A stretch of 64,000 nucleotides of DNA, from positions 1 through 64,000 of the forward strand of contig NZ_CACYJE010000004.1 in NCBI RefSeq assembly GCF_902774605.1. Reading direction: 5' to 3'. The stretch is from an uncultured Methanobrevibacter sp. (GTDB lineage: Archaea; Methanobacteriota; Methanobacteria; Methanobacteriales; Methanobacteriaceae). The translations under genes and the position numbers were made by a program. The notes below the pieces were generated by a model. That model saw nothing but the letters and a program-made list of their open reading frames with translations, had not been told where the DNA came from and searched no databases. Shown here in pieces: positions 1 to 64,000 of this stretch (position 1 is the stretch's first letter; every line of letters starts with the position of its first letter).

Positions 1-2
1 AT

Positions 3-584
3 CTTTTGGGTGCAAAACAAATCGGTGGTATTATTTACGCCTACTGGCCTGTGGATTACAGCCAGCCCGTAAAAAAAGAAACCGTTCGGGCCATCAGCAT
101 CCAAAGCGTCCGGGAATTGGCTGATTACGCAGAACCGAAAGGCATTCTTCTAACTCTGGAAACGGTCAACCGTTTTGAACAGTTCCTCATCAACGATGCA
201 GCGGAAGCCACCCAGTTGGTAAAGGATATTGCCCGGGATAATGTAAAAGTCATGCTGGATTCCTTTCATATGAATATTGAAGAAGACAGCTTCTACGATG
301 CCATCGTTTCCACCGGTTCTTATCTGGGACATTTTCATATCGGTGAAGCCAACCGCAAAGTACCTGGCAAAGGCCGTATTCCCTGGGATGAAATCGGCCG
401 CGCCCTTCGCGATATCGGCTATGATGGAACCGTGGTTATGGAACCTTTTGTTCGTCCCGGCGGCGGTGTGGGTTCTGATATCAAGGTATGGCGTGACCTC
501 TCCGATCAGGCCAGCCCAGAGCAGTTAGACGCCGATATTGCAGAATCCTGCCAGTTCGTAAGAAAGGTTTTCTGTGGGAAATAA
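3..584 (+). CDS. Sugar 3-epimerase (D-tagatose/D-psicose 3-epimerase family), C-terminal part
   Basis: The reading frame is open from the window edge, so the N-terminal ~100 residues are missing. It matches the xylose-isomerase-like TIM barrel of D-tagatose/D-psicose 3-epimerases, which interconvert ketohexoses at C3. The four metal and catalytic residues appear in order: Glu in TLETVNRFE, Asp in MLDSFHMNIEE, His in GHFHIGE and Glu in VMEPF. Base composition is clearly richer in G+C than the rest of the window and codon use looks like a Firmicute. An intrinsic terminator follows directly. This is bacterial sequence and probably does not belong to the methanogen genome. A related sugar-phosphate isomerase/epimerase is the main alternative. 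Confidence 0.8.
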   Translation, partial: LLGAKQIGGIIYAYWPVDYSQPVKKETVRAISIQSVRELADYAEPKGILLTLETVNRFEQFLINDAAEATQLVKDIARDNVKVMLDSFHMNIEEDSFYDAIVSTGSYLGHFHIGEANRKVPGKGRIPWDEIGRALRDIGYDGTVVMEPFVRPGGGVGSDIKVWRDLSDQASPEQLDADIAESCQFVRKVFCGK

Positions 585-592
585 CAGAAAAA

Positions 593-640
593 GAGCCTGA
601 GTTCCACTCACGCGTGGCAGCTCAGGCTCCGTTTTTTATT
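593..640 (+). terminator. Bidirectional intrinsic terminator of bacterial type
   Basis: Perfect 9-bp arms (GAGCCTGAG at 593-601 and CTCAGGCTC at 621-629) are followed by a T run on the plus strand. On the minus strand the arms are followed by the run TTTTT from plus-strand 588-592, so it can serve the two converging bacterial genes. The stem is much more GC-rich than the archaeal hairpins elsewhere in the window. Confidence 0.85.
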
Positions 641-665
641 CAGGCAGTCATGTTCTCCCGAAAGA

Positions 666-719
666 TCAGGATCTCAGCTCGATGCCCAGTTTCTTATTCA
701 ATTTCTTTAAGATCTTTTC
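666..719 (-). other. C-terminal end of an unidentified bacterial gene, fused at the contig join
   Basis: On the minus strand, in a different frame from L19e, a coding tail ends ...LNKKLGIELRS followed by TGA at 668-666. It converges on the epimerase gene and shares its terminator. The tail is too short to name. The frame merges into the L19e sequence between about 690 and 720, so this is where bacterial and archaeal DNA meet. Confidence 0.5.
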
Positions 720-1023
720 TTAAAGCCCTGATGGTAGTCATCCAAGCTTTTTTCTTAGGAGTACGTGCTTTTTTAGCCCCTTTAACACTACCTCTACCTT
801 TTCTTTTTCCTTTTGCTTTTTGTTCTTTAATTTTTTTAGACCTGTAGCTACTAATACCTTTTTGAGGTTTTGCTTTAATAGCTCCATCGTTAATTAACTG
901 CTTTACTCCTTCTCTAGTAATCGCCATAGAAACTTCTTCTAATCTTTCTGGATCAATCCATACACGATTAAGCCCTACTTTGAGTATACTAGCAGCTAAT
1001 CTTTTTTGAGTTGTAAGATTCAT
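694..1023 (-). CDS. rpl19e: Ribosomal protein L19e (eL19), C-terminally truncated at a sequence join
   Basis: Large-subunit protein eL19 of archaea and eukaryotes. The N-terminal globular part is intact and ends in the basic KKARTPKKKAWMTTIRALRK segment. Only 109 residues are present, while archaeal L19e is normally close to 150; the last helix and tail are gone. The stop codon at 694-696 lies in the zone where the sequence turns bacterial. L18, S5, L30, L15 and SecY, which normally follow in the spc cluster, are also absent. This points to an artificial or rearranged junction rather than a genuinely short protein. Confidence 0.9.
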   Translation of the reverse strand: MNLTTQKRLAASILKVGLNRVWIDPERLEEVSMAITREGVKQLINDGAIKAKPQKGISSYRSKKIKEQKAKGKRKGRGSVKGAKKARTPKKKAWMTTIRALRKDLKEIE

Positions 1024-1132
1024 GTATATAATCCTCCATTTAGATAAATAATCTAAATTCCCTTTTATAATTTAACTAGCCAAATCAATTCAAATATAAA
1101 GCCCCGGAATTGATTCGACTTATAAATATGAT

Positions 1133-1462
1133 TTATTTGTTTAAAACTTTAATTCCGAGCTCAGATGCTTTTTCTAACATCATAGCTTTTTTCCTTTTAC
1201 CGATAGAAGCGCTTATTCTTGCAGCATCGCATGCTGGGTCTAAGTCTTCTAACTCTTGCATATTGTGAACAAGAACGTCATTATACCCTGAAGGGTGTAA
1301 GTCCCTTATTGCTCTAGGGGTCCTGTAACCGATAGCTGGCATGTCAGGTTTGCCTGCTTCATATCTTCTCATTTTACTGGTTTTACCTCTAGGGCGTCTC
1401 CATTTGATTCCAAGTTTTTTATAACGAGCATATTCTTGTCTTTTAAATCTTTTATTAGCCAT
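1133..1462 (-). CDS. rpl32e: Ribosomal protein L32e (eL32)
   Basis: Large-subunit protein eL32, 109 residues. The conserved core is visible, including KWRRPRGKTSKMRR near residue 20 and the PAIGYRTPRAIRDLHPSG block near residue 42. It lies 13 bases downstream of L6 in the ribosomal operon and about 110 bases before L19e. Its position between L6 and L19e is the standard archaeal order. Confidence 0.96.
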   Translation of the reverse strand: MANKRFKRQEYARYKKLGIKWRRPRGKTSKMRRYEAGKPDMPAIGYRTPRAIRDLHPSGYNDVLVHNMQELEDLDPACDAARISASIGKRKKAMMLEKASELGIKVLNK

Positions 1463-1475
1463 TCAAATCACCAAT

Positions 1476-2012
1476 TTATTCTTTGCTAGTTAAGTATATT
1501 CCGTCTTGGAATACTCTAGGATCTCTTCCTTTAATCTTAGTTGCTTGTTCTAAGTTAGCCATGGTTTGACCAACATGTTCCTTGTTAATACCGGTAATTG
1601 TTACCTCATCACCTTTAACTGCCACTTTAGCAGAGCCTACTATTTTAGCAGTCCTTGGGTGTCTTTCCCCGAGGAAGTTGTCAATTACCACTGTATCATT
1701 TTGAACTTTCACAGTCATTGGAAAGTGAGCAAATACAATTTTCATATGATATTCGAAACCGTCAGTGACACCGATTAACATATTGTTGATGTGTGCTTTT
1801 GTGGTTCCAATCATTGCTTTGTCTTTCTTTTTAGGAAATGCTGTTTCTAAAACAACAACATCATCTTCTTCTTTAATACTTACATTAGGATAAGTAAATT
1901 TTCTGGAGTCTTCTCCATTAGGTCCTTTTACAGAAACCTCATTATTTTCAATTATAACTTCAACGCCTTCAGGGATTTCAATTTCTTCCCTTATAGCTGC
2001 AGCTACTACCAT
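1476..2012 (-). CDS. rpl6: Ribosomal protein L6 (uL6)
   Basis: Large-subunit protein uL6 of 178 residues, with the two-fold repeated alpha/beta domain typical of the family and the C-terminal signature [16 protein letters not shown]. It binds 23S rRNA near the sarcin-ricin loop and factor-binding region. It begins eight bases after S8 ends, within the same transcript. Confidence 0.96.
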
Positions 2013-2020
2013 TATATCAC

Positions 2021-2413
2021 CTAATACATGTAAGCCAACAAACGTCCGCCAATTCCTCTTTCCTTAGCCTCATAGTGAGTCATAATTCCTTCAGGAGTTG
2101 TGACGATTAATATACCAAAGTTTTTTGCTGGCAAATATCTTTTTTCAAATTTCTCAAATTCATCTTTCTTAACAGCATGACGAGGTTTGATAACACCACA
2201 TTTGTTAATGTTACCTTCTAATTCCACTATGAATTTACCTGCCCTGTTGTCATCAACATATTCAAAATTACCAATATAATTCTCTTTTTGCATAGTGCTT
2301 AAAACTTGTCCAATCAATTTGGAAGCAGGAGAAATAACACAAGAGTCATTCACTTGTAATTCGTTATTTCTAATGTTAGTTAAAGCATCAGCAAGAGGAT
2401 CCATAAGACTCAT
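2021..2413 (-). CDS. rps8: Ribosomal protein S8 (uS8)
   Basis: Small-subunit primary binding protein uS8, 130 residues. The N-terminal [12 protein letters not shown] and the C-terminal signature [20 protein letters not shown] are present. It directs folding of the central domain of 16S rRNA. It lies immediately downstream of the very small S14 gene. Confidence 0.96.
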
Positions 2414-2424
2414 ATATATAACCT

Positions 2425-2568
2425 CTAATTATATTTTTTAAAACCCATTTTAGGAGCTACTTCCCTAAAACATTGTCTGCATAAGTTTATACCATATCTG
2501 CTTACCATAGCAGAGTGGTCTCCACAACGACTACATTTTTTTGCAGCTTTTCCGTATTTTCTTGGCAA
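2425..2568 (-). CDS. rps14: Ribosomal protein S14, zinc type (uS14), TTG start
   Basis: A 47-residue gene. The protein starts [18 protein letters not shown] and has CRQC near residue 30, giving the four-cysteine zinc site of archaeal S14. The TTG start at 2568-2566 is chosen because an AAGGTGA ribosome binding site lies five bases upstream and the protein then matches the usual family start. A GTG three codons earlier (2577-2575) overlaps that binding site and is less likely. It sits in the canonical place between L5 and S8. Confidence 0.93.
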
Positions 2569-2578
2569 AACAATCACC

Positions 2579-3091
2579 TTATTCAGTTACATAATTTACT
2601 TTGAAATTTTCTTCCATGAATTTCATAGTTTCTTCTTTTGAAATTCTATGTTTTTGAGGAACTTTCTTTTGTTGGATTTTTCTTTTAGCGATTCTGTAAC
2701 CTGGTTTTTCAAAGGTAACGGAAACGTTCATACCGAAAATACCAATGTCAGGATTATATCTCATTCCTGGAATGTCGATATGTTCTCTAATACCGAAAGA
2801 AAGGTTTCCTTGAGCATCAAATTGAGTAGGTCTAATATTTCTATTAATACCTTCCAATACCATTTCAATAGCCTTGTCAGCTTTTTCTCCACGTAAAGTT
2901 AATTTACATGCGATTGGTTGTCTTTTCCTGATACCCCATTCTGGGTTGGTTACTTTGGAAAAGGTTTTTACTGGGGTTTGATCGAACATTTCTTCTAAAA
3001 GAGTGATTGCACGAGATAATTTTTCCCCTGCTTCTCCAACACCGATGCTGACTGTAGCTTTTTCGATACGTACTTCGTTCATTGGGTTCAT
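2579..3091 (-). CDS. rpl5: Ribosomal protein L5 (uL5)
   Basis: Large-subunit protein uL5, 170 residues, which binds 5S rRNA and contacts the P-site tRNA. Recognisable blocks are [15 protein letters not shown] near the start, [16 protein letters not shown] in the middle and [19 protein letters not shown] later. The start ATG overlaps the S4e stop (ATGA) and follows a GGAGGTT site, so the two genes are translationally coupled. Confidence 0.96.
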
Positions 3092-3816
3092 TTATTAACC
3101 TCCAATAAAGATATTGCTGGCGCATCAGTACCAACTACAAATGCATAATCTTTTAAAGTTAAGAATTCATCTTTAGCACTATTTTCAATGATAATAGTGT
3201 TAGGGTTAGAAGATTTGTTTTCAATAATTTCAGATATGGTACCTAATTCACCAGTGTGTTTACCACCGGTAACAAGCACGGTAGCTCCTTCTTGTAAAGG
3301 ATATACTTCAACGATTTCTTGTTCAGGTACTTTTAAACAAATAACATCTCCAACGGAGTATGCATCTTCATCAATGATAACGTTTTTACCATCGTGAAGG
3401 TTTAATTGAGTTTTACCACCTTTGATAGTGGATTTATTAACAATTTTAGATAATTTAGCACTAGAATCATCAATTAAGTCTAATTGTAATCTGCCTTTTC
3501 TATCTAAAAGAACTCTATAAGATTCGCCAGTTTTTGGAATTTCAATAACATCCATGAATCCGACTGGGAATTTATAATCTTTAACAACTCTTCCGTCAAC
3601 TAAAATATTACCTGAGTTGATGATCCTTTTAGCTTCCCTTGAATTGTCAGCTAATTTCAATACGTCTCTGATAACTAAAGTTAATGGAATTGAATCGTCA
3701 ATGGAATGAGAACCTGCAGAAGGTTTTACAGTCCAGGTATCTTCTTTAGGATGAATAGGCCAGGATTTTGGTGCTTTATATCTTTTAAGATGTTTTCTAG
3801 ATCCCATTTTAGCCAT
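3088..3816 (-). CDS. rps4e: Ribosomal protein S4e (eS4)
   Basis: Small-subunit protein eS4 of archaea and eukaryotes, 242 residues. The N-terminal [20 protein letters not shown] is typical. An S4-like RNA-binding segment follows ([17 protein letters not shown]), and a KOW-type segment near the C-terminus carries [15 protein letters not shown]. It is absent from bacteria, confirming the archaeal identity of the operon. Confidence 0.96.
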
Positions 3817-3817
3817 A

Positions 3818-4168
3818 TTAATTATCTCCTTTATTTTTAATTCTTCTATCGTCTTTTAAATCTGCTTCAATAATCATTACATTTGATGGATCGACAGGAA
3901 GGAAAGTAGCAGTTCCGTCAGGTTTGGATAATGTAACATCTTCAATAGTAATTTTGTAAGAACTGTAATCTACAGTGAGAACTTCTCCTTCATGTTCTTT
4001 GAAATCTCCACGAAGCACTTTTACTTTGTCTCCAGCTCTGATTGGTAAAGATCTTTTGCCGATTTGGTCTCTTAAATCTTTACTTAAAGAAGCACTTAAG
4101 TATTTACCACGTGCATGAGCAGGAGCAGTGTAACGAGCTTTTCTTTGTTTTCTTGGTTGAATTGACAT
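3818..4168 (-). CDS. rpl24: Ribosomal protein L24 (uL24)
   Basis: Large-subunit assembly initiator uL24, about 116 residues, with the KOW motif [16 protein letters not shown] near residue 50. Two ATG codons are adjacent; the second (4168) lies five bases after an AAGGTG site and gives [13 protein letters not shown], so I prefer it over 4171. Confidence 0.95.
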
Positions 4169-4177
4169 CATATCACC

Positions 4178-4576
4178 TTATACTAAAATACTTGCTGCAC
4201 TACCTACACTAGGCCATCTGTCAGCTGCTTCTTTAGCAACAGGACCCCTGATTTCTGATCCTTTTAAAATTCCTTCAGGAGTAATAATAACTGCAGCATT
4301 ATCTTCAAATTTAACACGAAGACCATCAGCACGTCTATATTCCTTTTTTTGTCTTACTACAACTGCGTTGACAACTTCTCTTCTCATGTCAGCAGTTCCT
4401 TTTTTAACAGATGCAACAACTAAATCGCCAACACCAGCAACGTCGATTCTCCTTCTTACACCTTTGAATCCTTTTACGGAAATGATTTCGATTTCACGTG
4501 CACCGGTATTGTCAACACATTGAAGTCTTGCTCCAATAGGTAATGCTTTAGTCATGCTTGAGGTTAATGGTTTCAT
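4178..4576 (-). CDS. rpl14: Ribosomal protein L14 (uL14)
   Basis: Large-subunit protein uL14, 132 residues. It has the conserved [18 protein letters not shown] segment near residue 16 and [15 protein letters not shown] near residue 46. It sits at the subunit interface. It starts five bases after the S17 stop. Confidence 0.96.
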
Positions 4577-4581
4577 AATAA

Positions 4582-4899
4582 TTACTCTCCTTTAACTTCA
4601 ACTAAAACAAAATGTTTAGTTTTACTTAATGGTCTACATTCTGCAACTTTTACAGAATCACCAACATTCACATTTAAGCAATCAGGTTTGTGAACATTGA
4701 TTTTGGATTTTCTTTTTTCGTATCTTTCATATTTTTTAATGAATTTATAGTAACTACGTTCAACAGTAATAGTCCTTTCTGCTTTGTTACTGACAACAAT
4801 TCCTTCGAGAACTTGACCTCTTACAGGTAAGGTACCGTGGAAAGGGCAGTTAGGATCATCACATGTAGTTTCTGGTTCTTGAACGTTAAGCCCAACCAT
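4582..4899 (-). CDS. rps17: Ribosomal protein S17 (uS17)
   Basis: Small-subunit protein uS17, 105 residues with an OB fold. The N-terminus carries [10 protein letters not shown], a metal-site-like motif seen in archaeal versions. The family block [19 protein letters not shown] follows and [19 protein letters not shown] closes the fold. It lies between the RNase P protein gene and L14. Confidence 0.95.
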
Positions 4900-4910
4900 A
4901 TTATCACCAT

Positions 4911-5189
4911 TTATATTTTTTTAAACCTTTTTTTTATTCTATCTTCAGGACGAATGGACAAAATGTTACCATCAATTTCAATTTTTTCCCCGTTAGGAAT
5001 TTCAAAGATAAATATAGAATCCTTTTTAGGAACAATCCTTTCTATATTATCCATTCCCTCAATCTTAATGGTATTTTTTGTCTCATCAATTATAGTTCCT
5101 TTTAAATTAAGAGATTTGTTCTTCTTACTTATCGCATGAACATTCAAACCAATGAACTCATGATGAACTAAGTTTTTTGAAGTGATCAT
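4911..5189 (-). CDS. rnp1: Ribonuclease P protein component 1 (Rpp29/Pop4 family)
   Basis: Archaeal RNase P protein of the Rpp29/POP4 family, 92 residues, which supports the catalytic RNA in 5' maturation of tRNA. Family-like features are [19 protein letters not shown] near the start and [15 protein letters not shown] in the Sm-like barrel. The gene is embedded between SUI1 and S17, as in other Methanobacteriales. Early residues are lysine-rich as expected for RNA binding. Confidence 0.9.
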
Positions 5190-5274
5190 ATTCCCAATCT
5201 CTTAATGTAACATTTACAATAAATTATGCAGAAAAATTACAAAATTTTATTGAAAAACATATCGAATAGATGAA

Positions 5275-5613
5275 TTATCTCCTTTTCTTATTATTCTTTT
5301 TAGATTCACGGATTTCAATTGTATCAGATGAGAATCCCATTTCAGATAAAACCTCTTTAACTCTGACCTTGTGGTCACCTTGAAGTTCTATTTGACCGTT
5401 CTTAGCGGTTCCTCCACAAGCACATTTTGCTTTGAGAGTTTTGGTGAGCTCTTTGATATCAATATCATGTTCATCTATACCTTCGATAATAGTCATGAGT
5501 TTTCCGAATCTTCTTCTAACTGTAAATACCTTTAGAGTCTGAACTTCACGTGCTATTTCTTCGCAGACACAAAGTTCTTCAGGAAGCCCACATACATCAC
5601 AGATTTTTGACAT
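5275..5613 (-). CDS. Translation initiation factor aIF1 (SUI1 family)
   Basis: Archaeal homologue of eIF1, 112 residues. It begins with a cysteine-rich knuckle, CDVCGLPEELCVC. The SUI1 domain follows with KCACGGTAKNGQIELQGDH, the diagnostic family signature. It helps select the start codon on the small subunit. It lies directly downstream of L29 with no spacer (L29 ends at 5614). Confidence 0.95.
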   Translation of the reverse strand: MSKICDVCGLPEELCVCEEIAREVQTLKVFTVRRRFGKLMTIIEGIDEHDIDIKELTKTLKAKCACGGTAKNGQIELQGDHKVRVKEVLSEMGFSSDTIEIRESKKNNKKRR

Positions 5614-5820
5614 TTAATTCTCCTTTTGTTTTTCATTTAAAATTGTAAGAACACGAGCAATTGTTCTTTTTAATTCTCTAATTTTTCCAGGATTTTCAAC
5701 AACCCCGGCAGCTGCACTTTTAGAAACATTTTTGGATAATTCAGTTCTGAGTTCAACTAATTTTTCTTGAATCTCATCAACTTCCATGTCCCAGATTTCT
5801 TTACTTCTTAAAATCGCCAT
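5614..5820 (-). CDS. rpl29: Ribosomal protein L29 (uL29)
   Basis: Small helical large-subunit protein uL29, 68 residues, which lies at the tunnel exit near the SRP docking site. Typical motifs are ILRSKEIWDM at the N-terminus and NPGKIRELKRTIARVLTIL near the C-terminus. It follows S3 in the usual order. Confidence 0.95.
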   Translation of the reverse strand: MAILRSKEIWDMEVDEIQEKLVELRTELSKNVSKSAAAGVVENPGKIRELKRTIARVLTILNEKQKEN

Positions 5821-5853
5821 TGTTCCAACTCTTTAGGATAATTAAATTTATAT

Positions 5854-6612
5854 TTAACTATCATCTTCTTCTACTTCTTCAGTAGCTTCTTCTTCAACAA
5901 CTTCTTCTAATTCGTCGAGATCTTCTACTTCCTCAATGATTTCTTCTTCTTCGATGATTTCTTCGGTTTCAACATCGATTTCTTCTTCAATGACATCTCC
6001 GTCTTCTTCGATGATCATTTTTGGAGGAAGGATTTCAACGGAATCAGGCAATACAGTTTCTGGAGGCATAATTCTTACATAAATACCTAATACACCAGGT
6101 TTTAATTCAGCGGTAGCGAAACCTTCTTCAACTAATCTGATGGAAGGTTCTCCACATTTTTTAATGTATCCTTCAACGAATTTAGCTACAGCAGATCTTG
6201 AACCTCTGATTTTACCAGAAATAGTGACTTCCACACCTTGAGCTCCAGCACCCATGATTCTGCGAATGGTAGAGTAAGCTACTCTTCTGAAGTGCATACC
6301 TCTTTGTAACATGTTAGAAATCTTGTAAGCCATGATTTTAGGGTTGAGTTCTGGAACGTCAACTTCTTTAACTTCAATTTGTGGATTGTCTAAACCGTAT
6401 TCGGTTTTTAAAACGTTGGTAATAGTCCTTACGTTTTTACCACCTCTACCGATTACCATACCAGGTCTTTCTGCGTAAACAATTACCATGGTACCTAAAG
6501 GTGTAATTTGAACTTCCATACCACCGTATCCAGCTCTTTCTAATTCTTTTTCTAAGTATTCATCGATTCTGGTTCTTCTAAGGCCTTCTTTAACGAAATC
6601 TTTTTCTATCAT
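5854..6612 (-). CDS. rps3: Ribosomal protein S3 (uS3) with long acidic C-terminal tail
   Basis: Small-subunit protein uS3, 252 residues, lining the mRNA entry channel. A KH-type domain carries VIGRGGKNVRTI, and the C-terminal domain carries GAQGVEVTISGKIRGSRSA. After the conserved domain ends near residue 195, about 50 residues are dominated by Glu, Asp and Val and contain almost no basic residues. Archaeal S3 proteins vary at the C-terminus, so the tail is probably real. The start overlaps the L22 stop by one base (TAATG). Confidence 0.95.
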   Translation of the reverse strand: MIEKDFVKEGLRRTRIDEYLEKELERAGYGGMEVQITPLGTMVIVYAERPGMVIGRGGKNVRTITNVLKTEYGLDNPQIEVKEVDVPELNPKIMAYKISNMLQRGMHFRRVAYSTIRRIMGAGAQGVEVTISGKIRGSRSAVAKFVEGYIKKCGEPSIRLVEEGFATAELKPGVLGIYVRIMPPETVLPDSVEILPPKMIIEEDGDVIEEEIDVETEEIIEEEEIIEEVEDLDELEEVVEEEATEEVEEDDS

Positions 6613-7076
6613 TAGTTAGCCTCCTGTAAAACAATTTGAATATGAGTAGTTGGAGTATTGAATGGAGTCATCCTACCGAATGCTCTTGGGATGTAACCAG
6701 GAATAACAACTCCCCTGTGACTGGAAATATGTTCAATGAATAATTTTTCAGTGTCCATACCTTTGTATTCTGCGTTAGCTTCAGCATTTTCTAAAACTTT
6801 TAAAATTTGCTCTGCAGCTTTTACAGGATATCTACCAGCAGCCCATCCTTCTTGTCCTTTTCTGTGACCAACTTTCTTGTTGTGTCTTTTGAAAGGAACA
6901 GATTTTTTCATTTCAATAACATCTTCTAAGTAAGCTTTAGCTTTAGCTACTTCCATTCCTCTGATTGCACTGCAAATCTCAACACTGTGTTTTGGAGAAA
7001 TCTTAAGAGATTTTGCCATAGCACGTGCAGTTTTTGCTTCATCAACATCTTTATTATAAGCATATTTGTTAGCCAT
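6612..7076 (-). CDS. rpl22: Ribosomal protein L22 (uL22)
   Basis: Large-subunit tunnel protein uL22, 154 residues, in the longer archaeal form. Motifs include [18 protein letters not shown] near the N-terminus and [19 protein letters not shown] near the C-terminus. It is coupled to S3 by a TAATG overlap. Confidence 0.96.
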
Positions 7077-7088
7077 GTTCTAATCTCC

Positions 7089-7499
7089 TTATTTAAGTGG
7101 TACAAACATGGATGATCTAGTAGCACCCATACCTGGGTCTCCGTGTTGAACTCTTTTCCTGGTTGGTGCATATTCACCGAAGTAATGACCAATCATTTCA
7201 GGTTCAATAGTGACTTCTACAAAATTTTGACCATCATAAATACCGAAAGTGGTTCCAACCATTTCAGGTATAACAATCATGTCTCTACAGTGGGTCCTAA
7301 TTACAACAGGACGACCGTCTTTAGTTCCTTCTTTATTCAATTTTCTCATTTTATCCAAAACAATTTGTTGTCTTGGTAAGAATCCTCTTTTCAAAGATCT
7401 TCTTTGTCTTGCAGGGAGTAATTCCATAACTTCCTCTAAAGACATGTCTTGAAGTTCTTCAAGAGTATAACCTTTATATTTAAATACTTTTCTTGCCAA
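7089..7499 (-). CDS. rps19: Ribosomal protein S19 (uS19)
   Basis: Small-subunit head protein uS19, 136 residues. It has the family stretch [19 protein letters not shown] in the middle and [17 protein letters not shown] towards the C-terminus, ending [14 protein letters not shown]. It lies between L2 and L22. Confidence 0.96.
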
Positions 7500-7514
7500 T
7501 GAAACACCCTCTAT

Positions 7515-8240
7515 CTATCTTTTTAAACCTGTTCTCTTAGCTGCAATTGAACCAACTTTTCTTCCTGGTGGTGCATGTCTTGAAACAGTGGTTGGACGAC
7601 CAGGATGTTGTCTGTTACCTCCCCCGTGAGGGTGATCTACAGCGTTCATTGCTACTCCTCTTACAGTCATGAACTTCTTACCTTTAGCTTTGTAAGCATG
7701 CCATCTTTTACCAGCTTTAAGGAATGGTTTATCTTTTCTACCTCCGCCAGCTACTACACCGATACTAGCACGGCAGTTAGGATTTAAGTATTTTAATTCC
7801 CCTGATGGTAATTCAACAACGGTTTGGTTAGCATCATGAGTGACAACATTAGCATAAGTTCCGGAAGACCTTACGAAACGACCTCCATCTCCAGGAGTGT
7901 TTTCGATATCATAAACTGGAGTACCTTCAGGAATTTCAGCAAGCGGTAATGTGTTACCGAATTTGATAGGTGCAGAAATACCACATTCAATCTCATCATC
8001 GATTTGAATAGTTTCAGGTGCTAAGATAAATTTCTTTTCGCCGTTTTCGAATTTTACTTCTGCAATAGGAGCGGTTCTTGCTGGATCGTGAACGATGTCA
8101 ATAACTTTTCCTTTGATACTACCTTCTTTTTCTAATGCATCGTAAGACCTGTATCTGATTTTATCTTTAAAACGATGAGAAGCAACACGGTGAGCAGGAG
8201 TTCCTCTTCCTCTTCTTTGGTGGATTAATCGTTTACCCAT
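7515..8240 (-). CDS. rpl2: Ribosomal protein L2 (uL2)
   Basis: Large-subunit protein uL2, 241 residues, needed for subunit association and the peptidyl transferase centre. The highly conserved MNAVDHPHGGGNRQHPG motif is present near residue 200, with the His that approaches the catalytic centre. The N-terminal GKRLIHQRRGRGTPAHR is typical for archaea. Confidence 0.97.
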   Translation of the reverse strand: MGKRLIHQRRGRGTPAHRVASHRFKDKIRYRSYDALEKEGSIKGKVIDIVHDPARTAPIAEVKFENGEKKFILAPETIQIDDEIECGISAPIKFGNTLPLAEIPEGTPVYDIENTPGDGGRFVRSSGTYANVVTHDANQTVVELPSGELKYLNPNCRASIGVVAGGGRKDKPFLKAGKRWHAYKAKGKKFMTVRGVAMNAVDHPHGGGNRQHPGRPTTVSRHAPPGRKVGSIAAKRTGLKR

Positions 8241-8253
8241 TTTTCATTCCTCC

Positions 8254-8514
8254 TTAGAATACTCCTAATCTGACAGCAAGTTCTTCTGCCATTTCTTCTT
8301 CAACAAGTTTGATGTATGCTACTTTAACACCTTTAGTAGTAATGTGAGTATTAACTTTTGCTACTTTTTCTTCGTATAACTCTTCAAAAGCATGCTTGAT
8401 TTGTTTTTTGTTAGCTCTACGATCTACTACGAATGTAATTTCATTGTTTAAATCAATTAAATTCATGGTTTTTTCAGTAACATGAGGTTTAATAATAACT
8501 GAATATGAATCCAT
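8254..8514 (-). CDS. rpl23: Ribosomal protein L23 (uL23)
   Basis: Large-subunit protein uL23, 86 residues, at the tunnel exit, where SRP and the translocon dock. The signature IIKPHVTEKTMNLID opens the protein, followed by FVVDRRANKKQIKHAFEE. The order L4-L23-L2 is canonical. Confidence 0.96.
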   Translation of the reverse strand: MDSYSVIIKPHVTEKTMNLIDLNNEITFVVDRRANKKQIKHAFEELYEEKVAKVNTHITTKGVKVAYIKLVEEEMAEELAVRLGVF

Positions 8515-8537
8515 AATATCACCTTATTTATCCAATA

Positions 8538-9302
8538 TTATTGGAATAAACCTCCTAACTTTTCAACAGCTGACTTGGTGTATACAGTGAGTCTTCCAGC
8601 ATGGGTACCTGGTGCTAATAACTCAGCGTTTAAGTTTTCGACAACCACAACATCTACACCAGCGTGGTTTCTTGCACCTAAGGAAATACCTTTGTCTTCA
8701 CCGACAACAACGAGAGGTCCTTTTACTTTTTTGTATTTTCTTCCTCTTGTTTTACCTCTACCAGCTCTTATCCTTTTACCTTCTTTTGCACGAATGATAT
8801 CGTCGTAAACTCCTAATTTTTCAAAGATTTCACGGGTTTGTTTGGTGGTTTTTACTTCTTCAATATCATCTTCAACAATAATAGGAACTTGTTCTAAGTC
8901 TTCCACCTTGTGGCCTCTGTTTTCAACAAGTTCTTTGTTAACAGTTGCTGCAACAGCAGATCTGATAGCGAATCTTCTTTCTTTTATGTTGATTTTTTCA
9001 TGATGATTTTTTTCTGCTCTTGTTGGGTGAGCTTGTCTACCACCAATAGCCATTGGTACAAAAGCTGCTTTGGAACCATTTTTAATCCTTGGTACTCTTG
9101 CGGTACCTCTACCTGAACCCCATCCTTTAGCGGAAGTTCTTTTACCTGCCATTGGGTCATTACCCCATGGTTGTACCCTAGCGGATTGTGCGGAGAGTAC
9201 TGCTCTTTTGATTAAATCTGGTCTGTATACTTCATCAAAAATAGCTGGAAGTTCCATTTCTTCTTTTACTTCCCCATTAATAGAATAAACATTAACTTTC
9301 AT
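8538..9302 (-). CDS. rpl4: Ribosomal protein L4 (uL4/L1e)
   Basis: Large-subunit tunnel protein uL4 in its archaeal/eukaryotic (L1e) form, 254 residues. The extended internal loop carries KGWGSGRGTARVPRIKNGS, and the globular domain carries the GISLGARNHAGVDVV stretch. It lies two bases downstream of L3. Confidence 0.96.
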   Translation of the reverse strand: MKVNVYSINGEVKEEMELPAIFDEVYRPDLIKRAVLSAQSARVQPWGNDPMAGKRTSAKGWGSGRGTARVPRIKNGSKAAFVPMAIGGRQAHPTRAEKNHHEKINIKERRFAIRSAVAATVNKELVENRGHKVEDLEQVPIIVEDDIEEVKTTKQTREIFEKLGVYDDIIRAKEGKRIRAGRGKTRGRKYKKVKGPLVVVGEDKGISLGARNHAGVDVVVVENLNAELLAPGTHAGRLTVYTKSAVEKLGGLFQ

Positions 9303-9304
9303 GA

Positions 9305-10315
9305 TTATACCCCTTGTTTAGATTTTGTACTTATGTAGTTTATTTGAGGTATATCCTCAGCTTTATTATTAGGTCTAATAGGCTGTCTTAAGATTACTAA
9401 TCTTTTGGAAGGACCTGGTAAGGAACCTTTAACTAAGACATAATCGTTTTTGACAAGTCCGTATTTTACAAATCCACCATCTGGGTTGATTTGGTCAACT
9501 TCATCAGCTGATGCGATTTTTAAAATCCTTTTGTTGAATTCAGTTCTTTTGTGGTATCCCATTTGACCTGCTTGAGCTACAGTCCACATGGTTCTTCTTG
9601 GTGTCCAAGGACCAATGGAACCGACGTGTCTTCCTTTACCTGCTCTTACAGCTTTACCGTATTGAATTCTAATTCCCCATCTTTTTACTACACCTTGGAA
9701 TCCTTTTCCTTTTGTGGTTGCAATTGCATCAACAAATTCTCCTTCATTGAAGATTTCGCTAGCTTTTACTTCATTGCCTAATAATTCTAATGCGGTGTTT
9801 AATTTTTCTTCTGGATTTGCTCCACCTATACCACATTCAAATATGTCTGGTTTTTTCTTAGGCACGCTAGTTACTTTTGGATTTGTGTGTACTAAGACTC
9901 TAATTTCTTCTGTGTTTTCTAATGCACCTTGTATTTTTGCAATAGCTTCAGATTTGTTGTATTCTTTAGGAAGAGAAATTTTCCTTGAAAGTTCTTGATC
10001 TAAATTGTCTGCAAGTACTTCGGTGATTACTTTTAAACCACGAGAAGTTTTTTCATAAGCTCTAATTCCCATTACTACGACCGGAGGTACTTCCAATACG
10101 GTTACTGGAGTGAAAACATCCATACCTTGGGTTGGAGAGTTTTTATCAGTGTCAGTGACTAAAGCGTGAGTCATACCGACTTTATAACCTGCGAGGCCGA
10201 GTAATTTTGGTTCATCTGATTTTGGCCAAGATTTTATTCTTGGGGTTTCTTTTGCTGCTCTTTTTCTTGGACTAAAAGCAACAGACCCTTTTCTTGGCTG
10301 ATGATGTCTAACCAT
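9305..10315 (-). CDS. rpl3: Ribosomal protein L3 (uL3)
   Basis: Large-subunit protein uL3, 336 residues, in the long archaeal form. Conserved blocks are GLAGYKVGMTHAL near residue 40, KGKGFQGVVKRWG near residue 205 and RRTMWTVAQAGQMGYHKR. It is the first ribosomal gene of the operon. The start is set by a GGAGGT site eight bases upstream of ATG, preceded by a ~330-base leader. Confidence 0.97.
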   Translation of the reverse strand: MVRHHQPRKGSVAFSPRKRAAKETPRIKSWPKSDEPKLLGLAGYKVGMTHALVTDTDKNSPTQGMDVFTPVTVLEVPPVVVMGIRAYEKTSRGLKVITEVLADNLDQELSRKISLPKEYNKSEAIAKIQGALENTEEIRVLVHTNPKVTSVPKKKPDIFECGIGGANPEEKLNTALELLGNEVKASEIFNEGEFVDAIATTKGKGFQGVVKRWGIRIQYGKAVRAGKGRHVGSIGPWTPRRTMWTVAQAGQMGYHKRTEFNKRILKIASADEVDQINPDGGFVKYGLVKNDYVLVKGSLPGPSKRLVILRQPIRPNNKAEDIPQINYISTKSKQGV

Positions 10316-10646
10316 TTAATTTAACCTCCTTAATTATAGTTTTCCTTTATTTTCAATTATTTTAAATTTTTTGGATTAACAGCTTCAAAGAAAGCCGCTA
10401 AACAATTTTTGATGAAATAAATTCATCGAAATGATAAATAGCTACAAACAAGTCTGTAACTAGATAAACATTAAATTGCAATATATTCCATTGAGTTTAA
10501 TGTGATTGAAGCACAATTAAGAATATATTTAATGTATAAATCATTCTGTGCTAAGCATATTTCTAGGGAGTCCTAAAAATATAATCTGTATAAAAAGTTG
10601 AGCAAGTTATCTATTAGCGTGTAAAACTAATAATTTATAAAGAGAA
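10316..10646 (-). promoter_or_regulatory. Leader region of the ribosomal operon with two small hairpins
   Basis: A 331-base non-coding stretch between the SPOUT methyltransferase stop and the L3 start. Reading the minus strand, GATGAA and TTCATC (10411-10427) form a 6-bp hairpin. Just downstream, AGCGGCTT and AAGCTGTT (within 10380-10403) form an 8-bp stem with G-U pairs. No ORF of significance is present. A TATA-like AT-rich patch lies further upstream, but I cannot fix one promoter. The long spacing suggests that L3 has its own promoter or a regulated leader. Confidence 0.4.
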
Positions 10647-11474
10647 TTAAAATCTCATAAAGTTAAATAAAGAAAGCGTAGCGACAACTGCCTCTTCAGT
10701 TCTTACAGTTTCAGTCCCTTGTCCCGGAAGGGTATTTACCTTATATAAATCCCAGTTAGGATTTGAAACGTCTTCTGCAATTGAAGAATAAGGGCCACCA
10801 AATAAAATAGCAATACTTTTACATTCATCTACTTTATGATTTAATTCGTCAAAAATAGAATCAATATAATCTCCGTACCTTGTAGTTTCCACCACAAGAT
10901 CAGGTTTAATTAATTTTAAGCTATTTTTAAGACTCTTATTAGAGGAGATAACATTGTATCCCCAGTAAACGTCATCTGGTTTATCAGGTGTGACTATTAC
11001 TTCTTTCTTAGCAATTTTAGTAATCTTAAAGTCAAATATTTTTTTGACTGTAAGTTGCTCTTTACAGAATGCAAGTTTATCCATACCTATGTCAACGAAA
11101 GTTCCCTTCTTATTTCTCTTAACAGTGAAACCTTGTCTATAATCGCCCACGTCTGGTTGACTATTAACAGGATGATGCGGAGTTCTAAGTGGCGGAAGGA
11201 TGCCCACGTGCTTGAGTTCTGATTTTATAGGAATAGCTTGCTTCCTCAAGTATTGAGGAGTATTCATATAATTTAAAACTTCAGCAATGAAAGCCCCATC
11301 CTCTTCCCCATCAGCATTCTTCTCATGATTATCATTGTAGATAACCACATTATCTGCTTGAAAAATAGCCAAAGCTCTTGCTATAATCCCCACTTTATAA
11401 GTGCGGATTTTAAGATCTTTAGACTCAGAAAGAAATGAGTTTGGAATAAATATAGATAGCTCATCTTTATACAT
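10647..11474 (-). CDS. SPOUT-fold RNA methyltransferase (MTH1/SPOUT1 family)
   Basis: A 275-residue protein of the archaeal/eukaryotic family with a SPOUT (knotted) methyltransferase domain and an OB-fold insertion; eukaryotic members are described as putative RNA uridine N3 methyltransferases. Visible features are the N-terminal KIRTYKVGIIARALAIFQAD strand-helix, the LPPLRTPHHPVN block and the knot region ILFGGPYSSI with PGQGTETVRTEEAVVATL near the C-terminus. Its place just before L3 matches the Methanothermobacter arrangement. AT-rich promoter sequence lies upstream (11480-11510). Confidence 0.85.
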   Translation of the reverse strand: MYKDELSIFIPNSFLSESKDLKIRTYKVGIIARALAIFQADNVVIYNDNHEKNADGEEDGAFIAEVLNYMNTPQYLRKQAIPIKSELKHVGILPPLRTPHHPVNSQPDVGDYRQGFTVKRNKKGTFVDIGMDKLAFCKEQLTVKKIFDFKITKIAKKEVIVTPDKPDDVYWGYNVISSNKSLKNSLKLIKPDLVVETTRYGDYIDSIFDELNHKVDECKSIAILFGGPYSSIAEDVSNPNWDLYKVNTLPGQGTETVRTEEAVVATLSLFNFMRF

Positions 11475-11703
11475 TAGTATACTATATATAAAACAAACTA
11501 TATAAAGATTACCCTACATTTATATAGCTATCACTAAATAGACTTACACATTTACAAAATATTATATCAATTATAATATCTGTAGCTTCTTATATGCTAC
11601 CAACTTTTATACTCAGAGAATATATTAATATAAAATATGTAATATCCACTATATAAAGGTATTGTTTTTTAGGTAAAAAAATGAGAATTTATGAAAAAAT
11701 AAA

Positions 11704-12336
11704 TTATTTTAATTTAGCTCTCATCACAATAACATCAACGTCGGCTTTTTCTTTTGTATGAAACTCATAGATTTTAGGAATTGGAAATTTATACCTGAAA
11801 ATATGAGTTATTTCCAAGTTATTGTCACTGTAAAATTTTATTAAAAACTCTTCGGTTGAGGCCATGTGAAAGGAATATAAAACTTCAGGGTTCAGCTCGA
11901 CGGCACTTTTCACAAACTTCAAGTCCTGACCCGAATCGGCATTTCTTTGCGATCCGAAAGGGGGATTTTGAAACACGGTATCTGCATCAAACGATCCATT
12001 AAACCGGCAGATGTCACTGACAATGAAATCCAGATTGTCGACATTCAGCTTATCCCTGACATCAATCGCCAGACGGATGGAATCCTCATCTATATCCACA
12101 CCGAGCGAGGAATTTGCGCCCATCAATGCAGAGCCTATCGCAAAGACTCCTGTGCCGCAGCCCAAATCCACAATGTTTTTACCCTCAACGTCACCCAGGG
12201 AATAAGCGTTCCAAATCAAGTCGGACGCGATAATCGATGGAGTGGTATACTGCTCAAGGCCAACCTTCGGCCTGGGATGAGCGGGCACTGACTGAAGCCT
12301 CATTTCCAAATGTTTCTTGCGGGTAATTTTTTTCAT
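11704..12336 (-). CDS. METTL5-like RNA N6-adenine methyltransferase
   Basis: SAM-dependent Rossmann methyltransferase of 210 residues. The SAM site is DLGCGTGVFAIGS near residue 57, followed by an acidic VDIDEDS loop. The amino-methyltransferase motif QNPPFGSQ is near residue 122, the NPPF form used for exocyclic amino groups of adenine. The N-terminal LEQYTTPSIIASDLIW segment matches archaeal METTL5-type enzymes, which modify small-subunit rRNA. The start follows GGGGAGGTTCAATAG. The rRNA target is inferred from the family. Confidence 0.85.
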   Translation of the reverse strand: MKKITRKKHLEMRLQSVPAHPRPKVGLEQYTTPSIIASDLIWNAYSLGDVEGKNIVDLGCGTGVFAIGSALMGANSSLGVDIDEDSIRLAIDVRDKLNVDNLDFIVSDICRFNGSFDADTVFQNPPFGSQRNADSGQDLKFVKSAVELNPEVLYSFHMASTEEFLIKFYSDNNLEITHIFRYKFPIPKIYEFHTKEKADVDVIVMRAKLK

Positions 12337-12411
12337 CTATTGAACCTCCCCATCCCATCAGCGAATGGGATTTGAAAACCAAAAAAAAACTTTTCTTTTT
12401 GCCATTTATTA

Positions 12412-12484
12412 TTTTAGGCACTATTGGTATTTAAGAATTAATCGGACAGCATCCGACACCAACCTCCGGTGCAATTCATCCCCA
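12412..12484 (+). pseudogene. tRNA-Ser-like relict or structured RNA segment
   Basis: A GC-richer island in an AT-rich spacer. In the same order as in the tRNA-Ser(GCU) gene of this window it has a GGC...TTGGTA D-arm-like piece (12417-12429), TCGGAC-GC-ATCCGA resembling the anticodon arm (12442-12456), and ACCTCCGG followed by TTCA and TCCCC resembling the variable and T arms (12462-12483). The acceptor stem is not recognisable and the anticodon loop is short, so it is not a functional tRNA. Three tandem hairpins can also be drawn here, so an unrelated structured RNA remains possible. Confidence 0.4.
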
Positions 12485-12583
12485 ACTTTCCGGAAGTTGA
12501 GGCATTTGAATTGTCAAGATAAAATATTTAAATTATTTAATATATAATTATATAACGATAAAAAAATTACTTTGAGGTTTCAA

Positions 12584-14077
12584 ATGTTTGAAAAAGTATT
12601 AATTGCAAATAGAGGAGAAATCGCAATCAGGGTTATGCGAGCATGTCGTGAACTTGACATTAAAAGCGTGGCAATATACTCTGATGCAGATAAAACATCC
12701 CTTTACACAAATTATGCAGATGAAAGCTATCCGCTTGGAAACCCTTCACCATCAAAATCCTACTTAAACATCGAAAAAATCATCGATATAGCATTGGAAT
12801 CTGGTGCAGATGCAATACATCCAGGATACGGATTTTTAGCTGAAAATGCTAAATTTGGTGAAGAATGTGAAAAGCATGGAATTAAACTTATCGGACCGAC
12901 CGGCGATGTAATCAACAAGATGGGTGACAAGATCACATCAAAAGCCCTCATGAAAAAGGCAGGAGTGCCAGTCATCGAAGGAACACCTGAAGGAGTTACC
13001 GACATTGAAGAGGCAAAGGAAATTGCCCGCCAAATCGGATACCCTGTAATCGTTAAAGCATCAGCAGGTGGTGGAGGAATCGGTATGCGTGCGGTTTATG
13101 AGGAAGACGAACTCGTGCGTGCAATCGAATCCACACAATCCGTGGCATCCACTAACTTCGGCGACTCAACAGTGTTCATTGAAAAATACCTTGAAAAACC
13201 AAGGCACATTGAATTCCAACTGCTAGCAGACGAACACGGAAACGTCATACATGTTGCAGACAGGGAATGCTCAATCCAGAGAAGACACCAGAAGCTCCTT
13301 GAGGAAGCGCCTTCCCCAATCATGACCGAAGAGCTGAGGGAAGAAATGGGTGGAAGCGCAGTTAAGGCTGCAGAATACATCGGATATAAAAGTGCAGGAA
13401 CCGTGGAATTCCTATATGACAATGGAGAATACTACTTCCTTGAAATGAACACCCGTATCCAAGTGGAACACCCAATCACCGAACTGGTCACCAACACCGA
13501 CTTGATCAAGGAGCAAATCAAAATCGCAAACGGTGACGAGTTAAGCTACGAGCAGAAAGACATTCAAGTGACCGGTCATGCAATCGAATGCCGTATCAAT
13601 GCAGAAGACCCATTAAACGATTTCGCACCGAACCCTGGTAAAATCACAGGTTACAGGTCCCCAGGAGGACCTGGTGTGCGTTTGGACAGCGGAGTCTACA
13701 TGAACTATACAATTCCAACATTTTACGATTCAATGATTTCAAAACTGATCACCTATGGAAGAAACAGGAACGATGCAATCAACAGGATGAAAAGGGCATT
13801 GAGCGAATACATCATACTAGGTGTTAAAACCACAATCCCATTCCACAAGGCGGTTTTAAGAAACCCTAACTTCATTTCAGGGGACTTGAACACTCACTTC
13901 ATCGACACATACAAGAAAGGAATCGAGGAAGAGATGAACAATGTGATTGCGGAAGACCTGGAACTTGTAAACAAGATGAAATCCACATTCATGCCGGGTA
14001 AAAAAATCGCTGCAATCTCTGCTGCAGTGGGATCATACCAGAACATGGCTAAAAACCAGCAACTGCAAAAGAAATAA
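12584..14077 (+). CDS. pycA: Pyruvate carboxylase subunit A (biotin carboxylase)
   Basis: ATP-dependent biotin carboxylase subunit, ~497 residues, which charges the biotin carried by PycB so that pyruvate can become oxaloacetate. It has the N-terminal [19 protein letters not shown] block, the ATP-grasp loop [13 protein letters not shown] near residue 165 and the catalytic [14 protein letters not shown] near residue 285. I place the start at 12584, where GAGGT lies five bases upstream, rather than at 12572, which lacks a site. The biotin ligase gene follows directly. PycB is not in the window. Acetyl-CoA carboxylase subunit is less likely in a methanogen. Confidence 0.93.
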
Positions 14078-14095
14078 ATTTTTGGAGATTATCTA

Positions 14096-15013
14096 ATGAG
14101 AGATGAAATAATTAAATTGTTAAAAAAGAAAGATAAGCTTTCCGATGAAGCAATCAGCGAACTTCAAAACATCAATATCAATGATTTTTCAAAGATGGTG
14201 GAAGAAATTGGAAAACAACCTACAGAGCACATCAAGGCATCTGAAATCTCCAAGGATTTGGATACCGAATGGGTTGGTAAAAACATATACGTCTTCGACG
14301 AGGTAAGTTCCACCAACACCGTCGCCAGATTCCTGGCAATGAACGATGTTGCAAACGGAAGCATAGTGCTTTCCGAAAAGCAAACCGACGCAAGGGGAAG
14401 ATCAGGCAAGGCATGGGAATCCCCAATGGGAGGAATATGGTTGTCAATGATCCTGCAGCCTAATGTGGATTACTCAAAACTACCACTCATCACAATAGCG
14501 ACAGGGGTTGCCGTTGCAAAGGCAATAGAAAGAACCGGAATCACCACCGCCGAAATCAAGTGGCCTAACGACATCATGATTCATGGCAAAAAGGTCTGCG
14601 GAATCCTGACTGAAGCCGTGACCAAATTCAACACCATCGAGAATGTGATCATCGGTGTGGGAATAGATGCAAACATTGACATTTCAGATTTCCCTGAAGA
14701 ATTGCAGGATGGAACAACCACCATCGCAGATGAACTTGGAAGAAAAGAGGATGAGAACGTTCTAATCAGGTACTTCCTTGAAGAATTTGAAAAAATCGCT
14801 GACGAATTCACTCATGAAGGCTATGAGAACATTCTCAAAGAATGGAGAAAACGCTCATACAGTATCGGTAAAATCGTTGAAGTCAGAGAGCCATTCAACA
14901 AAAACTATGATGCTTATGTTGTAGGCATCGGCAAGGAAGGGGCATTGATTGTTGAAAAGATTGATGGAACCTTAAACAAAGTAATTTCCGGAGAATGTAT
15001 TATCAAAAAGTAA
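14096..15013 (+). CDS. birA: Biotin-protein ligase (BirA/Bpl)
   Basis: Attaches biotin to the biotin carrier protein via biotinyl-AMP, 305 residues. After a ~75-residue N-terminal region, probably a helix-turn-helix-like domain, the catalytic domain shows STNTVARFLA, the nucleotide loop GRSGKAWESPMGGIWLS and the KWPNDIMIHGKKVCGIL signature with catalytic Lys. The C-terminal SH3-like cap ends the protein. It lies 18 bases after pycA, so ligase and substrate pathway are co-transcribed. Its ribosome binding site, TTTTGGAGATT, is exactly complementary to a conserved stretch of the two small RNAs at 43.8-44.3 kb. Confidence 0.93.
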   Translation: MRDEIIKLLKKKDKLSDEAISELQNININDFSKMVEEIGKQPTEHIKASEISKDLDTEWVGKNIYVFDEVSSTNTVARFLAMNDVANGSIVLSEKQTDARGRSGKAWESPMGGIWLSMILQPNVDYSKLPLITIATGVAVAKAIERTGITTAEIKWPNDIMIHGKKVCGILTEAVTKFNTIENVIIGVGIDANIDISDFPEELQDGTTTIADELGRKEDENVLIRYFLEEFEKIADEFTHEGYENILKEWRKRSYSIGKIVEVREPFNKNYDAYVVGIGKEGALIVEKIDGTLNKVISGECIIKK

Positions 15014-15023
15014 AAACACGAGA

Positions 15024-15047
15024 ATGTTATGCCTAACCGCATAACAT
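15024..15047. terminator. Hairpin between convergent genes
   Basis: Perfect 8-bp arms ATGTTATG (15024-15031) and CATAACAT (15040-15047) with an 8-base loop lie between birA and the convergent PLP enzyme gene. T-rich and A-rich tracts lie to either side. A transcription end for one or both genes is the simplest reading. Confidence 0.5.
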
Positions 15048-15120
15048 CAATACATCTCTATCCGTCACCAAAAAAAATATTTTAACTGACTACAAGCCGT
15101 AGCCATTAGAAAAAAAGAAG

Positions 15121-16269
15121 TTATAATAAAATTTCCCTGCATTTATCCTCATCACCAACCACATTCAGCAACTCATCAAATGAGGACACAATTTTTTGAG
15201 CCAAATCATTTAAATCAAGATTGAATGCATCATTGGTTGACAGGTCAAACCTGATTGTTGCAGATGCACCAGGCATGCCCACTGCAGGAATGGTGATTAT
15301 GCCGTGTTGCTTCAATAATATGAATGATAATAGGAATGCCAAATCATTATTGGACAAGTCATGAGGGACATTGACTTCCCTGGATAATCCTTCAGGTGAA
15401 ATCATCACCCCATTAGGTGTTTTCTCGAAGTTAGAGAATCTTTCATTTAAAATATCTGAAAACTCATCCTTTCTCTCAAAGCTCCTAAGCAGGTTCTCGC
15501 CATTGAAGTTCTTTATCCCATTTAGCATTGCAAGCACAACCGGCGGCTGGGCTTCAAGGCCGAACTGGTTGACCTTAACCTTAATCCTGTCAATCAGCTC
15601 TTCACGACCGGCCATCAATCCTCCGCGAGGACCCGGCATTAACTTGTCAGTGCTTGTAATTGAAATGTCCGCTCCCAAATCACATGCCCTGGCCTGATTA
15701 AACACCACTGTCCTAAGCCTTGCTCCTGAAGCGTCATCAACCATGACAGGAATGTTTCTTTCATGAGCCATATCAATTACTTTTCGGAATTCATCCTCAT
15801 CAATGACCTCAAGGTCCATTGTGGATCCGGTGATGACCACTAGTGAAGTGTTGTCGGGAATGGAGAACTCCTCAAAAACATCAGTCTCAAAATAATTGGC
15901 TCCAACTAACTTGCAGCTGCGAGGAATTGACGGATGAGCCGGCAGCTTCTCTAGATAATGAACCACATTAGTATCCTTTTCCACCAATGTGAGAATTGTT
16001 GCAAGAATCCCCGAGGAAGTCCTGTTTACCGGAAGGACTTTCTCACCACCCATATGCTCGACTCCAACATCCTGAAGGGCATCCTCAAAGATGGCCGGGC
16101 CGACATAGGTTTCAAGCAAACTCAACTCATCATCTGATGCTATGAATCCGCCGGACAATCCAGTTAAGTCAAATAGAAATTCCCTTCCATTATTTTCAAC
16201 AATGCTTTTTATGATTGAAAGGGCCTTTTCTCTTTTCTTAACTTCATCCAAAGAATCGTTAATTATCAT
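15121..16269 (-). CDS. SelA-like PLP-dependent enzyme (MJ0158 family)
   Basis: Fold-type I pyridoxal phosphate enzyme of 382 residues, from the archaeal family related to bacterial selenocysteine synthase. The cofactor lysine lies in STDKLMPGPRGGLMAG near residue 218, preceded by the PLP-binding VMVDDASGARLR. The family's substrate is not settled in archaea. A role in Sec-tRNA synthesis is unlikely because I see no selenocysteine genes and archaea use another route. The start overlaps its upstream neighbour's stop (TAA then ATG). Confidence 0.8.
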   Translation of the reverse strand: MIINDSLDEVKKREKALSIIKSIVENNGREFLFDLTGLSGGFIASDDELSLLETYVGPAIFEDALQDVGVEHMGGEKVLPVNRTSSGILATILTLVEKDTNVVHYLEKLPAHPSIPRSCKLVGANYFETDVFEEFSIPDNTSLVVITGSTMDLEVIDEDEFRKVIDMAHERNIPVMVDDASGARLRTVVFNQARACDLGADISITSTDKLMPGPRGGLMAGREELIDRIKVKVNQFGLEAQPPVVLAMLNGIKNFNGENLLRSFERKDEFSDILNERFSNFEKTPNGVMISPEGLSREVNVPHDLSNNDLAFLLSFILLKQHGIITIPAVGMPGASATIRFDLSTNDAFNLDLNDLAQKIVSSFDELLNVVGDEDKCREILL

Positions 16270-16599
16270 TTACTCAGAATCATCCAATTGTAACTTGAAT
16301 CCTTCAAAGAATTCAATGATTGATTTCAATTGCTTATCGGTAATAGGCACTCTTGCGAATTCATCCTCTTCGGGAATCTCATAAATATAATCAGCGAACA
16401 ATATTTTACCGTCAGGACTGGTGATCATGCTTATGCTGTCGGTTAGCTTGTCCGGGTTTTTGTTATAGAAACCTATTTCAAAAGAAGTACCGAATTTTTC
16501 TGAAAATTTGATTTTCTCTTCCGGTTCCCTGTTGCATTTCCTGATTTTAGTCATTCTTGATTTTAACTTTTTCTCTGCTGCCTCTTCGATACTAGCCAT
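16270..16599 (-). CDS. Conserved hypothetical protein, co-transcribed with the SelA-like enzyme
   Basis: A ~109-residue soluble protein I do not recognise. The N-terminus is basic and helical (EEAAEKKLKSRMTKIRKCNR), followed by an alternating strand region with DSISMITSPDGKILFADYIYE and an acidic helical C-terminus. No membrane segment or catalytic motif is evident. An ATG at 16599 is preferred over a GTG at 16608; both lie behind a GAGGGAAG site. The direct junction with the downstream PLP enzyme gene suggests a joint role. Confidence 0.65.
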   Translation of the reverse strand: MASIEEAAEKKLKSRMTKIRKCNREPEEKIKFSEKFGTSFEIGFYNKNPDKLTDSISMITSPDGKILFADYIYEIPEEDEFARVPITDKQLKSIIEFFEGFKLQLDDSE

Positions 16600-16684
16600 A
16601 ACTTTCACTTCCCTCTATTTCATAAATAATAATAATGTAAAATATACTATAATATTAATTCATATATAAGTATTGTTATCTTTT

Positions 16685-17206
16685 TCAGTCATATAAACTA
16701 TTGCCTTGAGCATCCATTGCCACGATGAGCGGTCCGAAATCCTTGACTTTAAGATTCCACATTGCTTCGGGCATTCCAAGGTCTAGCCAATCAACGCTTT
16801 CTATCTCTTCAACAGCATCAACATATAATGCTGCACATCCTCCTGTTGCAACCACATACAATGCCTCATTGCGAATCAGGGCTTCGCGCACGGTGTCATC
16901 CATTCCGCCCTTGCCTATGACAATCTTGGGACCCATGTCCAGCACGTCGCTTTGGTAAGGGTTCATCCTCATTGAGGTTGTCGGCCCGATGGCCACCATC
17001 TTATAGTTTCCATCCTCTTCAGTTATGATAGGCCCTGCATGGAAAAGAACAGCACCTTCAATGTCCAATGGAGCACCCTGTTCAATGAGACGCTTATGAG
17101 CCTGGTCACGAGCTGTTAGAATATTGCCTGTCAGATAAACGACATCACCGGCATTCAACTCTTTTAAATTTTCATCTTTAATAGGAACATTTAACTTTTT
17201 TTCCAT
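16685..17206 (-). CDS. fumB: Class I fumarate hydratase, beta subunit
   Basis: C-terminal swivel-domain subunit of two-subunit iron-sulfur fumarase, 173 residues, converting fumarate and malate in the incomplete reductive TCA branch of methanogens. Signature blocks are [22 protein letters not shown] near residue 20, [26 protein letters not shown] near residue 55 and [15 protein letters not shown]. The alpha subunit is elsewhere. A GGTG site lies just before ATG. Tartrate dehydratase beta subunit is a close relative, but fumarase fits the organism. Confidence 0.88.
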
Positions 17207-17317
17207 TTACCACACCTTGTTCAAGTAAAAATTTATTTATTCTTAATACAAATCTATGATTATATAAAATTTTTTAATTTAATAAATTTAATGGCAAATA
17301 TTTATTCTGGGGAAAAA

Positions 17318-19138
17318 ATGTCAAGTATGAGCAGCGTGGCGGGACTATCAAAATACATTAAAACCCTGCCGAAAACTAGATTTACAATAATTGGAATAGT
17401 GATATTGAGTTTTTTAATTGGAAGCGTTTATTATCTAATCGATTTCATACCTAACCAGGGACTAATCCTTGATTTCATTTATGGAGGATTATTCGGTTTT
17501 ATGGTATTGGGCGTATCATCCATCATGAGCGGTGCCCTGAACCAGCAGGTCATCAAGTCACTTCATGGAATCAACATGAAAATAAAGCATTCAATGTTCT
17601 TATCATGCATCTCCATGTTTATCCTAGGCGTTTTCATCATTTTAGGATGCATAATTTCCAGAATAATAAACATTGACATATTCATAAACTCCGCACTGTT
17701 CGGCTGCGTCATAATATACGGATTCAACACCCTGGTTTTCTGGGCAACATCCAAGGTCAGGTTCACTGCAGCCGCAATAACCGGTTTTATCCAGCCTATC
17801 CTGATTTTAGCAATGTATGTGCTGATATCATTCCTATTCGTGGACACCAGTTTCATGGGGCCTGTGCTCCTTCAGGTCATGCTGAAGGCATTGATAGCCT
17901 CAATAATATTTGTCCTAGCGATATATGCATTCATCACAATCATCGCATCCCCATTCAAAAAGAATCTGGGAATCGGAGTGCTGGACCTGTTAAGCCTATT
18001 TATTGCACACATGAATGAGGGATCAAATTCCCTTGAGGGATTGTTTGAAAACATGAGCGAAGCAATCGACACCATCGTCACTTTTGTCAGCTTCAAAACC
18101 GAAAACGGAATCAAAGCATTATTCATATCCCCCTCCGTTCATCCAGGGCCATTAGGAGACCTTGGAGGTTCAAACATGCCTACACTGCTTGCAAATAAGT
18201 TCGACCATTTCACAATGGTTGCCCATGGACCATCCACCCATGACTTCAACCCGATTGCGGTTTCAGAAATCGACAAGGTGGAAGATGCCATCAAGAACGG
18301 ATTGGCCAAGGTGGAATACTCCCAGGACGCAAGCAGGTTCATCAGGTACAATTCAGAAAAGGCAAACATTGGAGTGCAGTTCTTCAATGAGGGAATGGTC
18401 ATACTGTCCACATTCGCCCCAGAAGCGGTTGACGACATTGAGTTCGGAGTGGGATTGACCATGATGGCCCAAAGCAGAAACAAATGCCATGTTAAGGATT
18501 CCATAATTGTTGACTGCCACAATTCATTCACCCCTGAAAGCGGAGAGGTCCTTCCCGGAAACGCTGAAGTGTTCCAGCTGATAGACGTTATCGATAAAAT
18601 CGACCCTGACCAGACCAAGCATGAAATCAAGGTCGGATGCCATGCCAATAACCTCAATGACATGGACAAGCAGGAAGGAATCGGGGAAAGCGGACTGAAA
18701 ATCATAGTCATTGAAGTGGACAATCAAAGAACAGCATATGTCCTTTTTGACTCAAACAATATGGAGCGCGGATTCAGACAGGAGATCATGGATGCAGTGA
18801 GCGATTTGGAGATAGATGAGATTGAAGTCATGACCACTGACACCCACACCGTAAACACCCTCTCAAGAGGATACAATCCAGTGGGAATATCTAAAAGGGA
18901 AGAACTCATCGAACATGTTAAAATCAGCATAAAAGAAGCGATAGAAGATTTGGAAAAAGTAGAGGTTGGAACTGGAACTGAAAAAATTAGAAACCTCAAC
19001 ACTTTCGGCCCAAAGAATTCAACAGAATTGATTTCAACAATCAGTTCAGTGGTGGCCGTCAGTAAAATTATAGCTCCAGTCTTGCTTATTACAGCATTAT
19101 TGATAGTATTTATATGGATTTTCTTCGGGGGACTATAA
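17318..19138 (+). CDS. DUF2070 family membrane protein
   Basis: A ~606-residue archaeal membrane protein. The first ~230 residues hold about six to seven hydrophobic segments. The rest is a soluble domain with the family block SPSVHPGPLGDLGGSNMP, MVAHGPSTHDFNP and DTHTVNTLSRGYNPVG; a last hydrophobic segment ends the protein. The conserved His and Asp residues look like a metal or hydrolytic site, but no activity is established to my knowledge. The start at 17318 follows GGGG by five bases; an ATG at 17291 has no site. Confidence 0.82.
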   Translation: MSSMSSVAGLSKYIKTLPKTRFTIIGIVILSFLIGSVYYLIDFIPNQGLILDFIYGGLFGFMVLGVSSIMSGALNQQVIKSLHGINMKIKHSMFLSCISMFILGVFIILGCIISRIINIDIFINSALFGCVIIYGFNTLVFWATSKVRFTAAAITGFIQPILILAMYVLISFLFVDTSFMGPVLLQVMLKALIASIIFVLAIYAFITIIASPFKKNLGIGVLDLLSLFIAHMNEGSNSLEGLFENMSEAIDTIVTFVSFKTENGIKALFISPSVHPGPLGDLGGSNMPTLLANKFDHFTMVAHGPSTHDFNPIAVSEIDKVEDAIKNGLAKVEYSQDASRFIRYNSEKANIGVQFFNEGMVILSTFAPEAVDDIEFGVGLTMMAQSRNKCHVKDSIIVDCHNSFTPESGEVLPGNAEVFQLIDVIDKIDPDQTKHEIKVGCHANNLNDMDKQEGIGESGLKIIVIEVDNQRTAYVLFDSNNMERGFRQEIMDAVSDLEIDEIEVMTTDTHTVNTLSRGYNPVGISKREELIEHVKISIKEAIEDLEKVEVGTGTEKIRNLNTFGPKNSTELISTISSVVAVSKIIAPVLLITALLIVFIWIFFGGL

Positions 19139-19405
19139 GTACATTGTGAATAATGTATAAGCGATTACCCAAACGAAGTAAAATGGTGCAATACCATCCC
19201 ATAGCCATTGGGTGAATCCTGAAATTTCATCCCCTGCCATTCTTTGACAGGCTTGACCAACAAAATACAGGATAATAAGTGCAATAAAGAATGCAAATAT
19301 ATCATTTTTGAATCCGAACCAACCTAAGGTCAGTGCGGTTGAAATGAACGCTGCTATGAGTGCCGCAATAATGTGAATACTAGTAACTTTTATAGTTGTG
19401 TCCAT
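19133..19405 (-). CDS. Small membrane protein, EMC6-like
   Basis: A 90-residue protein with three hydrophobic segments (around residues 8-28, 33-52 and 68-88) and the short loop CQRMAGDEISGFTQWLWDGIAPF. Size, topology and conserved loop resemble the archaeal proteins annotated as EMC6-like, relatives of a subunit of the ER membrane protein insertion complex. Its 3' end overlaps the convergent DUF2070 gene by six bases. Function in methanogens is inferred only from the family. Confidence 0.6.
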   Translation of the reverse strand: MDTTIKVTSIHIIAALIAAFISTALTLGWFGFKNDIFAFFIALIILYFVGQACQRMAGDEISGFTQWLWDGIAPFYFVWVIAYTLFTMYL

Positions 19406-19489
19406 TCATATCCTCCTAAAATTAAATAGATTAATATAATTTTAGTTATTATAATATATTAAAGTATTGATTGAACAAGGTGTTAAACA

Positions 19490-21487
19490 ATGAAGTCCAT
19501 GTCTAACGTTGACATTTATACAGTAAGTAATGAACTGAATAATTTATTAAGCGGAGCTAGAGTCGACAAATCATTCCAGCCAACGAAGGATATTGTCGTG
19601 ATGAGATTCCACGTTCCCGGAACCGGCAGAATCGATTTGGTTATGCAATGCGGTTCAAGGATACATACCAGCCAGTACCCTCTGGAAAACCCTACCACCC
19701 CGCCGACATTCCCCATGCTTTTGAGGAAAAGAATCAAGGGCGCGCATGTCGAAAGCGTAAAGCAGCATAACTTTGACCGCGTGGTTGAGATAAGAGTTAA
19801 GAAGGACAAATATTACACAATCATCGTGGAATTGTTCGACAAGGGAAACATTATCCTTCTGGATGATGAGAACAACATTATCCTGCCGCTTAAGCGCAAG
19901 CATTGGAGCAGCCGTGACATCAGTTCCAAAAAGGAGTACGTTTTCCCTGAAGAGCGCGGAATAAATCCTATCAGCGTTACTGAAGAGGAATTCAAGGACC
20001 TGTTTAAGGACGCTGAAAGCGATGCTGTAAGGACACTTGCAAAGAATGGTCTTGGAAGCCTGTATGCAGAAGAGATCATCAAACGTGCAAATGAAAGCGT
20101 CGAAATCGATAAGAACACTCCAAACAGTGAAATAACCGATGAGCAGTTAGCCGGACTTTATAATGGATTTAAGGACCTGTTCGATAATTTAACCGATGAC
20201 AATGTCAAGCCACAAATTGTTAAAAAGGATTCCAAGGAAGATGTTGTCGCATTGGACTTGAAAAAATATGAGGATTTTGAAAAGACATATTATGAATCAT
20301 TCAATGAGGCCTGCGATGAGTTTTACTCCAAAAAGGTCAACGCCGACATAAAGAGTGTCAAGGAGTCAGCCTGGAACAAGAAGGTAAACAAGTTTGAAAA
20401 AAGGTTACGTTTACAAGAAGAAACACTTGATAATTTTTACAAGACCATCGAAGATAGTCAACATAAGGGAGAGGTTATTTATTCTAATTACCCGACAATC
20501 GAAAACATCATTAATGTTGTAAACCAGGCAAGGAGTAAAGATTACAGTTTCAAAGAAATTGGCAAAACATTGAAAAAAGCCAAGAAGGACGGAATGCCAG
20601 AAGCCCAAATCTACGAATCAATAGACAAGCTGGGAGTATTGACACTAAACATTGATGAGACATCATTGATCATCGATCCAAAATTGACAATACCTGAAAA
20701 TGCTGAAAACTATTATGAAAAAGCTAAAAAAGCAAAAAGAAAAACCAAAGGTGCCCTAATAGCTATTGAAAATACCAAAAAACAATTGGAAAACATCAAG
20801 GCCAAAAAGGACATTGCAATGGAGAAAATCGACGTTCCCCGCAAAAGGGTTAAGAAGAACCTCAAATGGTATGAGAAATTGAGATGGTTCATAAGCTCAG
20901 ACAACATACTGGTCGTTGGAGGGCGCGATGCAAACAGCAACGAGAACGTGGTTAAAAAATATCTCGACCCGAACGACATATACCTGCACGCAGACATACA
21001 TGGTGCGTCATCAACTGCCATAAAATTAAACGGGGCCAAGTTAAATGACAATATCCTTAAAGAATCCGGAGAGTTTGCGGCATCATTTTCATCTGCTTGG
21101 TCGTTGGGCTTCTCATCACAGGACGTGTTCTGGGTTCATCCCGACCAGGTTTCAAAAACCCCCGAAGCAGGGGAGTTTCTGGCGAAAGGATCATTTGTAA
21201 TAAGGGGCCACCGCAACTACATCAGGGGAGCCAGGGTGAAACTGGCCGTCGGTATCGTTGATTATGAAGGAAAAAGAATCATGGCCGGCCCAATAGAAGC
21301 TGTTGAAGCACACTGTGACAATTACGTTGTAATAAAACCAGGATTTACAAAAAAAGAAGCCATAGCTAAAAAAATCATCAGTAAAATAAACGAGGACGAC
21401 CTATTGACATTGGATGACATCATACGTGTCCTGCCGTCCGGAAAATGCGACATTGATGAGGAATATCATCAAAGAAAAAAAATATGA
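19490..21487 (+). CDS. rqcH: Ribosome quality control protein RqcH (NEMF/Tae2, NFACT family)
   Basis: 665-residue NFACT protein that binds stalled large subunits carrying peptidyl-tRNA and adds C-terminal tails in bacteria and eukaryotes. The NFACT-N domain (1-~200) carries the Asp-Arg pair in QHNFDRVVEI. A long charged coiled coil covers about 270-460. The NFACT-R domain begins near 465 with WYEKLRWFISSDNILVVGGRD and holds YLHADIHGASSTAIK. The C-terminus ends at about 660. AAGGTG lies seven bases before ATG. Assignment is strong; the tailing activity in this organism is inferred. Confidence 0.92.
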   Translation: MKSMSNVDIYTVSNELNNLLSGARVDKSFQPTKDIVVMRFHVPGTGRIDLVMQCGSRIHTSQYPLENPTTPPTFPMLLRKRIKGAHVESVKQHNFDRVVEIRVKKDKYYTIIVELFDKGNIILLDDENNIILPLKRKHWSSRDISSKKEYVFPEERGINPISVTEEEFKDLFKDAESDAVRTLAKNGLGSLYAEEIIKRANESVEIDKNTPNSEITDEQLAGLYNGFKDLFDNLTDDNVKPQIVKKDSKEDVVALDLKKYEDFEKTYYESFNEACDEFYSKKVNADIKSVKESAWNKKVNKFEKRLRLQEETLDNFYKTIEDSQHKGEVIYSNYPTIENIINVVNQARSKDYSFKEIGKTLKKAKKDGMPEAQIYESIDKLGVLTLNIDETSLIIDPKLTIPENAENYYEKAKKAKRKTKGALIAIENTKKQLENIKAKKDIAMEKIDVPRKRVKKNLKWYEKLRWFISSDNILVVGGRDANSNENVVKKYLDPNDIYLHADIHGASSTAIKLNGAKLNDNILKESGEFAASFSSAWSLGFSSQDVFWVHPDQVSKTPEAGEFLAKGSFVIRGHRNYIRGARVKLAVGIVDYEGKRIMAGPIEAVEAHCDNYVVIKPGFTKKEAIAKKIISKINEDDLLTLDDIIRVLPSGKCDIDEEYHQRKKI

Positions 21488-21493
21488 AAAAAG

Positions 21494-22213
21494 TTAATCC
21501 TGATAATCTTCAGGATTATACTCATAATATTCGTCAGGATTCATGACCACTACATCAATATTAGGGTTGAACTGACTTACGAAATTAGCGAAAATCGCAG
21601 GGTCTTGTTCTATTGGCGGGAAGGTATTGTAATGCATTGGAATGACCACCTTAGGGTTCATCCACATTGTACCGAGAGCCGCTTCAAAAGGACCCATTGT
21701 GAACTTGTCACCAATAGGAACCATCACGATGTCAGGCTTATAAATCGCGCCGACAATGTCCTTCATGTCACCGAACAATCCGGTATCACCGCAATGATAG
21801 ATCTTGGTTCCGTCTTCAAAGGTTATTAAAAAGCTTGCAGCGACACCGCCGGGAACTATCTCCTCAACCATGTCAATGTCTGATGAGTGTTTAGCTTCAA
21901 GCATTGTGAATTTAATATTTCTGAATATGAAGGAACCGCCTATATTAACACTAATGTTTCTTATACCTTGTTTTGCCAAAAAGAGTGAAATTTCATGGAT
22001 ACATGCTATAGGCGCATTGGTGCTGTTTGAAATTTCCAATGCATCACCAAAGTGGTCTGAGTGTCCATGAGTGAGCAAAATAATGTCAGGATTCAATTCC
22101 TCCACTGGAACCTGACAGGTGGGATTATTGCTAATGAACGGGTCAATCAGTATTTTCACGTCATCATCGGTGATTATCTCGAAGGCTGAATGGCCTAACC
22201 ATCTTATATCCAT
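21494..22213 (-). CDS. UPF0173 metal-dependent hydrolase (metallo-beta-lactamase fold)
   Basis: 239-residue protein with LTHGHSDHFGDA near residue 50, the HxHxDH metal motif, followed by later metal ligands in MLEAKHSS, YHCGDTGLFGD and VIPMHYNTFPPI. This set defines the UPF0173 family of metallo-beta-lactamase-fold hydrolases, whose substrates are mostly unknown. The start shares one base with the upstream stop (TAATG). The 3' end contains a perfect inverted repeat (21495-21503 and 21510-21518) that can end transcription from both convergent genes. Confidence 0.88.
   Translation of the reverse strand: MDIRWLGHSAFEIITDDDVKILIDPFISNNPTCQVPVEELNPDIILLTHGHSDHFGDALEISNSTNAPIACIHEISLFLAKQGIRNISVNIGGSFIFRNIKFTMLEAKHSSDIDMVEEIVPGGVAASFLITFEDGTKIYHCGDTGLFGDMKDIVGAIYKPDIVMVPIGDKFTMGPFEAALGTMWMNPKVVIPMHYNTFPPIEQDPAIFANFVSQFNPNIDVVVMNPDEYYEYNPEDYQD
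21495..21518. terminator. Shared terminator hairpin of rqcH and the UPF0173 gene
   Basis: Perfect 9-bp arms TAATCCTGA and TCAGGATTA with a six-base loop, lying in the last codons of the minus-strand gene and eight bases after the rqcH stop. Placement between convergent genes favours a terminator. Confidence 0.5.
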
Positions 22214-23382
22214 TATGCAGCACCACCATTTGCATTAGCGAGAAGAATCTTATCGTCCAGGGCGGATGCAATACTCCAGGTCTTTTCAAAGTCTGCCCTG
22301 ATGTTTGAAATGGACATCCTGTCGTTATAGATTGCTCCGTATTCCATATCATCCTTTCCTTCGGAGATGATCATCGCATATGAATCATCTGTTATCAGGT
22401 TGATTGTGTGCACCTTAGGCACGGTCCTAATGTGAACCCCTTGTTTTAAAAGAGAGGATATTAGGAACATGTAGGACATGTCTGATACGTCAAATTCGTT
22501 TATGATCACTCTTGAGTAGATTGTCGGAACATGTGATAGGAACCTGTCTGACAGGTCATTCAATGATGGAATTTCAAGCATTATCTCCTTGGTGACATTG
22601 ACCGCCAAGTTGTCGAATGCTTCCTGGGATGTCAAGACTCCTGTGTCTGAAAGAACATAGCTGTTCAATGATTTTGGAACAGGCAAGCTTTCAGGATGAT
22701 TAACATCTATTTTTATGTCTCTTGGAACAGCGTCAGGAGCAACTTGAGTTTGAGTATCTATGACTGGCTCAATTACCGGTTCTTCCTGGGCCAATGCCCT
22801 TTGAATTTCTTCAGTCTTATTGACTGGCTCTACAATGAATTCCGGAATCTCTTCGGCCACATGTTCGGCAGAACGCCTTTTAGGAGACCTTGTAACCTTC
22901 AACGGCTTTCCGTAGTGAGGAGTGAACTTGAGCTGTTCATACTCCATTTCATTCTCTTCCTGCTGTGGAGCAACATTCAGCACAGCCTTTGGATTTTCCT
23001 CCAATGATGATCCCAAAAAGTCACGGGTGGATAGGTTTTCATATTCATCCACGTTTAATTCAGCATAATCTTCTTCATCATATTCATTGTAATCTCTGCG
23101 AATTTTTAATGGACCTTCATTTTCATTTGATTTTCTTTCAAATCCTTTAAATGAATGAGAATTGTTTTCTCGAGATTCAATGAATTCTTTAATCATATTA
23201 GTTGTTCTTGTAGCATTTGAATCGACAAAATAGCTAACCAGTATTATTATTCCCACAATTGCAATAATAATACCCACTATTATAAGAAGGTCTAAAAGGT
23301 TATAGACACTGGATTCATAAGCTATGAGAACACCAATAACAAATAAAATAAAACCTGAAACTAATTTTATTGTATTTCCCAC
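22213..23382 (-). CDS. Unknown two-helix membrane protein with a cytoplasmic regulator-like domain, GTG start
   Basis: About 389 residues, function unknown. Two hydrophobic segments occupy the N-terminus. A long low-complexity charged and proline-containing linker (~70-240) follows. The C-terminal ~150 residues form a folded domain, with LNDLSDRFLSHVPTIYSR, then ISSLLKQGVHIRTVPKVH, LITDDSYAMIISEGK and GAIYNDRMSISNIRADFEKTW. The layout resembles the effector domain of TrmB-like or DUF1724 archaeal regulators, but this is only a resemblance. The GTG start at 23382 lies five bases after GGGTG. Confidence 0.65.
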   Translation of the reverse strand: MGNTIKLVSGFILFVIGVLIAYESSVYNLLDLLIIVGIIIAIVGIIILVSYFVDSNATRTTNMIKEFIESRENNSHSFKGFERKSNENEGPLKIRRDYNEYDEEDYAELNVDEYENLSTRDFLGSSLEENPKAVLNVAPQQEENEMEYEQLKFTPHYGKPLKVTRSPKRRSAEHVAEEIPEFIVEPVNKTEEIQRALAQEEPVIEPVIDTQTQVAPDAVPRDIKIDVNHPESLPVPKSLNSYVLSDTGVLTSQEAFDNLAVNVTKEIMLEIPSLNDLSDRFLSHVPTIYSRVIINEFDVSDMSYMFLISSLLKQGVHIRTVPKVHTINLITDDSYAMIISEGKDDMEYGAIYNDRMSISNIRADFEKTWSIASALDDKILLANANGGAA

Positions 23383-23565
23383 GTTTTCACCCTTATCAAT
23401 TATTATCACTCTATTATTTAACTATTATTTTATTTATTTAACACAGTTTATAAAGTTAATGGAAAAAATAATAATTCTAAATAAAAAAAAGAAATCAAGT
23501 AATACTTTTTAATAAAATAGTAATATTAATATACTAAGAAAACAAACATTTATATGGTGGAAAAA

Positions 23566-23772
23566 ATGTCAAAACTAAAAAAATTTTTCAAAGAAAATTC
23601 CGGCCAAGGAGCCGCAGAGTACATACTCCTCTTCGGAGGAGTGATAGTTATTGCATTGCTTGCTTTAACCATCTACAGATCATACATGAACACCAGCGAT
23701 GTCAGTTTAAAGGCAAAAGACGACATCATAGATGTTCGAAACACCATACTTGACAACAGAACCCATGTCTAA
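23566..23772 (+). CDS. Pilin-like protein with class III signal peptide (first of pair)
   Basis: 68-residue precursor. A short basic leader ([12 protein letters not shown]) is followed by [22 protein letters not shown]-x-A-E-Y/L before a hydrophobic helix is the archaeal class III signal, cut by an EppA-type prepilin peptidase to release type IV pilin-like subunits. Only ~35 residues follow the helix, so the mature subunit is tiny. The start at 23566 is five bases after GGTGG. Its stop overlaps the start of the next pilin gene. Confidence 0.85.
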
Positions 23773-23947
23773 GAAAAAGCTAGACAACAAAGGCCAAGGA
23801 AGCGCCGAACTAATCCTCATCATAGGAGGGCTAATAGTCATTGTGCTTCTGGTCGGAGGTTACATGTCAAACATAACAGAAAAAACACAAAACAACCTTC
23901 AAAACCTAATAAAACAAGAAAGAGATTTTATAATAAATAAAATATGA
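23765..23947 (+). CDS. Pilin-like protein with class III signal peptide (second of pair)
   Basis: 60-residue precursor with leader SKKKLDNKG, the class III motif [20 protein letters not shown] and a short hydrophilic tail. The ATG lies inside the end of the first pilin gene (ATGTCTAA), so its translation is probably coupled to the first. Both mature products would be small. Together they could form a thin type IV pilus or a minor-pilin pair; no motor or assembly genes are in the window. Confidence 0.83.
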
Positions 23948-23952
23948 AAAAT

Positions 23953-23967
23953 GAGAGTATCACTCTC
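23953..23967. terminator. Hairpin between pilin pair and polyferredoxin gene
   Basis: Six-bp arms GAGAGT and ACTCTC with a three-base loop, in the 19-base gap between the convergent genes and reaching the last base of the polyferredoxin stop. Confidence 0.4.
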
Positions 23968-24989
23968 TATTTTCCAACCAATAAATTACTTAAAATTTCA
24001 TTCCATGATTCAGAATTAATATTGTTCAATTTCATTGCTGTTCTGGACAATACCCTGATATCCTGAGGGCATGCAGTCACACAGGCGCCGCACAGGTTAC
24101 AGAAGTCCAGGTTAGTAACAGATTTTCCATCAACAATACTCACCGCATTACATGGACACACATCAAGACATGCATGACATGAATCACCCTTACATACCTT
24201 TTCATCGCTTTCACTTAATTCCAAAGTACCCTCGAATGGTTTTGTAATTGTGATTGCATCGACAGGGCAAATTTCAGAACACCAAGAGCAGTTAACGCAT
24301 GAACTTTCTGAAATGAATGTTTCACCGGTTATCTCAGGAACTTCAATTTCATCCCTCAGCATGCAAGTGGAACAGATTTGCTTGATTGCATCTTCCGGAC
24401 ATACTCTCTTACAAACTCCACAGAAGATACATTTATCCAGGTCCACTTCGATTGAATTGTTCAACACATCAACACTGGATGTGGGAATATTGTCAATAGC
24501 AATTGCTTCGGCAGGACACATGTCCGCACAGAAAGAACAATAGATGCATTTATCCCTATTGATTTCAATTTCTCCCCTAACCAGGTCTACAGGATTAGGA
24601 AGTCTTCTTTCAAACAGTATGGAATCCCTTGGGCACACTTCATGACATCTTCCACAGTATATGCATTCTCCATCATGCACACTTGATTCAACCTCCCAAA
24701 CAGGATAAGCCTTAATATCTTTAACGTCAGTTCCATCAATGGTTAAAGATAGTGAATCAAATGGACAGGCTACAGAGCATAATCCACATAACACGCATGA
24801 ATCAGCATTAATGGAAACCAAATCCATTTCTATCAATCCACGTGCTATAGGTACAATGGGCCCTAATCTTAATGAATCTGTTGGACACACGCCAACACAT
24901 ATTCCACAACCTACACAATTCTTATCTTTGTAAGATAATTTACGGTGTTCTTCACCCTCTCTTTCAATATTAAACATATTATCCCTCAT
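23967..24989 (-). CDS. Polyferredoxin with eight [4Fe-4S] motifs (FwdF-like)
   Basis: 340-residue iron-sulfur protein. Eight ferredoxin-type motifs can be counted, for example CVGCGICVGVCP at the N-terminus, CVLCGLCSVACP, CIYCGRCHEVCP, CIYCSFCADMCP, CIFCGVCKRVCP, CVNCSWCSEICP, a variant CKGDSCHACLDVCP, and CNLCGACVTACP. Eight clusters in ~340-350 residues match subunit F of tungsten formylmethanofuran dehydrogenase, which feeds low-potential electrons to CO2 reduction. Other fwd subunits are not nearby, so a different polyferredoxin is possible. The start overlaps the small ferredoxin's stop (ATGA). Confidence 0.8.
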   Translation of the reverse strand: MRDNMFNIEREGEEHRKLSYKDKNCVGCGICVGVCPTDSLRLGPIVPIARGLIEMDLVSINADSCVLCGLCSVACPFDSLSLTIDGTDVKDIKAYPVWEVESSVHDGECIYCGRCHEVCPRDSILFERRLPNPVDLVRGEIEINRDKCIYCSFCADMCPAEAIAIDNIPTSSVDVLNNSIEVDLDKCIFCGVCKRVCPEDAIKQICSTCMLRDEIEVPEITGETFISESSCVNCSWCSEICPVDAITITKPFEGTLELSESDEKVCKGDSCHACLDVCPCNAVSIVDGKSVTNLDFCNLCGACVTACPQDIRVLSRTAMKLNNINSESWNEILSNLLVGK

Positions 24990-25177
24990 GCTTTAGATAT
25001 GGCTTGATTTGGACAATTTTGTATACAAAGATCGCAATCGTCACAGTTTTCAGGGACGATTTTCACATCGCCGTCTTCCTCTATGATTGCTCCTTGTTCA
25101 CAAAGTTTAATACATAATCCTTGCACTGGACAATCTTGGATGTGTCCGCAAGCATCAGCGTCAATTTTTACTGCCAT
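24986..25177 (-). CDS. Two-cluster ferredoxin (FwdG-like)
   Basis: 63-residue ferredoxin. The C-terminal site CDDCDLCIQNCP is standard. The first site uses wider spacing (Cys in DADACGHIQDCPVQGLCIKLC), an unusual form. It precedes the polyferredoxin with an ATGA overlap, recalling the G-F order in Fwd operons. A TATA-like TTTATATG lies upstream on the minus strand near 25245. Assignment to Fwd is an inference. Confidence 0.75.
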   Translation of the reverse strand: MAVKIDADACGHIQDCPVQGLCIKLCEQGAIIEEDGDVKIVPENCDDCDLCIQNCPNQAISKA

Positions 25178-25271
25178 ATAACCACCTCAATTTTACATAA
25201 AAACCGGAGTTTCTATGTCAATTATATTATTTATCGAAATGCACATATAAACATATCGATTAATTTTTAGA

Positions 25272-25730
25272 TTATTCGATGAAATTCCCATTCTGATTAA
25301 TTTCCCCACGCCTAATCCGTGTTGATGAAATAGGATTTCCATCATAGGCTAACACAAAACTAACAACAACAATATCAAGAGGTTTCATGCCTTTAGAAAC
25401 TCTAATCTCATTAATCTTAACTGCAGTAGGTTCAGTCTCCTCACTGACAACAATAGCATCAAAATCAGGATCATAAATTGTAGTGCCGTAAGGATCCTCT
25501 AAGGGAATGACAATGAAATTGGACTTATCTGAAAAAAACGATTTAAGATTACTCATTCTCTCCTTACATGAATCAATATCGCCCTTCAAACCCCCGAAGG
25601 CATCTGAAGTAACGCCAATTTCAATTTCGCTACCAATCTCAAAAGCAGTCGATAACAATTTCTTATGACCGTCATGGAACTTGTCAAAGGTCCCGCCAAC
25701 AGCCACCTTAGAATATTTTTTAGAAGTCAT
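25272..25730 (-). CDS. coaD: Phosphopantetheine adenylyltransferase, archaeal type
   Basis: 152-residue nucleotidyltransferase that makes dephospho-CoA from 4'-phosphopantetheine and ATP. It has GGTFDKFHDGHKKLL near residue 12 (the HxGH motif) and ISSTRIRRGEI near the C-terminus, the family ISSTxxR motif. The length agrees with the archaeal form. It is a single gene between the ferredoxins and the surface protein. Confidence 0.92.
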   Translation of the reverse strand: MTSKKYSKVAVGGTFDKFHDGHKKLLSTAFEIGSEIEIGVTSDAFGGLKGDIDSCKERMSNLKSFFSDKSNFIVIPLEDPYGTTIYDPDFDAIVVSEETEPTAVKINEIRVSKGMKPLDIVVVSFVLAYDGNPISSTRIRRGEINQNGNFIE

Positions 25731-25846
25731 GATATTGTCCTAATTAGCTTAGTAATTAAATCTTTATTAAAACTTCTATAAATCATTAGCTATAAAAAAA
25801 AGAAAATTTGAAAAATTTTAAAAAAAAAAATAATAAAAGTAGTTAA

Positions 25847-28822
25847 TTAGAATGAAATACTTGCAGAGATACTCTGAAGCTTATAAGAGTTCGTATTCCA
25901 ATTAGCCACTTTTCCTAACGAGTTTCTAGAACTTGTCGCATCAGCCACAGTCCAAGTGTTACCGATTAACACCTGGGACCATACATGCCCATATGTGCTT
26001 CCGCTTGTGAAGGTACATTTACCGTGGACATATCTGGCAGCCAATCCTGAAGCTCTAAACATTGCTACGAGCAAATGTGTGTGATCTACACAATTTCCAG
26101 TTTTAGCCTTCAATGTGCCAACTGAACCGTATTTAGTGTCATAGTAGAAACTATATGAAATGGTGTCCCTTACATAAGTATAGATTGCATTAGCCTTTTC
26201 CTTATCGGTTTTACTATTTTTAGTCAACTTAGAAACTAACTCTTTAATTAAAGCATTGTTAACATCGCAGTTAGTAGAAGCTGCCAAGTACGCAGCCAAA
26301 TCACCAATAGTGTTTAAAGGGTTTAGTTTGCTAGATGAAGATGAACCTGAGAAGGATTTGACCTGCACATAAGACGGCATCTTATTCTTGCTGCCGTAAG
26401 ATGTGAGAACATCCGCTAAACTGTAAACTACACCTTTATAACCAATAGTTCCAATTTTTGAACTGACAGAATTAGGCATTACACCCTTGGATTCCGCAGT
26501 TTTCACAACACTTTTAGCCACTGACTTATAATCCTTTAAGATTCCCAAATTAGCAGCAGCTTTAGGTTTAGTTGGGTTTTCCACATTCTTGACGCTAATT
26601 GCATTTTTGTTACCTGCCTTCAAATTCACGATTGCCTTGGAAGCCAAGTACAGGTATTCGGCGGTTGGAAATGTGACATCCCCTATTTTAACACTAGAAG
26701 GTAACTTTTTATTCTTGGAAATGTACTTCTTAACGGTTTTAGAAGCCTTTACAATATCCTTTACAGCCACCTTGTTTACAACAAATACCTTTGATGATCC
26801 AGAGTATGAATCATGCGAATACTTGATTGCATATTTTCCTTTAGACATCTTGTCCAAAGTGATTTTAGCGATACCTTTTGAACTGGTCTTGACGGTAGAT
26901 GTTTTACCGTTCAAAGTGAACTTGACTGAAACCTTCTTGAGAGGGTTGCTGTGACCGTCCACAAGCTTGATTGAGTATGTGTCACTGGCGCCGGTGGAAA
27001 GGTACATGTCTTCAGCGACGAATTTGGTACCGTCAACTAAAAGATGTTTTGACACCTGTTTAGATTTATAGCATGGATCGGCAACTGTTGATTTGATTGA
27101 ATAGTAACCAACACCCTTAGTGATCTTCAACTTTGCAACACCATTTGAATCGGTCTGGTAAATGTATGACTTGCTGCCGATTTTGGATTTTACAAATACG
27201 TTTTTAAGAGCCTTGCCGGAATTATCCTTAACGGTCACCTTATAGTATGAGCCGTCGTTTTTCTTCATCACCAAATTCTTTGCCTTGATAACAGCATGTG
27301 CCTTTACAATGATAAGCTTGCTGGAACCGTGACTATAGTCTCTTGAACCCTTTTCGGAATAGTAGTATTTAACCTTGTACAAACCAGGGTTAATGTCCTT
27401 TATAGTCAACTTGGCAACTCCCTTGGAGTTTGTGGTTTTAGTGTAAGTCTTACCATTGACCTTGATTTTGACTTTTTCCTTGTCTAATGCTTCACCCTTG
27501 GATGTGGTTAGCTTGACCTTAAATTTGGATCCGTCATTGTAGTCCATTGCTAAAGTGGAAGCGGTTATTTTTGTTGCCGCACCCTTGACAATGACTTTGC
27601 CTGAACCTGAATCGGAGCGATAATTCTTATCGCCGGAATACTTGAATGATATTTTATGAGTACCTTTAGAAAGAACAGGAATAGTCAATGTCGCTTTCCC
27701 ATCCTTATTGGTCTTTACGGTTACTTTTTTCTTATCTAAAGTAAACTTGATTTTAGCGTTCTTGATTAAGACATTGTGCTTTGATTTTAAGGTTACGGTG
27801 AACTTGCCCTTTTCCTTTAAAATAACATAGACCTTGGCGGATTTTGCATTTAATGAAGTCTTGTCCTTTTCAACCACAATATTATGTGAAACCTTCTCTT
27901 TGGAGTATGGGTTGGTTGCGGTTACAACATATTTTCCCACACCCAACTTAACCTTAAGGGTGGCGACACCCTTGCTGTTAGTTGTTTCAGTGTAAGTTTT
28001 ACCATTTAACTTGAAGGCAACATTTGTATTAGCCAATACTGAGTTACCTTTCCAAAAGGTCATTTTATAATTGGATGTGTATCCATAGTATTTTTTCAAA
28101 TCACTTCCGCTTATTGATGACAACACCTTAACCTTTTTTGAAAGGGATGATGAAGAGTAACTGCCGTCCCCTGCATAAGTGAGTGCAACGTCATAGGTTC
28201 CGACTGCCAATGCAGCAGTCTTTATTGAAGCTATGCCTTTTGCATTTGTTTTTGCAGAGTATGTTTTACCGTTCACCTTTAATGAAACCTTCTGATTGGC
28301 TAATGTCTTGCCTGAGTTATCCTTCAATGTCACATCGAAGTAGGTTGCAGATTTAGCATAGTGAGCATTTGATATGCTCAGGCTTGTGGACACTTTTTTG
28401 GTAACGCTTTTGTTGGCAGTGCTAGCAGCGCCAACCTGATCATTGCTTGAAGAGTCAGCAACGACTTCATTGGAACTTGAACTAGATGTGCCTAAAGTGT
28501 TATCAATGGTCCCTGAACCATTTTGGGAAGTTGATTTTTCCTGACTATTATCCCCATAATATGAATCAGTGCTGTTGACAGCATATTCACTAGGATAATT
28601 TCCCAAATTATCATCATGAGAATTAACTATATTAGTTTCTGAGATAGAATCCTCGCTAGAAATTTCTAATTTATCTTGTGTAGACAATGACGAGTCATCG
28701 TCTTCTAAATTTGAATCTTCTGTATCTGAAACATTGATTGATTCAGTTGCACTAACCGCCCCTACCGCTAGGAACAGCATTAACACAAGAGATATCAACA
28801 ATGTCCTTTTCTTTATCGAAAT
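25847..28822 (-). CDS. Secreted surface protein: Ig-like repeats, pseudomurein-binding repeats and transglutaminase-like protease domain; probable ATT start
   Basis: About 991 residues. The signal peptide (KKRTLLISLVLMLFLAVG) ends near A-V-S-A and is followed by ~110 residues rich in Ser, Asp and Asn. Six Ig-like repeats of 85-95 residues cover about 140-690, each with a GKxYTxTTNSKGVAxLxI-like strand pair. Two pseudomurein-binding repeats follow (KLPSSVKIGDVTFPTAEYLY and GVMPNSV...YSLADVL). The C-terminal transglutaminase-like domain has the triad in TGNCVDH, YGHVW and VADAT, at Cys904, His939 and Asp954 counted from the TTG. The arrangement resembles phage PeiW/PeiP pseudomurein endoisopeptidases. 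The first usual start codon (TTG, 28801) would cut off the basic signal-peptide head; ATT at 28822 lies four bases after GAGGTGG. Confidence 0.88.
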   Translation of the reverse strand: MSIKKRTLLISLVLMLFLAVGAVSATESINVSDTEDSNLEDDDSSLSTQDKLEISSEDSISETNIVNSHDDNLGNYPSEYAVNSTDSYYGDNSQEKSTSQNGSGTIDNTLGTSSSSSNEVVADSSSNDQVGAASTANKSVTKKVSTSLSISNAHYAKSATYFDVTLKDNSGKTLANQKVSLKVNGKTYSAKTNAKGIASIKTAALAVGTYDVALTYAGDGSYSSSSLSKKVKVLSSISGSDLKKYYGYTSNYKMTFWKGNSVLANTNVAFKLNGKTYTETTNSKGVATLKVKLGVGKYVVTATNPYSKEKVSHNIVVEKDKTSLNAKSAKVYVILKEKGKFTVTLKSKHNVLIKNAKIKFTLDKKKVTVKTNKDGKATLTIPVLSKGTHKISFKYSGDKNYRSDSGSGKVIVKGAATKITASTLAMDYNDGSKFKVKLTTSKGEALDKEKVKIKVNGKTYTKTTNSKGVAKLTIKDINPGLYKVKYYYSEKGSRDYSHGSSKLIIVKAHAVIKAKNLVMKKNDGSYYKVTVKDNSGKALKNVFVKSKIGSKSYIYQTDSNGVAKLKITKGVGYYSIKSTVADPCYKSKQVSKHLLVDGTKFVAEDMYLSTGASDTYSIKLVDGHSNPLKKVSVKFTLNGKTSTVKTSSKGIAKITLDKMSKGKYAIKYSHDSYSGSSKVFVVNKVAVKDIVKASKTVKKYISKNKKLPSSVKIGDVTFPTAEYLYLASKAIVNLKAGNKNAISVKNVENPTKPKAAANLGILKDYKSVAKSVVKTAESKGVMPNSVSSKIGTIGYKGVVYSLADVLTSYGSKNKMPSYVQVKSFSGSSSSSKLNPLNTIGDLAAYLAASTNCDVNNALIKELVSKLTKNSKTDKEKANAIYTYVRDTISYSFYYDTKYGSVGTLKAKTGNCVDHTHLLVAMFRASGLAARYVHGKCTFTSGSTYGHVWSQVLIGNTWTVADATSSRNSLGKVANWNTNSYKLQSISASISF

Positions 28823-28839
28823 TTTTCCACCTCTTGGTT

Positions 28840-28901
28840 CTCATTACGAAAATTTTTATAGTAAAATATGATTATACTAACAAATAGTATTTCATAATGA
28901 G
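28840..28901. promoter_or_regulatory. Inverted repeat flanking the surface-protein promoter
   Basis: Arms CTCATTACGAAA (28840-28851) and TTTCATAATGAG (28890-28901) are complementary at 11 of 12 positions. A TATA-like ATAAAAAT on the minus strand (about 28852-28861) lies between them, next to the left arm, and would place transcription start just before the ribosome binding site. An operator is likely. Confidence 0.4.
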
Positions 28902-29286
28902 TGGATAAAGATTATTTTCCTTATCTTATATAAATGTTTTTAAAACTTTAAAATGTGAAAAACAAATTAAAATTGCTTAAATCAATGAAAAAAGATTAAA
29001 ACTTCATATATACACCTAATGAAGCAATAAAAAGGATAAAATTAAATATGGTATAATCATATTTCTTAAATTTTAAATAAAAATTTTACAATTCCACGAA
29101 AAATGAATAGATTATGTGATGTCCATTCATAATTAAATTTAATATTCATGAGAAAATTATTATTAAATTGAAAAGATAACTTTTGGAAAATGAAAAATTG
29201 ATTGGTAAATAAATTTTTAAATTGAAAATAACTTATTTAATTGAAAAAAATAAAAATACTAATGTAAGGCGAAAGCGGATGATTTT
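28902..29286. other. AT-rich spacer without visible genes
   Basis: About 385 bases between the surface protein promoter and the radical SAM gene. It is extremely AT-rich, with many short A and T tracts. I see no ORF, tRNA-like fold or GC island. The rightmost part should contain the radical SAM promoter (TTATTTAATTG near 29231), but I cannot define it. Confidence 0.5.
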
Positions 29287-30837
29287 ATGTTGAGTGAAAA
29301 AAACACATTCCAAAAAAACTACAAGCGGGTGGACCTGCGGTTCGGATTATGCTATCCGAACGTTTATAGAACTGCAATGTCTTCATTAGGTTATAATATC
29401 CTGTACAACAGCATCAATGAACGTGAAGACACTTGGTGTGAAAGGATAATTTTTCCAGGCATAAAATCATTAGAATCAAATACTCCCAGCAAATATTTTG
29501 ACATTCTAAGCTTCACGCTTCAGTTTGAAGAAGATTATTTCAATGTTTTGAAAATGTTAAAAGACGCTGAAATACCATTGAAAAGAAGCGAACGAGGAGC
29601 CGACGACCCTTTGATAATTGCTGGCGGACCCTGTGCCACTGCAAATCCCATGCCCCTATCCGATTATATTGATGTTTTCATAATTGGCGAGGGAGAAAAT
29701 GTCATGAATGATTTTATAGACTCATACCTTGACAATCCCAACAGGAGCCTTCAGAAGTATTTGGATGTCGATGGAGTTTACATTCCCGAGTATGACAATG
29801 AAACCAGAATCGCAATCGTCAATGACATGGATGATGCATACCACATCACCAACCCGATAATCAGCCAGGGGGATGATGAAACCCATAGCGTGTTCAACAA
29901 CACCATAATGCTGAACGTGTCACGGGGCTGCACCAGGGGATGCAGGTTCTGCATGGCAGGGTACCTGTACCGTCCGATGAGGCAAACCAATTATGAGAAG
30001 CTCATCGACATTGCAGTTGAAACCAGAAAAAACACTGGATTCAATAAGATAACATTGATCGGTGCGGCGGTTTCAGACTATCATGACTTGGACATGCTGA
30101 TCGATGGGCTTGAAAAAGAGGGCTTTCAAATTTCAACGCCATCGCTTAGGATCGAATCCATCACACTGGACACCTTGAAAACATTGAAAAAAAGTGGACT
30201 TAAAACCATTACTCTTGCTCCGGAAAGCATTGAAAAATTAAGAAAAGTTATGAATAAGGACATACTGGAAAAACAAATTTTTACAGTAATAAAAAATGCT
30301 GTTGATTTGGATTTCAATATCAAATTATATTTCCTGATAGGGATTCCTGGCGAGACCCATGATGATGTAAAAGAGCTGTGCGAGTATATGAAGAAAATTG
30401 CGGATATGCACACAAACATTAAACGGGTGAAATTCAGCATCAATCCAGTAATTCCAAAACCCCATACACCATTACAATGGGAAGGTTATGATTTTAAAGA
30501 CATTAAAAAGAAAACCCGGTTTATACAAAAGGAAATGAAAAATTATAATATAAAGTGCGAAAGTCCTAAAAAAGGACTAGTCCAATATATATTGTCTTGT
30601 GCAAATAGGCAAGTTGGTGCGATTATTGAAAAGTCCTTGACAAAAAATATCACAATGAAAGAATGGAGAGAAAACACACCCAAATATGATATAGACGACA
30701 CTCTGCCATGGAACAAAATCGATACTGGCGTAAGCGAAAGATTTCTGAAAATAGAGCATAAACGATTGAGAAACTTAAAACAGACCCCATGGTGCGAAAA
30801 ATCCCCCTGCTACAATTGCGGATCCTGTGAAAAATAA
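29287..30837 (+). CDS. Radical SAM protein (TIGR03960-like, B12-binding-type N-terminus)
   Basis: 516 residues. The N-terminal ~170 residues resemble a B12-binding-like domain (LCYPNVYRTAMSSLGYNIL, IAGGPCATANPMPLSDYID). The radical SAM core begins with the cluster motif CTRGCRFCMAG near residue 215, followed by TLIGAAVSDYHDLD, APESIEKLRKV and LYFLIGIPGETHDDV. A C-terminal CEKSPCYNCGSC motif may hold another metal or cluster. The reaction is unknown. It is a monocistronic gene after a long AT-rich spacer. Confidence 0.82.
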   Translation: MLSEKNTFQKNYKRVDLRFGLCYPNVYRTAMSSLGYNILYNSINEREDTWCERIIFPGIKSLESNTPSKYFDILSFTLQFEEDYFNVLKMLKDAEIPLKRSERGADDPLIIAGGPCATANPMPLSDYIDVFIIGEGENVMNDFIDSYLDNPNRSLQKYLDVDGVYIPEYDNETRIAIVNDMDDAYHITNPIISQGDDETHSVFNNTIMLNVSRGCTRGCRFCMAGYLYRPMRQTNYEKLIDIAVETRKNTGFNKITLIGAAVSDYHDLDMLIDGLEKEGFQISTPSLRIESITLDTLKTLKKSGLKTITLAPESIEKLRKVMNKDILEKQIFTVIKNAVDLDFNIKLYFLIGIPGETHDDVKELCEYMKKIADMHTNIKRVKFSINPVIPKPHTPLQWEGYDFKDIKKKTRFIQKEMKNYNIKCESPKKGLVQYILSCANRQVGAIIEKSLTKNITMKEWRENTPKYDIDDTLPWNKIDTGVSERFLKIEHKRLRNLKQTPWCEKSPCYNCGSCEK

Positions 30838-30904
30838 TTACTAGAAAAAATTAAATTTACTATAATAATATATAATATATAATATAATACGCGAGGTAAA
30901 AAAT

Positions 30905-32023
30905 ATGATAAATCCTGCAAGCAGAACAAAACCAATAGAATTGTCACAGATAAGAAAAATGTTTGAAGCAACAAAGCCAGGTGCAATAAACCTTGGAATT
31001 GGAGAACCAGATTTCGATGTGCCCCAAAACATCAAGGATGCAATGAAAAAATCCATTGACGACAATGACACACATTACAGTCCAAACCTCGGATACCTTG
31101 AACTGAGAGAGGAAATCGTTAAAAAATTCAAAAACGACAATGGAATAAGCACCACTCCTGAAAACGTCATAGTAACTGTTGGAGCAAGCGAAGCATTATA
31201 TGCAAGTACACAAGCATTCATCGAATCAGGCGATGAAGTGCTCCTGCCAAATCCTAGTTTCCTACTATACGAATCAGTGATTAACCTTGCAGGCGGAAGC
31301 ATCATCCCAGTTGACTGCAAGATGGAAAACGAATTCAAACTAAAAGCAGAGGATGTGCAAGAAAAAATCACAAATAAAACAAAAGCCATAATACTGAACT
31401 CCCCATCCAATCCAACAGGAGCAGTAATGGAAAAAGAAGACATCAAAGCAATAGCAGATTTATCAATGGACCATGACTTCTTAATAATATCAGATGAAAT
31501 CTATGAAAAAATCATTTACGACAAGAAGCATTACTCCCCAGCAAAATACAGCGACAATGTAATTACAATAAACGGATTTTCAAAAACATACGCAATGACC
31601 GGATTAAGAGTGGGGTACTTAACCGCCAATGAAAACTACTCCGAAGAAATATTCAAAATACATCAAAACAGCATTGCATGCGCCAACTCCACTGCCCAAA
31701 AAGGAGCAATAGAAGCCCTGGCAGGTCCACAGGATGAAGTGAATAAGATGGTGGATGAATTTAAAAAGAGAAGAAACCTCATCGTTTCAAGGCTGAATGA
31801 AATGGGATGTGAAACAGTGAATGCCGAAGGTGCATTTTATGTTTTCCCGAAAATTGAGGATGAAGACTTCGTTAAAAAAGCAGCCGATGCAGGAGTAATC
31901 ACAGTTAACGGTGCAGCATTCGGATCAAATGGTGAAGGCCATGTTAGAATGTCTTACGCCAACTCATATGAGAATATCGAAAAAGCAATGAATATTTTAG
32001 AAGAGCGTGTAGTTAATGGATGA
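30905..32023 (+). CDS. Class I/II aminotransferase (aspartate aminotransferase-like)
   Basis: 372-residue fold-type I PLP enzyme. It shows NLGIGEPDFDVP near residue 28, the substrate-positioning LNSPSNPTGAVM near residue 163, and the cofactor lysine in INGFSKTYAMTGLRVGY near residue 230. The group includes aspartate, aromatic and alanine aminotransferases, so the precise substrate cannot be read. GCGAGG lies before the ATG. It overlaps the CDF transporter gene by eight bases. Confidence 0.88.
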   Translation: MINPASRTKPIELSQIRKMFEATKPGAINLGIGEPDFDVPQNIKDAMKKSIDDNDTHYSPNLGYLELREEIVKKFKNDNGISTTPENVIVTVGASEALYASTQAFIESGDEVLLPNPSFLLYESVINLAGGSIIPVDCKMENEFKLKAEDVQEKITNKTKAIILNSPSNPTGAVMEKEDIKAIADLSMDHDFLIISDEIYEKIIYDKKHYSPAKYSDNVITINGFSKTYAMTGLRVGYLTANENYSEEIFKIHQNSIACANSTAQKGAIEALAGPQDEVNKMVDEFKKRRNLIVSRLNEMGCETVNAEGAFYVFPKIEDEDFVKKAADAGVITVNGAAFGSNGEGHVRMSYANSYENIEKAMNILEERVVNG

Positions 32024-32921
32024 ATTAAGAAGTGAAGGCGGGAAAAAAGCTGCAAAAATAGCAATAATCGCCAATTGTATCCTAACCATTCTGAATATTG
32101 CCGTTGGAATATTTTCAGGCAGTTATGCATTAATATCCGAGGGAGCACATACCCTTTCAGATGTTGCAACCTCAATCATTGCATATCTGGGATTTGTAGT
32201 GGGTCAAAAGCCTGCTGACGAAAACCATCCAATAGGCCATGGGCGCGCAGAAGCAATAAGCGGATTGGTGATTGTAGTATTCTTGGCCCTGATAAGCTAT
32301 GAAATCATCACCGGAGCAATTGATAAAATACTGCATCCTTCATTAATCACCATTCCAGACACTTACGCAGCAATAATGGCAGTTGTCGGAATCCTTGTTA
32401 ATTTAAAGATAAGCGATTACATAATATCCATCGGAAAAGAGATAAACAGTCCAGCAATAGTGGCTGATGGCAAACACCAGAAAACAGATATTTTCTCCTC
32501 AGTAGCCGTGCTGGTCGGTGTAGGGGTTTCCAATATGGGATACCCGATACTAGACCCAATTATAGGGTTAGTGATAGGATGCCTAATCATCAAAACAGGC
32601 TATGAGATTGCAAAAGAAAACATTGACAATATCATGGGCAAGCTTCCATCAGAAGAATTGATAACTGAAATCAGGGACATCGCCAATGAAGCGGCAAAAA
32701 CAAACACTGCACATGACATTAAAATAGATTACCTTGGATCATATGCCCTCGTTACATTGCACATTGAACTTGATGGAAACATGAGTTTAAATGAATCGCA
32801 TAAAATAGCACATGCTGTTCAAGAAAGCATTGTTGATGAGATACCTATAGTCAAATCGGCAGTTGTGCATACTTGCCCTATAGGATTAAAGTATGATCAT
32901 AAACAAGAAATAGATAAATAA
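32016..32921 (+). CDS. Cation diffusion facilitator family transporter
   Basis: 301-residue membrane exporter of divalent metals. Six hydrophobic segments occupy the first ~210 residues. The metal site is visible as HPIGHGRAEA near residue 70 and ADGKHQKTDIFSS near residue 152. The cytoplasmic C-terminal domain ends with histidine-containing strands (VTLHIELDGN, AVVHTCPIG). Substrate could be Zn, Mn or Fe. Confidence 0.88.
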   Translation: MDELRSEGGKKAAKIAIIANCILTILNIAVGIFSGSYALISEGAHTLSDVATSIIAYLGFVVGQKPADENHPIGHGRAEAISGLVIVVFLALISYEIITGAIDKILHPSLITIPDTYAAIMAVVGILVNLKISDYIISIGKEINSPAIVADGKHQKTDIFSSVAVLVGVGVSNMGYPILDPIIGLVIGCLIIKTGYEIAKENIDNIMGKLPSEELITEIRDIANEAAKTNTAHDIKIDYLGSYALVTLHIELDGNMSLNESHKIAHAVQESIVDEIPIVKSAVVHTCPIGLKYDHKQEIDK

Positions 32922-32930
32922 TAATAAAAG

Positions 32931-33014
32931 CGCCGGGACGGGGATTTGAACCCCGGAGGTCGTGAGACCATCGGATTAGCAGTCCGACGCCGTACCAGGC
33001 TGGGCCATCCCGAC
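32931..33014 (-). tRNA. tRNA-Ser (anticodon GCU)
   Basis: 84-base class II tRNA. Acceptor stem GTCGGGA pairs with TCCCGGC with one wobble. The anticodon arm is TCGGA-CTGCTAA-TCCGA with GCU at 32980-32978. There is a long variable arm and the T arm is CGGGG-TTCAAAT-CCCCG. The discriminator base is G and no CCA is encoded. It reads serine AGC and AGU. A TATA-like TTTACATA lies about 30 bases upstream (33041-33048). Confidence 0.95.
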
Positions 33015-33094
33015 ATATGAAAAACAAGTATAATAAGATATATGTAAAAACTTATTAATAAACTTAATCATTTATTTAAATGGCATGTTCAGAA

Positions 33095-33387
33095 GTGGAC
33101 TAATCTCAAAAATATAAGTGATCTAAAAATCCAACTCCACCCCGGGATTCTACAAGCATTGAAATGTTAATAGTAGAGCTGCTCCCTTCCGGGCCTGACC
33201 CATTCCCATATCGAAGATGACTAATTTTTACCCTCCAGTAAAAACTTCATCACCACCAATCCTGCAGGACGAGGTTTCTATATTGTTTTTCTAGGCTTAT
33301 ACTCTCTTAAAAAGCCGCCTTCTGAACTTCAACCGCACCAAAGGGGGTGTGTGCTTACAGAGGACCCCTAACCCTCCAGTCTAGCCA
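33095..33387 (-). ncRNA. ffs: Signal recognition particle 7S RNA
   Basis: The SRP helix 8 hallmark GTCAGGCCCGGAAGGGAGCA is present on the minus strand near 33179-33201. The ~293-base length and position fit archaeal 7S RNA, and the 5' and 3' ends (GGCTAG and GACTAATCT regions) can pair imperfectly as the terminal helix. A TATA box (TTTATATA, 33418-33411) places the start near 33388. Ends are estimated to within about ten bases. Confidence 0.92.
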
Positions 33388-33410
33388 ATAATAATATATG
33401 ATGTTACTAT

Positions 33411-33418
33411 TATATAAA
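33411..33418 (-). promoter_or_regulatory. TATA box of the SRP RNA gene
   Basis: TTTATATA on the minus strand begins 31 bases before the estimated 5' end of the SRP RNA. The spacing matches that of the TATA boxes before the small RNAs at 43.8 and 44.1 kb. Confidence 0.65.
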
Positions 33419-33557
33419 TGTTATCAAAAATCTAATTACTAGAATAAAAAATAATTACTAGAAATTTAATGAAAACTTATTCCAAGAAAAAAATATTTTT
33501 ACAGTAACTAATTAAAAATGATTAAAATTAAATAAAATAAAATAAAAATAAGGGAAA

Positions 33558-33953
33558 TTAAAAAATTTCCTGAATAATATCTCCATCAGAAATAATACCA
33601 ACTAATTTTCCCTCTTCAACAACCGGAAGTTGATTTAAAATACCTGAAGAAGAAACACCTTCTTTCATAATCGTAATTGCATTTTCAAGAGTATCCTCTG
33701 GAGAAACTGTAACCACTGAAGTAATCATGATTTCTTCAACACTAGTGCCCAACTCATACTTATCCAATATGAGATTATGGCCAACATCAGTCGCAGTTAT
33801 TATGCCAATCAACTTATCGCCCTCAACAACTGGAAGAGAACTGATCCTATATTTCATCAATTTTTCAAATGCATACACCACATCAATGTCGGATGTGGTT
33901 GTAATTACATCTTCTGTCATTATGTCTTTAACTTTCTTATTCAACATCATCAT
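33558..33953 (-). CDS. CBS domain pair protein
   Basis: About 131 residues made of two CBS domains: KVKDIMTEDVITTTSD with SLPVVEGDKLIGIITATDV, and VEEIMITSVVTVSPED with QLPVVEEGKLVGIISDGDI. Such pairs bind adenosyl nucleotides and sense energy state. The start region overlaps the end of the 2-phosphoglycerate kinase gene and has three ATGs in a row (33953, 33950, 33947) behind GGTG, so the exact start is uncertain. Confidence 0.87.
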   Translation of the reverse strand: MMMLNKKVKDIMTEDVITTTSDIDVVYAFEKLMKYRISSLPVVEGDKLIGIITATDVGHNLILDKYELGTSVEEIMITSVVTVSPEDTLENAITIMKEGVSSSGILNQLPVVEEGKLVGIISDGDIIQEIF

Positions 33954-34848
33954 CAACACCAAATTTCTCTAGGATATCACCCACCATCGTATCAATGGTT
34001 TCATTAATATCCACATTGTCAATTATATGTGTATCATGAATTTTAGCCTGCTGCACTAAAAAGTTTTGTGTCTTACGGATTGTTTCAAAATTATCCATAT
34101 ATCTCTCAAGAGACCTTTTAACCCAAGGTTGCCTGCATCTTGAATAGAATCTTTGCTTATGAGCCTCCTCATCCCCAACAATCAATGTAAATATGATAAT
34201 ATTATTATTTTCAAGCAAATCTTTCCTGATAAATCCAGGAACAACATGAACTCCCTCAATAATGGTACTTATCCCTTCCTTAACTGAACGTTCGATGATT
34301 GCCTCAATACCTACATTAACAACATCAACATGACTTACGAACCCTTCAATCACTGAATCTATCCTAATGGAAGGAGTTCTGATAGCCTCATAAGCATCAA
34401 AACTTGACTTATGAATTACTGGACTCAACTCCTTGGATACGATTTTCCTCATTACCTCACGAATCATATCAGTACTTATTAAATTCTTTAACCTCAACCT
34501 GTTTGCCAGCTCAAAAGCCATTGAAGAGGTTCCAACACCGGAAGCCCCACCAATCAATATGATCAATGGTTTTTTAGATGTTCTGAGAGATCTCCAATGC
34601 TTGTATCTGATAGCAATCTTAGGGTCAATTTTTTCCAAATGGTTCAAAACAACATCCGCCAAATCAGCGCTGGAAATTTCAGAAATATCATTTTTTATTA
34701 AAAAAGCCTCAATATCACTTGCTATATCATGCGCCCGTTCAATTCCAATATCTGCAACATTGAGAGATCGAGACATTATTCCTTTGGAAAAAGGTTCCTT
34801 ATACAATTTGCCGTCAACATCTCCAGTAACCCAAATCATCATAATCAC
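33937..34848 (-). CDS. 2-phosphoglycerate kinase
   Basis: 303-residue kinase making 2,3-bisphosphoglycerate, the first step to cyclic 2,3-diphosphoglycerate, a methanogen osmolyte and phosphagen. An N-terminal ATP-cone-like region (PFSKGIMSRSLNVADIG) precedes the kinase domain with P-loop LIGGASGVGTSSMAFELA near residue 100 and STDMIREVMR. The CBS protein downstream overlaps it by 17 bases and could regulate it, which is an inference from position. Confidence 0.88.
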   Translation of the reverse strand: MIMMIWVTGDVDGKLYKEPFSKGIMSRSLNVADIGIERAHDIASDIEAFLIKNDISEISSADLADVVLNHLEKIDPKIAIRYKHWRSLRTSKKPLIILIGGASGVGTSSMAFELANRLRLKNLISTDMIREVMRKIVSKELSPVIHKSSFDAYEAIRTPSIRIDSVIEGFVSHVDVVNVGIEAIIERSVKEGISTIIEGVHVVPGFIRKDLLENNNIIIFTLIVGDEEAHKQRFYSRCRQPWVKRSLERYMDNFETIRKTQNFLVQQAKIHDTHIIDNVDINETIDTMVGDILEKFGVDDDVE

Positions 34849-34952
34849 TCATAAATTATATGATTTTATATATAAAATTAATGTTAAATAAAATTTTTCA
34901 TTTGATTTTAATAGAAATTGAACAAAAAAAGAAAAAAAGAAAATAGAGATAT

Positions 34953-35645
34953 TCATTCATCTAATGAAATGATATCTATATCATAATTGGAGCCATCTTT
35001 AATGTCAATTAAAACTGCCCCGTTGTCCTTGAGCATGCCTGGATTTGCCACGTCTGTAGTATTACCTATTTTACTTAAGGACCTTGCTTCGTGAATATGT
35101 CCACAAAGATTTATTTCAGGCTCGAATTCATGAATGGACTTTTGAATTCCAGAACTGCCCACATGTTCCCCATTTTCAACCCTATCAGCTGCAGTATTGA
35201 ATGGTGGGGCATGGGTAACTAATATCCTTACTTTAGGAACATCTGAATTGTAAACATAATCATAATTAGCCAATAAGTCATAGACTTGCCTGTAGATTTT
35301 GTCGTCGTCCATTTCTCCAGGAGTGTCGAATGGAGTTGGATTTGATCCTCCAAATCCGAAAAGTATTGCATCACCATAAGCGATAATGTTGTTATGGAGA
35401 CAGAAAGAAACTTCATTAATGGCATTGCATATTCCATTAGGGTCACAATTTCCAGGAATAGCAATGACATCCACGCCACAATCTGCCACTTTATTTATGA
35501 ATGTTTCAACGAAATCCAAAGGTCCGAAGTCAGTAATATCCCCTAGAATCAAAACTAATTCAATATCTTCATTGTTTTTCAGGTAAGTGTAGAGGTTTTC
35601 GTTTTCTTCACCATGAACATCACTAACTGCTAAGATTTTAGTCAT
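34953..35645 (-). CDS. Calcineurin-like metallophosphoesterase
   Basis: 230 residues with the full two-metal site: DVHG near residue 8, LGDITDFG near residue 34, PGNCDPNG near residue 65, a later THAPP and GHIHEAR. The family hydrolyses phosphodiesters; the substrate is unknown. It is transcribed after the DUF2096-like gene with a short gap. Confidence 0.87.
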   Translation of the reverse strand: MTKILAVSDVHGEENENLYTYLKNNEDIELVLILGDITDFGPLDFVETFINKVADCGVDVIAIPGNCDPNGICNAINEVSFCLHNNIIAYGDAILFGFGGSNPTPFDTPGEMDDDKIYRQVYDLLANYDYVYNSDVPKVRILVTHAPPFNTAADRVENGEHVGSSGIQKSIHEFEPEINLCGHIHEARSLSKIGNTTDVANPGMLKDNGAVLIDIKDGSNYDIDIISLDE

Positions 35646-35664
35646 TTAATCACCTTATTTTATT

Positions 35665-36195
35665 TTATTGTTCTAAAAAGAATGACCCCATTTCCTGTAC
35701 GCCTGCTTTGAGGTCTTCCTTATCACCATGTAATTCGACAGTCACATCATCCTCAAATTCTATGATGAGACCATTCCATTCTGCAATTTCTTGAACTCTT
35801 TCCTCGGCTAAAGGAACTTTTAAGTTAATTCTGCCTGTTGTCAAACCCGGAGGAGTGTTGGCTAAGAATTTTGACCTTGATTTTGCAAATTGAAATACTT
35901 CTTTTCCTTGCATTGCCTGCTTTAACAAGTCAAGCCAATGGTCAACATATTCTTCATCTTCATGTTCTTCAGCCAATGTTATGAGTGTCGCTTGAATATT
36001 GTTTAAGGACATTTCAGCCTTAGCTAAACCATTGATCAAATCAGGATGGGTTGGATCTCTTTTATATGAACTGACAGATGATCTTATCAATCCCATCTCA
36101 GGGTTAATTCCACTTGGAATTTCATATCCTTTTCTGGTCAGGTCGGATATTAAATGCTGGAGAACTAACCAAGTTTGTTCAGATGGTAAGTTCAT
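35665..36195 (-). CDS. Conserved methanogen protein (DUF2096-like)
   Basis: 176-residue soluble protein, mostly helical at first (SEQTWLVLQHLISDLTRKGY, then AKAEMSLNNIQATLITLAEE) with a C-terminal beta region (GLIIEFEDDVTVELHGDKED). It looks like the archaeal DUF2096 family, function unknown. The start overlaps the upstream small gene (ATGA), so the two are co-translated. Confidence 0.7.
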   Translation of the reverse strand: MNLPSEQTWLVLQHLISDLTRKGYEIPSGINPEMGLIRSSVSSYKRDPTHPDLINGLAKAEMSLNNIQATLITLAEEHEDEEYVDHWLDLLKQAMQGKEVFQFAKSRSKFLANTPPGLTTGRINLKVPLAEERVQEIAEWNGLIIEFEDDVTVELHGDKEDLKAGVQEMGSFFLEQ

Positions 36196-36458
36196 AAATG
36201 TCCACCTATAATCTTTAAGGTTGTGTGATTGATTTTAGCGTCAGCGTCTTTTAGTTCAGCTTCGATTTCACTTATGCTGCTGTATGAATCAAGGAATAAT
36301 ACGTGATGTGTTGAAGTTCCAGCAATGTTTAGAATTGCAATTTCATCACTATCTTTTATTTCTCTTTTATCTATTGTTGCTTTGAATTGTACGTAAGGTT
36401 CGTATTCTTCAGGAAGGTCTGAATATTTGAATATTCCGTCTAATGTTGCTACAAACAT
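36192..36458 (-). CDS. Small conserved methanogen protein (possibly DUF749)
   Basis: 88 residues, alternating strands and helices: MFVATLDGIFKYSDLPEEYE, then DSDEIAILNIAGTSTHHVLF and a C-terminal KIIGGHL. I believe it is the DUF749 family but am not sure. It leads the phosphoesterase transcript. A TATA-like TTTATATA and a perfect 8-bp palindrome lie upstream at 36503-36534. Confidence 0.62.
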   Translation of the reverse strand: MFVATLDGIFKYSDLPEEYEPYVQFKATIDKREIKDSDEIAILNIAGTSTHHVLFLDSYSSISEIEAELKDADAKINHTTLKIIGGHL

Positions 36459-36515
36459 AATTACACCTCTTTTTTATATTAGTTTATTTTATTTAACTTC
36501 TAGTATATAAACATG

Positions 36516-36534
36516 ATTACGAATTATTCGTAAT
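36516..36534. promoter_or_regulatory. Palindromic operator-like site at a promoter
   Basis: ATTACGAA and TTCGTAAT arms separated by TTA. On the minus strand the site lies directly upstream of the TATA-like TTTATATA (about 36504-36512) serving the small gene at 36458, a position typical for an activator or BRE-overlapping regulator. Confidence 0.45.
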
Positions 36535-36629
36535 GATACAAACAAAAAAAATTTTTGATAAAAAAAATAGTTATCAAGAGTAGATAACTATCCAAAATGT
36601 GTTTTCAATGCCTAAAAAAATAAAAAAGT

Positions 36630-36647
36630 AAGGATTGAAAAATCCTT
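36630..36647 (-). terminator. Terminator of the hdrCB operon
   Basis: Seven-bp arms AAGGATT and AATCCTT with a four-base loop start just after the hdrB stop, followed on the minus strand by a long T-rich run (ACTTTTTTATTTTTTT). A second 8-bp hairpin (36568-36590) lies further downstream. Confidence 0.7.
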
Positions 36648-36651
36648 AGAT

Positions 36652-37539
36652 CTATTCACCTAATGCTTTTTTGATAGCAGGGGTTGCATCAATTTTTTGA
36701 GCATCGAAGGTTAATTCTTCAGCAGATAATCCCATAGCTAATCCGTATAATTGAGCTAAGTGGAATACTGGTAATGCGAAGTCAGTTCCGTATCTTTCGT
36801 TCACTTCAGTTTGACCTTGGTCAAATTGCATGTGACAGAAAGGACATACGTTAACGATAGCGTCAACGCCTGCTTCGGTCATGTGGTCGAGTTTTTCTTT
36901 AGTGAAACTGGTAGTTACATCTAAATCTCTTGCTCTTAAACCTCCACCTGCACCACAGCACATCATTTTGTCTTTGTAGTCTACAGATTTAGCACCGGTA
37001 ATTTCTACGAGGTCATCTAAGATTGATGGGTTTTCAGCTTGATCTTCGATACCGATTTCATCGGTAGGTTTTAAGAAGTGGCAACCGTAGTGTACAGCAA
37101 CATTTAAGTCTAAAGGTTTTTCGATTAATGATGCTAATTTTTCAAAACCAACGTCATCTCTTAAGATTTGAGCAAAGTGTTTTACGTTAGTGGTTCCTTT
37201 GAATTCTCTGCCGATTTCAGCTAAGTTAGCGTTGACTTTTTCTCTTTTTTCATCATTTTCTTTTAACATGTGGTTACATTCGAATAATGAACCGAAACAT
37301 CCATTACATTCGGTCATGATGTCTGCACCCATGTCTTCAGCAATAGTTAAGTTACGAGCTGCGATAGTAGCCCAGGTTTCTTCATCGAAAGAACCGAATA
37401 CACCAGGAGCAGGACAACAGGATGCTCCTTCCATGTCAGTTAATTTGATATCTAATGCTTCGAATAATTTTCTGGTTGCTTTTTCTACACCAGGATAACG
37501 GTTGTTCATGATACAACCTAAGAAATATGCAATTTCCAT
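36652..37539 (-). CDS. hdrB: CoB-CoM heterodisulfide reductase subunit B
   Basis: 295-residue catalytic subunit of cytosolic heterodisulfide reductase. It holds the two cysteine-rich CCG-type motifs that bind non-cubane [4Fe-4S] clusters: ...GASCCPAPGVFG near residue 40 with ECNGCFGSLFECNH, and HYGCHFLKP with KMMCCGAGGGLRARD and NVCPFCHMQFD. It reduces CoM-S-S-CoB with electrons bifurcated in HdrA. hdrC lies 21 bases upstream; hdrA is elsewhere, as usual in this order. Confidence 0.95.
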   Translation of the reverse strand: MEIAYFLGCIMNNRYPGVEKATRKLFEALDIKLTDMEGASCCPAPGVFGSFDEETWATIAARNLTIAEDMGADIMTECNGCFGSLFECNHMLKENDEKREKVNANLAEIGREFKGTTNVKHFAQILRDDVGFEKLASLIEKPLDLNVAVHYGCHFLKPTDEIGIEDQAENPSILDDLVEITGAKSVDYKDKMMCCGAGGGLRARDLDVTTSFTKEKLDHMTEAGVDAIVNVCPFCHMQFDQGQTEVNERYGTDFALPVFHLAQLYGLAMGLSAEELTFDAQKIDATPAIKKALGE

Positions 37540-37560
37540 ATTATAACTCTCCTCATAAAT

Positions 37561-38550
37561 CTATTCTTTTAATCCGCCGGTTGCTTCATCGTAACCGATT
37601 AATTCATCAAATGCGGTAAGTTTACATAATTTTTGTACTTCTTCTAATGCTTCTGGATAACTGTGAGTTGTTGGTGGCAATTCAGAAAGTCCAATTTTAG
37701 CTCTTAAAGCTTTAGCAGCATCGTTAATAGGTACTGCGTGACCGGTGTTGATTACGTATACTCCAGTCATTTTGTGAGGTTTTGCCATGTAACCTGCGTG
37801 AGCTGCGATGTTACGTGCTTTTTTGATGATTTCTACAATTTTAACACTTCTGAGACATCTTTCTTGGCAGGTGTAACAGGTAGTACACATCCATAAAGCG
37901 TCGTCAGTGATAACTTCTTCTTTTAATCCAAGTAAACATTTTCTGACGATTTGTCTTACTTTGTATGGAGTTCTTCTTCCAGAAGGACAACTTCCACTAC
38001 AGGTACCACATTGGAAACAGTGTTTTACAGTTTCGATTCCAGCATCAATGAACTCAGCAGTGAAATCTGGATCACGATTACTATCATTTAATAATTCTTT
38101 ATCAGTCAATAAAGTCATTTTATCTCTCTCTTTATTATTTGTTTTTTCTTCAACTTCCTCGACATCTTCTTCAGGAGCGTCTTCATCTTCTTCAACAGTT
38201 TCAGTTTCTTCGACGATTTCTTCAGCTTCAACAGGAGCTTCAGTTTCCTCGACAACTTCAACTTCTTCCACAATTTCTTCGGATGAATCTTGAACTGTAT
38301 CTTCAACAGTCTCATCTTCTATAGGTTTGATGTCTTTTTTGAAAGTTAAATCAACATTCCTATCTCCAGATTCGGTTACAGTTTCTTGTTTGGTTATAGA
38401 AACTTCTTTTTCCTCATCGGAAATAGTAACTTTTATGTTTTTTGAAGATGCAACTTTGACATCATTAGATGTGTTTGATACATCAGTATTGATGTCAGTT
38501 ACTTCATTGTCTCCTTTAAACAAGGATTTTAGACGATTTATTATAGACAT
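37561..38550 (-). CDS. hdrC: CoB-CoM heterodisulfide reductase subunit C with a long acidic N-terminal extension
   Basis: The C-terminal 185 residues, from MTLLTDKELLNDSNRDPDF, form a complete normal-length HdrC with two [4Fe-4S] sites, CFQCGTCSGSCPSGR and CTTCYTCQERC, which pass electrons from HdrA to HdrB. Ahead of them lie ~144 extra residues: a basic start SIINRLKSLFKG, a mixed segment, and a highly acidic Glu/Val stretch. The start at 38550 has AAGGTG eight bases upstream; 38574 is weaker. An internal ATG at 38118 behind AAAGAGAGAGATAAA could give the normal-sized protein as well. Confidence 0.93.
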   Translation of the reverse strand: MSIINRLKSLFKGDNEVTDINTDVSNTSNDVKVASSKNIKVTISDEEKEVSITKQETVTESGDRNVDLTFKKDIKPIEDETVEDTVQDSSEEIVEEVEVVEETEAPVEAEEIVEETETVEEDEDAPEEDVEEVEEKTNNKERDKMTLLTDKELLNDSNRDPDFTAEFIDAGIETVKHCFQCGTCSGSCPSGRRTPYKVRQIVRKCLLGLKEEVITDDALWMCTTCYTCQERCLRSVKIVEIIKKARNIAAHAGYMAKPHKMTGVYVINTGHAVPINDAAKALRAKIGLSELPPTTHSYPEALEEVQKLCKLTAFDELIGYDEATGGLKE

Positions 38551-38732
38551 TGAAAACACACCTTGGATTCTCATAGGTTATTCCCTCAAATCCATACTAA
38601 TACTCTTTAAAATAATATATATAAAGCTTACTAAAATTTTGAGCAGTGTAACCTAAAAGATTACACAAAATGAAAAATTTATTTAAACCTAAAAAATCAA
38701 ATAATACTATAATACAAAAAAGGAAGAATCAA

Positions 38733-39476
38733 ATGATAAGAAAATTTGAAATAAAATCACATGACGGACCTGGAAGAATCGGCAAAATCGAGGGTGAACT
38801 GACACCGAAACTATTCTCAAAAAAAGATTTGAAAATAGCTCCAAACGAAGGTTCAGCATACAACATTGACCGTGAAATTGCCGAGTTTAACGTTAAGGAA
38901 ACATTGAGACTTGCCAAGGAGAACGTGGACGAATGCGACATTGCAGTAATCCAGGGATCAAAATATTTGGATTTGAGAGTCAAATGCCTAAAAGAACTTG
39001 AAGAAATAGGATACAACGGTTTCATCATAGCCAACGCTGACAGCCTGCTCACCAATCCAAGAGACCTTGTCGAGCTAGTCGTCAACCTTAAAAAGCAAGC
39101 CAAAAAAACAAGCTACTTCATATTCCCATTCACTGAAGTTTCATTCATGCCCATACTAACCTACATGGGCATCGACGGGTTCATGGTTGATTCCGCAAAC
39201 TACTACAGCCACCTGAATGTGCTTCAAACCCCAACCAAGGCCTATGACTTGAACGCATACCCCATTTATGATGAGATAAGTCAGGAAGAATTAGAAAAGA
39301 AAAACATTGAATACATGGAATTCACAATCCGTGAAATCCATGCGCACATGAAAAACAGGTCATTGAGAAATCTTGTGGAGGAACGTTCCGGAACAACACC
39401 CCAGAACATCTCAACCCTGAAAATACTTGACAGGACACAAATGGATTACCTTCTGGAATACACCCAATTATTCTAG
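38733..39476 (+). CDS. Archaeosine synthase/TGT-like N-terminal domain protein
   Basis: About 247 residues starting at an ATG behind AAAAAGGAAG; an upstream ATG at 38670 has no site. The opening FEIKSHDGPGRIGKI resembles the N-terminal part of archaeosine synthase or the tRNA-guanine transglycosylase-like TIM-barrel proteins. GFIIANADSLLTNPRDLVELV and ILTYMGIDGFMVDSANYY fit barrel strands. PUA and zinc domains are absent, so catalytic competence is doubtful. The 3' end overlaps the convergent gene by nine bases. Identification is tentative. Confidence 0.5.
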   Translation: MIRKFEIKSHDGPGRIGKIEGELTPKLFSKKDLKIAPNEGSAYNIDREIAEFNVKETLRLAKENVDECDIAVIQGSKYLDLRVKCLKELEEIGYNGFIIANADSLLTNPRDLVELVVNLKKQAKKTSYFIFPFTEVSFMPILTYMGIDGFMVDSANYYSHLNVLQTPTKAYDLNAYPIYDEISQEELEKKNIEYMEFTIREIHAHMKNRSLRNLVEERSGTTPQNISTLKILDRTQMDYLLEYTQLF

Positions 39477-39890
39477 TATCCTGAATGATTCAATCATGTT
39501 TTTGAATTCGCCTTCGGACTCGCCTGAAACATCAAGGGTCCTCAATTCAAAAATATATATTATCTTATTTTCAATGAACACATAAGTGTGCATGTCAAAG
39601 TTTATTTCGGGAGTGTCCATGTTTGCATGAAGCTTGATGGCATCCATGCCTGCAATCTGGACAAAATCACATGCAAAAATTTGCCCGCCATCATCTGAAA
39701 TTGCATTTTCCATGAAAACCTTATAGTCGTCCAGGTTAGTTGCAGTCGGAAACATCACTGCATTGACCAGGTTGCCCTCTCCCTTGGACAGTGTTGCGAT
39801 GCAATCGGGATTGGAAATGATATCCGCCTTCTCCACTTCCCACACGTCAGGATACTCGAAGCTGACCTTGCCTGTGTTGAACGTCCTCAT
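39468..39890 (-). CDS. Small PsbP-like fold hypothetical protein
   Basis: 140 residues. The sequence alternates strands around VSFEYPDVWEVEKA near residue 10, AVMFPTATNLDDYKVFMENA and IIYIFELRTLDVSG, a layout seen in PsbP/DUF1795-type proteins of methanogens. No signal peptide or catalytic motif is visible. It lies four bases after the coiled-coil protein gene, so the two are probably co-transcribed. Function unknown. Confidence 0.6.
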   Translation of the reverse strand: MRTFNTGKVSFEYPDVWEVEKADIISNPDCIATLSKGEGNLVNAVMFPTATNLDDYKVFMENAISDDGGQIFACDFVQIAGMDAIKLHANMDTPEINFDMHTYVFIENKIIYIFELRTLDVSGESEGEFKNMIESFRILE

Positions 39891-39893
39891 AGG

Positions 39894-40817
39894 TCATTCC
39901 TCTTTTTTTGATGAAATCTCAATGGTTTCGGGAGCGTCATCATCCTCATCTAGAGTGTCAATATATTTGGAGAATGGTTCTGGAAGTTTAGGCATGACCT
40001 CCTTTAATATTTCAGCCGCATCGAGCTCCAATGCCTGGCCTGAAAGGAATTGCTGAACGTCAAAGTCAAAGTCAAATGGCTTGAGCAGATCATCGGTAGG
40101 CACTCTTAAATTGATCTTATTCTTATTCAACAACATCTTAATGGTGCTTGTGTTCCTGATTTGATCGTTCATGTCCTCAACAGTGCTTTTTATATCATAT
40201 GCTATGGCCTTGTTCTTCTCGTTGACCTCATGCTTGGTTTTTTCAATTGACTTTTCCAAATCCTTAACTAGCAATGCGTTTCTCCTGTTGATGTTGTCCC
40301 TTGCCTCATCAATAACAACATTAATTGCATTTAAAATGGACTTGTTCAGCTCGACATTGTATGCCAGAATCATCTTGTTCTTGTAGTCAAGCTCCTTAAA
40401 AATAGCGACTCTTTCGTCATTGATTACTTTAATTTCCTTATTCAACTCATGAATTTCATCCTTGGCCTTGACAAGCTCCTCCTTGTCAGTCAGTTGGTCC
40501 TTAAGTGAATCCACATCATCGAAAAATGACCCCTTAAGGGTTTGTATCTGATTTTTAAGCTGCTCTATCTCGGCATCCTTGCCTTCAATGATATGGTAAA
40601 ACTCGTCAAGCCTTTCATCTGAAAACTGATTGTCCAATAATTTTTCATAATCCTTTTGGGACAATACTTTTACTAAGTCGTCATCTTCAAAAGGATCCTC
40701 TTTTTTAAGACTGACCTGTTTCTGTTTTGATTCCTTTTCAACAGTATTGCCATCCTTATCCTTACTAGTATATTTTTTAGTATATACCCGTACAGTTCTA
40801 AATTCATCACTTTCCAT
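39894..40817 (-). CDS. Coiled-coil protein of unknown function
   Basis: About 307 residues. A charged N-terminus with many Lys and Asp precedes a long heptad region (about 75-215) and a C-terminal acidic tail ending EISSKKEE. No enzyme motif or membrane segment. The ATG at 40817 lies behind GGTGGTG; an upstream start at 40829 overlaps that site. It may be a scaffold or structural protein, but nothing in the sequence proves it. Confidence 0.65.
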   Translation of the reverse strand: MESDEFRTVRVYTKKYTSKDKDGNTVEKESKQKQVSLKKEDPFEDDDLVKVLSQKDYEKLLDNQFSDERLDEFYHIIEGKDAEIEQLKNQIQTLKGSFFDDVDSLKDQLTDKEELVKAKDEIHELNKEIKVINDERVAIFKELDYKNKMILAYNVELNKSILNAINVVIDEARDNINRRNALLVKDLEKSIEKTKHEVNEKNKAIAYDIKSTVEDMNDQIRNTSTIKMLLNKNKINLRVPTDDLLKPFDFDFDVQQFLSGQALELDAAEILKEVMPKLPEPFSKYIDTLDEDDDAPETIEISSKKEE

Positions 40818-40905
40818 TATTGACACCACTCTATATTAATAAATTAGATAAGTATTAATTTAAATAGTTAATGCAAAAAAAGAAAAAAAAGAAAAAAAAA
40901 TTTTT

Positions 40906-41061
40906 TCACTTATCCTCTTTTTCCATCCATAATAACATCGCTTCCTCGATTGCCTTGGAATACCAACCGGTTTTAAACAGCATCTTGGTGGAAGCCACTC
41001 TCCTGAAATTCAAGTCAATGTCATTATTGATGCTGATTGTAACACGTCTGTTTCGAGTCAT
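40906..41061 (-). CDS. Small ribbon-helix-helix DNA-binding protein
   Basis: A 51-residue gene. The protein begins MTRNRRVTISINNDID, the basic strand typical of CopG/MetJ-like repressors, followed by two helices (LNFRRVASTKMLF and YSKAIEEAMLLWMEKE). An A-rich tract lies downstream. An ATG directly after an AT-rich leader with no strong binding site suggests a leaderless message. It probably binds DNA as a dimer; its target is unknown. Confidence 0.65.
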   Translation of the reverse strand: MTRNRRVTISINNDIDLNFRRVASTKMLFKTGWYSKAIEEAMLLWMEKEDK

Positions 41062-41267
41062 ACAATTAAATTGCATACACTAGTTTATAAATGTAATAGG
41101 TTTTTCTCAAAGCATTTTGACACGAAAAAGTTAATATTGTTCTTTTACAGTAAATTTAATAATTACATGGGATTGTTATGAAAACAGCCACCACTCCAAT
41201 TTCACAAACAGGCAGCGTTAAAAAAAGTTTGTCTTGATAAAAGATGTTGGCTGTTGGAATCCTAATT

Positions 41268-41711
41268 TCAAGCCTCATATAGGAATTCATAGTGTTTTAT
41301 GCCATCTTCCAAATATTCCTCAGAAACTTTTTTAAACCCCAAGCCAATGTAGAAATCTGTCAAATATGCCTGGCCGGACAACCTGATTTTATCCTTGCCC
41401 AAATCATCAGTTATGAATTCAATTGCCTTTTCCATCATTGCTTTTGCTATTTTTTGTCCACGATATACCTCTTTAACGATGAGCCGTCCGATAGCCGTTT
41501 CATCATATGCCACGTTTTCGGGAAGAACTCTTAAAGCGGCCACGATTACATCATTGTCTTTTAAGAACAAATGATATGCGCTCTGGTCTTTACCGTCCAG
41601 GTCCTGGTAAGGGCAATTCTGTTCAACTACAAAGACTTCCAATCTCAATTGCACAATCCCATAAAGCTCATCCAATGACAGTTGATTGAACTGCTTTAAA
41701 ACCCATTCCAT
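41268..41711 (-). CDS. GNAT N-acetyltransferase, ElaA type
   Basis: 147 residues of the ElaA family. It shows LYGIVQLRLEVFVVEQNCPY near the start, AIGRLIVKEVYRGQKIAKAMM as the acetyl-CoA loop and AYLTDFYIGLGFKKVSEEY near the end. The start at 41711 gives MEWVLKQFNQLS and lies five bases after GGGTG; an ATG at 41723 lies closer to the previous stop. It acetylates an unknown small amine or protein. Confidence 0.85.
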   Translation of the reverse strand: MEWVLKQFNQLSLDELYGIVQLRLEVFVVEQNCPYQDLDGKDQSAYHLFLKDNDVIVAALRVLPENVAYDETAIGRLIVKEVYRGQKIAKAMMEKAIEFITDDLGKDKIRLSGQAYLTDFYIGLGFKKVSEEYLEDGIKHYEFLYEA

Positions 41712-41723
41712 TCCATCACCCAT

Positions 41724-42215
41724 TTAATCCAAAGGCAAATGTTTATTCCTTACCTTGTCTTTTAGAGTTTCCAAATCATTTGAAATGATGAATATCTTCT
41801 CACCGTCAACGAATGTCTTATAGCTCCAGCCGTCGCCGTATTGGGATATCATATAGTCGCCGTCGATATGATTATCGCCTGAGTCCTCCTGAGTTTCCAC
41901 ATTGGAATCATTGGAGCTGTTCTGTTCAATCAATACTCCATTGAGATTGTCGATGGATTTGGAAAATTCATTAAATACTGGATTATCCATCTTTCCTTGA
42001 ACATACCAGTTTATGACCACCCCGTAATCAATGCCTACATTTAGAGATGCCTTATAGAATGATCCGTGTTTGCGATATTCCTCCAGTATCATTGAGGAGT
42101 ACTTTTGAAAATATTCAAATGGATAGTTGTCATATCTAATCTGTTCGTGCAGTAATATTGATTTCAAGGAATTATTCCTTTGCTGTAAATTATTTAATAC
42201 ATCTATTCGGTTCAT
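41724..42215 (-). CDS. Hypothetical protein with HTH-like segment
   Basis: 163 residues, not recognised. The middle segment GSFYKASLNVGIDYGVVINWYVQG could form a helix-turn-helix of the resolvase or transposase type. A low-complexity Ser/Asn/Asp linker follows, then a C-terminal strand region with DGWSYKTFVDGEKIFIISND. It lies immediately upstream of the ElaA gene in the same direction. Confidence 0.55.
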   Translation of the reverse strand: MNRIDVLNNLQQRNNSLKSILLHEQIRYDNYPFEYFQKYSSMILEEYRKHGSFYKASLNVGIDYGVVINWYVQGKMDNPVFNEFSKSIDNLNGVLIEQNSSNDSNVETQEDSGDNHIDGDYMISQYGDGWSYKTFVDGEKIFIISNDLETLKDKVRNKHLPLD

Positions 42216-42325
42216 TAAGATTATTTTGGATTTTGAAGCATATAAATCTAGTAAGTTATTTAAGGATTGAAATGCAAATATAAGTATACAAGTAAACTAA
42301 TTTGTTTATTTTGAGGTGTATAAAA

Positions 42326-43261
42326 ATGAGCATAAAAAAAGTAGTTGTCGCCGGTGGAGGCGTACTTGGAAGCCAAATCGCTCTTCAAACCGCTTACTGT
42401 GGATTTGATGTAACAATCTGGCTTAGAAGTGAAGGATCAATTGAAAGAGCCAAACCTAAGCTTGAAAGATTCAAAAACATATATATTGAAACCCTAGAAG
42501 CAATGAAAACCGACCCAAGCGAGTATTGCAGAGGATTGGCAGCAAAAACCGACTTGAGCGAAGGCGAACTTGACGAGTTAAAGCAAAAGGCACAGGATGC
42601 ATACGACAGCCTGACATTGACAACCAGCTATGAGGAAGCAGCCAAGGATGCTGATTTGATCATCGAGGCCATTGCTGAAAATCCAGAACAGAAAATTGCC
42701 TTCTACACAGAGCTTGCAAAATACATGGAAGAGAAAACAATTCTGGTGACAAATTCCTCAACATTGCTGCCGTCAATGTTTGCAGAACACACCGGAAGAC
42801 CTGAAAAGTACCTTTCACTGCATTTTGCAAATACAATCTGGAAAAACAATACCGCCGAAGTGATGGGCCATCCTGGAACCGAACAGGAATACTATGATGA
42901 AGTGGTCAAGTTTGCCGAAGACATCAACATGATCCCGTTGCAGCTTAAAAAAGAGCAACCGGGCTACATCCTGAACTCCCTCTTGGTTCCGTTCCTAAGT
43001 GCCGCAGAAGCATTGCTTGCAAATGATGTTGCGGACCATGAAACCATCGATAAAACATGGATTTTAGCCACAGGAGCTCCTGCAGGACCATTCCATATCC
43101 TGGACATTGTGGGCTTAACCACAGCATACAACATCGTCATAATGAACCCTGAGGCACAGGACCCTGAAACCACTCCTGGAAAAATTGCTAAAATGCTTAA
43201 GGAAAAAATAGATGCCGGTGAAACAGGCATTAATGCTGGAAAAGGATTTTACGAATACTAA
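42326..43261 (+). CDS. 3-hydroxyacyl-CoA dehydrogenase family protein
   Basis: 311-residue NAD-dependent dehydrogenase. The N-terminal Rossmann motif is KVVVAGGGVLGSQIALQTA, the central block is ADLIIEAIAENPEQKIAFY, and NSSTLLPSMFAEHTGRPEKYLSLHFANTIW carries the catalytic His. The start at 42326 follows GAGGTG. The beta-oxidation pathway is absent in methanogens, so the physiological substrate is uncertain. A strong 11-bp hairpin spans its stop codon. Confidence 0.85.
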   Translation: MSIKKVVVAGGGVLGSQIALQTAYCGFDVTIWLRSEGSIERAKPKLERFKNIYIETLEAMKTDPSEYCRGLAAKTDLSEGELDELKQKAQDAYDSLTLTTSYEEAAKDADLIIEAIAENPEQKIAFYTELAKYMEEKTILVTNSSTLLPSMFAEHTGRPEKYLSLHFANTIWKNNTAEVMGHPGTEQEYYDEVVKFAEDINMIPLQLKKEQPGYILNSLLVPFLSAAEALLANDVADHETIDKTWILATGAPAGPFHILDIVGLTTAYNIVIMNPEAQDPETTPGKIAKMLKEKIDAGETGINAGKGFYEY

Positions 43262-43270
43262 AATCCTTTT
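43240..43270 (+). terminator. Terminator of the 3-hydroxyacyl-CoA dehydrogenase gene
   Basis: Perfect 11-bp arms AAAAGGATTTT and AAAATCCTTTT with a nine-base loop spanning the stop codon, followed by T runs on the plus strand (TTATTCTTTTTTT). The left arm is coding for the last residues. Confidence 0.7.
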
Positions 43271-43726
43271 TTATTCTTTTTTTAAATTCAATTCGATTGA
43301 TTTTAAGGTCAATTCATTGAATGTCTTCATGAAGTTCGCATCCAACTCATGCAAGCCCATTTTACTTTCCCATCCCTCATTGATTTCATAAAAGGTTGGA
43401 ATGAATTTTTCCGCCTTCGGAGTTAACCTTAAAACATTGTGGCGCTTGTCCCTATCCGATTTCTCGCGGAAAACCCATCCATCGTTTTCAAGTTTTTTAA
43501 TTGCCTTTGTGATCGCTCCCTTTGTCAAGTACAATCCATCAGACAAATCCTTTTGGTTTAGATTGCCGCTTTCATGTATCATTAAAATACATAATGCCTG
43601 GATTAGGCTTAAATCATATTTTGCAAGCTCATCGTTTAAGTATTTCTTATGATTCTTGTGAAAAATGAATAATATGTCCCCCAAACGGTTGGAATCATAG
43701 AAACCCATTGTCTTTTCAAATTTCAT
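43271..43726 (-). CDS. MarR family transcriptional regulator
   Basis: 151 residues with a winged helix: LNQKDLSDGLYLTKGAITKAIKKLENDGWV forms the recognition helix, and the wing REKSDRDKRHNVLRLTPKA is the MarR signature. It probably binds a palindrome as a dimer and senses a small ligand. The convergent dehydrogenase and the adjacent small RNA pair are candidate targets by position only. Confidence 0.88.
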   Translation of the reverse strand: MKFEKTMGFYDSNRLGDILFIFHKNHKKYLNDELAKYDLSLIQALCILMIHESGNLNQKDLSDGLYLTKGAITKAIKKLENDGWVFREKSDRDKRHNVLRLTPKAEKFIPTFYEINEGWESKMGLHELDANFMKTFNELTLKSIELNLKKE

Positions 43727-43786
43727 TATTCATATTTTGGTTTTACAGATATTTAATAGTTTTTTAGAAAAAATCAAATGAAAATA

Positions 43787-43794
43787 TTTATATA
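43787..43794 (+). promoter_or_regulatory. TATA box of small RNA copy 1
   Basis: TTTATATA on the plus strand, 32 bases before GATATGAA, the first stem arm of the RNA. The spacing (31 and 32 bases) is the same in both copies. Confidence 0.6.
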
Positions 43795-43813
43795 CCAAAT
43801 ATTACATATATAA

Positions 43814-43940
43814 AAAACGATATGAAATAAATTTCATTTCTTTCATTCATAATTTCAAGCATTTTATAATCTCCAAAATGTTTAAAAACATATTAAACTG
43901 GAAGTAAAAACACCATTACTTCCACAACCGCCATTTTTTA
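43814..43940 (+). ncRNA. Tandem small RNA, copy 1 (novel family candidate)
   Basis: A ~127-base non-coding unit repeated 330 bases downstream. Elements in order are a 5' hairpin (GATATGAA at 43819 with TTCATTTC, one mismatch), the conserved single-stranded block AATCTCCAAAATG (43868-43880) and a 3' hairpin GGAAGTAA/TTACTTCC (43900-43923), ending in a T run (43934-43939). It has its own TATA box and no ORF. Transcription start is inferred from TATA spacing. Confidence 0.6.
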
Positions 43941-44116
43941 AAGATATTCCCCCAAACCTCATGGTTTTTAACAGAATTTGTTTACTAATTTTTACTTTTT
44001 TTATGCGACTATAATCTAAAAAGTTATTTTCAATAATTAATTTCAAGCATTATGCAAACAAAGAATGAACATTATAATAATAAATGCCCCAAATAATAAA
44101 AATGAAAATAAAAAGA

Positions 44117-44124
44117 TTTATATA
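44117..44124 (+). promoter_or_regulatory. TATA box of small RNA copy 2
   Basis: TTTATATA at 31 bases before GATATGAA of copy 2. Together with copy 1 it shows that the promoter was duplicated with the RNA. Confidence 0.6.
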
Positions 44125-44142
44125 ACATTAAAATATAACTAA

Positions 44143-44271
44143 TAAACGATATGAAGTAATTTTCATATCTTACGATGAACATCAGTCAACCATTTAAAAT
44201 CTCCAAAATGATTAATACATGTTCAAAAGGAAGTAGTAATGACAACTACTTCCAAACTCCCCCTATTTTTA
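44143..44271 (+). ncRNA. Tandem small RNA, copy 2 (novel family candidate)
   Basis: Second unit with the same element order and spacing: 5' hairpin GATATGAA/TTCATATC (44148-44169, perfect 8 bp), block AATCTCCAAAATG (44198-44210) and 3' hairpin GGAAGTAG/CTACTTCC (44229-44253), then a C-rich spacer and T run (44266-44270). Compared with copy 1 the eighth pair of the 3' stem changes from A-T to G-C on both sides. Intervening bases differ freely. The unit ends four bases from the diphthine synthase stop. Confidence 0.6.
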
Positions 44272-44274
44272 AAA

Positions 44275-45066
44275 TCAGACATCATCAAGAATGCTAGAAT
44301 CTGCACCCGCAATCTCAACAAGATACTCCGCCTCGACAATATGCAACTTAGATGGAATCACAATGCAATGGAGAGGACCTCCAAAATCAAAATCAATCAG
44401 CTCGGAAATCTTGCCCGCCCGAACGACAACATCCTTTGAACCCACACGAGCAATACCCATAGCCAAGGTATCCTCACAAATCAATCCATCACGATCCAGG
44501 TCATCCTTAATATTCATAAGGTATTCCAAGCCTTGATTGACGGTCATGTAACGGTCCTTGTGAGCCTGAATGTCAAGCAACACCAAGGTATGCAAATCCA
44601 TCCTAAGATTCTCCTCAATGGCCTCATAAGGAGATTTCGGATAGAAATTATAATCAGGAAACGGTATGGTAGTCACCTTACCGAACTTATACCCCTGAAG
44701 CCCTGAAATGGCCGGAGCCGATGACAAAATGGAAGACCCGTGAATGACCTCGAAATCAATCCCCTTTTTAGAGCACTGAACCAGAAAATCACTGTGAGTG
44801 GTTGCAATCAAAGGATCGCCTCCAGTAATCAATGCAACATCGCCATCTCGAGCCTCATCAATGAACTTATGTTCCTCCTCCACTTCACCTCGCACCAGAA
44901 CTTCAATTTCCTGGCCAATCAATTCCTCAATGGCCTCAAAACTTGAACCAAATAATCTTGATGTGAAAAATTCGGCATAAATCTTATCCGCATTTCTTAA
45001 ACATTCCAATCCCTTAAGAGAAATATCCTTCTCGTCAAATAATCCTAAGCCAACTAAATAAAACAT
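44275..45066 (-). CDS. dphB: Diphthine synthase
   Basis: 263-residue SAM methyltransferase of the tetrapyrrole-methylase fold, making the diphthine intermediate on the histidine of elongation factor 2. Motifs are MFYLVGLGLFDEKDISLKGL at the start, DVALITGGDPLIATTHSD near residue 90 and GLQGYKFGKVTTIPFP near residue 125. The start is probably leaderless (TTATG). It is divergent from the Trm5 gene. Confidence 0.93.
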   Translation of the reverse strand: MFYLVGLGLFDEKDISLKGLECLRNADKIYAEFFTSRLFGSSFEAIEELIGQEIEVLVRGEVEEEHKFIDEARDGDVALITGGDPLIATTHSDFLVQCSKKGIDFEVIHGSSILSSAPAISGLQGYKFGKVTTIPFPDYNFYPKSPYEAIEENLRMDLHTLVLLDIQAHKDRYMTVNQGLEYLMNIKDDLDRDGLICEDTLAMGIARVGSKDVVVRAGKISELIDFDFGGPLHCIVIPSKLHIVEAEYLVEIAGADSSILDDV

Positions 45067-45102
45067 AATACTATTTATAATAATTTAAACATAAAAAACT
45101 TT

Positions 45103-46107
45103 ATGAAATGTGTAAAAGTTCCATTAAAAGAATTGAATGACACACGCATCAAGTTAATGGAAAAAGGATTAATGAATATGGAATATAGGATAAAGGCCAG
45201 TGACGATTATGGCTATATTCCAATCAATGATGACATTGACGATTATGAAATTGCAGACATTGACCTGGAGCCAATGAAGAAGGTTCCACACAATTTTTCA
45301 GAACTGCTCGAGGATGAACTAACAAGCACGGAGATTGAAAACCTCAGAACCTCATTCGACACCATCGGAGACATTGTCATTCTGGAAATCCCAGATGACC
45401 TGCAGGATAAAAAATTGCTGATAGGCGATGCTGCCCTCAAGTTCACAAAGAGAAAATCAATATACATGAAAAAAAGCGCAATCAAGGGAACAACCAGAGT
45501 CCGTGACCTGGAATTCCTAGCCGGAGAGGACGATTCGGTGACAATCCATAAGGAGCATGGCGCCAGATTGAAGCTGGATGTTCGTGAAGTCTACTTTTCC
45601 CCAAGACTTGCAACCGAACGCAAACGCGTGATGGAAAGCGTTAAAGAGGGTGAAAAAATCCTTGACATGTTTTGCGGCATTGGACCGTTCCCAATCGTCA
45701 TTGCAAGAAACAAAAATGTGGAGATTGCCGCTGTGGACATTAACGAGTCCGCCATCAGGTACCTGGATGAGAACATTCGGATGAACAAGTTGAAAGGTTC
45801 CATCAAAACCTACTGCGGAGATGTTCGTGAAGTCAGCAAATCATTTAACTCAAAATTCGACCGCATAATAATGAATCTTCCAGGACTTGCATACACTTTC
45901 CTTGATGTTGCTGTTGATTTAATTGAAGATGGTGGAACAATCAATTATTATGAGTTTTCCGATTCATATGAACAGGGAATAAAACGATTGGAAAATGCAT
46001 GCCATGAAGCCGGAAAGGAAGTTGAGATAATCAACACCCGCAAGGTGAAATCAACCAGCCCAGGAGAATGGCACGTGGCCATTGACGGAAAAATCAATAT
46101 CCCCTAA
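45103..46107 (+). CDS. trm5: tRNA (guanine37-N1)-methyltransferase Trm5
   Basis: 334 residues. The family makes m1G37 to prevent frameshifting. The catalytic Rossmann domain carries MFCGIGPFPIVIARN near residue 188, VDINESAIRYLDENI, and the NLPG motif in IIMNLPGLAYTF. The central D2 region with REVYFSPRLATERKRV is diagnostic of Trm5. The N-terminal ~100 residues are the D1-like region. It overlaps the convergent CARF gene by four bases. Confidence 0.92.
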   Translation: MKCVKVPLKELNDTRIKLMEKGLMNMEYRIKASDDYGYIPINDDIDDYEIADIDLEPMKKVPHNFSELLEDELTSTEIENLRTSFDTIGDIVILEIPDDLQDKKLLIGDAALKFTKRKSIYMKKSAIKGTTRVRDLEFLAGEDDSVTIHKEHGARLKLDVREVYFSPRLATERKRVMESVKEGEKILDMFCGIGPFPIVIARNKNVEIAAVDINESAIRYLDENIRMNKLKGSIKTYCGDVREVSKSFNSKFDRIIMNLPGLAYTFLDVAVDLIEDGGTINYYEFSDSYEQGIKRLENACHEAGKEVEIINTRKVKSTSPGEWHVAIDGKINIP

Positions 46108-47405
46108 GGCTTGTTCATATCCATCCTTAAATCAAACTTAGGAAAACGGGTTTGATTCAAGAACTTATTCATGTCCTTATCCAATTTCTTGGCCAAATCA
46201 ATAACCAATTCCAGGAATTTCTCAAAATCCTCACTGGATTGACTTTCAAGACCATGAGCCAAAATGGAATTGTTCCGTTTAGAAGTCAAATTATTGATTT
46301 TGCTGCGATTCTCAACGAAAAACTTACCCAAATCATCATCCAACTCATTTAAAAGCAGATAATCCAATGCCAATCCAATCCGTATCTTGCCATCATCACG
46401 AGTTCGCTCCAAAAAGTCAATGAACCTTTCATCGACACCATGCTCGATTAGAATATTCAAATCAACATCGGATGACTTGATGTTATAATTGTACAATCTG
46501 ATTTGTGCAATCAACTCGAATGCACGATACAAACGGGCTATGGCATCATCATACTTGTATTCCTCAGACCTTCTGATTGAATTGTTGATCAGGCTTGCAA
46601 GAATATAGCAGTTTTTCAGATTCTCAGATCTTGAATTGCAGATGTTGCCTAACGCCTTCAGGTTGAATTTAACATCCCTTTTTATTTCAGAAAGCTCAAA
46701 ATGATTAAGGTCAACATTTCTCAAATAATCATAGGCCTTTTCAAATTCCATATTGTCCCATGAGGAATAAGCCTTGCACAGGTTTAACAATGAATCCTTA
46801 TGGATATTCAAATCAACAATATAATTCAGGATATCAATGCAGGGCATGAAACGATTGGCATTGAAACTATTCCTAATCCTCAGCAAGGCAAACTTATCAT
46901 ATATCTTATAGAGATTCTGATAATTTATCAGTTCTGTGCCTGCAGACACTTCACCCTTGCTCCTGTCACCGCCAACGGAGATTAAAACCTTATTGTAGAA
47001 CATTCCGCAACAGGCCATTGCAGCGGACATTGTCTTGGTTCCTGAAGTGTAATCCATTATGATTTTATTATTGCACTTTTTATCAAAATAGCCATATTCC
47101 CATATTTTGGACTCGAATACTTCAAAACATGCATTGAAGTTATCAATGGATTCGATCGGAACAATTTCATAATCCTCACCTTCAATGAACTCATCATTAT
47201 CCATTTTAAAGAACTCTTCGACGAAAGGTATGGTGCGTCTTGATATTTCCGATGCAAAAAACACCACCTTATTCGGAAATATCTTATTGATGGTGGAATA
47301 CAATTTCCGAGCGGAAATCCTTGACCCCTCATCAGGAGTGCCTGAGCTGACTCCAGTCCCAACTGTCATGAACAAAATTATCTCTTTTCTTTTCACAAAA
47401 ATCAC
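46104..47405 (-). CDS. CARF-HEPN protein (TIGR02710/Cas02710-like)
   Basis: 433 residues. The N-terminal CARF-like Rossmann domain reads EIILFMTVGTGVSSGTPDEG then KVVFFASEISRRTIP, with ligand-pocket-like MDYTSGTKTMSAAMACCGMF near residue 120. A helical middle leads to a HEPN domain with the catalytic R-x6-H motif RNNSILAHG (Arg377, His384). CARF domains bind cyclic oligoadenylate made by type III CRISPR systems and activate HEPN ribonuclease. No CRISPR array or other cas gene lies in the window. A GTG at 47396 (aaGTGA site) is an alternative start to the GTG at 47405. Confidence 0.83.
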   Translation of the reverse strand: MIFVKRKEIILFMTVGTGVSSGTPDEGSRISARKLYSTINKIFPNKVVFFASEISRRTIPFVEEFFKMDNDEFIEGEDYEIVPIESIDNFNACFEVFESKIWEYGYFDKKCNNKIIMDYTSGTKTMSAAMACCGMFYNKVLISVGGDRSKGEVSAGTELINYQNLYKIYDKFALLRIRNSFNANRFMPCIDILNYIVDLNIHKDSLLNLCKAYSSWDNMEFEKAYDYLRNVDLNHFELSEIKRDVKFNLKALGNICNSRSENLKNCYILASLINNSIRRSEEYKYDDAIARLYRAFELIAQIRLYNYNIKSSDVDLNILIEHGVDERFIDFLERTRDDGKIRIGLALDYLLLNELDDDLGKFFVENRSKINNLTSKRNNSILAHGLESQSSEDFEKFLELVIDLAKKLDKDMNKFLNQTRFPKFDLRMDMNKP

Positions 47406-47522
47406 TTAATTAATGATTTGATTGAAATTCATTAAATAATTTTGATTATGAATGAAAAAAAGCACTGAAAAAAACTTTAAAATAAAAAAAAATAGTAATA
47501 AGAAACAGTATATGTTTCTTAA

Positions 47523-47849
47523 CTAGAATTGGATTCTGTTTCCAGTCCAATCGTCATCATCATTGAATGCATTGAATTTCTTTTCGTCTTCAAGATACTG
47601 TTCCATGTCCCTATACAATTTAACCCTGAAGATATCCGGATAAGCAATGTACAGCATGTCTCCGTTAGCGCTGGTTTCCTTCATATAGGTTTCCTGGAAG
47701 TCAATGATGGAATCATCTTCCTTGTTGAAGTGATGAATCTCATTGGCACATAATATTTTGAAGTGTACGAAATCATCCTTTAATAACTCTTTAACCAAAT
47801 CATCTATTAAAGGAGGAAAGTTTAATCCTTTATTTTCTTTAATCTCCAT
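47523..47849 (-). CDS. Small acidic hypothetical protein
   Basis: 108 residues, unrecognised. The protein is acidic, with IHHFNKEDDSIIDFQETYMKE in the middle and a tail ending DDDDWTGNRIQF. It has no membrane segment or known motif. It lies directly upstream of the CARF-HEPN gene in the same direction with a 117-base gap, so it may or may not belong to that unit. Confidence 0.55.
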   Translation of the reverse strand: MEIKENKGLNFPPLIDDLVKELLKDDFVHFKILCANEIHHFNKEDDSIIDFQETYMKETSANGDMLYIAYPDIFRVKLYRDMEQYLEDEKKFNAFNDDDDWTGNRIQF

Positions 47850-48022
47850 ATATATCCACTCACATTATTATATTAACAATTTTTCAAATCCCTAAGTATT
47901 ACAAGACTGTAACTTTTAATCAAAAATAGACTTTTGATTGAACTATATAGAAATTCTATTAAATGTTATATACTTATTTAAATTTTATTGCATAAATAGT
48001 TTTTACCACTAATCATCATTGC

Positions 48023-48952
48023 CTAAATCGGGTCAATTATGCCCTTTTCCGTAATGATTCCAGTGATCAAATCCTTTGGAGTTATGTCAAATGCAGGGTT
48101 TATTACTTCAGTTCCTTCAGGACAGATTCTGGCCCCTCCATAGTATCTCACTTCATCACCGTCTCTTTCTTCAATAACAGTGTCAAATATTGATATTTCA
48201 TTGTCAAATGTGGAGTATGGTGCCGCCACGTAAAACGGTATGTCATGGCGTTTGGCCGCAAGAGCCACCATGAAAGATCCGACCTTGTTTACAACGCCTC
48301 CACGGGCAATCCTGTCTGCCCCAATAACCACCTTGTCGATTTTGCCCTGTGACATTAAAAATCCTGATGCGACATCGGGAATCAGCTTGACAGGAATGTT
48401 TTCCTGCTGCATTTCCCATACGCTCAAGCTTGCGCCCTGACCTCTTGGACGGGTTTCATCACATATGACATTGATGTTCTTGCCCGCATCCCTTGCGGCC
48501 CTGATCACTCCCAGTGCAGTTCCATAATCGACACATGCAAGAGCGCCGGCGTTACAATGGGTGAGTATTGTATCCCCGTCATCTATGACTTCCGCACCAT
48601 ATTTTCCGATGGCACGGTTTGTAGCCATGTCCTCTTCATACATCTTAAGAGCCTCTTTAAGTGCATCTTCACTGCCCAGTACCCTGTCAACTGCCCAGAA
48701 CAAGTTGACTGCTGTTGGCCTTGCCGCTTTTATTTCCTCTGCAGCCAGGTTTAAGTCAACACCTTCAATATCCGCCAATGCCATTCCAAAAGCGGCAGAC
48801 ACTCCAATTGCCGGAGCGCCCCGTACGGTCATGTTCTTGATTGCTACGATAACATCCTGATAATTATCACAGTAAACGTAAGTCAATTCATCAGGAAGCT
48901 TTCTTTGATCAATGAGTTTTAATTTGTTGTCTTCCCATTCAAGTGTTTTCAT
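48023..48952 (-). CDS. mtnA: S-methyl-5-thioribose-1-phosphate isomerase family (MtnA/aIF2B-like)
   Basis: 309 residues. MTVRGAPAIGVSAAFGMAL near residue 42, catalytic Cys in LTHCNAGALACVDYGTALG near residue 130 and Asp in KVVIGADRIARGG are the MtnA signature. In archaea the enzyme may act in methionine salvage or in ribose bisphosphate metabolism. The second ATG (48952), five bases after GGTG, is preferred over 48955. Structured DNA or RNA lies upstream at 48991-49063. Confidence 0.88.
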   Translation of the reverse strand: MKTLEWEDNKLKLIDQRKLPDELTYVYCDNYQDVIVAIKNMTVRGAPAIGVSAAFGMALADIEGVDLNLAAEEIKAARPTAVNLFWAVDRVLGSEDALKEALKMYEEDMATNRAIGKYGAEVIDDGDTILTHCNAGALACVDYGTALGVIRAARDAGKNINVICDETRPRGQGASLSVWEMQQENIPVKLIPDVASGFLMSQGKIDKVVIGADRIARGGVVNKVGSFMVALAAKRHDIPFYVAAPYSTFDNEISIFDTVIEERDGDEVRYYGGARICPEGTEVINPAFDITPKDLITGIITEKGIIDPI

Positions 48953-48990
48953 CATGACACCTTGTTAAAAAAAAGTATAAAAAAATTTGA

Positions 48991-49063
48991 AAGCATAATT
49001 AAGCGTTAGTTTCTAATTTTTTTAATGTATAACAATACAATTAAAGGTTTAATAATTATGCTT
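48991..49063. other. Nested inverted repeats upstream of mtnA
   Basis: Outer arms AAGCATAATTA (48991-49001) and TAATTATGCTT (49053-49063) are perfect 11-bp complements. Between them TTTAATGTAT and ATACAATTAAA form an inner stem with one bulge. Read on the minus strand it would be a leader structure about 40 bases before mtnA, followed by T-rich sequence. A riboswitch-like leader, small RNA or terminator are all possible. Confidence 0.35.
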
Positions 49064-49180
49064 CCCGTCTAATTTAATATCCAAAATTGGATTGATTAGA
49101 GATGTATCTTAAATACATCTAATTATTATTTTTTCAATTATCATTTATAAAGATTTATAAAAATATAAAAAATAAAGGTT

Positions 49181-49200
49181 TTTTTAGGCATGCCTAAAAA
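49181..49200. terminator. 20-bp palindrome at the end of the pyrophosphatase gene
   Basis: TTTTTAGGCATGCCTAAAAA is a perfect palindrome three bases past the pyrophosphatase stop on the minus strand. A perfect 8-bp hairpin AGATGTAT/ATACATCT (49100-49120) lies further downstream. A terminator is the simplest reading; the site could also bind a dimeric protein. Confidence 0.45.
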
Positions 49201-49203
49201 TAA

Positions 49204-50124
49204 TTATGCATTTTCAGTCATGATTGGCACAACCTGTTTTTTACGTGAAACCACACCTTCAAGCAAAACAGTGTTGTCAACCAATTCGACGCCGTAAGCC
49301 TTCTCAACAAGTCCTGCATCCTTACCGAGAGCAATGACCTGTGAATTGCTGTTTACGATGTCGGTGATTAAAAGCATGAAGAGATCCAATTCTTCATCTT
49401 CGATGATTTTGTTGATTCCAGCTTCCAAATCATCCTTCATGGCCATTACATCACTGATGTCTGCAGTGTTGACCTGATTCACAATGGATTTGACATCCTT
49501 GAAGTCAATCTGCTTTGCATCCAATGCCAAGATTTCATCGATAGTGAAACTGCTTAAATCAGTACCTGCCTTAAGCATTTCCAAACCATATTCTTCTGCA
49601 TCAACCTCAGCGATTTTAGCGAGTTTTTCAACAGCCGCCTTATCGTCTTCAGTGGTGGTAGGGGATTTTAAAAGCAATGTATCTGATATGATTGCAGACA
49701 ACATTAATGTAGCGATTTCTTTTGTGATTTCAACACCATTCTCCTCATACAATTTGCATAAAATGGTTTCAGTACATCCGACAGGTTCAAATCTTAAGAA
49801 TAACGGATAGGAAGTCTCCAATGCTAGCTTATGATGGTCAACAACTTTTAGAATATTGGCATTTTCCAAATTATCAACTGATTCCGCTGGAGAGTTGTGG
49901 TCAACTAGAATAACATTTGCACCGTCTTCAACATCATCCAAAAGTTCCGGCGCATCGATGCCCAAATAATTTAAAATGAATTCAGTTTCCTTGTTGATGT
50001 TTCCTAATCTGTAAGCTTTTGCATCAGCATTGCCCAATTCGTTTTCCAAGTTTGCCATTACAATACTTGATGTTATTGTGTCACTATCAGGACTTTTATG
50101 TCCAAAAACATAAGTTTCTACCAT
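49204..50124 (-). CDS. ppaC: Manganese-dependent inorganic pyrophosphatase
   Basis: 306-residue DHH-family enzyme. Motifs in order are FGHKSPDSDTITSS near residue 8, LVDHNSP near residue 75, VVDHHKLAL (the DHH motif) and the C-terminal DHHA2 region with SRKKQVVP. It hydrolyses pyrophosphate to drive biosynthesis. The ATG at 50124 gives MVETYVF and is preferred to an upstream TTG at 50139. A structured terminator follows. Confidence 0.93.
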   Translation of the reverse strand: MVETYVFGHKSPDSDTITSSIVMANLENELGNADAKAYRLGNINKETEFILNYLGIDAPELLDDVEDGANVILVDHNSPAESVDNLENANILKVVDHHKLALETSYPLFLRFEPVGCTETILCKLYEENGVEITKEIATLMLSAIISDTLLLKSPTTTEDDKAAVEKLAKIAEVDAEEYGLEMLKAGTDLSSFTIDEILALDAKQIDFKDVKSIVNQVNTADISDVMAMKDDLEAGINKIIEDEELDLFMLLITDIVNSNSQVIALGKDAGLVEKAYGVELVDNTVLLEGVVSRKKQVVPIMTENA

Positions 50125-50237
50125 ATTATCTTTTTCCAAAAAATTTTTATAAAAATAACGATATTAAATATATCCTTTATGATATTTAATATTACTATTG
50201 AAAATATGAAATATGGCCAAAATTAAAAAAAAGTAAT

Positions 50238-51104
50238 TTAGTAATGACTTTGTGGAGTCATTCCTAAATGATGATCTTCGCTTTTCTTACCAGGTATTCC
50301 GTAGGCATCCGCCCTGCATTGAGTGCATGCTCTAAATACCGGTATGATTTCTTCGACTTGCTCCCTGACGCTTTCCATCATTGAGCAGTCCGGACGTGAG
50401 TAATGTTTCATTTTTGCTAAAGGAATCAACGGCAACACGTTCATCAATGCAGCTCCGCGTTTCTTGACTTCCTTTGCAATTTCAACAATGTGCTCATCAT
50501 TCAATCCTGGAATCAAGACGGAATTTACCTTGACAACCAATCCGTTGGCGGCTGCCTTTTCAACGCCGTCCAGCTGGTTTTGGATCAATATTTTTACAGC
50601 GTCATATCCCTTATATACTTTACCTTCGTATTTGATGAATGAATAAATGTCAACTGCAATGTCAGGGTCAATCGCATTGATTGTTACTGTAACGGAGTTC
50701 ACTCCAAGCTCTGCCAGTTTATCTGCATATTTTGGAAGCAAAAGTCCATTTGTACTCATACATTTGATTAAGTCCGGCTGTTCGCCTGCAAGCTTTTCAA
50801 AGAACTCGAATGTTTCATCATTTGCAAGTGAATCCCCCGGTCCGGCAACACCAACTACTGAAATTGGACCTTCTGAGGTAACGTCGTTGATGTGGGTTAT
50901 TGCATCATCAGGTTTCATGATGCATCCTGCAACACCTGGCCTGTCTTCCTCGTTGTTTATATCTCTTGTACAGAAGTTGCAAAAGATATTGCACTTTGGT
51001 GCTACTGGTACGTGTGCTCTTCCGACTTTATCATGCATTTTTTCATTGAAGCAAGGATGTGCTTTTGTTATGTGTGCAAATCTTGAACCGTTATGTTCGT
51101 TCAT
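50238..51104 (-). CDS. nifB: NifB-like radical SAM cluster-synthesis enzyme
   Basis: 288 residues. The radical SAM motif is KCNIFCNFCTRD near residue 38, and MKPDDAITHINDV and VGVAGPGDSLANDETFEFF follow as in NifB. The C-terminal CTQCRADAYGIPGK gives the extra cluster ligands. NifB makes the [8Fe-9S-C] precursor of the nitrogenase cofactor. No nitrogenase gene is in the window; it lies next to the methanogenesis marker cluster. GGAGGAG precedes the ATG. Confidence 0.9.
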   Translation of the reverse strand: MNEHNGSRFAHITKAHPCFNEKMHDKVGRAHVPVAPKCNIFCNFCTRDINNEEDRPGVAGCIMKPDDAITHINDVTSEGPISVVGVAGPGDSLANDETFEFFEKLAGEQPDLIKCMSTNGLLLPKYADKLAELGVNSVTVTINAIDPDIAVDIYSFIKYEGKVYKGYDAVKILIQNQLDGVEKAAANGLVVKVNSVLIPGLNDEHIVEIAKEVKKRGAALMNVLPLIPLAKMKHYSRPDCSMMESVREQVEEIIPVFRACTQCRADAYGIPGKKSEDHHLGMTPQSHY

Positions 51105-51170
51105 ATACTACTCCTCCTTAAATATAACTCCTGTTAATTTGTATTAATACGAACAAATATATAAAGTTTT

Positions 51171-51731
51171 CTACATGCCCTTGTTCAACTCATCAATAAA
51201 CTCATGAGCCTTTTCAATCCAAGCATCTTTAATTAACTCATCAGTAGCCACAACACAAACAATATCCTCAGTGGACAAATCTTTAATGTTCTTAAATCCT
51301 TCAGGCAATATTCTAAAGACTGCATCATAAATGCGCCTTTGCAAATTAGAATGAGGATCATCCACAACAACTGATTCCAATTCTGTGTAATCACCCTCGA
51401 TTTCAAGCTGATACCTGTTAGGCTGATAGATTTCATCCCTTGAAAATTGCTTCCACAGCTGCTTCAAGATATTCGGAAGATAATTCTCATTATCAATCAA
51501 GATCATGGTTCTGCCATTAGCCTCATTATAAGTCAAGTCAGCAACATCCCCAAACAATACAACATTTGAAGTCTTTCTCATTTTAATAGATAAGACAAAT
51601 ACCGGATCATCAGGATTAACATAAGCCTTCAAATCATCCACAGAAGCTCCTAAAACCAAATCCTGAAAGATTTGCTTAATGATGATTTCATAAACTTCCG
51701 CACCACGCTCATCATAGCATTCAACTAACAT
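51171..51731 (-). CDS. Methanogenesis marker protein 17
   Basis: 186-residue protein of methanogens (marker 17). It contains VLGASVDDLKAYVNPDDPVF in the first half, TMILIDNENYLPNILKQLWK, and a C-terminal VVATDELIKDAW. It has no obvious catalytic motif. It is the last gene of the marker cluster, transcribed toward NifB. Involvement in methyl-coenzyme M reductase activation is known of this group, not read from this sequence. Confidence 0.8.
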   Translation of the reverse strand: MLVECYDERGAEVYEIIIKQIFQDLVLGASVDDLKAYVNPDDPVFVLSIKMRKTSNVVLFGDVADLTYNEANGRTMILIDNENYLPNILKQLWKQFSRDEIYQPNRYQLEIEGDYTELESVVVDDPHSNLQRRIYDAVFRILPEGFKNIKDLSTEDIVCVVATDELIKDAWIEKAHEFIDELNKGM

Positions 51732-51753
51732 CGAATCAATCCCTTCATAAATA

Positions 51754-52995
51754 TTATTTATTATCCTGTCTGTGACCCATTCCTGACACTAAAAGAGCCG
51801 CACCCACAGCACCGATATGTTGTGAGTATTCAGGAACAATAACTTCAATTCCACCTAAAGTCTCACTTACCGCTTCAACAAGACCTGAAATCAAACTTGT
51901 TCCGCCCACCTGAATTAACGGTTCACGAATGTCAATTTCCTGAAGCTGCTGTTCATAAACCTGTTCAGACACGGAGTGACATGCCGCAGCAGCCACATCA
52001 GCCTTTGAACCTCCAGCAGCGAGTGTTGTAACAAGGTCCTGAATACCGAATACGATACAGTATGAGTTCAGCATTGCCCGTCTCCAGTCACCCTGCACAG
52101 CCAATGGACCAAGTTCAGTGATGTCCACATCCAAACGGCGGGAAGTCATGTCCAGGAATCTTCCGGATGCACCTGCACAGATACCACCCATAGTGAAGTT
52201 GTCAGGAATACCGTTGTTCACGGTAATGACCTTGTTGTCCATACCACCTATATCCAATACGGTAGCTTCTCCTTTCTGGCAATCCGCAAGATACACTGCG
52301 CCTTTAGCGTTAACGGACAATTCCTCTTGAATAAGTTCCGCACCGAATTCCTGACCCATGGTGAACCTACCGTAACCTGTGGTTCCGATACCGTCAAGGT
52401 CATCCCAATCATAATCGGTTTCGCCGAACGCTTCTGCAGCGGCGGTTTTTGCTGATTCGATAATGTCCTTGGTGGATGTCCAACCAGTTCCGATAACCTT
52501 ATTGTTCTCCATCAGCACAGCCTTGGTAGTGGTTGAACCTGAGTCCAAACCAAGAGTGAGTCCTTCTTGTTTTTCACGAGCAAGAATGCTTCTACGTGTT
52601 ACAGTAGTGGCCAACGCTTCCATACGGATGAACAGTTCATCCGCTTTTGTTCTTTCAGTGAATGAGTAGGTTACCACTGGAATACGAGTATTGTTTTGTA
52701 TAAATCTTCTAACCTCGTTTCTGACCAGTGCCGCTTCAGCGCATCTGAAACATGTTGCGATGAACACTGCGTCAGGCTTGCATCTGCCTTCAACAATAGC
52801 CATGGCCCTTGCAATCATTAACTTTAAACTTGAACTTTGAGCTGAAAATCCAAATTTCTCATAAGATTCGTCAATGTAATCTAAATCAATTTCAGGAAGA
52901 ATGATTTCAGCACCAAACTTGTTTGCTGCCTTTTCTATTTCTTTTTGAATTCCACTGTATTCTGTTCCGCATGAAACTAATGCAATCTTAACCAT
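51754..52995 (-). CDS. Methanogenesis marker protein 15 (activase-like ATPase)
   Basis: 413 residues. The N-terminal ~140 residues carry a Cys segment ([20 protein letters not shown]). The rest is an ASKHA ATPase of the 2-hydroxyacyl-CoA dehydratase activase type, with [47 protein letters not shown] and [13 protein letters not shown]. This group uses a cluster and ATP to inject electrons. The start shares one base with the upstream marker 5 stop (TAATG), after GGAGG. Confidence 0.88.
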
Positions 52996-53450
52996 TATTC
53001 TTCCTCCTTAGTTTCTTCAAGTGAGTCTATAAAATCATTAATATCATTTACCATAACATAGGTTTCATCCTGATTTGTAGGGTATGTTACTTCCAGAACC
53101 GGAATATCCTTGTTTCTGAGCAAAAATATGGACAGTTCATTTGTTCTTGCACATCCGATACAACCGAAACCGTATGGGGCACCATCAACAACAATTGCAG
53201 CTTCAGCCTCATCTATAAGAGGGCCGATAATCGCCATCCTTCCACGAACACCGGATGGAACTTCAATAGCTGCGTATTTAAGACCCTTGATTGGGTCTTC
53301 TTCAGTAATGTTCATTGGCGGAGAATCAATCTCCGGGTCTTTGATTTTTTGTCTAATTTGTTTTTGTAAAACTAAAGGAGTGTGACCTTTCCTTTCAATT
53401 AAATCTGCCAAGATTAATGAGTTTGGAGGATAAATAGCTACTTTCACCAT
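52995..53450 (-). CDS. Methanogenesis marker protein 5
   Basis: 151 residues. It contains [20 protein letters not shown] and the cysteine pair in [19 protein letters not shown], a possible metal or cluster site. It lies within the marker cluster between 6 and 15, with an AGGTG site. Function is unknown to me beyond its restriction to methanogens. Confidence 0.83.
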
Positions 53451-53458
53451 ATTTTCAC

Positions 53459-53929
53459 CTATTCTTTTTTATCTAAACATTCATTCATGATTTTTTCAAA
53501 TTCATCAACATCAACCGGTTTTTTAGGCTCAATTTCAACGTCTTTGCGTTTTTCCAATGCATTAGCTACAAAACCAAGTATTCTGTACTCTTTTTCCATT
53601 TGATGGAAACCTTCCCTAGGACCGAATCTATGACCTCTGCATCTTCTAGGGTCACCTGGAGCGAATCCCCTTTCCTTTGTGAAAATGTGGTTCGGATCAA
53701 GCTTTCTGATTTCCTCAATTGCCTTGTATACATCCTCACTTTTTCCACTGACCATAGACCCATAGCATGTGTTCTTGATGGTGAGCGGCAAATCAAGCAT
53801 GTGAAATGCGGTAACAATCTCCTGTTCGCTCACATGGGCTCCCGGCCCAATGAAAATCATACGAGTAATTACATCAGGGTCCCAATCTTCAGTACCTAAA
53901 TCAGGACTCATGGTTAGATTCTGTGACAT
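53459..53929 (-). CDS. Methanogenesis marker protein 6
   Basis: 156 residues. Conserved stretches are [20 protein letters not shown] near the N-terminus, [20 protein letters not shown] and [21 protein letters not shown] choose the ATG at 53929, nine bases after GGGAG; a TTG start at 53938 is weaker. It overlaps the marker 3 gene by 29 bases, so translation is coupled. Confidence 0.83.
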
Positions 53930-55448
53930 AGATTTCAACTCCCTCTTTTAATTCTTCAAGATACTCATAATCCGAAGTGATATCTCCAATTATATTTGTC
54001 GCTTCAAAACTTTCAGCGGTAGGTCCGTATTCCTCATTATCCTCAAATCTGATACCGATTAAACCTGCACTTTTTGAAGCCATGTTTGTGATACCTATTT
54101 GGCCTCTGATAACCTTATCGACAGGGTTATTTTCAGGAACCAATCCCTTGGCTAATTTTTTATCCCCCTCGAAAATTACAATATGCATGCCCGGCACGGA
54201 GAAATGGACTTTTATTTTACCGATAGGGTTTTCTAAAAGTCCTGAAAGATACTTGAAGTACCTTACAGATCTAGGAGCATTATCCACAAACTTAATTGTG
54301 CATAAATCCTCTTTCTTAACCGCCTTAGTGATTACTTGACCTTCTTTCAATATATCAATTGTATGTTTTGGAATTTGTTCGACAATAATTGCATCATCAT
54401 CAATTAACCCATCAATCATGTGCTCTACGCCAGCTGCAGACAACATTTCTGTAGCTTCTTTTTGAGTCTTGTTCAATAGCATTAGCCTTTGCTGTTCCGC
54501 CTTCACGGTAATGAAATCGTTTTCCTTTGCAATGTCAATTATTTCCATACCGTTCACGATATGACCGACAGTAGTGTGATTAGGTGTTAAAACCCTGTTT
54601 TCACGGTATATGAATAATCTTCCAACACCCACACCATCGTTCCTGACGGTTATCGTACCCCTGTTCCTTAAGGTAGTGTTCTCTTTTGGCTTATCGATTC
54701 CGGCAAGGTCATAAAAACCAATGAATGATTCACTGTCATATGACACCTTGATCCTGCCATCCTTAATAAGGGAAAACAAGTGTTCGACGCAAGTCGGTGA
54801 GTCCTCGTCAATGTCAAAGGAAATGTAGGTGAACAGTTCATTGCCTTCCTCGAGAACAGTGCTTAAGTCTGACACTGAAGCACTATCTGTAGTGGTGCTT
54901 CTTTCGATGATTGGCTCAATACCGGTCACCCTATCATCGTCAGTCAATTCGTTCAATGTCTTTTTACCACCAATTATTCGGGCAAAGATACCCTTGTTAT
55001 ATGGAGGCACACTGTAAACGTTGGTAGTGTTCTCTTTAAGCATTATCATATGAGTTGACTCATTACTAAAACTAGATAAACTTAAAACAACATCACCCTC
55101 AAAATATTTATATTCATCGGATGTGGGCTCCAAATCAGTTACGATTGGACCGATCGCCACCTCTGTAGGTGTGGACCAGCGAATGTCCAAATCAACGAAT
55201 TCCTCATGCTGATTTTTCCACACATCAACAAGAGGCCTTGCCTCTTCAGACTCATCCAACTGTATGATTATTGAACCCTTGTTTGTTTTAATTCTATACT
55301 TGCTAATATTCTTCTCCAGTTCTTTCTTACCTTTTATTAAGCAAATAATACTTCCAGGAGTATAAGGTGCGTTTGTTTCATCAATTACATCTTGAATTGT
55401 TGAAGCATCAGGCACTTCTATTTCTTCTCCATTAATTTTAATTAACAT
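53901..55448 (-). CDS. Methanogenesis marker protein 3
   Basis: 515 residues. An N-terminal ubiquitin-like segment is visible (LIKINGEEIEVPDASTIQD). The middle resembles peptidyl-prolyl isomerase-like folds, with THMIMLKENTTNVYSVPPYN and VGRLFIYRENRVLTPNHTTV. It is the first gene of the marker cluster and is coupled to marker 6. Its binding site ATTGGAGATT (55460-55451) shares nine bases of complementarity with the small RNAs of 43.8-44.3 kb. Confidence 0.85.
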   Translation of the reverse strand: MLIKINGEEIEVPDASTIQDVIDETNAPYTPGSIICLIKGKKELEKNISKYRIKTNKGSIIIQLDESEEARPLVDVWKNQHEEFVDLDIRWSTPTEVAIGPIVTDLEPTSDEYKYFEGDVVLSLSSFSNESTHMIMLKENTTNVYSVPPYNKGIFARIIGGKKTLNELTDDDRVTGIEPIIERSTTTDSASVSDLSTVLEEGNELFTYISFDIDEDSPTCVEHLFSLIKDGRIKVSYDSESFIGFYDLAGIDKPKENTTLRNRGTITVRNDGVGVGRLFIYRENRVLTPNHTTVGHIVNGMEIIDIAKENDFITVKAEQQRLMLLNKTQKEATEMLSAAGVEHMIDGLIDDDAIIVEQIPKHTIDILKEGQVITKAVKKEDLCTIKFVDNAPRSVRYFKYLSGLLENPIGKIKVHFSVPGMHIVIFEGDKKLAKGLVPENNPVDKVIRGQIGITNMASKSAGLIGIRFEDNEEYGPTAESFEATNIIGDITSDYEYLEELKEGVEIYVTESNHES

Positions 55449-55576
55449 ACAATCTCCAATAAGAATTTTTAATATTATATATATTTGAAGTTATCATATA
55501 AAATAATTATTTATTTGAATTTGAAAAATTATATTAACACAATGTTATAACATTACTAATAAAGGGAGGGAAACTT

Positions 55577-56305
55577 ATGAAGATTACAAGAAGACATGCA
55601 ATTTCTTTTCTAATCATAATTCTTATTGCAGTCAGCGCGCTGTCAGTAGCCAGCGCATATACTGGAACCGGCTTTACGCACAGCATTCCTGCATCAAAAT
55701 ACCGTGACATGTCTGCATCAGACATTCTGAGCAACTACCACAAGACAGACTGTCACGTGGAAGAAAAGGGAGTGTGCACAAAGGTGGTTGACGGAGATAC
55801 TATCTATCTGGACAATGGCGAAAAAATCAGGTTCGTGGGAGTCAACACTCCTGAAAGGGGAGTTGAGGGATACATCACATCCAAGAACTTCGTGCAGAAA
55901 CTATGCCTGAACAAGGAGGTTGGAATCGATGTCGATGACTCCAAGCACTCCGACCGCTACGGCCGTACCCTTGGAGTGGTTATCGTCAACGGCAAGAACG
56001 TTAACGAAATGCTTTTAAAAGAAGGATTGGCAGAGGTAATGTACATGCCTCCAAGCGAATTCTACCCTTACGATTGGGCTGACAGTTCAACACACGTCCC
56101 AAATTCACAGAACACCTACATCCACACTTCAGATAAAACAAGCAGCGATTCCGGAAATTATGTTGCCAACTCCAATACCGGAAAATTCCATGAAGTGAGC
56201 TGCAGATGGGGTCAGAAAATATCAGACCACAATAAAGTAACCTTTGACAGCAGAAATGAAGCGATAAGTCAAGGATATCAACCGTGCAAGGTTTGCAATC
56301 CTTAA
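55577..56305 (+). CDS. Secreted thermonuclease-family (SNase-like) protein
   Basis: 242 residues. A basic head and hydrophobic helix (SFLIIILIAVSALSVASA) form a signal peptide. The SNase fold follows with VVDGDTIYLDNGEKIRFVGV, NTPERGVEGY and the DRYGRTLGVVIVNGKNVNEM catalytic stretch. The C-terminal ~45 residues carry FHEVSCRWGQ and QPCKVCNP, a Cys pattern like Ada-type or small metal-binding domains. A GGGAGGG site precedes the ATG. It likely degrades extracellular nucleic acid. Confidence 0.85.
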   Translation: MKITRRHAISFLIIILIAVSALSVASAYTGTGFTHSIPASKYRDMSASDILSNYHKTDCHVEEKGVCTKVVDGDTIYLDNGEKIRFVGVNTPERGVEGYITSKNFVQKLCLNKEVGIDVDDSKHSDRYGRTLGVVIVNGKNVNEMLLKEGLAEVMYMPPSEFYPYDWADSSTHVPNSQNTYIHTSDKTSSDSGNYVANSNTGKFHEVSCRWGQKISDHNKVTFDSRNEAISQGYQPCKVCNP

Positions 56306-56322
56306 CTTTTTTTATTTTTTTA

Positions 56323-57111
56323 TTATTTATATTTTAATAGTTCAATATCCCTTTCGAACTTATCCAAATCATTCGGAGTATCCACGATATTGGAGTACAG
56401 CATTCCCAGGGAATAATTACCAATACTTTCAAGAATTGGGATTATGACAGCAAAATAAATTATGAAACCGACGTATGGAATGGCCATCACAGTTGATGAA
56501 ATCGCTGAAACTGCAATCACCAGTATCGCCATCACGACCAGCCACTTGACAATATTAACTATTCCAATGTTTTTGATGTCAATGATGACCTTATGGACTT
56601 TCAATGCCTCAGGCAGGCTGTTGAGATAAGCCAGTCTGGCCTTTGCAAAAAACAGCAGGAATTCGAATATCAAATAGGTGATCACTATCACCAGAAGCAT
56701 CAAGCCTAGAGTGGCTAGAAAGTTAGGGATTTTAAAGTCAAAAAGAAGATCACCCGCTGATGAGCCTAACGTGGATATGGAAATGAAAAATATTACGGTC
56801 GGAACGAGCATATAAACAATTCTCAGGGCAAGCACCCTGATGGAATCGTAAATTCGGTTTCCCAAACTCAATGAGGGAAACAGGGAAGATTCAATCGAAC
56901 CGTTCCTAACCATGCCCAGCATATATCCCGGCACGATTAAAATGAATATGAAAAATGCGACCACTCCAATCATCACAAGATAATTGTTGTCCAATAGCTT
57001 GCCGATTGGAATGATGACTATCAAAAGGAAAAGGACAAACATTATCGGTAATTTAGCGATGTTTCTGAATGGATATTTCACTGAATATGAAATGATTTTC
57101 GACAATTCCAT
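56323..57111 (-). CDS. DUF4013 family membrane protein
   Basis: 262 residues with about six hydrophobic segments. It has the loop GYMLGMVRNGSIESSLFPSL near residue 65 and a final ANYS-like helix. DUF4013 proteins are common in methanogens and have no known function. It lies directly downstream of the marker 2 gene (10-base gap). Confidence 0.8.
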   Translation of the reverse strand: MELSKIISYSVKYPFRNIAKLPIMFVLFLLIVIIPIGKLLDNNYLVMIGVVAFFIFILIVPGYMLGMVRNGSIESSLFPSLSLGNRIYDSIRVLALRIVYMLVPTVIFFISISTLGSSAGDLLFDFKIPNFLATLGLMLLVIVITYLIFEFLLFFAKARLAYLNSLPEALKVHKVIIDIKNIGIVNIVKWLVVMAILVIAVSAISSTVMAIPYVGFIIYFAVIIPILESIGNYSLGMLYSNIVDTPNDLDKFERDIELLKYK

Positions 57112-57121
57112 TATTTATCCC

Positions 57122-58105
57122 TCACTTAAATATGAATACTGGATTTTTTTCCTGATTGAACAATTCCTCTTGTTGGCCATTATAATTTAAATAAAGTGAG
57201 TTGGAGTCTGTCACCTCACCGACAACCTCCGCTTCAATGGAGTATTTCGCAAGGTATTGCTTGATGAAATCACACTTGTCCTCGCTGGCTGTGAAGACAA
57301 AACCTGAACCAGGGTATGACCTGAGCCAGTCAACCCATTCAACACTTTCATTTCTTGGAATGTCCTCCAAATTGACAACTGCTCCCTTGTTGGAAGTTTC
57401 CAAAAGCATTTCCAGTGTCCCCAATATTCCAGGATTGGATATGTCCTTGCCTGATTTTATGCAATCATGCTCCGCCAGGTACTGCACGGCTGTGATTTGG
57501 TCTTGAACCAGTTGCGCATCCTTGTCATATGTGGTGTCCCAATTTAGGCTGAACATTTCATGAGGCTTTCCGTCAAGGTCTATTGCGACTATTACCTTGT
57601 CGCCCACTTCGGCACCGAAACTGGTGATTATCTTGTCCTTTTGGGCGATTCCAACGATTGCCACTCCAAGGGAGTCGACCTCTCCGTCGGGATGCAGGTG
57701 ACCGCCAACCATCGGAACCTTGAATTTAAGGCATCCGTCCCTGATTCCACTAAGCAGATCCTCATAGATTTCATCGTTGCTTATTGACATTATATTAACC
57801 ATTGCCAAGGGTTTTCCACCCATAGCCGCAATGTCATTTACGTTTACAAGCACTGAGCAGTAGCCTGCCCAGTAGGGGTTCACATTCATGATGTCTCCCC
57901 AGATTCCGTCTGCTGCAATGAGCATTACCTGATTGTTTCCGATGTCAATTGCTGATGCATCATCCCCAATGTCTATCACAACATCTCCGGAAACATTGTA
58001 TGATTCCTTTAAAAGGGATATCACATTGTCGATTGAGCTTTTACGTGTCACTCCCTTAAATTCCTGAAGTTCTTTCACCAGATTTTTAAAATCCAAAGAT
58101 TTCAT
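57122..58105 (-). CDS. Methanogenesis marker protein 2 (AIR synthase-related)
   Basis: 327 residues in the PurM/ThiL-like fold. It shows GDDASAIDIGNNQVMLIAADG near residue 47, NVNDIAAMGGKPLAMVN near residue 88 and GGHLHPDGEVDSLGVAIVG. PurM-like proteins use ATP to activate an amide or carboxylate. It is restricted to methanogens and its substrate is unknown to me. Confidence 0.85.
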   Translation of the reverse strand: MKSLDFKNLVKELQEFKGVTRKSSIDNVISLLKESYNVSGDVVIDIGDDASAIDIGNNQVMLIAADGIWGDIMNVNPYWAGYCSVLVNVNDIAAMGGKPLAMVNIMSISNDEIYEDLLSGIRDGCLKFKVPMVGGHLHPDGEVDSLGVAIVGIAQKDKIITSFGAEVGDKVIVAIDLDGKPHEMFSLNWDTTYDKDAQLVQDQITAVQYLAEHDCIKSGKDISNPGILGTLEMLLETSNKGAVVNLEDIPRNESVEWVDWLRSYPGSGFVFTASEDKCDFIKQYLAKYSIEAEVVGEVTDSNSLYLNYNGQQEELFNQEKNPVFIFK

Positions 58106-58114
58106 CCCCTTATC

Positions 58115-59230
58115 TTATTTAATATAATTTATTTTGTAGTTGCAATTAATATTTTTTATTATTTCAACAATCTTTTCCTTGACTTCATCAATGTCTTTAA
58201 AGTCATGTGAATCCCGCCTGTTGCAAAAGATTTCCGATTTAATATTTTGACCGATGATGTCATCAAAACCACTTTCAACCTCGAAGATTATGGAATCCTT
58301 AACCTTGAATCCATCTTCCACAACCTTGTCCAAGTCGCCATCAGTTATTCCGATTACAGGTATATCAAACCTGTACAGAATATCAGAGGATATCAGTGTT
58401 GTGTCATCGCCAACAGTGATGACCAGGCTGGAATCCCTGAAACGGTAAACATCCTCACCGGCATGGTCTAAAAAAGTAACCTTAAAATCATCAGGCTTTT
58501 CATCTGAAATCACTCTTGGAGTGACTTTAGCATGCCTTAAAAGACCGGTTTTAATTATTGCACTATCCAAGTCAACCTCACCCAACTTTTCAAGGCCATG
58601 GCTTTTAAGCTCCCCTCCGATGATGTCCACAATATGATTGTCTTTCGCAATAAGGGTGAGCTTATCGGAATCTGTCTTTCCTATGACAACACTGTTAACC
58701 ATTATGTTTTCACCGGGACTCACCCCATGAACTATCCTTTGGTCAACACCGGGATTATCCTGTTTAATATGCCTATCATAAACCTCTTCAGGCCTGACAA
58801 TGGACAAATCGAGCTTTCGAGACAGCTCATGTGCCAGCTCGAGGTCATTGTTCCAGGGTATGATGCTGCCGTCAGCCTCACCTGGCCTTTCAATCTGGAT
58901 AACGGGAATGTCATCATCATCGATTTTATCAGCATAATGATTATAAACCTTATATCCGAAAACCTGACCTGTGACATCGGACTTGCCGTAATTCAGAAGG
59001 AAGATCACATCCACATCACTGTCATGGAATATCCTTAGCGAGTCGCTTGGAACCAATTTTTTTGAAATGTCGATTGTATCCTCAAGACTGGCGTCAATAA
59101 CAGCAGTCCTGCCCATGGTTCCGCCTAACCTAACCTTGACGTCACCATAGTCCCGAATCATGTTAATCAATTTCAAGGCGTATCCGGAATCAATTATATT
59201 CGGCCCATGCACAACAATGCCTATTCTCAT
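58115..59230 (-). CDS. DUF2117 family protein
   Basis: About 371 residues of the archaeal DUF2117 family, alpha/beta and without a membrane segment. It begins RIGIVVHGPNIIDSGYALKL and includes VRLGGTMGRTAVIDASLEDT, IVHGVSPGENIMVNSVVIGK and LVITVGDDTTLISSDILYRF. The start at 59230 is preferred to an upstream start at 59272, because GGTG lies before it and the ATG overlaps the NOB1 stop (ATGA). The function is unknown. Confidence 0.78.
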   Translation of the reverse strand: MRIGIVVHGPNIIDSGYALKLINMIRDYGDVKVRLGGTMGRTAVIDASLEDTIDISKKLVPSDSLRIFHDSDVDVIFLLNYGKSDVTGQVFGYKVYNHYADKIDDDDIPVIQIERPGEADGSIIPWNNDLELAHELSRKLDLSIVRPEEVYDRHIKQDNPGVDQRIVHGVSPGENIMVNSVVIGKTDSDKLTLIAKDNHIVDIIGGELKSHGLEKLGEVDLDSAIIKTGLLRHAKVTPRVISDEKPDDFKVTFLDHAGEDVYRFRDSSLVITVGDDTTLISSDILYRFDIPVIGITDGDLDKVVEDGFKVKDSIIFEVESGFDDIIGQNIKSEIFCNRRDSHDFKDIDEVKEKIVEIIKNINCNYKINYIK

Positions 59231-59733
59231 CCTGTCACCTTTATGCGTTTCTTGAATATTTTGGAGCCGCAAATTTCACAATCCTCGAAGGGATAATCAT
59301 CCGGATATTCCTTCTTGCATCCCTCACAGACTTTCTTCCAATTGTAAATTCCCTTAATGCCTTCGGTTATGACACCGGAATATGGTATGTCCATTATTTT
59401 CAATGCATTTTGAATTGTGTAGTCATCGCTTATAACCTTGACGTTCTTGCCCTGCTTGTGAAACATGTACGCAAGAGATATTAATTTTTTATCAGGAACT
59501 GATAACCTTAAAATATCACCTGATACAGATATAATATCATTGACACTTGTTATATACATGGAAGGAACATCTTGTATGATGACCTTGCCCTCCTCAAGTG
59601 CCATGTCAAATTTTAATTTCGATTCAAAATCCTTTATTTCAGAAGTAATCTCAGGGACTGTGAAATTATTATTACCCCTAATTTTAAATCCGTTTATGAA
59701 AGCGGATGCATCCAATACATAATAAGTTTCCAT
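59227..59733 (-). CDS. nob1: NOB1-like endonuclease (PIN domain with zinc ribbon)
   Basis: 168 residues. The PIN domain shows YVLDASAFINGF near residue 5, Asp residues in VPDKKLISLA, and VISDDYTIQNAL. The zinc ribbon has CEGCKKEYP and CEICGSK. NOB1 trims the 3' end of small-subunit rRNA in archaea and eukaryotes. A leaderless start is likely, since the ATG follows an AT-rich stretch. Confidence 0.88.
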   Translation of the reverse strand: METYYVLDASAFINGFKIRGNNNFTVPEITSEIKDFESKLKFDMALEEGKVIIQDVPSMYITSVNDIISVSGDILRLSVPDKKLISLAYMFHKQGKNVKVISDDYTIQNALKIMDIPYSGVITEGIKGIYNWKKVCEGCKKEYPDDYPFEDCEICGSKIFKKRIKVTG

Positions 59734-59787
59734 GTTACTATATTACTTTTTATGAATTAATAAATATTAATTTAAAATTTCATTATA

Positions 59788-59864
59788 TTGGAATAAATTT
59801 GGAATAGAATAGGAAAAGATTTGGAATAGAATTGGAATAAGTTTGGAAAGGATTTGGAATAATT
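59788..59864 (+). repeat. Seven-unit 11-bp direct repeat array
   Basis: Seven exact 11-base steps at 59788, 59799, 59810, 59821, 59832, 59843 and 59854. The consensus is TTGGAATARAA/T; unit 3 begins TAGGAA and unit 6 reads TTGGAAAGGAT. The array ends 85 bases before the regulator start, next to the TATA-like TTTATTTAAA. The 11-bp step puts each copy on the same face of the helix, as in a cooperative operator. Confidence 0.85.
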
Positions 59865-59906
59865 TATTTAAATTTAGATAGTTAAACTAGTATTACGTAA
59901 AAATTT

Positions 59907-59928
59907 ATAGAAATTCACCAATTTCTAT
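59907..59928 (+). promoter_or_regulatory. 9-bp inverted repeat in the regulator leader
   Basis: Arms ATAGAAATT (59907-59915) and AATTTCTAT (59920-59928) surround the four-base loop CACC, 21 bases before the ATG. It may form an RNA hairpin near the ribosome binding site (AAAAGGAG at 59935-59941) or serve as a protein-binding dyad. Confidence 0.5.
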
Positions 59929-59949
59929 CCACCAAAAGGAGTTAATAAC

Positions 59950-60738
59950 ATGAATATTAACAATGACATAACCAATGACATCAAATTTCTTGCAAAATCC
60001 GAAATCCGATTGAAAATTTTAAGTGAACTCTACAATGAGCCCAACAATATTCAAGGACTCGTTAAACAGACTAAAATAACATACAGTTCTGTTTCAAACA
60101 ATGTGGGAAAGTTAGAGAAGAACAACTACATTAAAAAGATCAATAATAAGTACTATGTTAATCCCATGGCAAAAGTATACTTTAAAAGCCTGATGGATTT
60201 CAAATCCAGCATTGACATGATTAATGACTATAATGACTTTTGGGATAAGCATAATCTAAAGCAGCTGAGCACAGATTCCATTAAAAACATAACCGACTTG
60301 AAAAACAGCACACTAGTCGAAGCAACCCCTATTGAAATTTTTAAAACACACAACACTATCAAAAGACAAATGCAAGAATCAAAAACAGTAAAGGCAATAT
60401 TTCCATACCTCCATCCGGAATATCCGAAATTAATCGAAAATGTTTTAAAAAACAAGGGAACAGTAGAACTGATAATACCTCAAAGCATATTCAAGGAAAT
60501 GATATTCCGCATTAATGGAAAAACTCGAAGAAAAGCTATTAAAAAAGGCAAATTAAGAGTCTACAATTTCAAAGAAAACCTTAATTTGTATCTGACCATT
60601 TGTGACAGGAACATTGGATTAAGCCTATTCAAAACTGACGGCAGTTTTGACCAGAACAGAATTTTAATCTCAAACGACCTGAAATCCTACAAATGGGCTG
60701 AAAAAGTATTTGACAATATCAAACAGCAGGTGATATGA
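59950..60738 (+). CDS. Winged-helix regulator with DUF1724-type domain (FilR1-like), copy 1
   Basis: 262 residues. The N-terminal wHTH holds QGLVKQTKITYSSVSNNVGK as recognition helix region. The C-terminal ~130 residues read VKAIFPYLHPEYPKLI and LYLTICDRNIGLSLFK, ending SNDLKSYKWAEKVFDNI, the pattern of DUF1724/FilR1-type archaeal regulators. It leads a three-regulator unit behind the 11-bp repeat array. AAAAGGAG precedes the ATG. Copy 2 starts inside its stop. Confidence 0.75.
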   Translation: MNINNDITNDIKFLAKSEIRLKILSELYNEPNNIQGLVKQTKITYSSVSNNVGKLEKNNYIKKINNKYYVNPMAKVYFKSLMDFKSSIDMINDYNDFWDKHNLKQLSTDSIKNITDLKNSTLVEATPIEIFKTHNTIKRQMQESKTVKAIFPYLHPEYPKLIENVLKNKGTVELIIPQSIFKEMIFRINGKTRRKAIKKGKLRVYNFKENLNLYLTICDRNIGLSLFKTDGSFDQNRILISNDLKSYKWAEKVFDNIKQQVI

Positions 60739-61529
60739 TGACAAGTACACAAACCAGACAGGAATTGACTAAAGAATTTCAAGGGATAAAATACATCTTA
60801 ACCTCTGGAATGAGATCCAAGTTACTACTGACAATTTATGAACATCCGAAAAACCTTGACGATTTGCGGACTGAATTGGAAAAACCATCTGCAACAATAT
60901 TGCACGGGTTGAAAGAACTGGAAACCAACAATCTGATACGAAAGGTGAACAAGTATTATGAATTAACCTCCAACGGATATCTGATTACCACAAACATGGT
61001 GAAACTAATAGAGAACTGGTATTCGGTCAATAAGAGCAAGCTGTTCTGGAACAATCATGACCTATCAGACATTCCTGAAGACGTGTTAAAAAACATTTAC
61101 CTTCTCAAAGACGCCAGATATGTTAACTCAACAACAAGCGACTTGTCAAATGCCTTTAATGCGTACATCAAGTTGATTTCAAGAGCAAAACAATTGAAGA
61201 TCATGCTTCCAATATACTCTGAAAATCACTTCAAGCACTTGATTCAAATACTGAATAAAAAGCAGTTCAAAAGTCTTGAACTTGTGATAAATGAGGAAAT
61301 CAGGGATGCAATGCAGAAAAATGACTATCTCAGCAAATCCATTCTTGAAAACGAGAAAGTTAAAATCAAATGCATTAGCCGAAAGATAAGGATATTTTTA
61401 ACATTCTCTGAGGAATTCGCTTCCCTGACCCTATTCTTCAAGGACGGACATTATGATGACTCACAGATATTGATCGCCCATGACAAAAATTCAATAAAAT
61501 GGGCAGTTAACCTATACAGCTATTTTTAG
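60735..61529 (+). CDS. Winged-helix regulator with DUF1724-type domain, copy 2
   Basis: 264 residues, paralogous to copy 1. The helix-turn-helix is LDDLRTELEKPSATILHGLKEL with wing NNLIRKVNKYYELTSNGY. The sensor domain shows LKIMLPIYSENHFKHLIQIL and a closing ILIAHDKNSIKWAVNLYSYF, matching copy 1. Its ATG overlaps the previous TGA, with AGGTG inside the end of copy 1. The ligand is unknown; the pair may heterodimerise, which is an inference. Confidence 0.75.
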   Translation: MMTSTQTRQELTKEFQGIKYILTSGMRSKLLLTIYEHPKNLDDLRTELEKPSATILHGLKELETNNLIRKVNKYYELTSNGYLITTNMVKLIENWYSVNKSKLFWNNHDLSDIPEDVLKNIYLLKDARYVNSTTSDLSNAFNAYIKLISRAKQLKIMLPIYSENHFKHLIQILNKKQFKSLELVINEEIRDAMQKNDYLSKSILENEKVKIKCISRKIRIFLTFSEEFASLTLFFKDGHYDDSQILIAHDKNSIKWAVNLYSYF

Positions 61530-61542
61530 GAGGTGTCGAAAT

Positions 61543-61863
61543 ATGCAAAAATCAATAACAAAAGAATTATGGCAATGCGAAGATAAGAAACTAATAGAAT
61601 TATTAATATGTAGAAAAGGTGGCAGAACAACCATCGAGATTGTTGACGAAATATTAACTCAACCGTTGAACAAGAATCAGATTGCAAAAAACATCAAGAA
61701 GGATTACCATACCGTAAGATACCACCTAACGATAATGTGCAAGCACAAGTATATAGTCAAGGAACCCATTGGCAAAACATATTATTACTGGCCCTCAAAA
61801 AAATTAATTAATAATATTGACACATACAATAAAATTAAAGAGTCATTTGATGAAGAAAAATAA
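61543..61863 (+). CDS. Winged-helix (ArsR-like) transcriptional regulator
   Basis: 106 residues. The DNA-binding unit is LNKNQIAKNIKKDYHTVRYHL with the wing YIVKEPIGKTYYYWPSK. It has no visible sensor domain. It starts 13 bases after copy 2 behind GGAGGTG, so three regulators are co-transcribed. The MoaB gene follows at once. Confidence 0.8.
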   Translation: MQKSITKELWQCEDKKLIELLICRKGGRTTIEIVDEILTQPLNKNQIAKNIKKDYHTVRYHLTIMCKHKYIVKEPIGKTYYYWPSKKLINNIDTYNKIKESFDEEK

Positions 61864-61875
61864 ATGGTAATTATT

Positions 61876-62379
61876 ATGAAAAGTGAAACTGCAAAACAAC
61901 ATCAGAAGGAATCCTCCAAAGACATAACCTGCGGATTGATAACCCTTAGCGACAGTAGAAAATCAGAAAAGCTTGACCTTTCCGGAAAATACATTGCGGA
62001 GGAAATCGAAGCAAGGTACACATTAAAATCCAGAAGCCTGATACCTGATGAAAAAGAGGATCTGGTCAACTCCATTGACGCCATGGCTGAAGACGGAATC
62101 GATGTCATTCTAACCAATGGTGGAACCGGCCTTGCCGCAAGGGACATTACCGTGGAGACCGTCGAATCATTATTTGAGAAAAAAATTGATGGATTTGGAG
62201 AATTGTTCAGAGCAAAATCCTTTGAAGAAATAGGTTCAGCGGCATTGCTTTCAAGGGCAACCGCTGGAGTTTATAAAAAAACAATCATATTCTCAATGCC
62301 CGGCTCTCCAAATGCCGTGAAAACCGCATTAGGCCTAATAATTGATGAACTGCCTCATTTCGTTCATCATGTGAAATGA
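61876..62379 (+). CDS. moaB: Molybdenum/tungsten cofactor protein MoaB/MogA family
   Basis: 167 residues. Motifs are GLITLSDSRKSEKLDLSGKYI near the start, VILTNGGTGLAARDITVETV near residue 75 and FSMPGSPNAVKTAL near the end, all of the MoaB/MogA molybdopterin adenylyltransferase-type fold. In methanogens it serves the W/Mo-pterin enzymes such as formylmethanofuran dehydrogenase. The ATG at 61876 is preferred over 61864, which directly abuts the upstream stop. Confidence 0.88.
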   Translation: MKSETAKQHQKESSKDITCGLITLSDSRKSEKLDLSGKYIAEEIEARYTLKSRSLIPDEKEDLVNSIDAMAEDGIDVILTNGGTGLAARDITVETVESLFEKKIDGFGELFRAKSFEEIGSAALLSRATAGVYKKTIIFSMPGSPNAVKTALGLIIDELPHFVHHVK

Positions 62380-62400
62380 TGAAAATTAATATTTCATCAT
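62376..62400. terminator. Hairpin between moaB and pyrE
   Basis: Perfect 9-bp arms ATGATGAAA and TTTCATCAT with a 7-base loop, overlapping the moaB stop and followed on the plus strand by a T run (TTATTTTTTTT). It ends moaB transcription and may also serve the convergent pyrE. Confidence 0.6.
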
Positions 62401-62413
62401 AAACTTATTTTTT

Positions 62414-62941
62414 TTAATCGAAAAATTCATCAACACTGATTAGAGGCTCTAAAGTAATTCCCTGTTTTTCAAATTCTTCAACTGCACCTTCCTGCCTGTC
62501 AACAACAACGAACGCCCTTACGACATTGCCGCCATTTTCCTGAATGGCCTTTATTGCCTTTAAAAGTGATCCTCCAGTAGTGGACACGTCCTCAACAACA
62601 ATGACATTGTCCCCATCGTTGAGTTCACCTTCAATCAGCTTGGAAGTACCGTAGCCCTTCTTCTCCTTACGAATCATCAATAACGGCAATTTTGATTCCA
62701 GGGAAACTGCTGTGGCTATTGGAACTGCACCCAAAGCAGGTCCTGCAACCTTGTCAATGTCACCATCCTTGATTTTATCAGTGATCAATTTTGAAATGGT
62801 TGACAATATTTCAGGTTCGGTGATTGCCTTTTTCATGTTGATGTAGTAATTGCTCTTTTTTCCAGAAGACAAAGTGAAATCCCCTTCAAGGAACACTTCA
62901 TTCTCCTTCAATAAATCAATAAGATATTCTTTAGAAGCCAT
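62414..62941 (-). CDS. pyrE: Orotate phosphoribosyltransferase
   Basis: 175 residues. [20 protein letters not shown] near residue 22, [13 protein letters not shown] (the flexible-loop Lys) and the PRPP loop [18 protein letters not shown] near residue 115 identify OPRTase, which makes OMP for pyrimidines. The start overlaps the PRC-barrel stop by one base (TAATG), so the pair is coupled. Confidence 0.93.
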
Positions 62942-63171
62942 TATAAATCATCTTCGCCTTTAAGTAAAATTTTATCTCCAATGACCTTTACAAGCTCCAT
63001 TGGAACAAGGTCTTCGCTTGCTTTGATTTGTTCGGATAACCCTGACCTTTTAAGCACCAAATCAGTGATTTCATAAGTATCCTTGTCAAGAACAACATCT
63101 GAAACCTTTCCAACAATCTGAACGTCAGCATCAATGACTTCCTTACCAAATAATTCATCTTTAATTCTCAT
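62941..63171 (-). CDS. PRC-barrel domain protein
   Basis: 76 residues comprising one PRC-barrel: [33 protein letters not shown] is the typical start, and [18 protein letters not shown] the second half. Related domains occur in RimM and photosynthetic H subunits and bind partner proteins or RNA. AGGTG lies before ATG. It is coupled to pyrE. Confidence 0.85.
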
Positions 63172-63290
63172 AAAAATACACCTTTCATCTAAAATTAATT
63201 TATCATTAATGATAATTAATAGTTTCTAAAAATGGGAAATTGTATTAAATATAAACAATATAGTAACAATATTAATGTTAAGGTGAATTT

Positions 63291-64000
63291 ATGGAAGATG
63301 AAAATCTAACGGTGTCCCAGGTCAATTCATACATCAGTAAAAAAATGAATCGGGATGCGAAATTGAAAAACATATACGTTAAGGGAGAATTATCCAATTA
63401 CAAATCCTATCCTCACGGCCATGATTACTTCACTCTAAAAGACGAAAAATCACAAATAAAGGGAGTGATGTTTAAAGGTAGGAAACGATTTCTTGAATTC
63501 ACCCCAAAAGACGGAATTAAGGTCGTGATTAAAGGAAGCGTTGAAGTTTATGAGAAAAACGGATACTATCAACTGAAAGCGAACTCAATGGTTGTTGATG
63601 GAATTGGTCCATACCATATCGCATTCGAGAAACTGAAGAAAAAGCTTGAAAAAGAGGGATTGTTCGATCAAAAACACAAAAAGGAAATTCCAAAATACCC
63701 GAAAAGGATTGGAGTGGTGACCGCTGAAACCGGTGCGGCCGTAAAAGACATCATAACAACCATCAAACGCAGATACCCATTATGTGAAATACTTGTTTTC
63801 TCAACACTGGTGCAAGGTCAAAAGGCAGCGGAGCAAATCGCAAGGCAAATTGAAAAATCCGAAAGGTATGATTTGGACACCCTGATTGTTGGCCGGGGCG
63901 GAGGAAGCATTGAAGATTTATGGCCATTCAATGAGGAAATCGTTGCAAGAGCAATATTCAAATGCGAAACCCCCGTAATAAGTGCAGTCGGGCATGAAAT
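63291..64000 (+). CDS. xseA: Exodeoxyribonuclease VII large subunit, N-terminal part (runs off the window)
   Basis: The first ~236 codons. The OB-fold domain has NIYVKGELSNYKSYPHGHDYFTLKDE near residue 25 and VVIKGSVEVYEKNGYYQL. The nuclease domain begins KRIGVVTAETGAAVKDI near residue 140 and continues LIVGRGGGSIEDLWPFNEE and PVISAVGHE. This enzyme with XseB degrades single-stranded DNA. It is mainly bacterial, with known methanogen homologues. AAGGTG precedes ATG. Confidence 0.9.
   Translation, partial: MEDENLTVSQVNSYISKKMNRDAKLKNIYVKGELSNYKSYPHGHDYFTLKDEKSQIKGVMFKGRKRFLEFTPKDGIKVVIKGSVEVYEKNGYYQLKANSMVVDGIGPYHIAFEKLKKKLEKEGLFDQKHKKEIPKYPKRIGVVTAETGAAVKDIITTIKRRYPLCEILVFSTLVQGQKAAEQIARQIEKSERYDLDTLIVGRGGGSIEDLWPFNEEIVARAIFKCETPVISAVGHE

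Follow-up and report, generated by a model that had tools for sequence, protein, structure and literature searches.

The window, a stretch of 64,000 nucleotides of DNA from an uncultured Methanobrevibacter sp., carries two tandem units that are very probably (probability roughly 0.8) the genes of a trans-acting antisense small RNA (sRNA) blocking the translation of fdhA. By computational analysis they form a structured RNA gene with a promoter, conserved among relatives and bearing a conserved antisense match to the start of fdhA. Judging from these sequence comparisons, the sRNA probably lowers or switches off the use of formate.

Layout, structure and distribution of the two units

Sequence inspection and a covariance model placed two units of ~118 nt in tandem on the + strand (43818-43932 and 44147-44262), flanked by a MarR-family regulator gene (43271-43726, -) and dph5 (44275-45066, -). 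Covariance model R1 was built from 20 sequences retrieved by a BLAST search of relatives, and model R2 from 87 matches. The features are as follows:

43271-43726, - strand: MarR-family regulator gene (Pfam PF01047)
43787-43794, + strand: TATA box of copy 1, TTTATATA (from the sequence; fixed spacing kept in homologues)
43818-43932, + strand: sRNA copy 1, model match (R1 91.4 bits, R2 85.8 bits, fold z -4.4)
43819-43840, + strand: 5' hairpin P1 of copy 1, GATATGAA..TTCATTTC (alignments A3/A4)
43851-43879, + strand: antisense segment of copy 1, AATTTCAAGCATTTTATAATCTCCAAAAT (complement of the fdhA start region with one mismatch)
43900-43923, + strand: 3' hairpin P3 of copy 1, GGAAGTAA..TTACTTCC (helix 5)
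44117-44124, + strand: TATA box of copy 2, TTTATATA (from the sequence; conserved spacing)
44147-44262, + strand: sRNA copy 2, model match (R1 104.2 bits, R2 98.2 bits, fold z -5.7)
44148-44169, + strand: 5' hairpin P1 of copy 2 (alignments A3/A4)
44186-44209, + strand: antisense segment of copy 2, TCAACCATTTAAAATCTCCAAAAT (complement of the fdhA start region apart from a small internal interruption)
44229-44253, + strand: 3' hairpin P3 of copy 2, GGAAGTAG..CTACTTCC (helix 5)
44275-45066, - strand: dph5/dphB, diphthine synthase (NCBIfam TIGR00522, 329.6 bits, cut-off 114.3)

Each copy opens with a 5' hairpin, continues through a middle arm that holds AATCTCCAAAATG and the GGAAGTAR hairpin, and closes with a C-containing stretch and then a T run. 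The C-containing tail and T run of copy 1 extend to ~43938, and the CCCCC tail and T run of copy 2 to ~44270, abutting the convergent 3' end of dph5; an A-rich, BRE-like stretch lies 5' of the TATA box of copy 1. All coordinates given for the units in the original prediction agreed with the sequence, as did the TTTATATA-to-GATATGAA spacing of 32 and 31 bases (GATATGAA at 43819 and 44148), the eighth pair of the 3' stem (A-T in copy 1, G-C in copy 2), and the conserved block common to both copies (AATCTCCAAAATG, exact at 43868-43880 and 44198-44210 and nowhere else in the window's genome). The 13-base word AATTTCAAGCATT of copy 1 does occur again at 44039-44051. Its reading as a third, decayed copy found no support, as an unfiltered model search of 42000-46000 gave no + strand match between the copies. 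Between the copies, TATAATCT (44010) and AATTTCAAGCATT (44039) recur, the two halves of the antisense segment of copy 1 with their order exchanged; these recurrences (44010-44051) stand without the remainder of the sRNA.

Copies 1 and 2 folded better than all 200 of their shuffles (z -4.4 and -5.7). Since no shuffle folds as well, BLAST matches occur genus-wide and the model scores reach 91 and 104 bits, the units are more than a chance pattern. In the alignment of the 87 matches, 24 of the 32 pairs showed two-sided changes (10.2 in shuffles, at most 15 in slid controls), 90.8% of the cells were paired and the covariation score was 0.168 (shuffles 0.100, slid controls at most 0.061), figures that are biased upward by an alignment fitted to the structure and by related sequences, with a margin over the slid controls that is still wide. 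Two-sided changes came from all five helices, including all eight pairs of helix 5 (the 3' hairpin P3), and 95-96% of the cells of helix 1 (P1) were paired in alignments A3/A4; a conserved RNA secondary structure, as expected of sRNAs that mask ribosome-binding sites, is thus present. The distance from the TATA box to the start is 30 in 70 of 85 copies. The stems and the spacing are thus both conserved in the homologues, and the prediction of a tandemly duplicated structured RNA with its own promoters, which homologues lacking them would have undermined, is supported. The sequence itself delimits a candidate transcription unit, with a TATA box at a conserved, fixed spacing and an end at a T run. 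The promoter stretch AATCAAATAAAAAnATTTATATA is conserved and no conservation was seen further upstream, hence the sRNA may be generally expressed.

Three other classes of RNA were considered and rejected. For an H/ACA guide RNA, the ACA after the 3' hairpin is found in the window in copy 1 only and is absent from copy 2 and many homologues; for a C/D box guide RNA, no Rfam C/D family reached its gathering score and the alignment has no conserved CUGA. A cis-regulatory leader or riboswitch does not suit the locus, where copy 2 runs up to the 3' end of the convergent dph5 gene and no plausible + strand gene lies directly downstream.

R1 matched 58 of the 139 genomes of the family. After dropping G022, whose only match is fdhA itself, and adding G021, the covariance searches called for by the original prediction placed the sRNA in 57 of the 67 genomes of the window's genus, Methanobrevibacter. 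Two tandem copies a few hundred bases apart are present in at least 26 genus genomes, and dph5 adjoins the sRNA at all homologous loci for which flanking sequence was read. Beyond the genus, R2 gave matches in a second genus, g15 (G069 at E 2e-6), with weaker ones in G057, G059, G062, G063, G064, G068, G072 and G073 that keep the TATA spacing, the 5' hairpin and the UUUAUAAUCUCC loop; it also matched G043 and G049 of two further genera, and a pattern search added G058 and G074. By sequence, homologues are therefore clear in the second genus and likely in two more. A search with strict filters found no sRNA match outside the family, and none was found in G087, G088, G089, G022 and several second-genus drafts, all of which have the fdhA site; pattern-search candidates in G088 and G089 proved to be the start of a gene upstream of mobA. 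A match in a g12 genome (G047:C27:2453-2555, L229) is identical to that of G073 (g15), and its contig may be contamination.

Second copies with different loops occur in G010, G004, G092 and G079. Both outer hairpins are retained next to an altered loop at L020:1287-1399 (-), L023:1292-1407 (-), L062:2221-2334 (+) and L063:2212-2326 (+), the loop being AATCACT in three of these four, which suggests either another target or decay.

Complementarity to the start of fdhA

The invariant core of the sRNA, UCAACCAUUUUAUAAUCUCCAAAAU, is perfectly complementary to a stretch of fdhA (AUUUUGGAGAUUAUAAAAUGGUUGA) that runs from the ribosome-binding site over the start codon to codons 2-3; the core's reverse complement CATTTTGGAGATTATAAAATGGTTGA comprises the Shine-Dalgarno sequence, a spacer, the ATG and two codons. 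This match supports the term 'regulatory' in the original prediction. The target was discovered because four model matches resembling paralogues were the antisense strand of the fdhA start; they belong to the seemingly diverged paralogues L084-L087 and L036:1795, which were set aside (none is in A4), the fifth having fallen below threshold.

The 20-mer GGAGATTATAAAATGGTTGA was exact at one further locus in many genus genomes (25 genomes searched). In the window's genome this locus lies on contig C3 and is where fdhA begins, directly downstream of fdhC; TIGR01591 identified FdhA (704 bits against a cut-off of 666), and FdhC was recognized as a formate/nitrite transporter. In a genome-wide pattern search of the same genome, fdhA alone, the sRNA apart, lay within one mismatch, and the next place has 2. 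Copy 1 pairs with fdhA across 33 positions with one mismatch, and the duplex (-39.1 kcal/mol) ranked 1 of 1397 start regions (runner-up -23.6), while that of copy 2 (-27.3 kcal/mol) ranked 2 of 1397. The background of -9.9 kcal/mol (sd 3.5, n = 1397) was computed with the 52-nt core over the 64 kb window and ~391 kb of further stretches, about one fifth of the genome, so the genome-wide uniqueness of the fdhA match rests on the pattern search and not on this background. The third-best duplex of copy 1 (-23.5 kcal/mol, window 14077-14130) falls on a + strand gene at 14096 that codes for 305 aa, looks biotin-ligase-like by eye and has TTTTTGGAGATTATCTAATG at its start. Within the copy 1 antisense segment, UAAUCUCC occupies the apical loop, and an exposed segment complementary to the ribosome-binding site of a gene elsewhere, another mark of sRNAs that mask such sites, was found: fdhA lies on another contig, and the two would form 20-26 contiguous pairs in many species. 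The fdhA start region by itself is weakly folded and should therefore be accessible to pairing.

Among 55 genus genomes the fdhA 20-mer GGAGATTATAAAATGGTTGA is exact in 46. In the fdhA 5' UTR of these genomes identity is 85-100% at -16..-1 and mostly 45-75% (A/T-rich) further upstream; codon 2 is GTT in nearly all of them, while codon 3 varies at its third base, one position past the core (A in 28, G in 26). When the best sRNA copy was compared with its own fdhA, 45 of the 52 genomes with both partners had at least 15 contiguous Watson-Crick pairs (maximum 26). The second-genus fdhA genes retain GGAGATTATAAAATGGTTGA. In G043 the fdhA start reads GGAGATTATATAATG / GGAGATTATATAATGG and the sRNA CATTATATAATCTCC, that is, one change per partner with the pairing kept; after swapping partners, contiguous pairing fell to 11 with the fdhA of other genera but stayed at 17 with that of the window, and duplex energy does not discriminate in this comparison. 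The G049 sRNA has 22 nt complementary to its own fdhA, having lost the bases that pair with the Shine-Dalgarno sequence and gained pairing deeper into the gene. No convincing sRNA was found where the fdhA start differs (GGAGAGTATTAAATGG or similar; g13, g14 and G042), nor in G048. An intact fdhA site and an intact sRNA core go together (Fisher test: p 0.003 for the genus alone, 1.5e-5 when the other genera are included), with counts made by hand and p-values made optimistic by the relatedness of the genomes. Individual genomes differ: G105 and G106 have an intact core and a different fdhA start region, in G077 the fdhA site is intact and the sRNA degenerate, core and site have both diverged in G008 and G013, G005 and G113 have neither, and the fdhA genes of G010 and G021 carry small changes incompletely matched by the sRNA. 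At core position 44, which faces fdhA base +4, complementarity is not maintained.

Predicted mechanism and competing readings

Each copy would be transcribed from its own TATA promoter, starting at or near the 5' hairpin, into an RNA of three hairpins that would end at the C-rich stretch and U-run. The middle hairpin would display the loop AUAAUCUCC, a putative mimic of the ribosomal anti-Shine-Dalgarno sequence, which would make the first contact at GGAGAUUAU, the ribosome-binding site of the mRNA of fdhA, a gene just 3' of the formate transporter gene fdhC and predicted to encode the alpha subunit of an F420-dependent formate dehydrogenase. Pairing would then extend over the AUG as far as codons 2-3, with 20-26 continuous pairs in many species; the ribosome start would be blocked and less FdhA synthesized. 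That the sRNA is expressed, that it actually pairs with fdhA and that it represses instead of activating are the steps that we infer.

The same complementarity would also fit a positive net effect of pairing with the fdhA leader, for instance by masking an RNase site and stabilizing the fdhCAB mRNA, and stabilization by pairing has an archaeal precedent proposed for sRNA154 with nifH (PMC5867862). We consider this unlikely: the Shine-Dalgarno sequence and the AUG are themselves covered, which should block initiation, and the weakly folded fdhA start offers no structure that needs opening. A possible, if doubtful, reading is that several mRNAs carrying GGAGAUUA sites are repressed through the loop UAAUCUCC, with fdhA as the best among them; it is compatible with a block of fdhA translation and would widen the target set. 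For example, TTGGAGATTA is retained in most genus genomes ahead of the start of a gene lying immediately 5' of mobA, mobA itself being the molybdopterin guanylyltransferase required for the Fdh cofactor, and G105/G106 keep the sRNA without an fdhA match. However, the invariant core runs through the AUG to codon 3 for fdhA only, the other start regions match over 10-15 nt only and drift, and in the window's genome fdhA stands alone. GGAGATTA is also found as a ribosome-binding site before the gene 5' of mobA, so the sRNA may have targets besides fdhA. A second target of the loop within the Fdh cofactor pathway could be this gene, whose 253-aa product has no Pfam/NCBIfam match (L292:8666-10076 (-), L357-L386).

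Two readings dispense with a functional RNA. High identity within the genus and the inverted repeats could point to a conserved DNA element, such as a protein-binding or recombination site, but this is highly improbable given compensatory changes in all helices and a conserved spacing from the TATA promoter, and it leaves unexplained an fdhA complementarity that ends exactly within codon 3. Hardly any weight can be given to a small protein gene: chance short ORFs are present in the region, but the ATG within GATATGAA (or GATGTGAA) runs into a stop after a few codons in most copies, and the loop and linker vary in length by single bases between species. Translational repression of fdhA by the sRNA remains our preferred reading.

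Significance and comparison with known sRNAs

No Rfam family (release 15) reached its gathering score in the whole window, nor did a lax threshold on 43740-44290 give one, the best chance matches there having 17.1 and 14.7 bits against cut-offs of 40, in line with the prediction of an apparently undescribed RNA. No report of this sRNA, and no link between an sRNA and methanogen fdhA, was found in the literature, of which subscription journals were mostly outside the coverage. Masking of ribosome-binding sites by archaeal sRNAs is established (sRNA154-glnA2, sRNA41-ACDS; PMC5867862), so that the kind is known, while the family and its fdhA target appear to be new.

Most methanogens of the rumen and gut are Methanobrevibacter, which carry fdh genes, yet rumen samples without Fdh transcripts have been reported, and whether these organisms use formate or only H2 is an open question (PMC10658910). 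By covering the fdhA start codon, a conserved antisense RNA would provide a specific control point for formate use and hence for methane formation. If true, this would be an archaeal sRNA whose target pairing is conserved across species, and partly across genera, and can be read from genomes alone. More speculatively, and on balance improbably, the duplicating family might be a dedicated post-transcriptional switch between formate and hydrogen in dominant gut methanogens, in which one copy holds fdhA, diverged second copies (AAUCACU-like loops; G010, G004, G092) have acquired other targets, and the same loop co-regulates the molybdopterin cluster that includes mobA.

The closest parallels come from Methanosarcina mazei. 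Like the sRNA described here, sRNA154 is intergenic, structured and trans-acting, with an anti-RBS loop that masks the ribosome-binding site of glnA2 (PMC5867862); it belongs to another archaeal order and is likened by mode of action, with no sequence relation claimed, whereas here the target is fdhA, the complementarity runs through the start codon and the genes are tandemly duplicated. sRNA41 masks the ribosome-binding sites of an energy-metabolism operon, ACDS, and represses its translation (PMC5867862); it acts on several sites in polycistronic mRNAs, while the Methanobrevibacter sRNA has a single dominant site, of 20-26 continuous pairs. sRNA162 is likewise a trans-acting methanogen sRNA and targets the mRNA of a regulator of the carbon-source switch (PMC3510493, PMC5867862), but it also acts on a cis-encoded mRNA, and its locus and target are unrelated to those described here.
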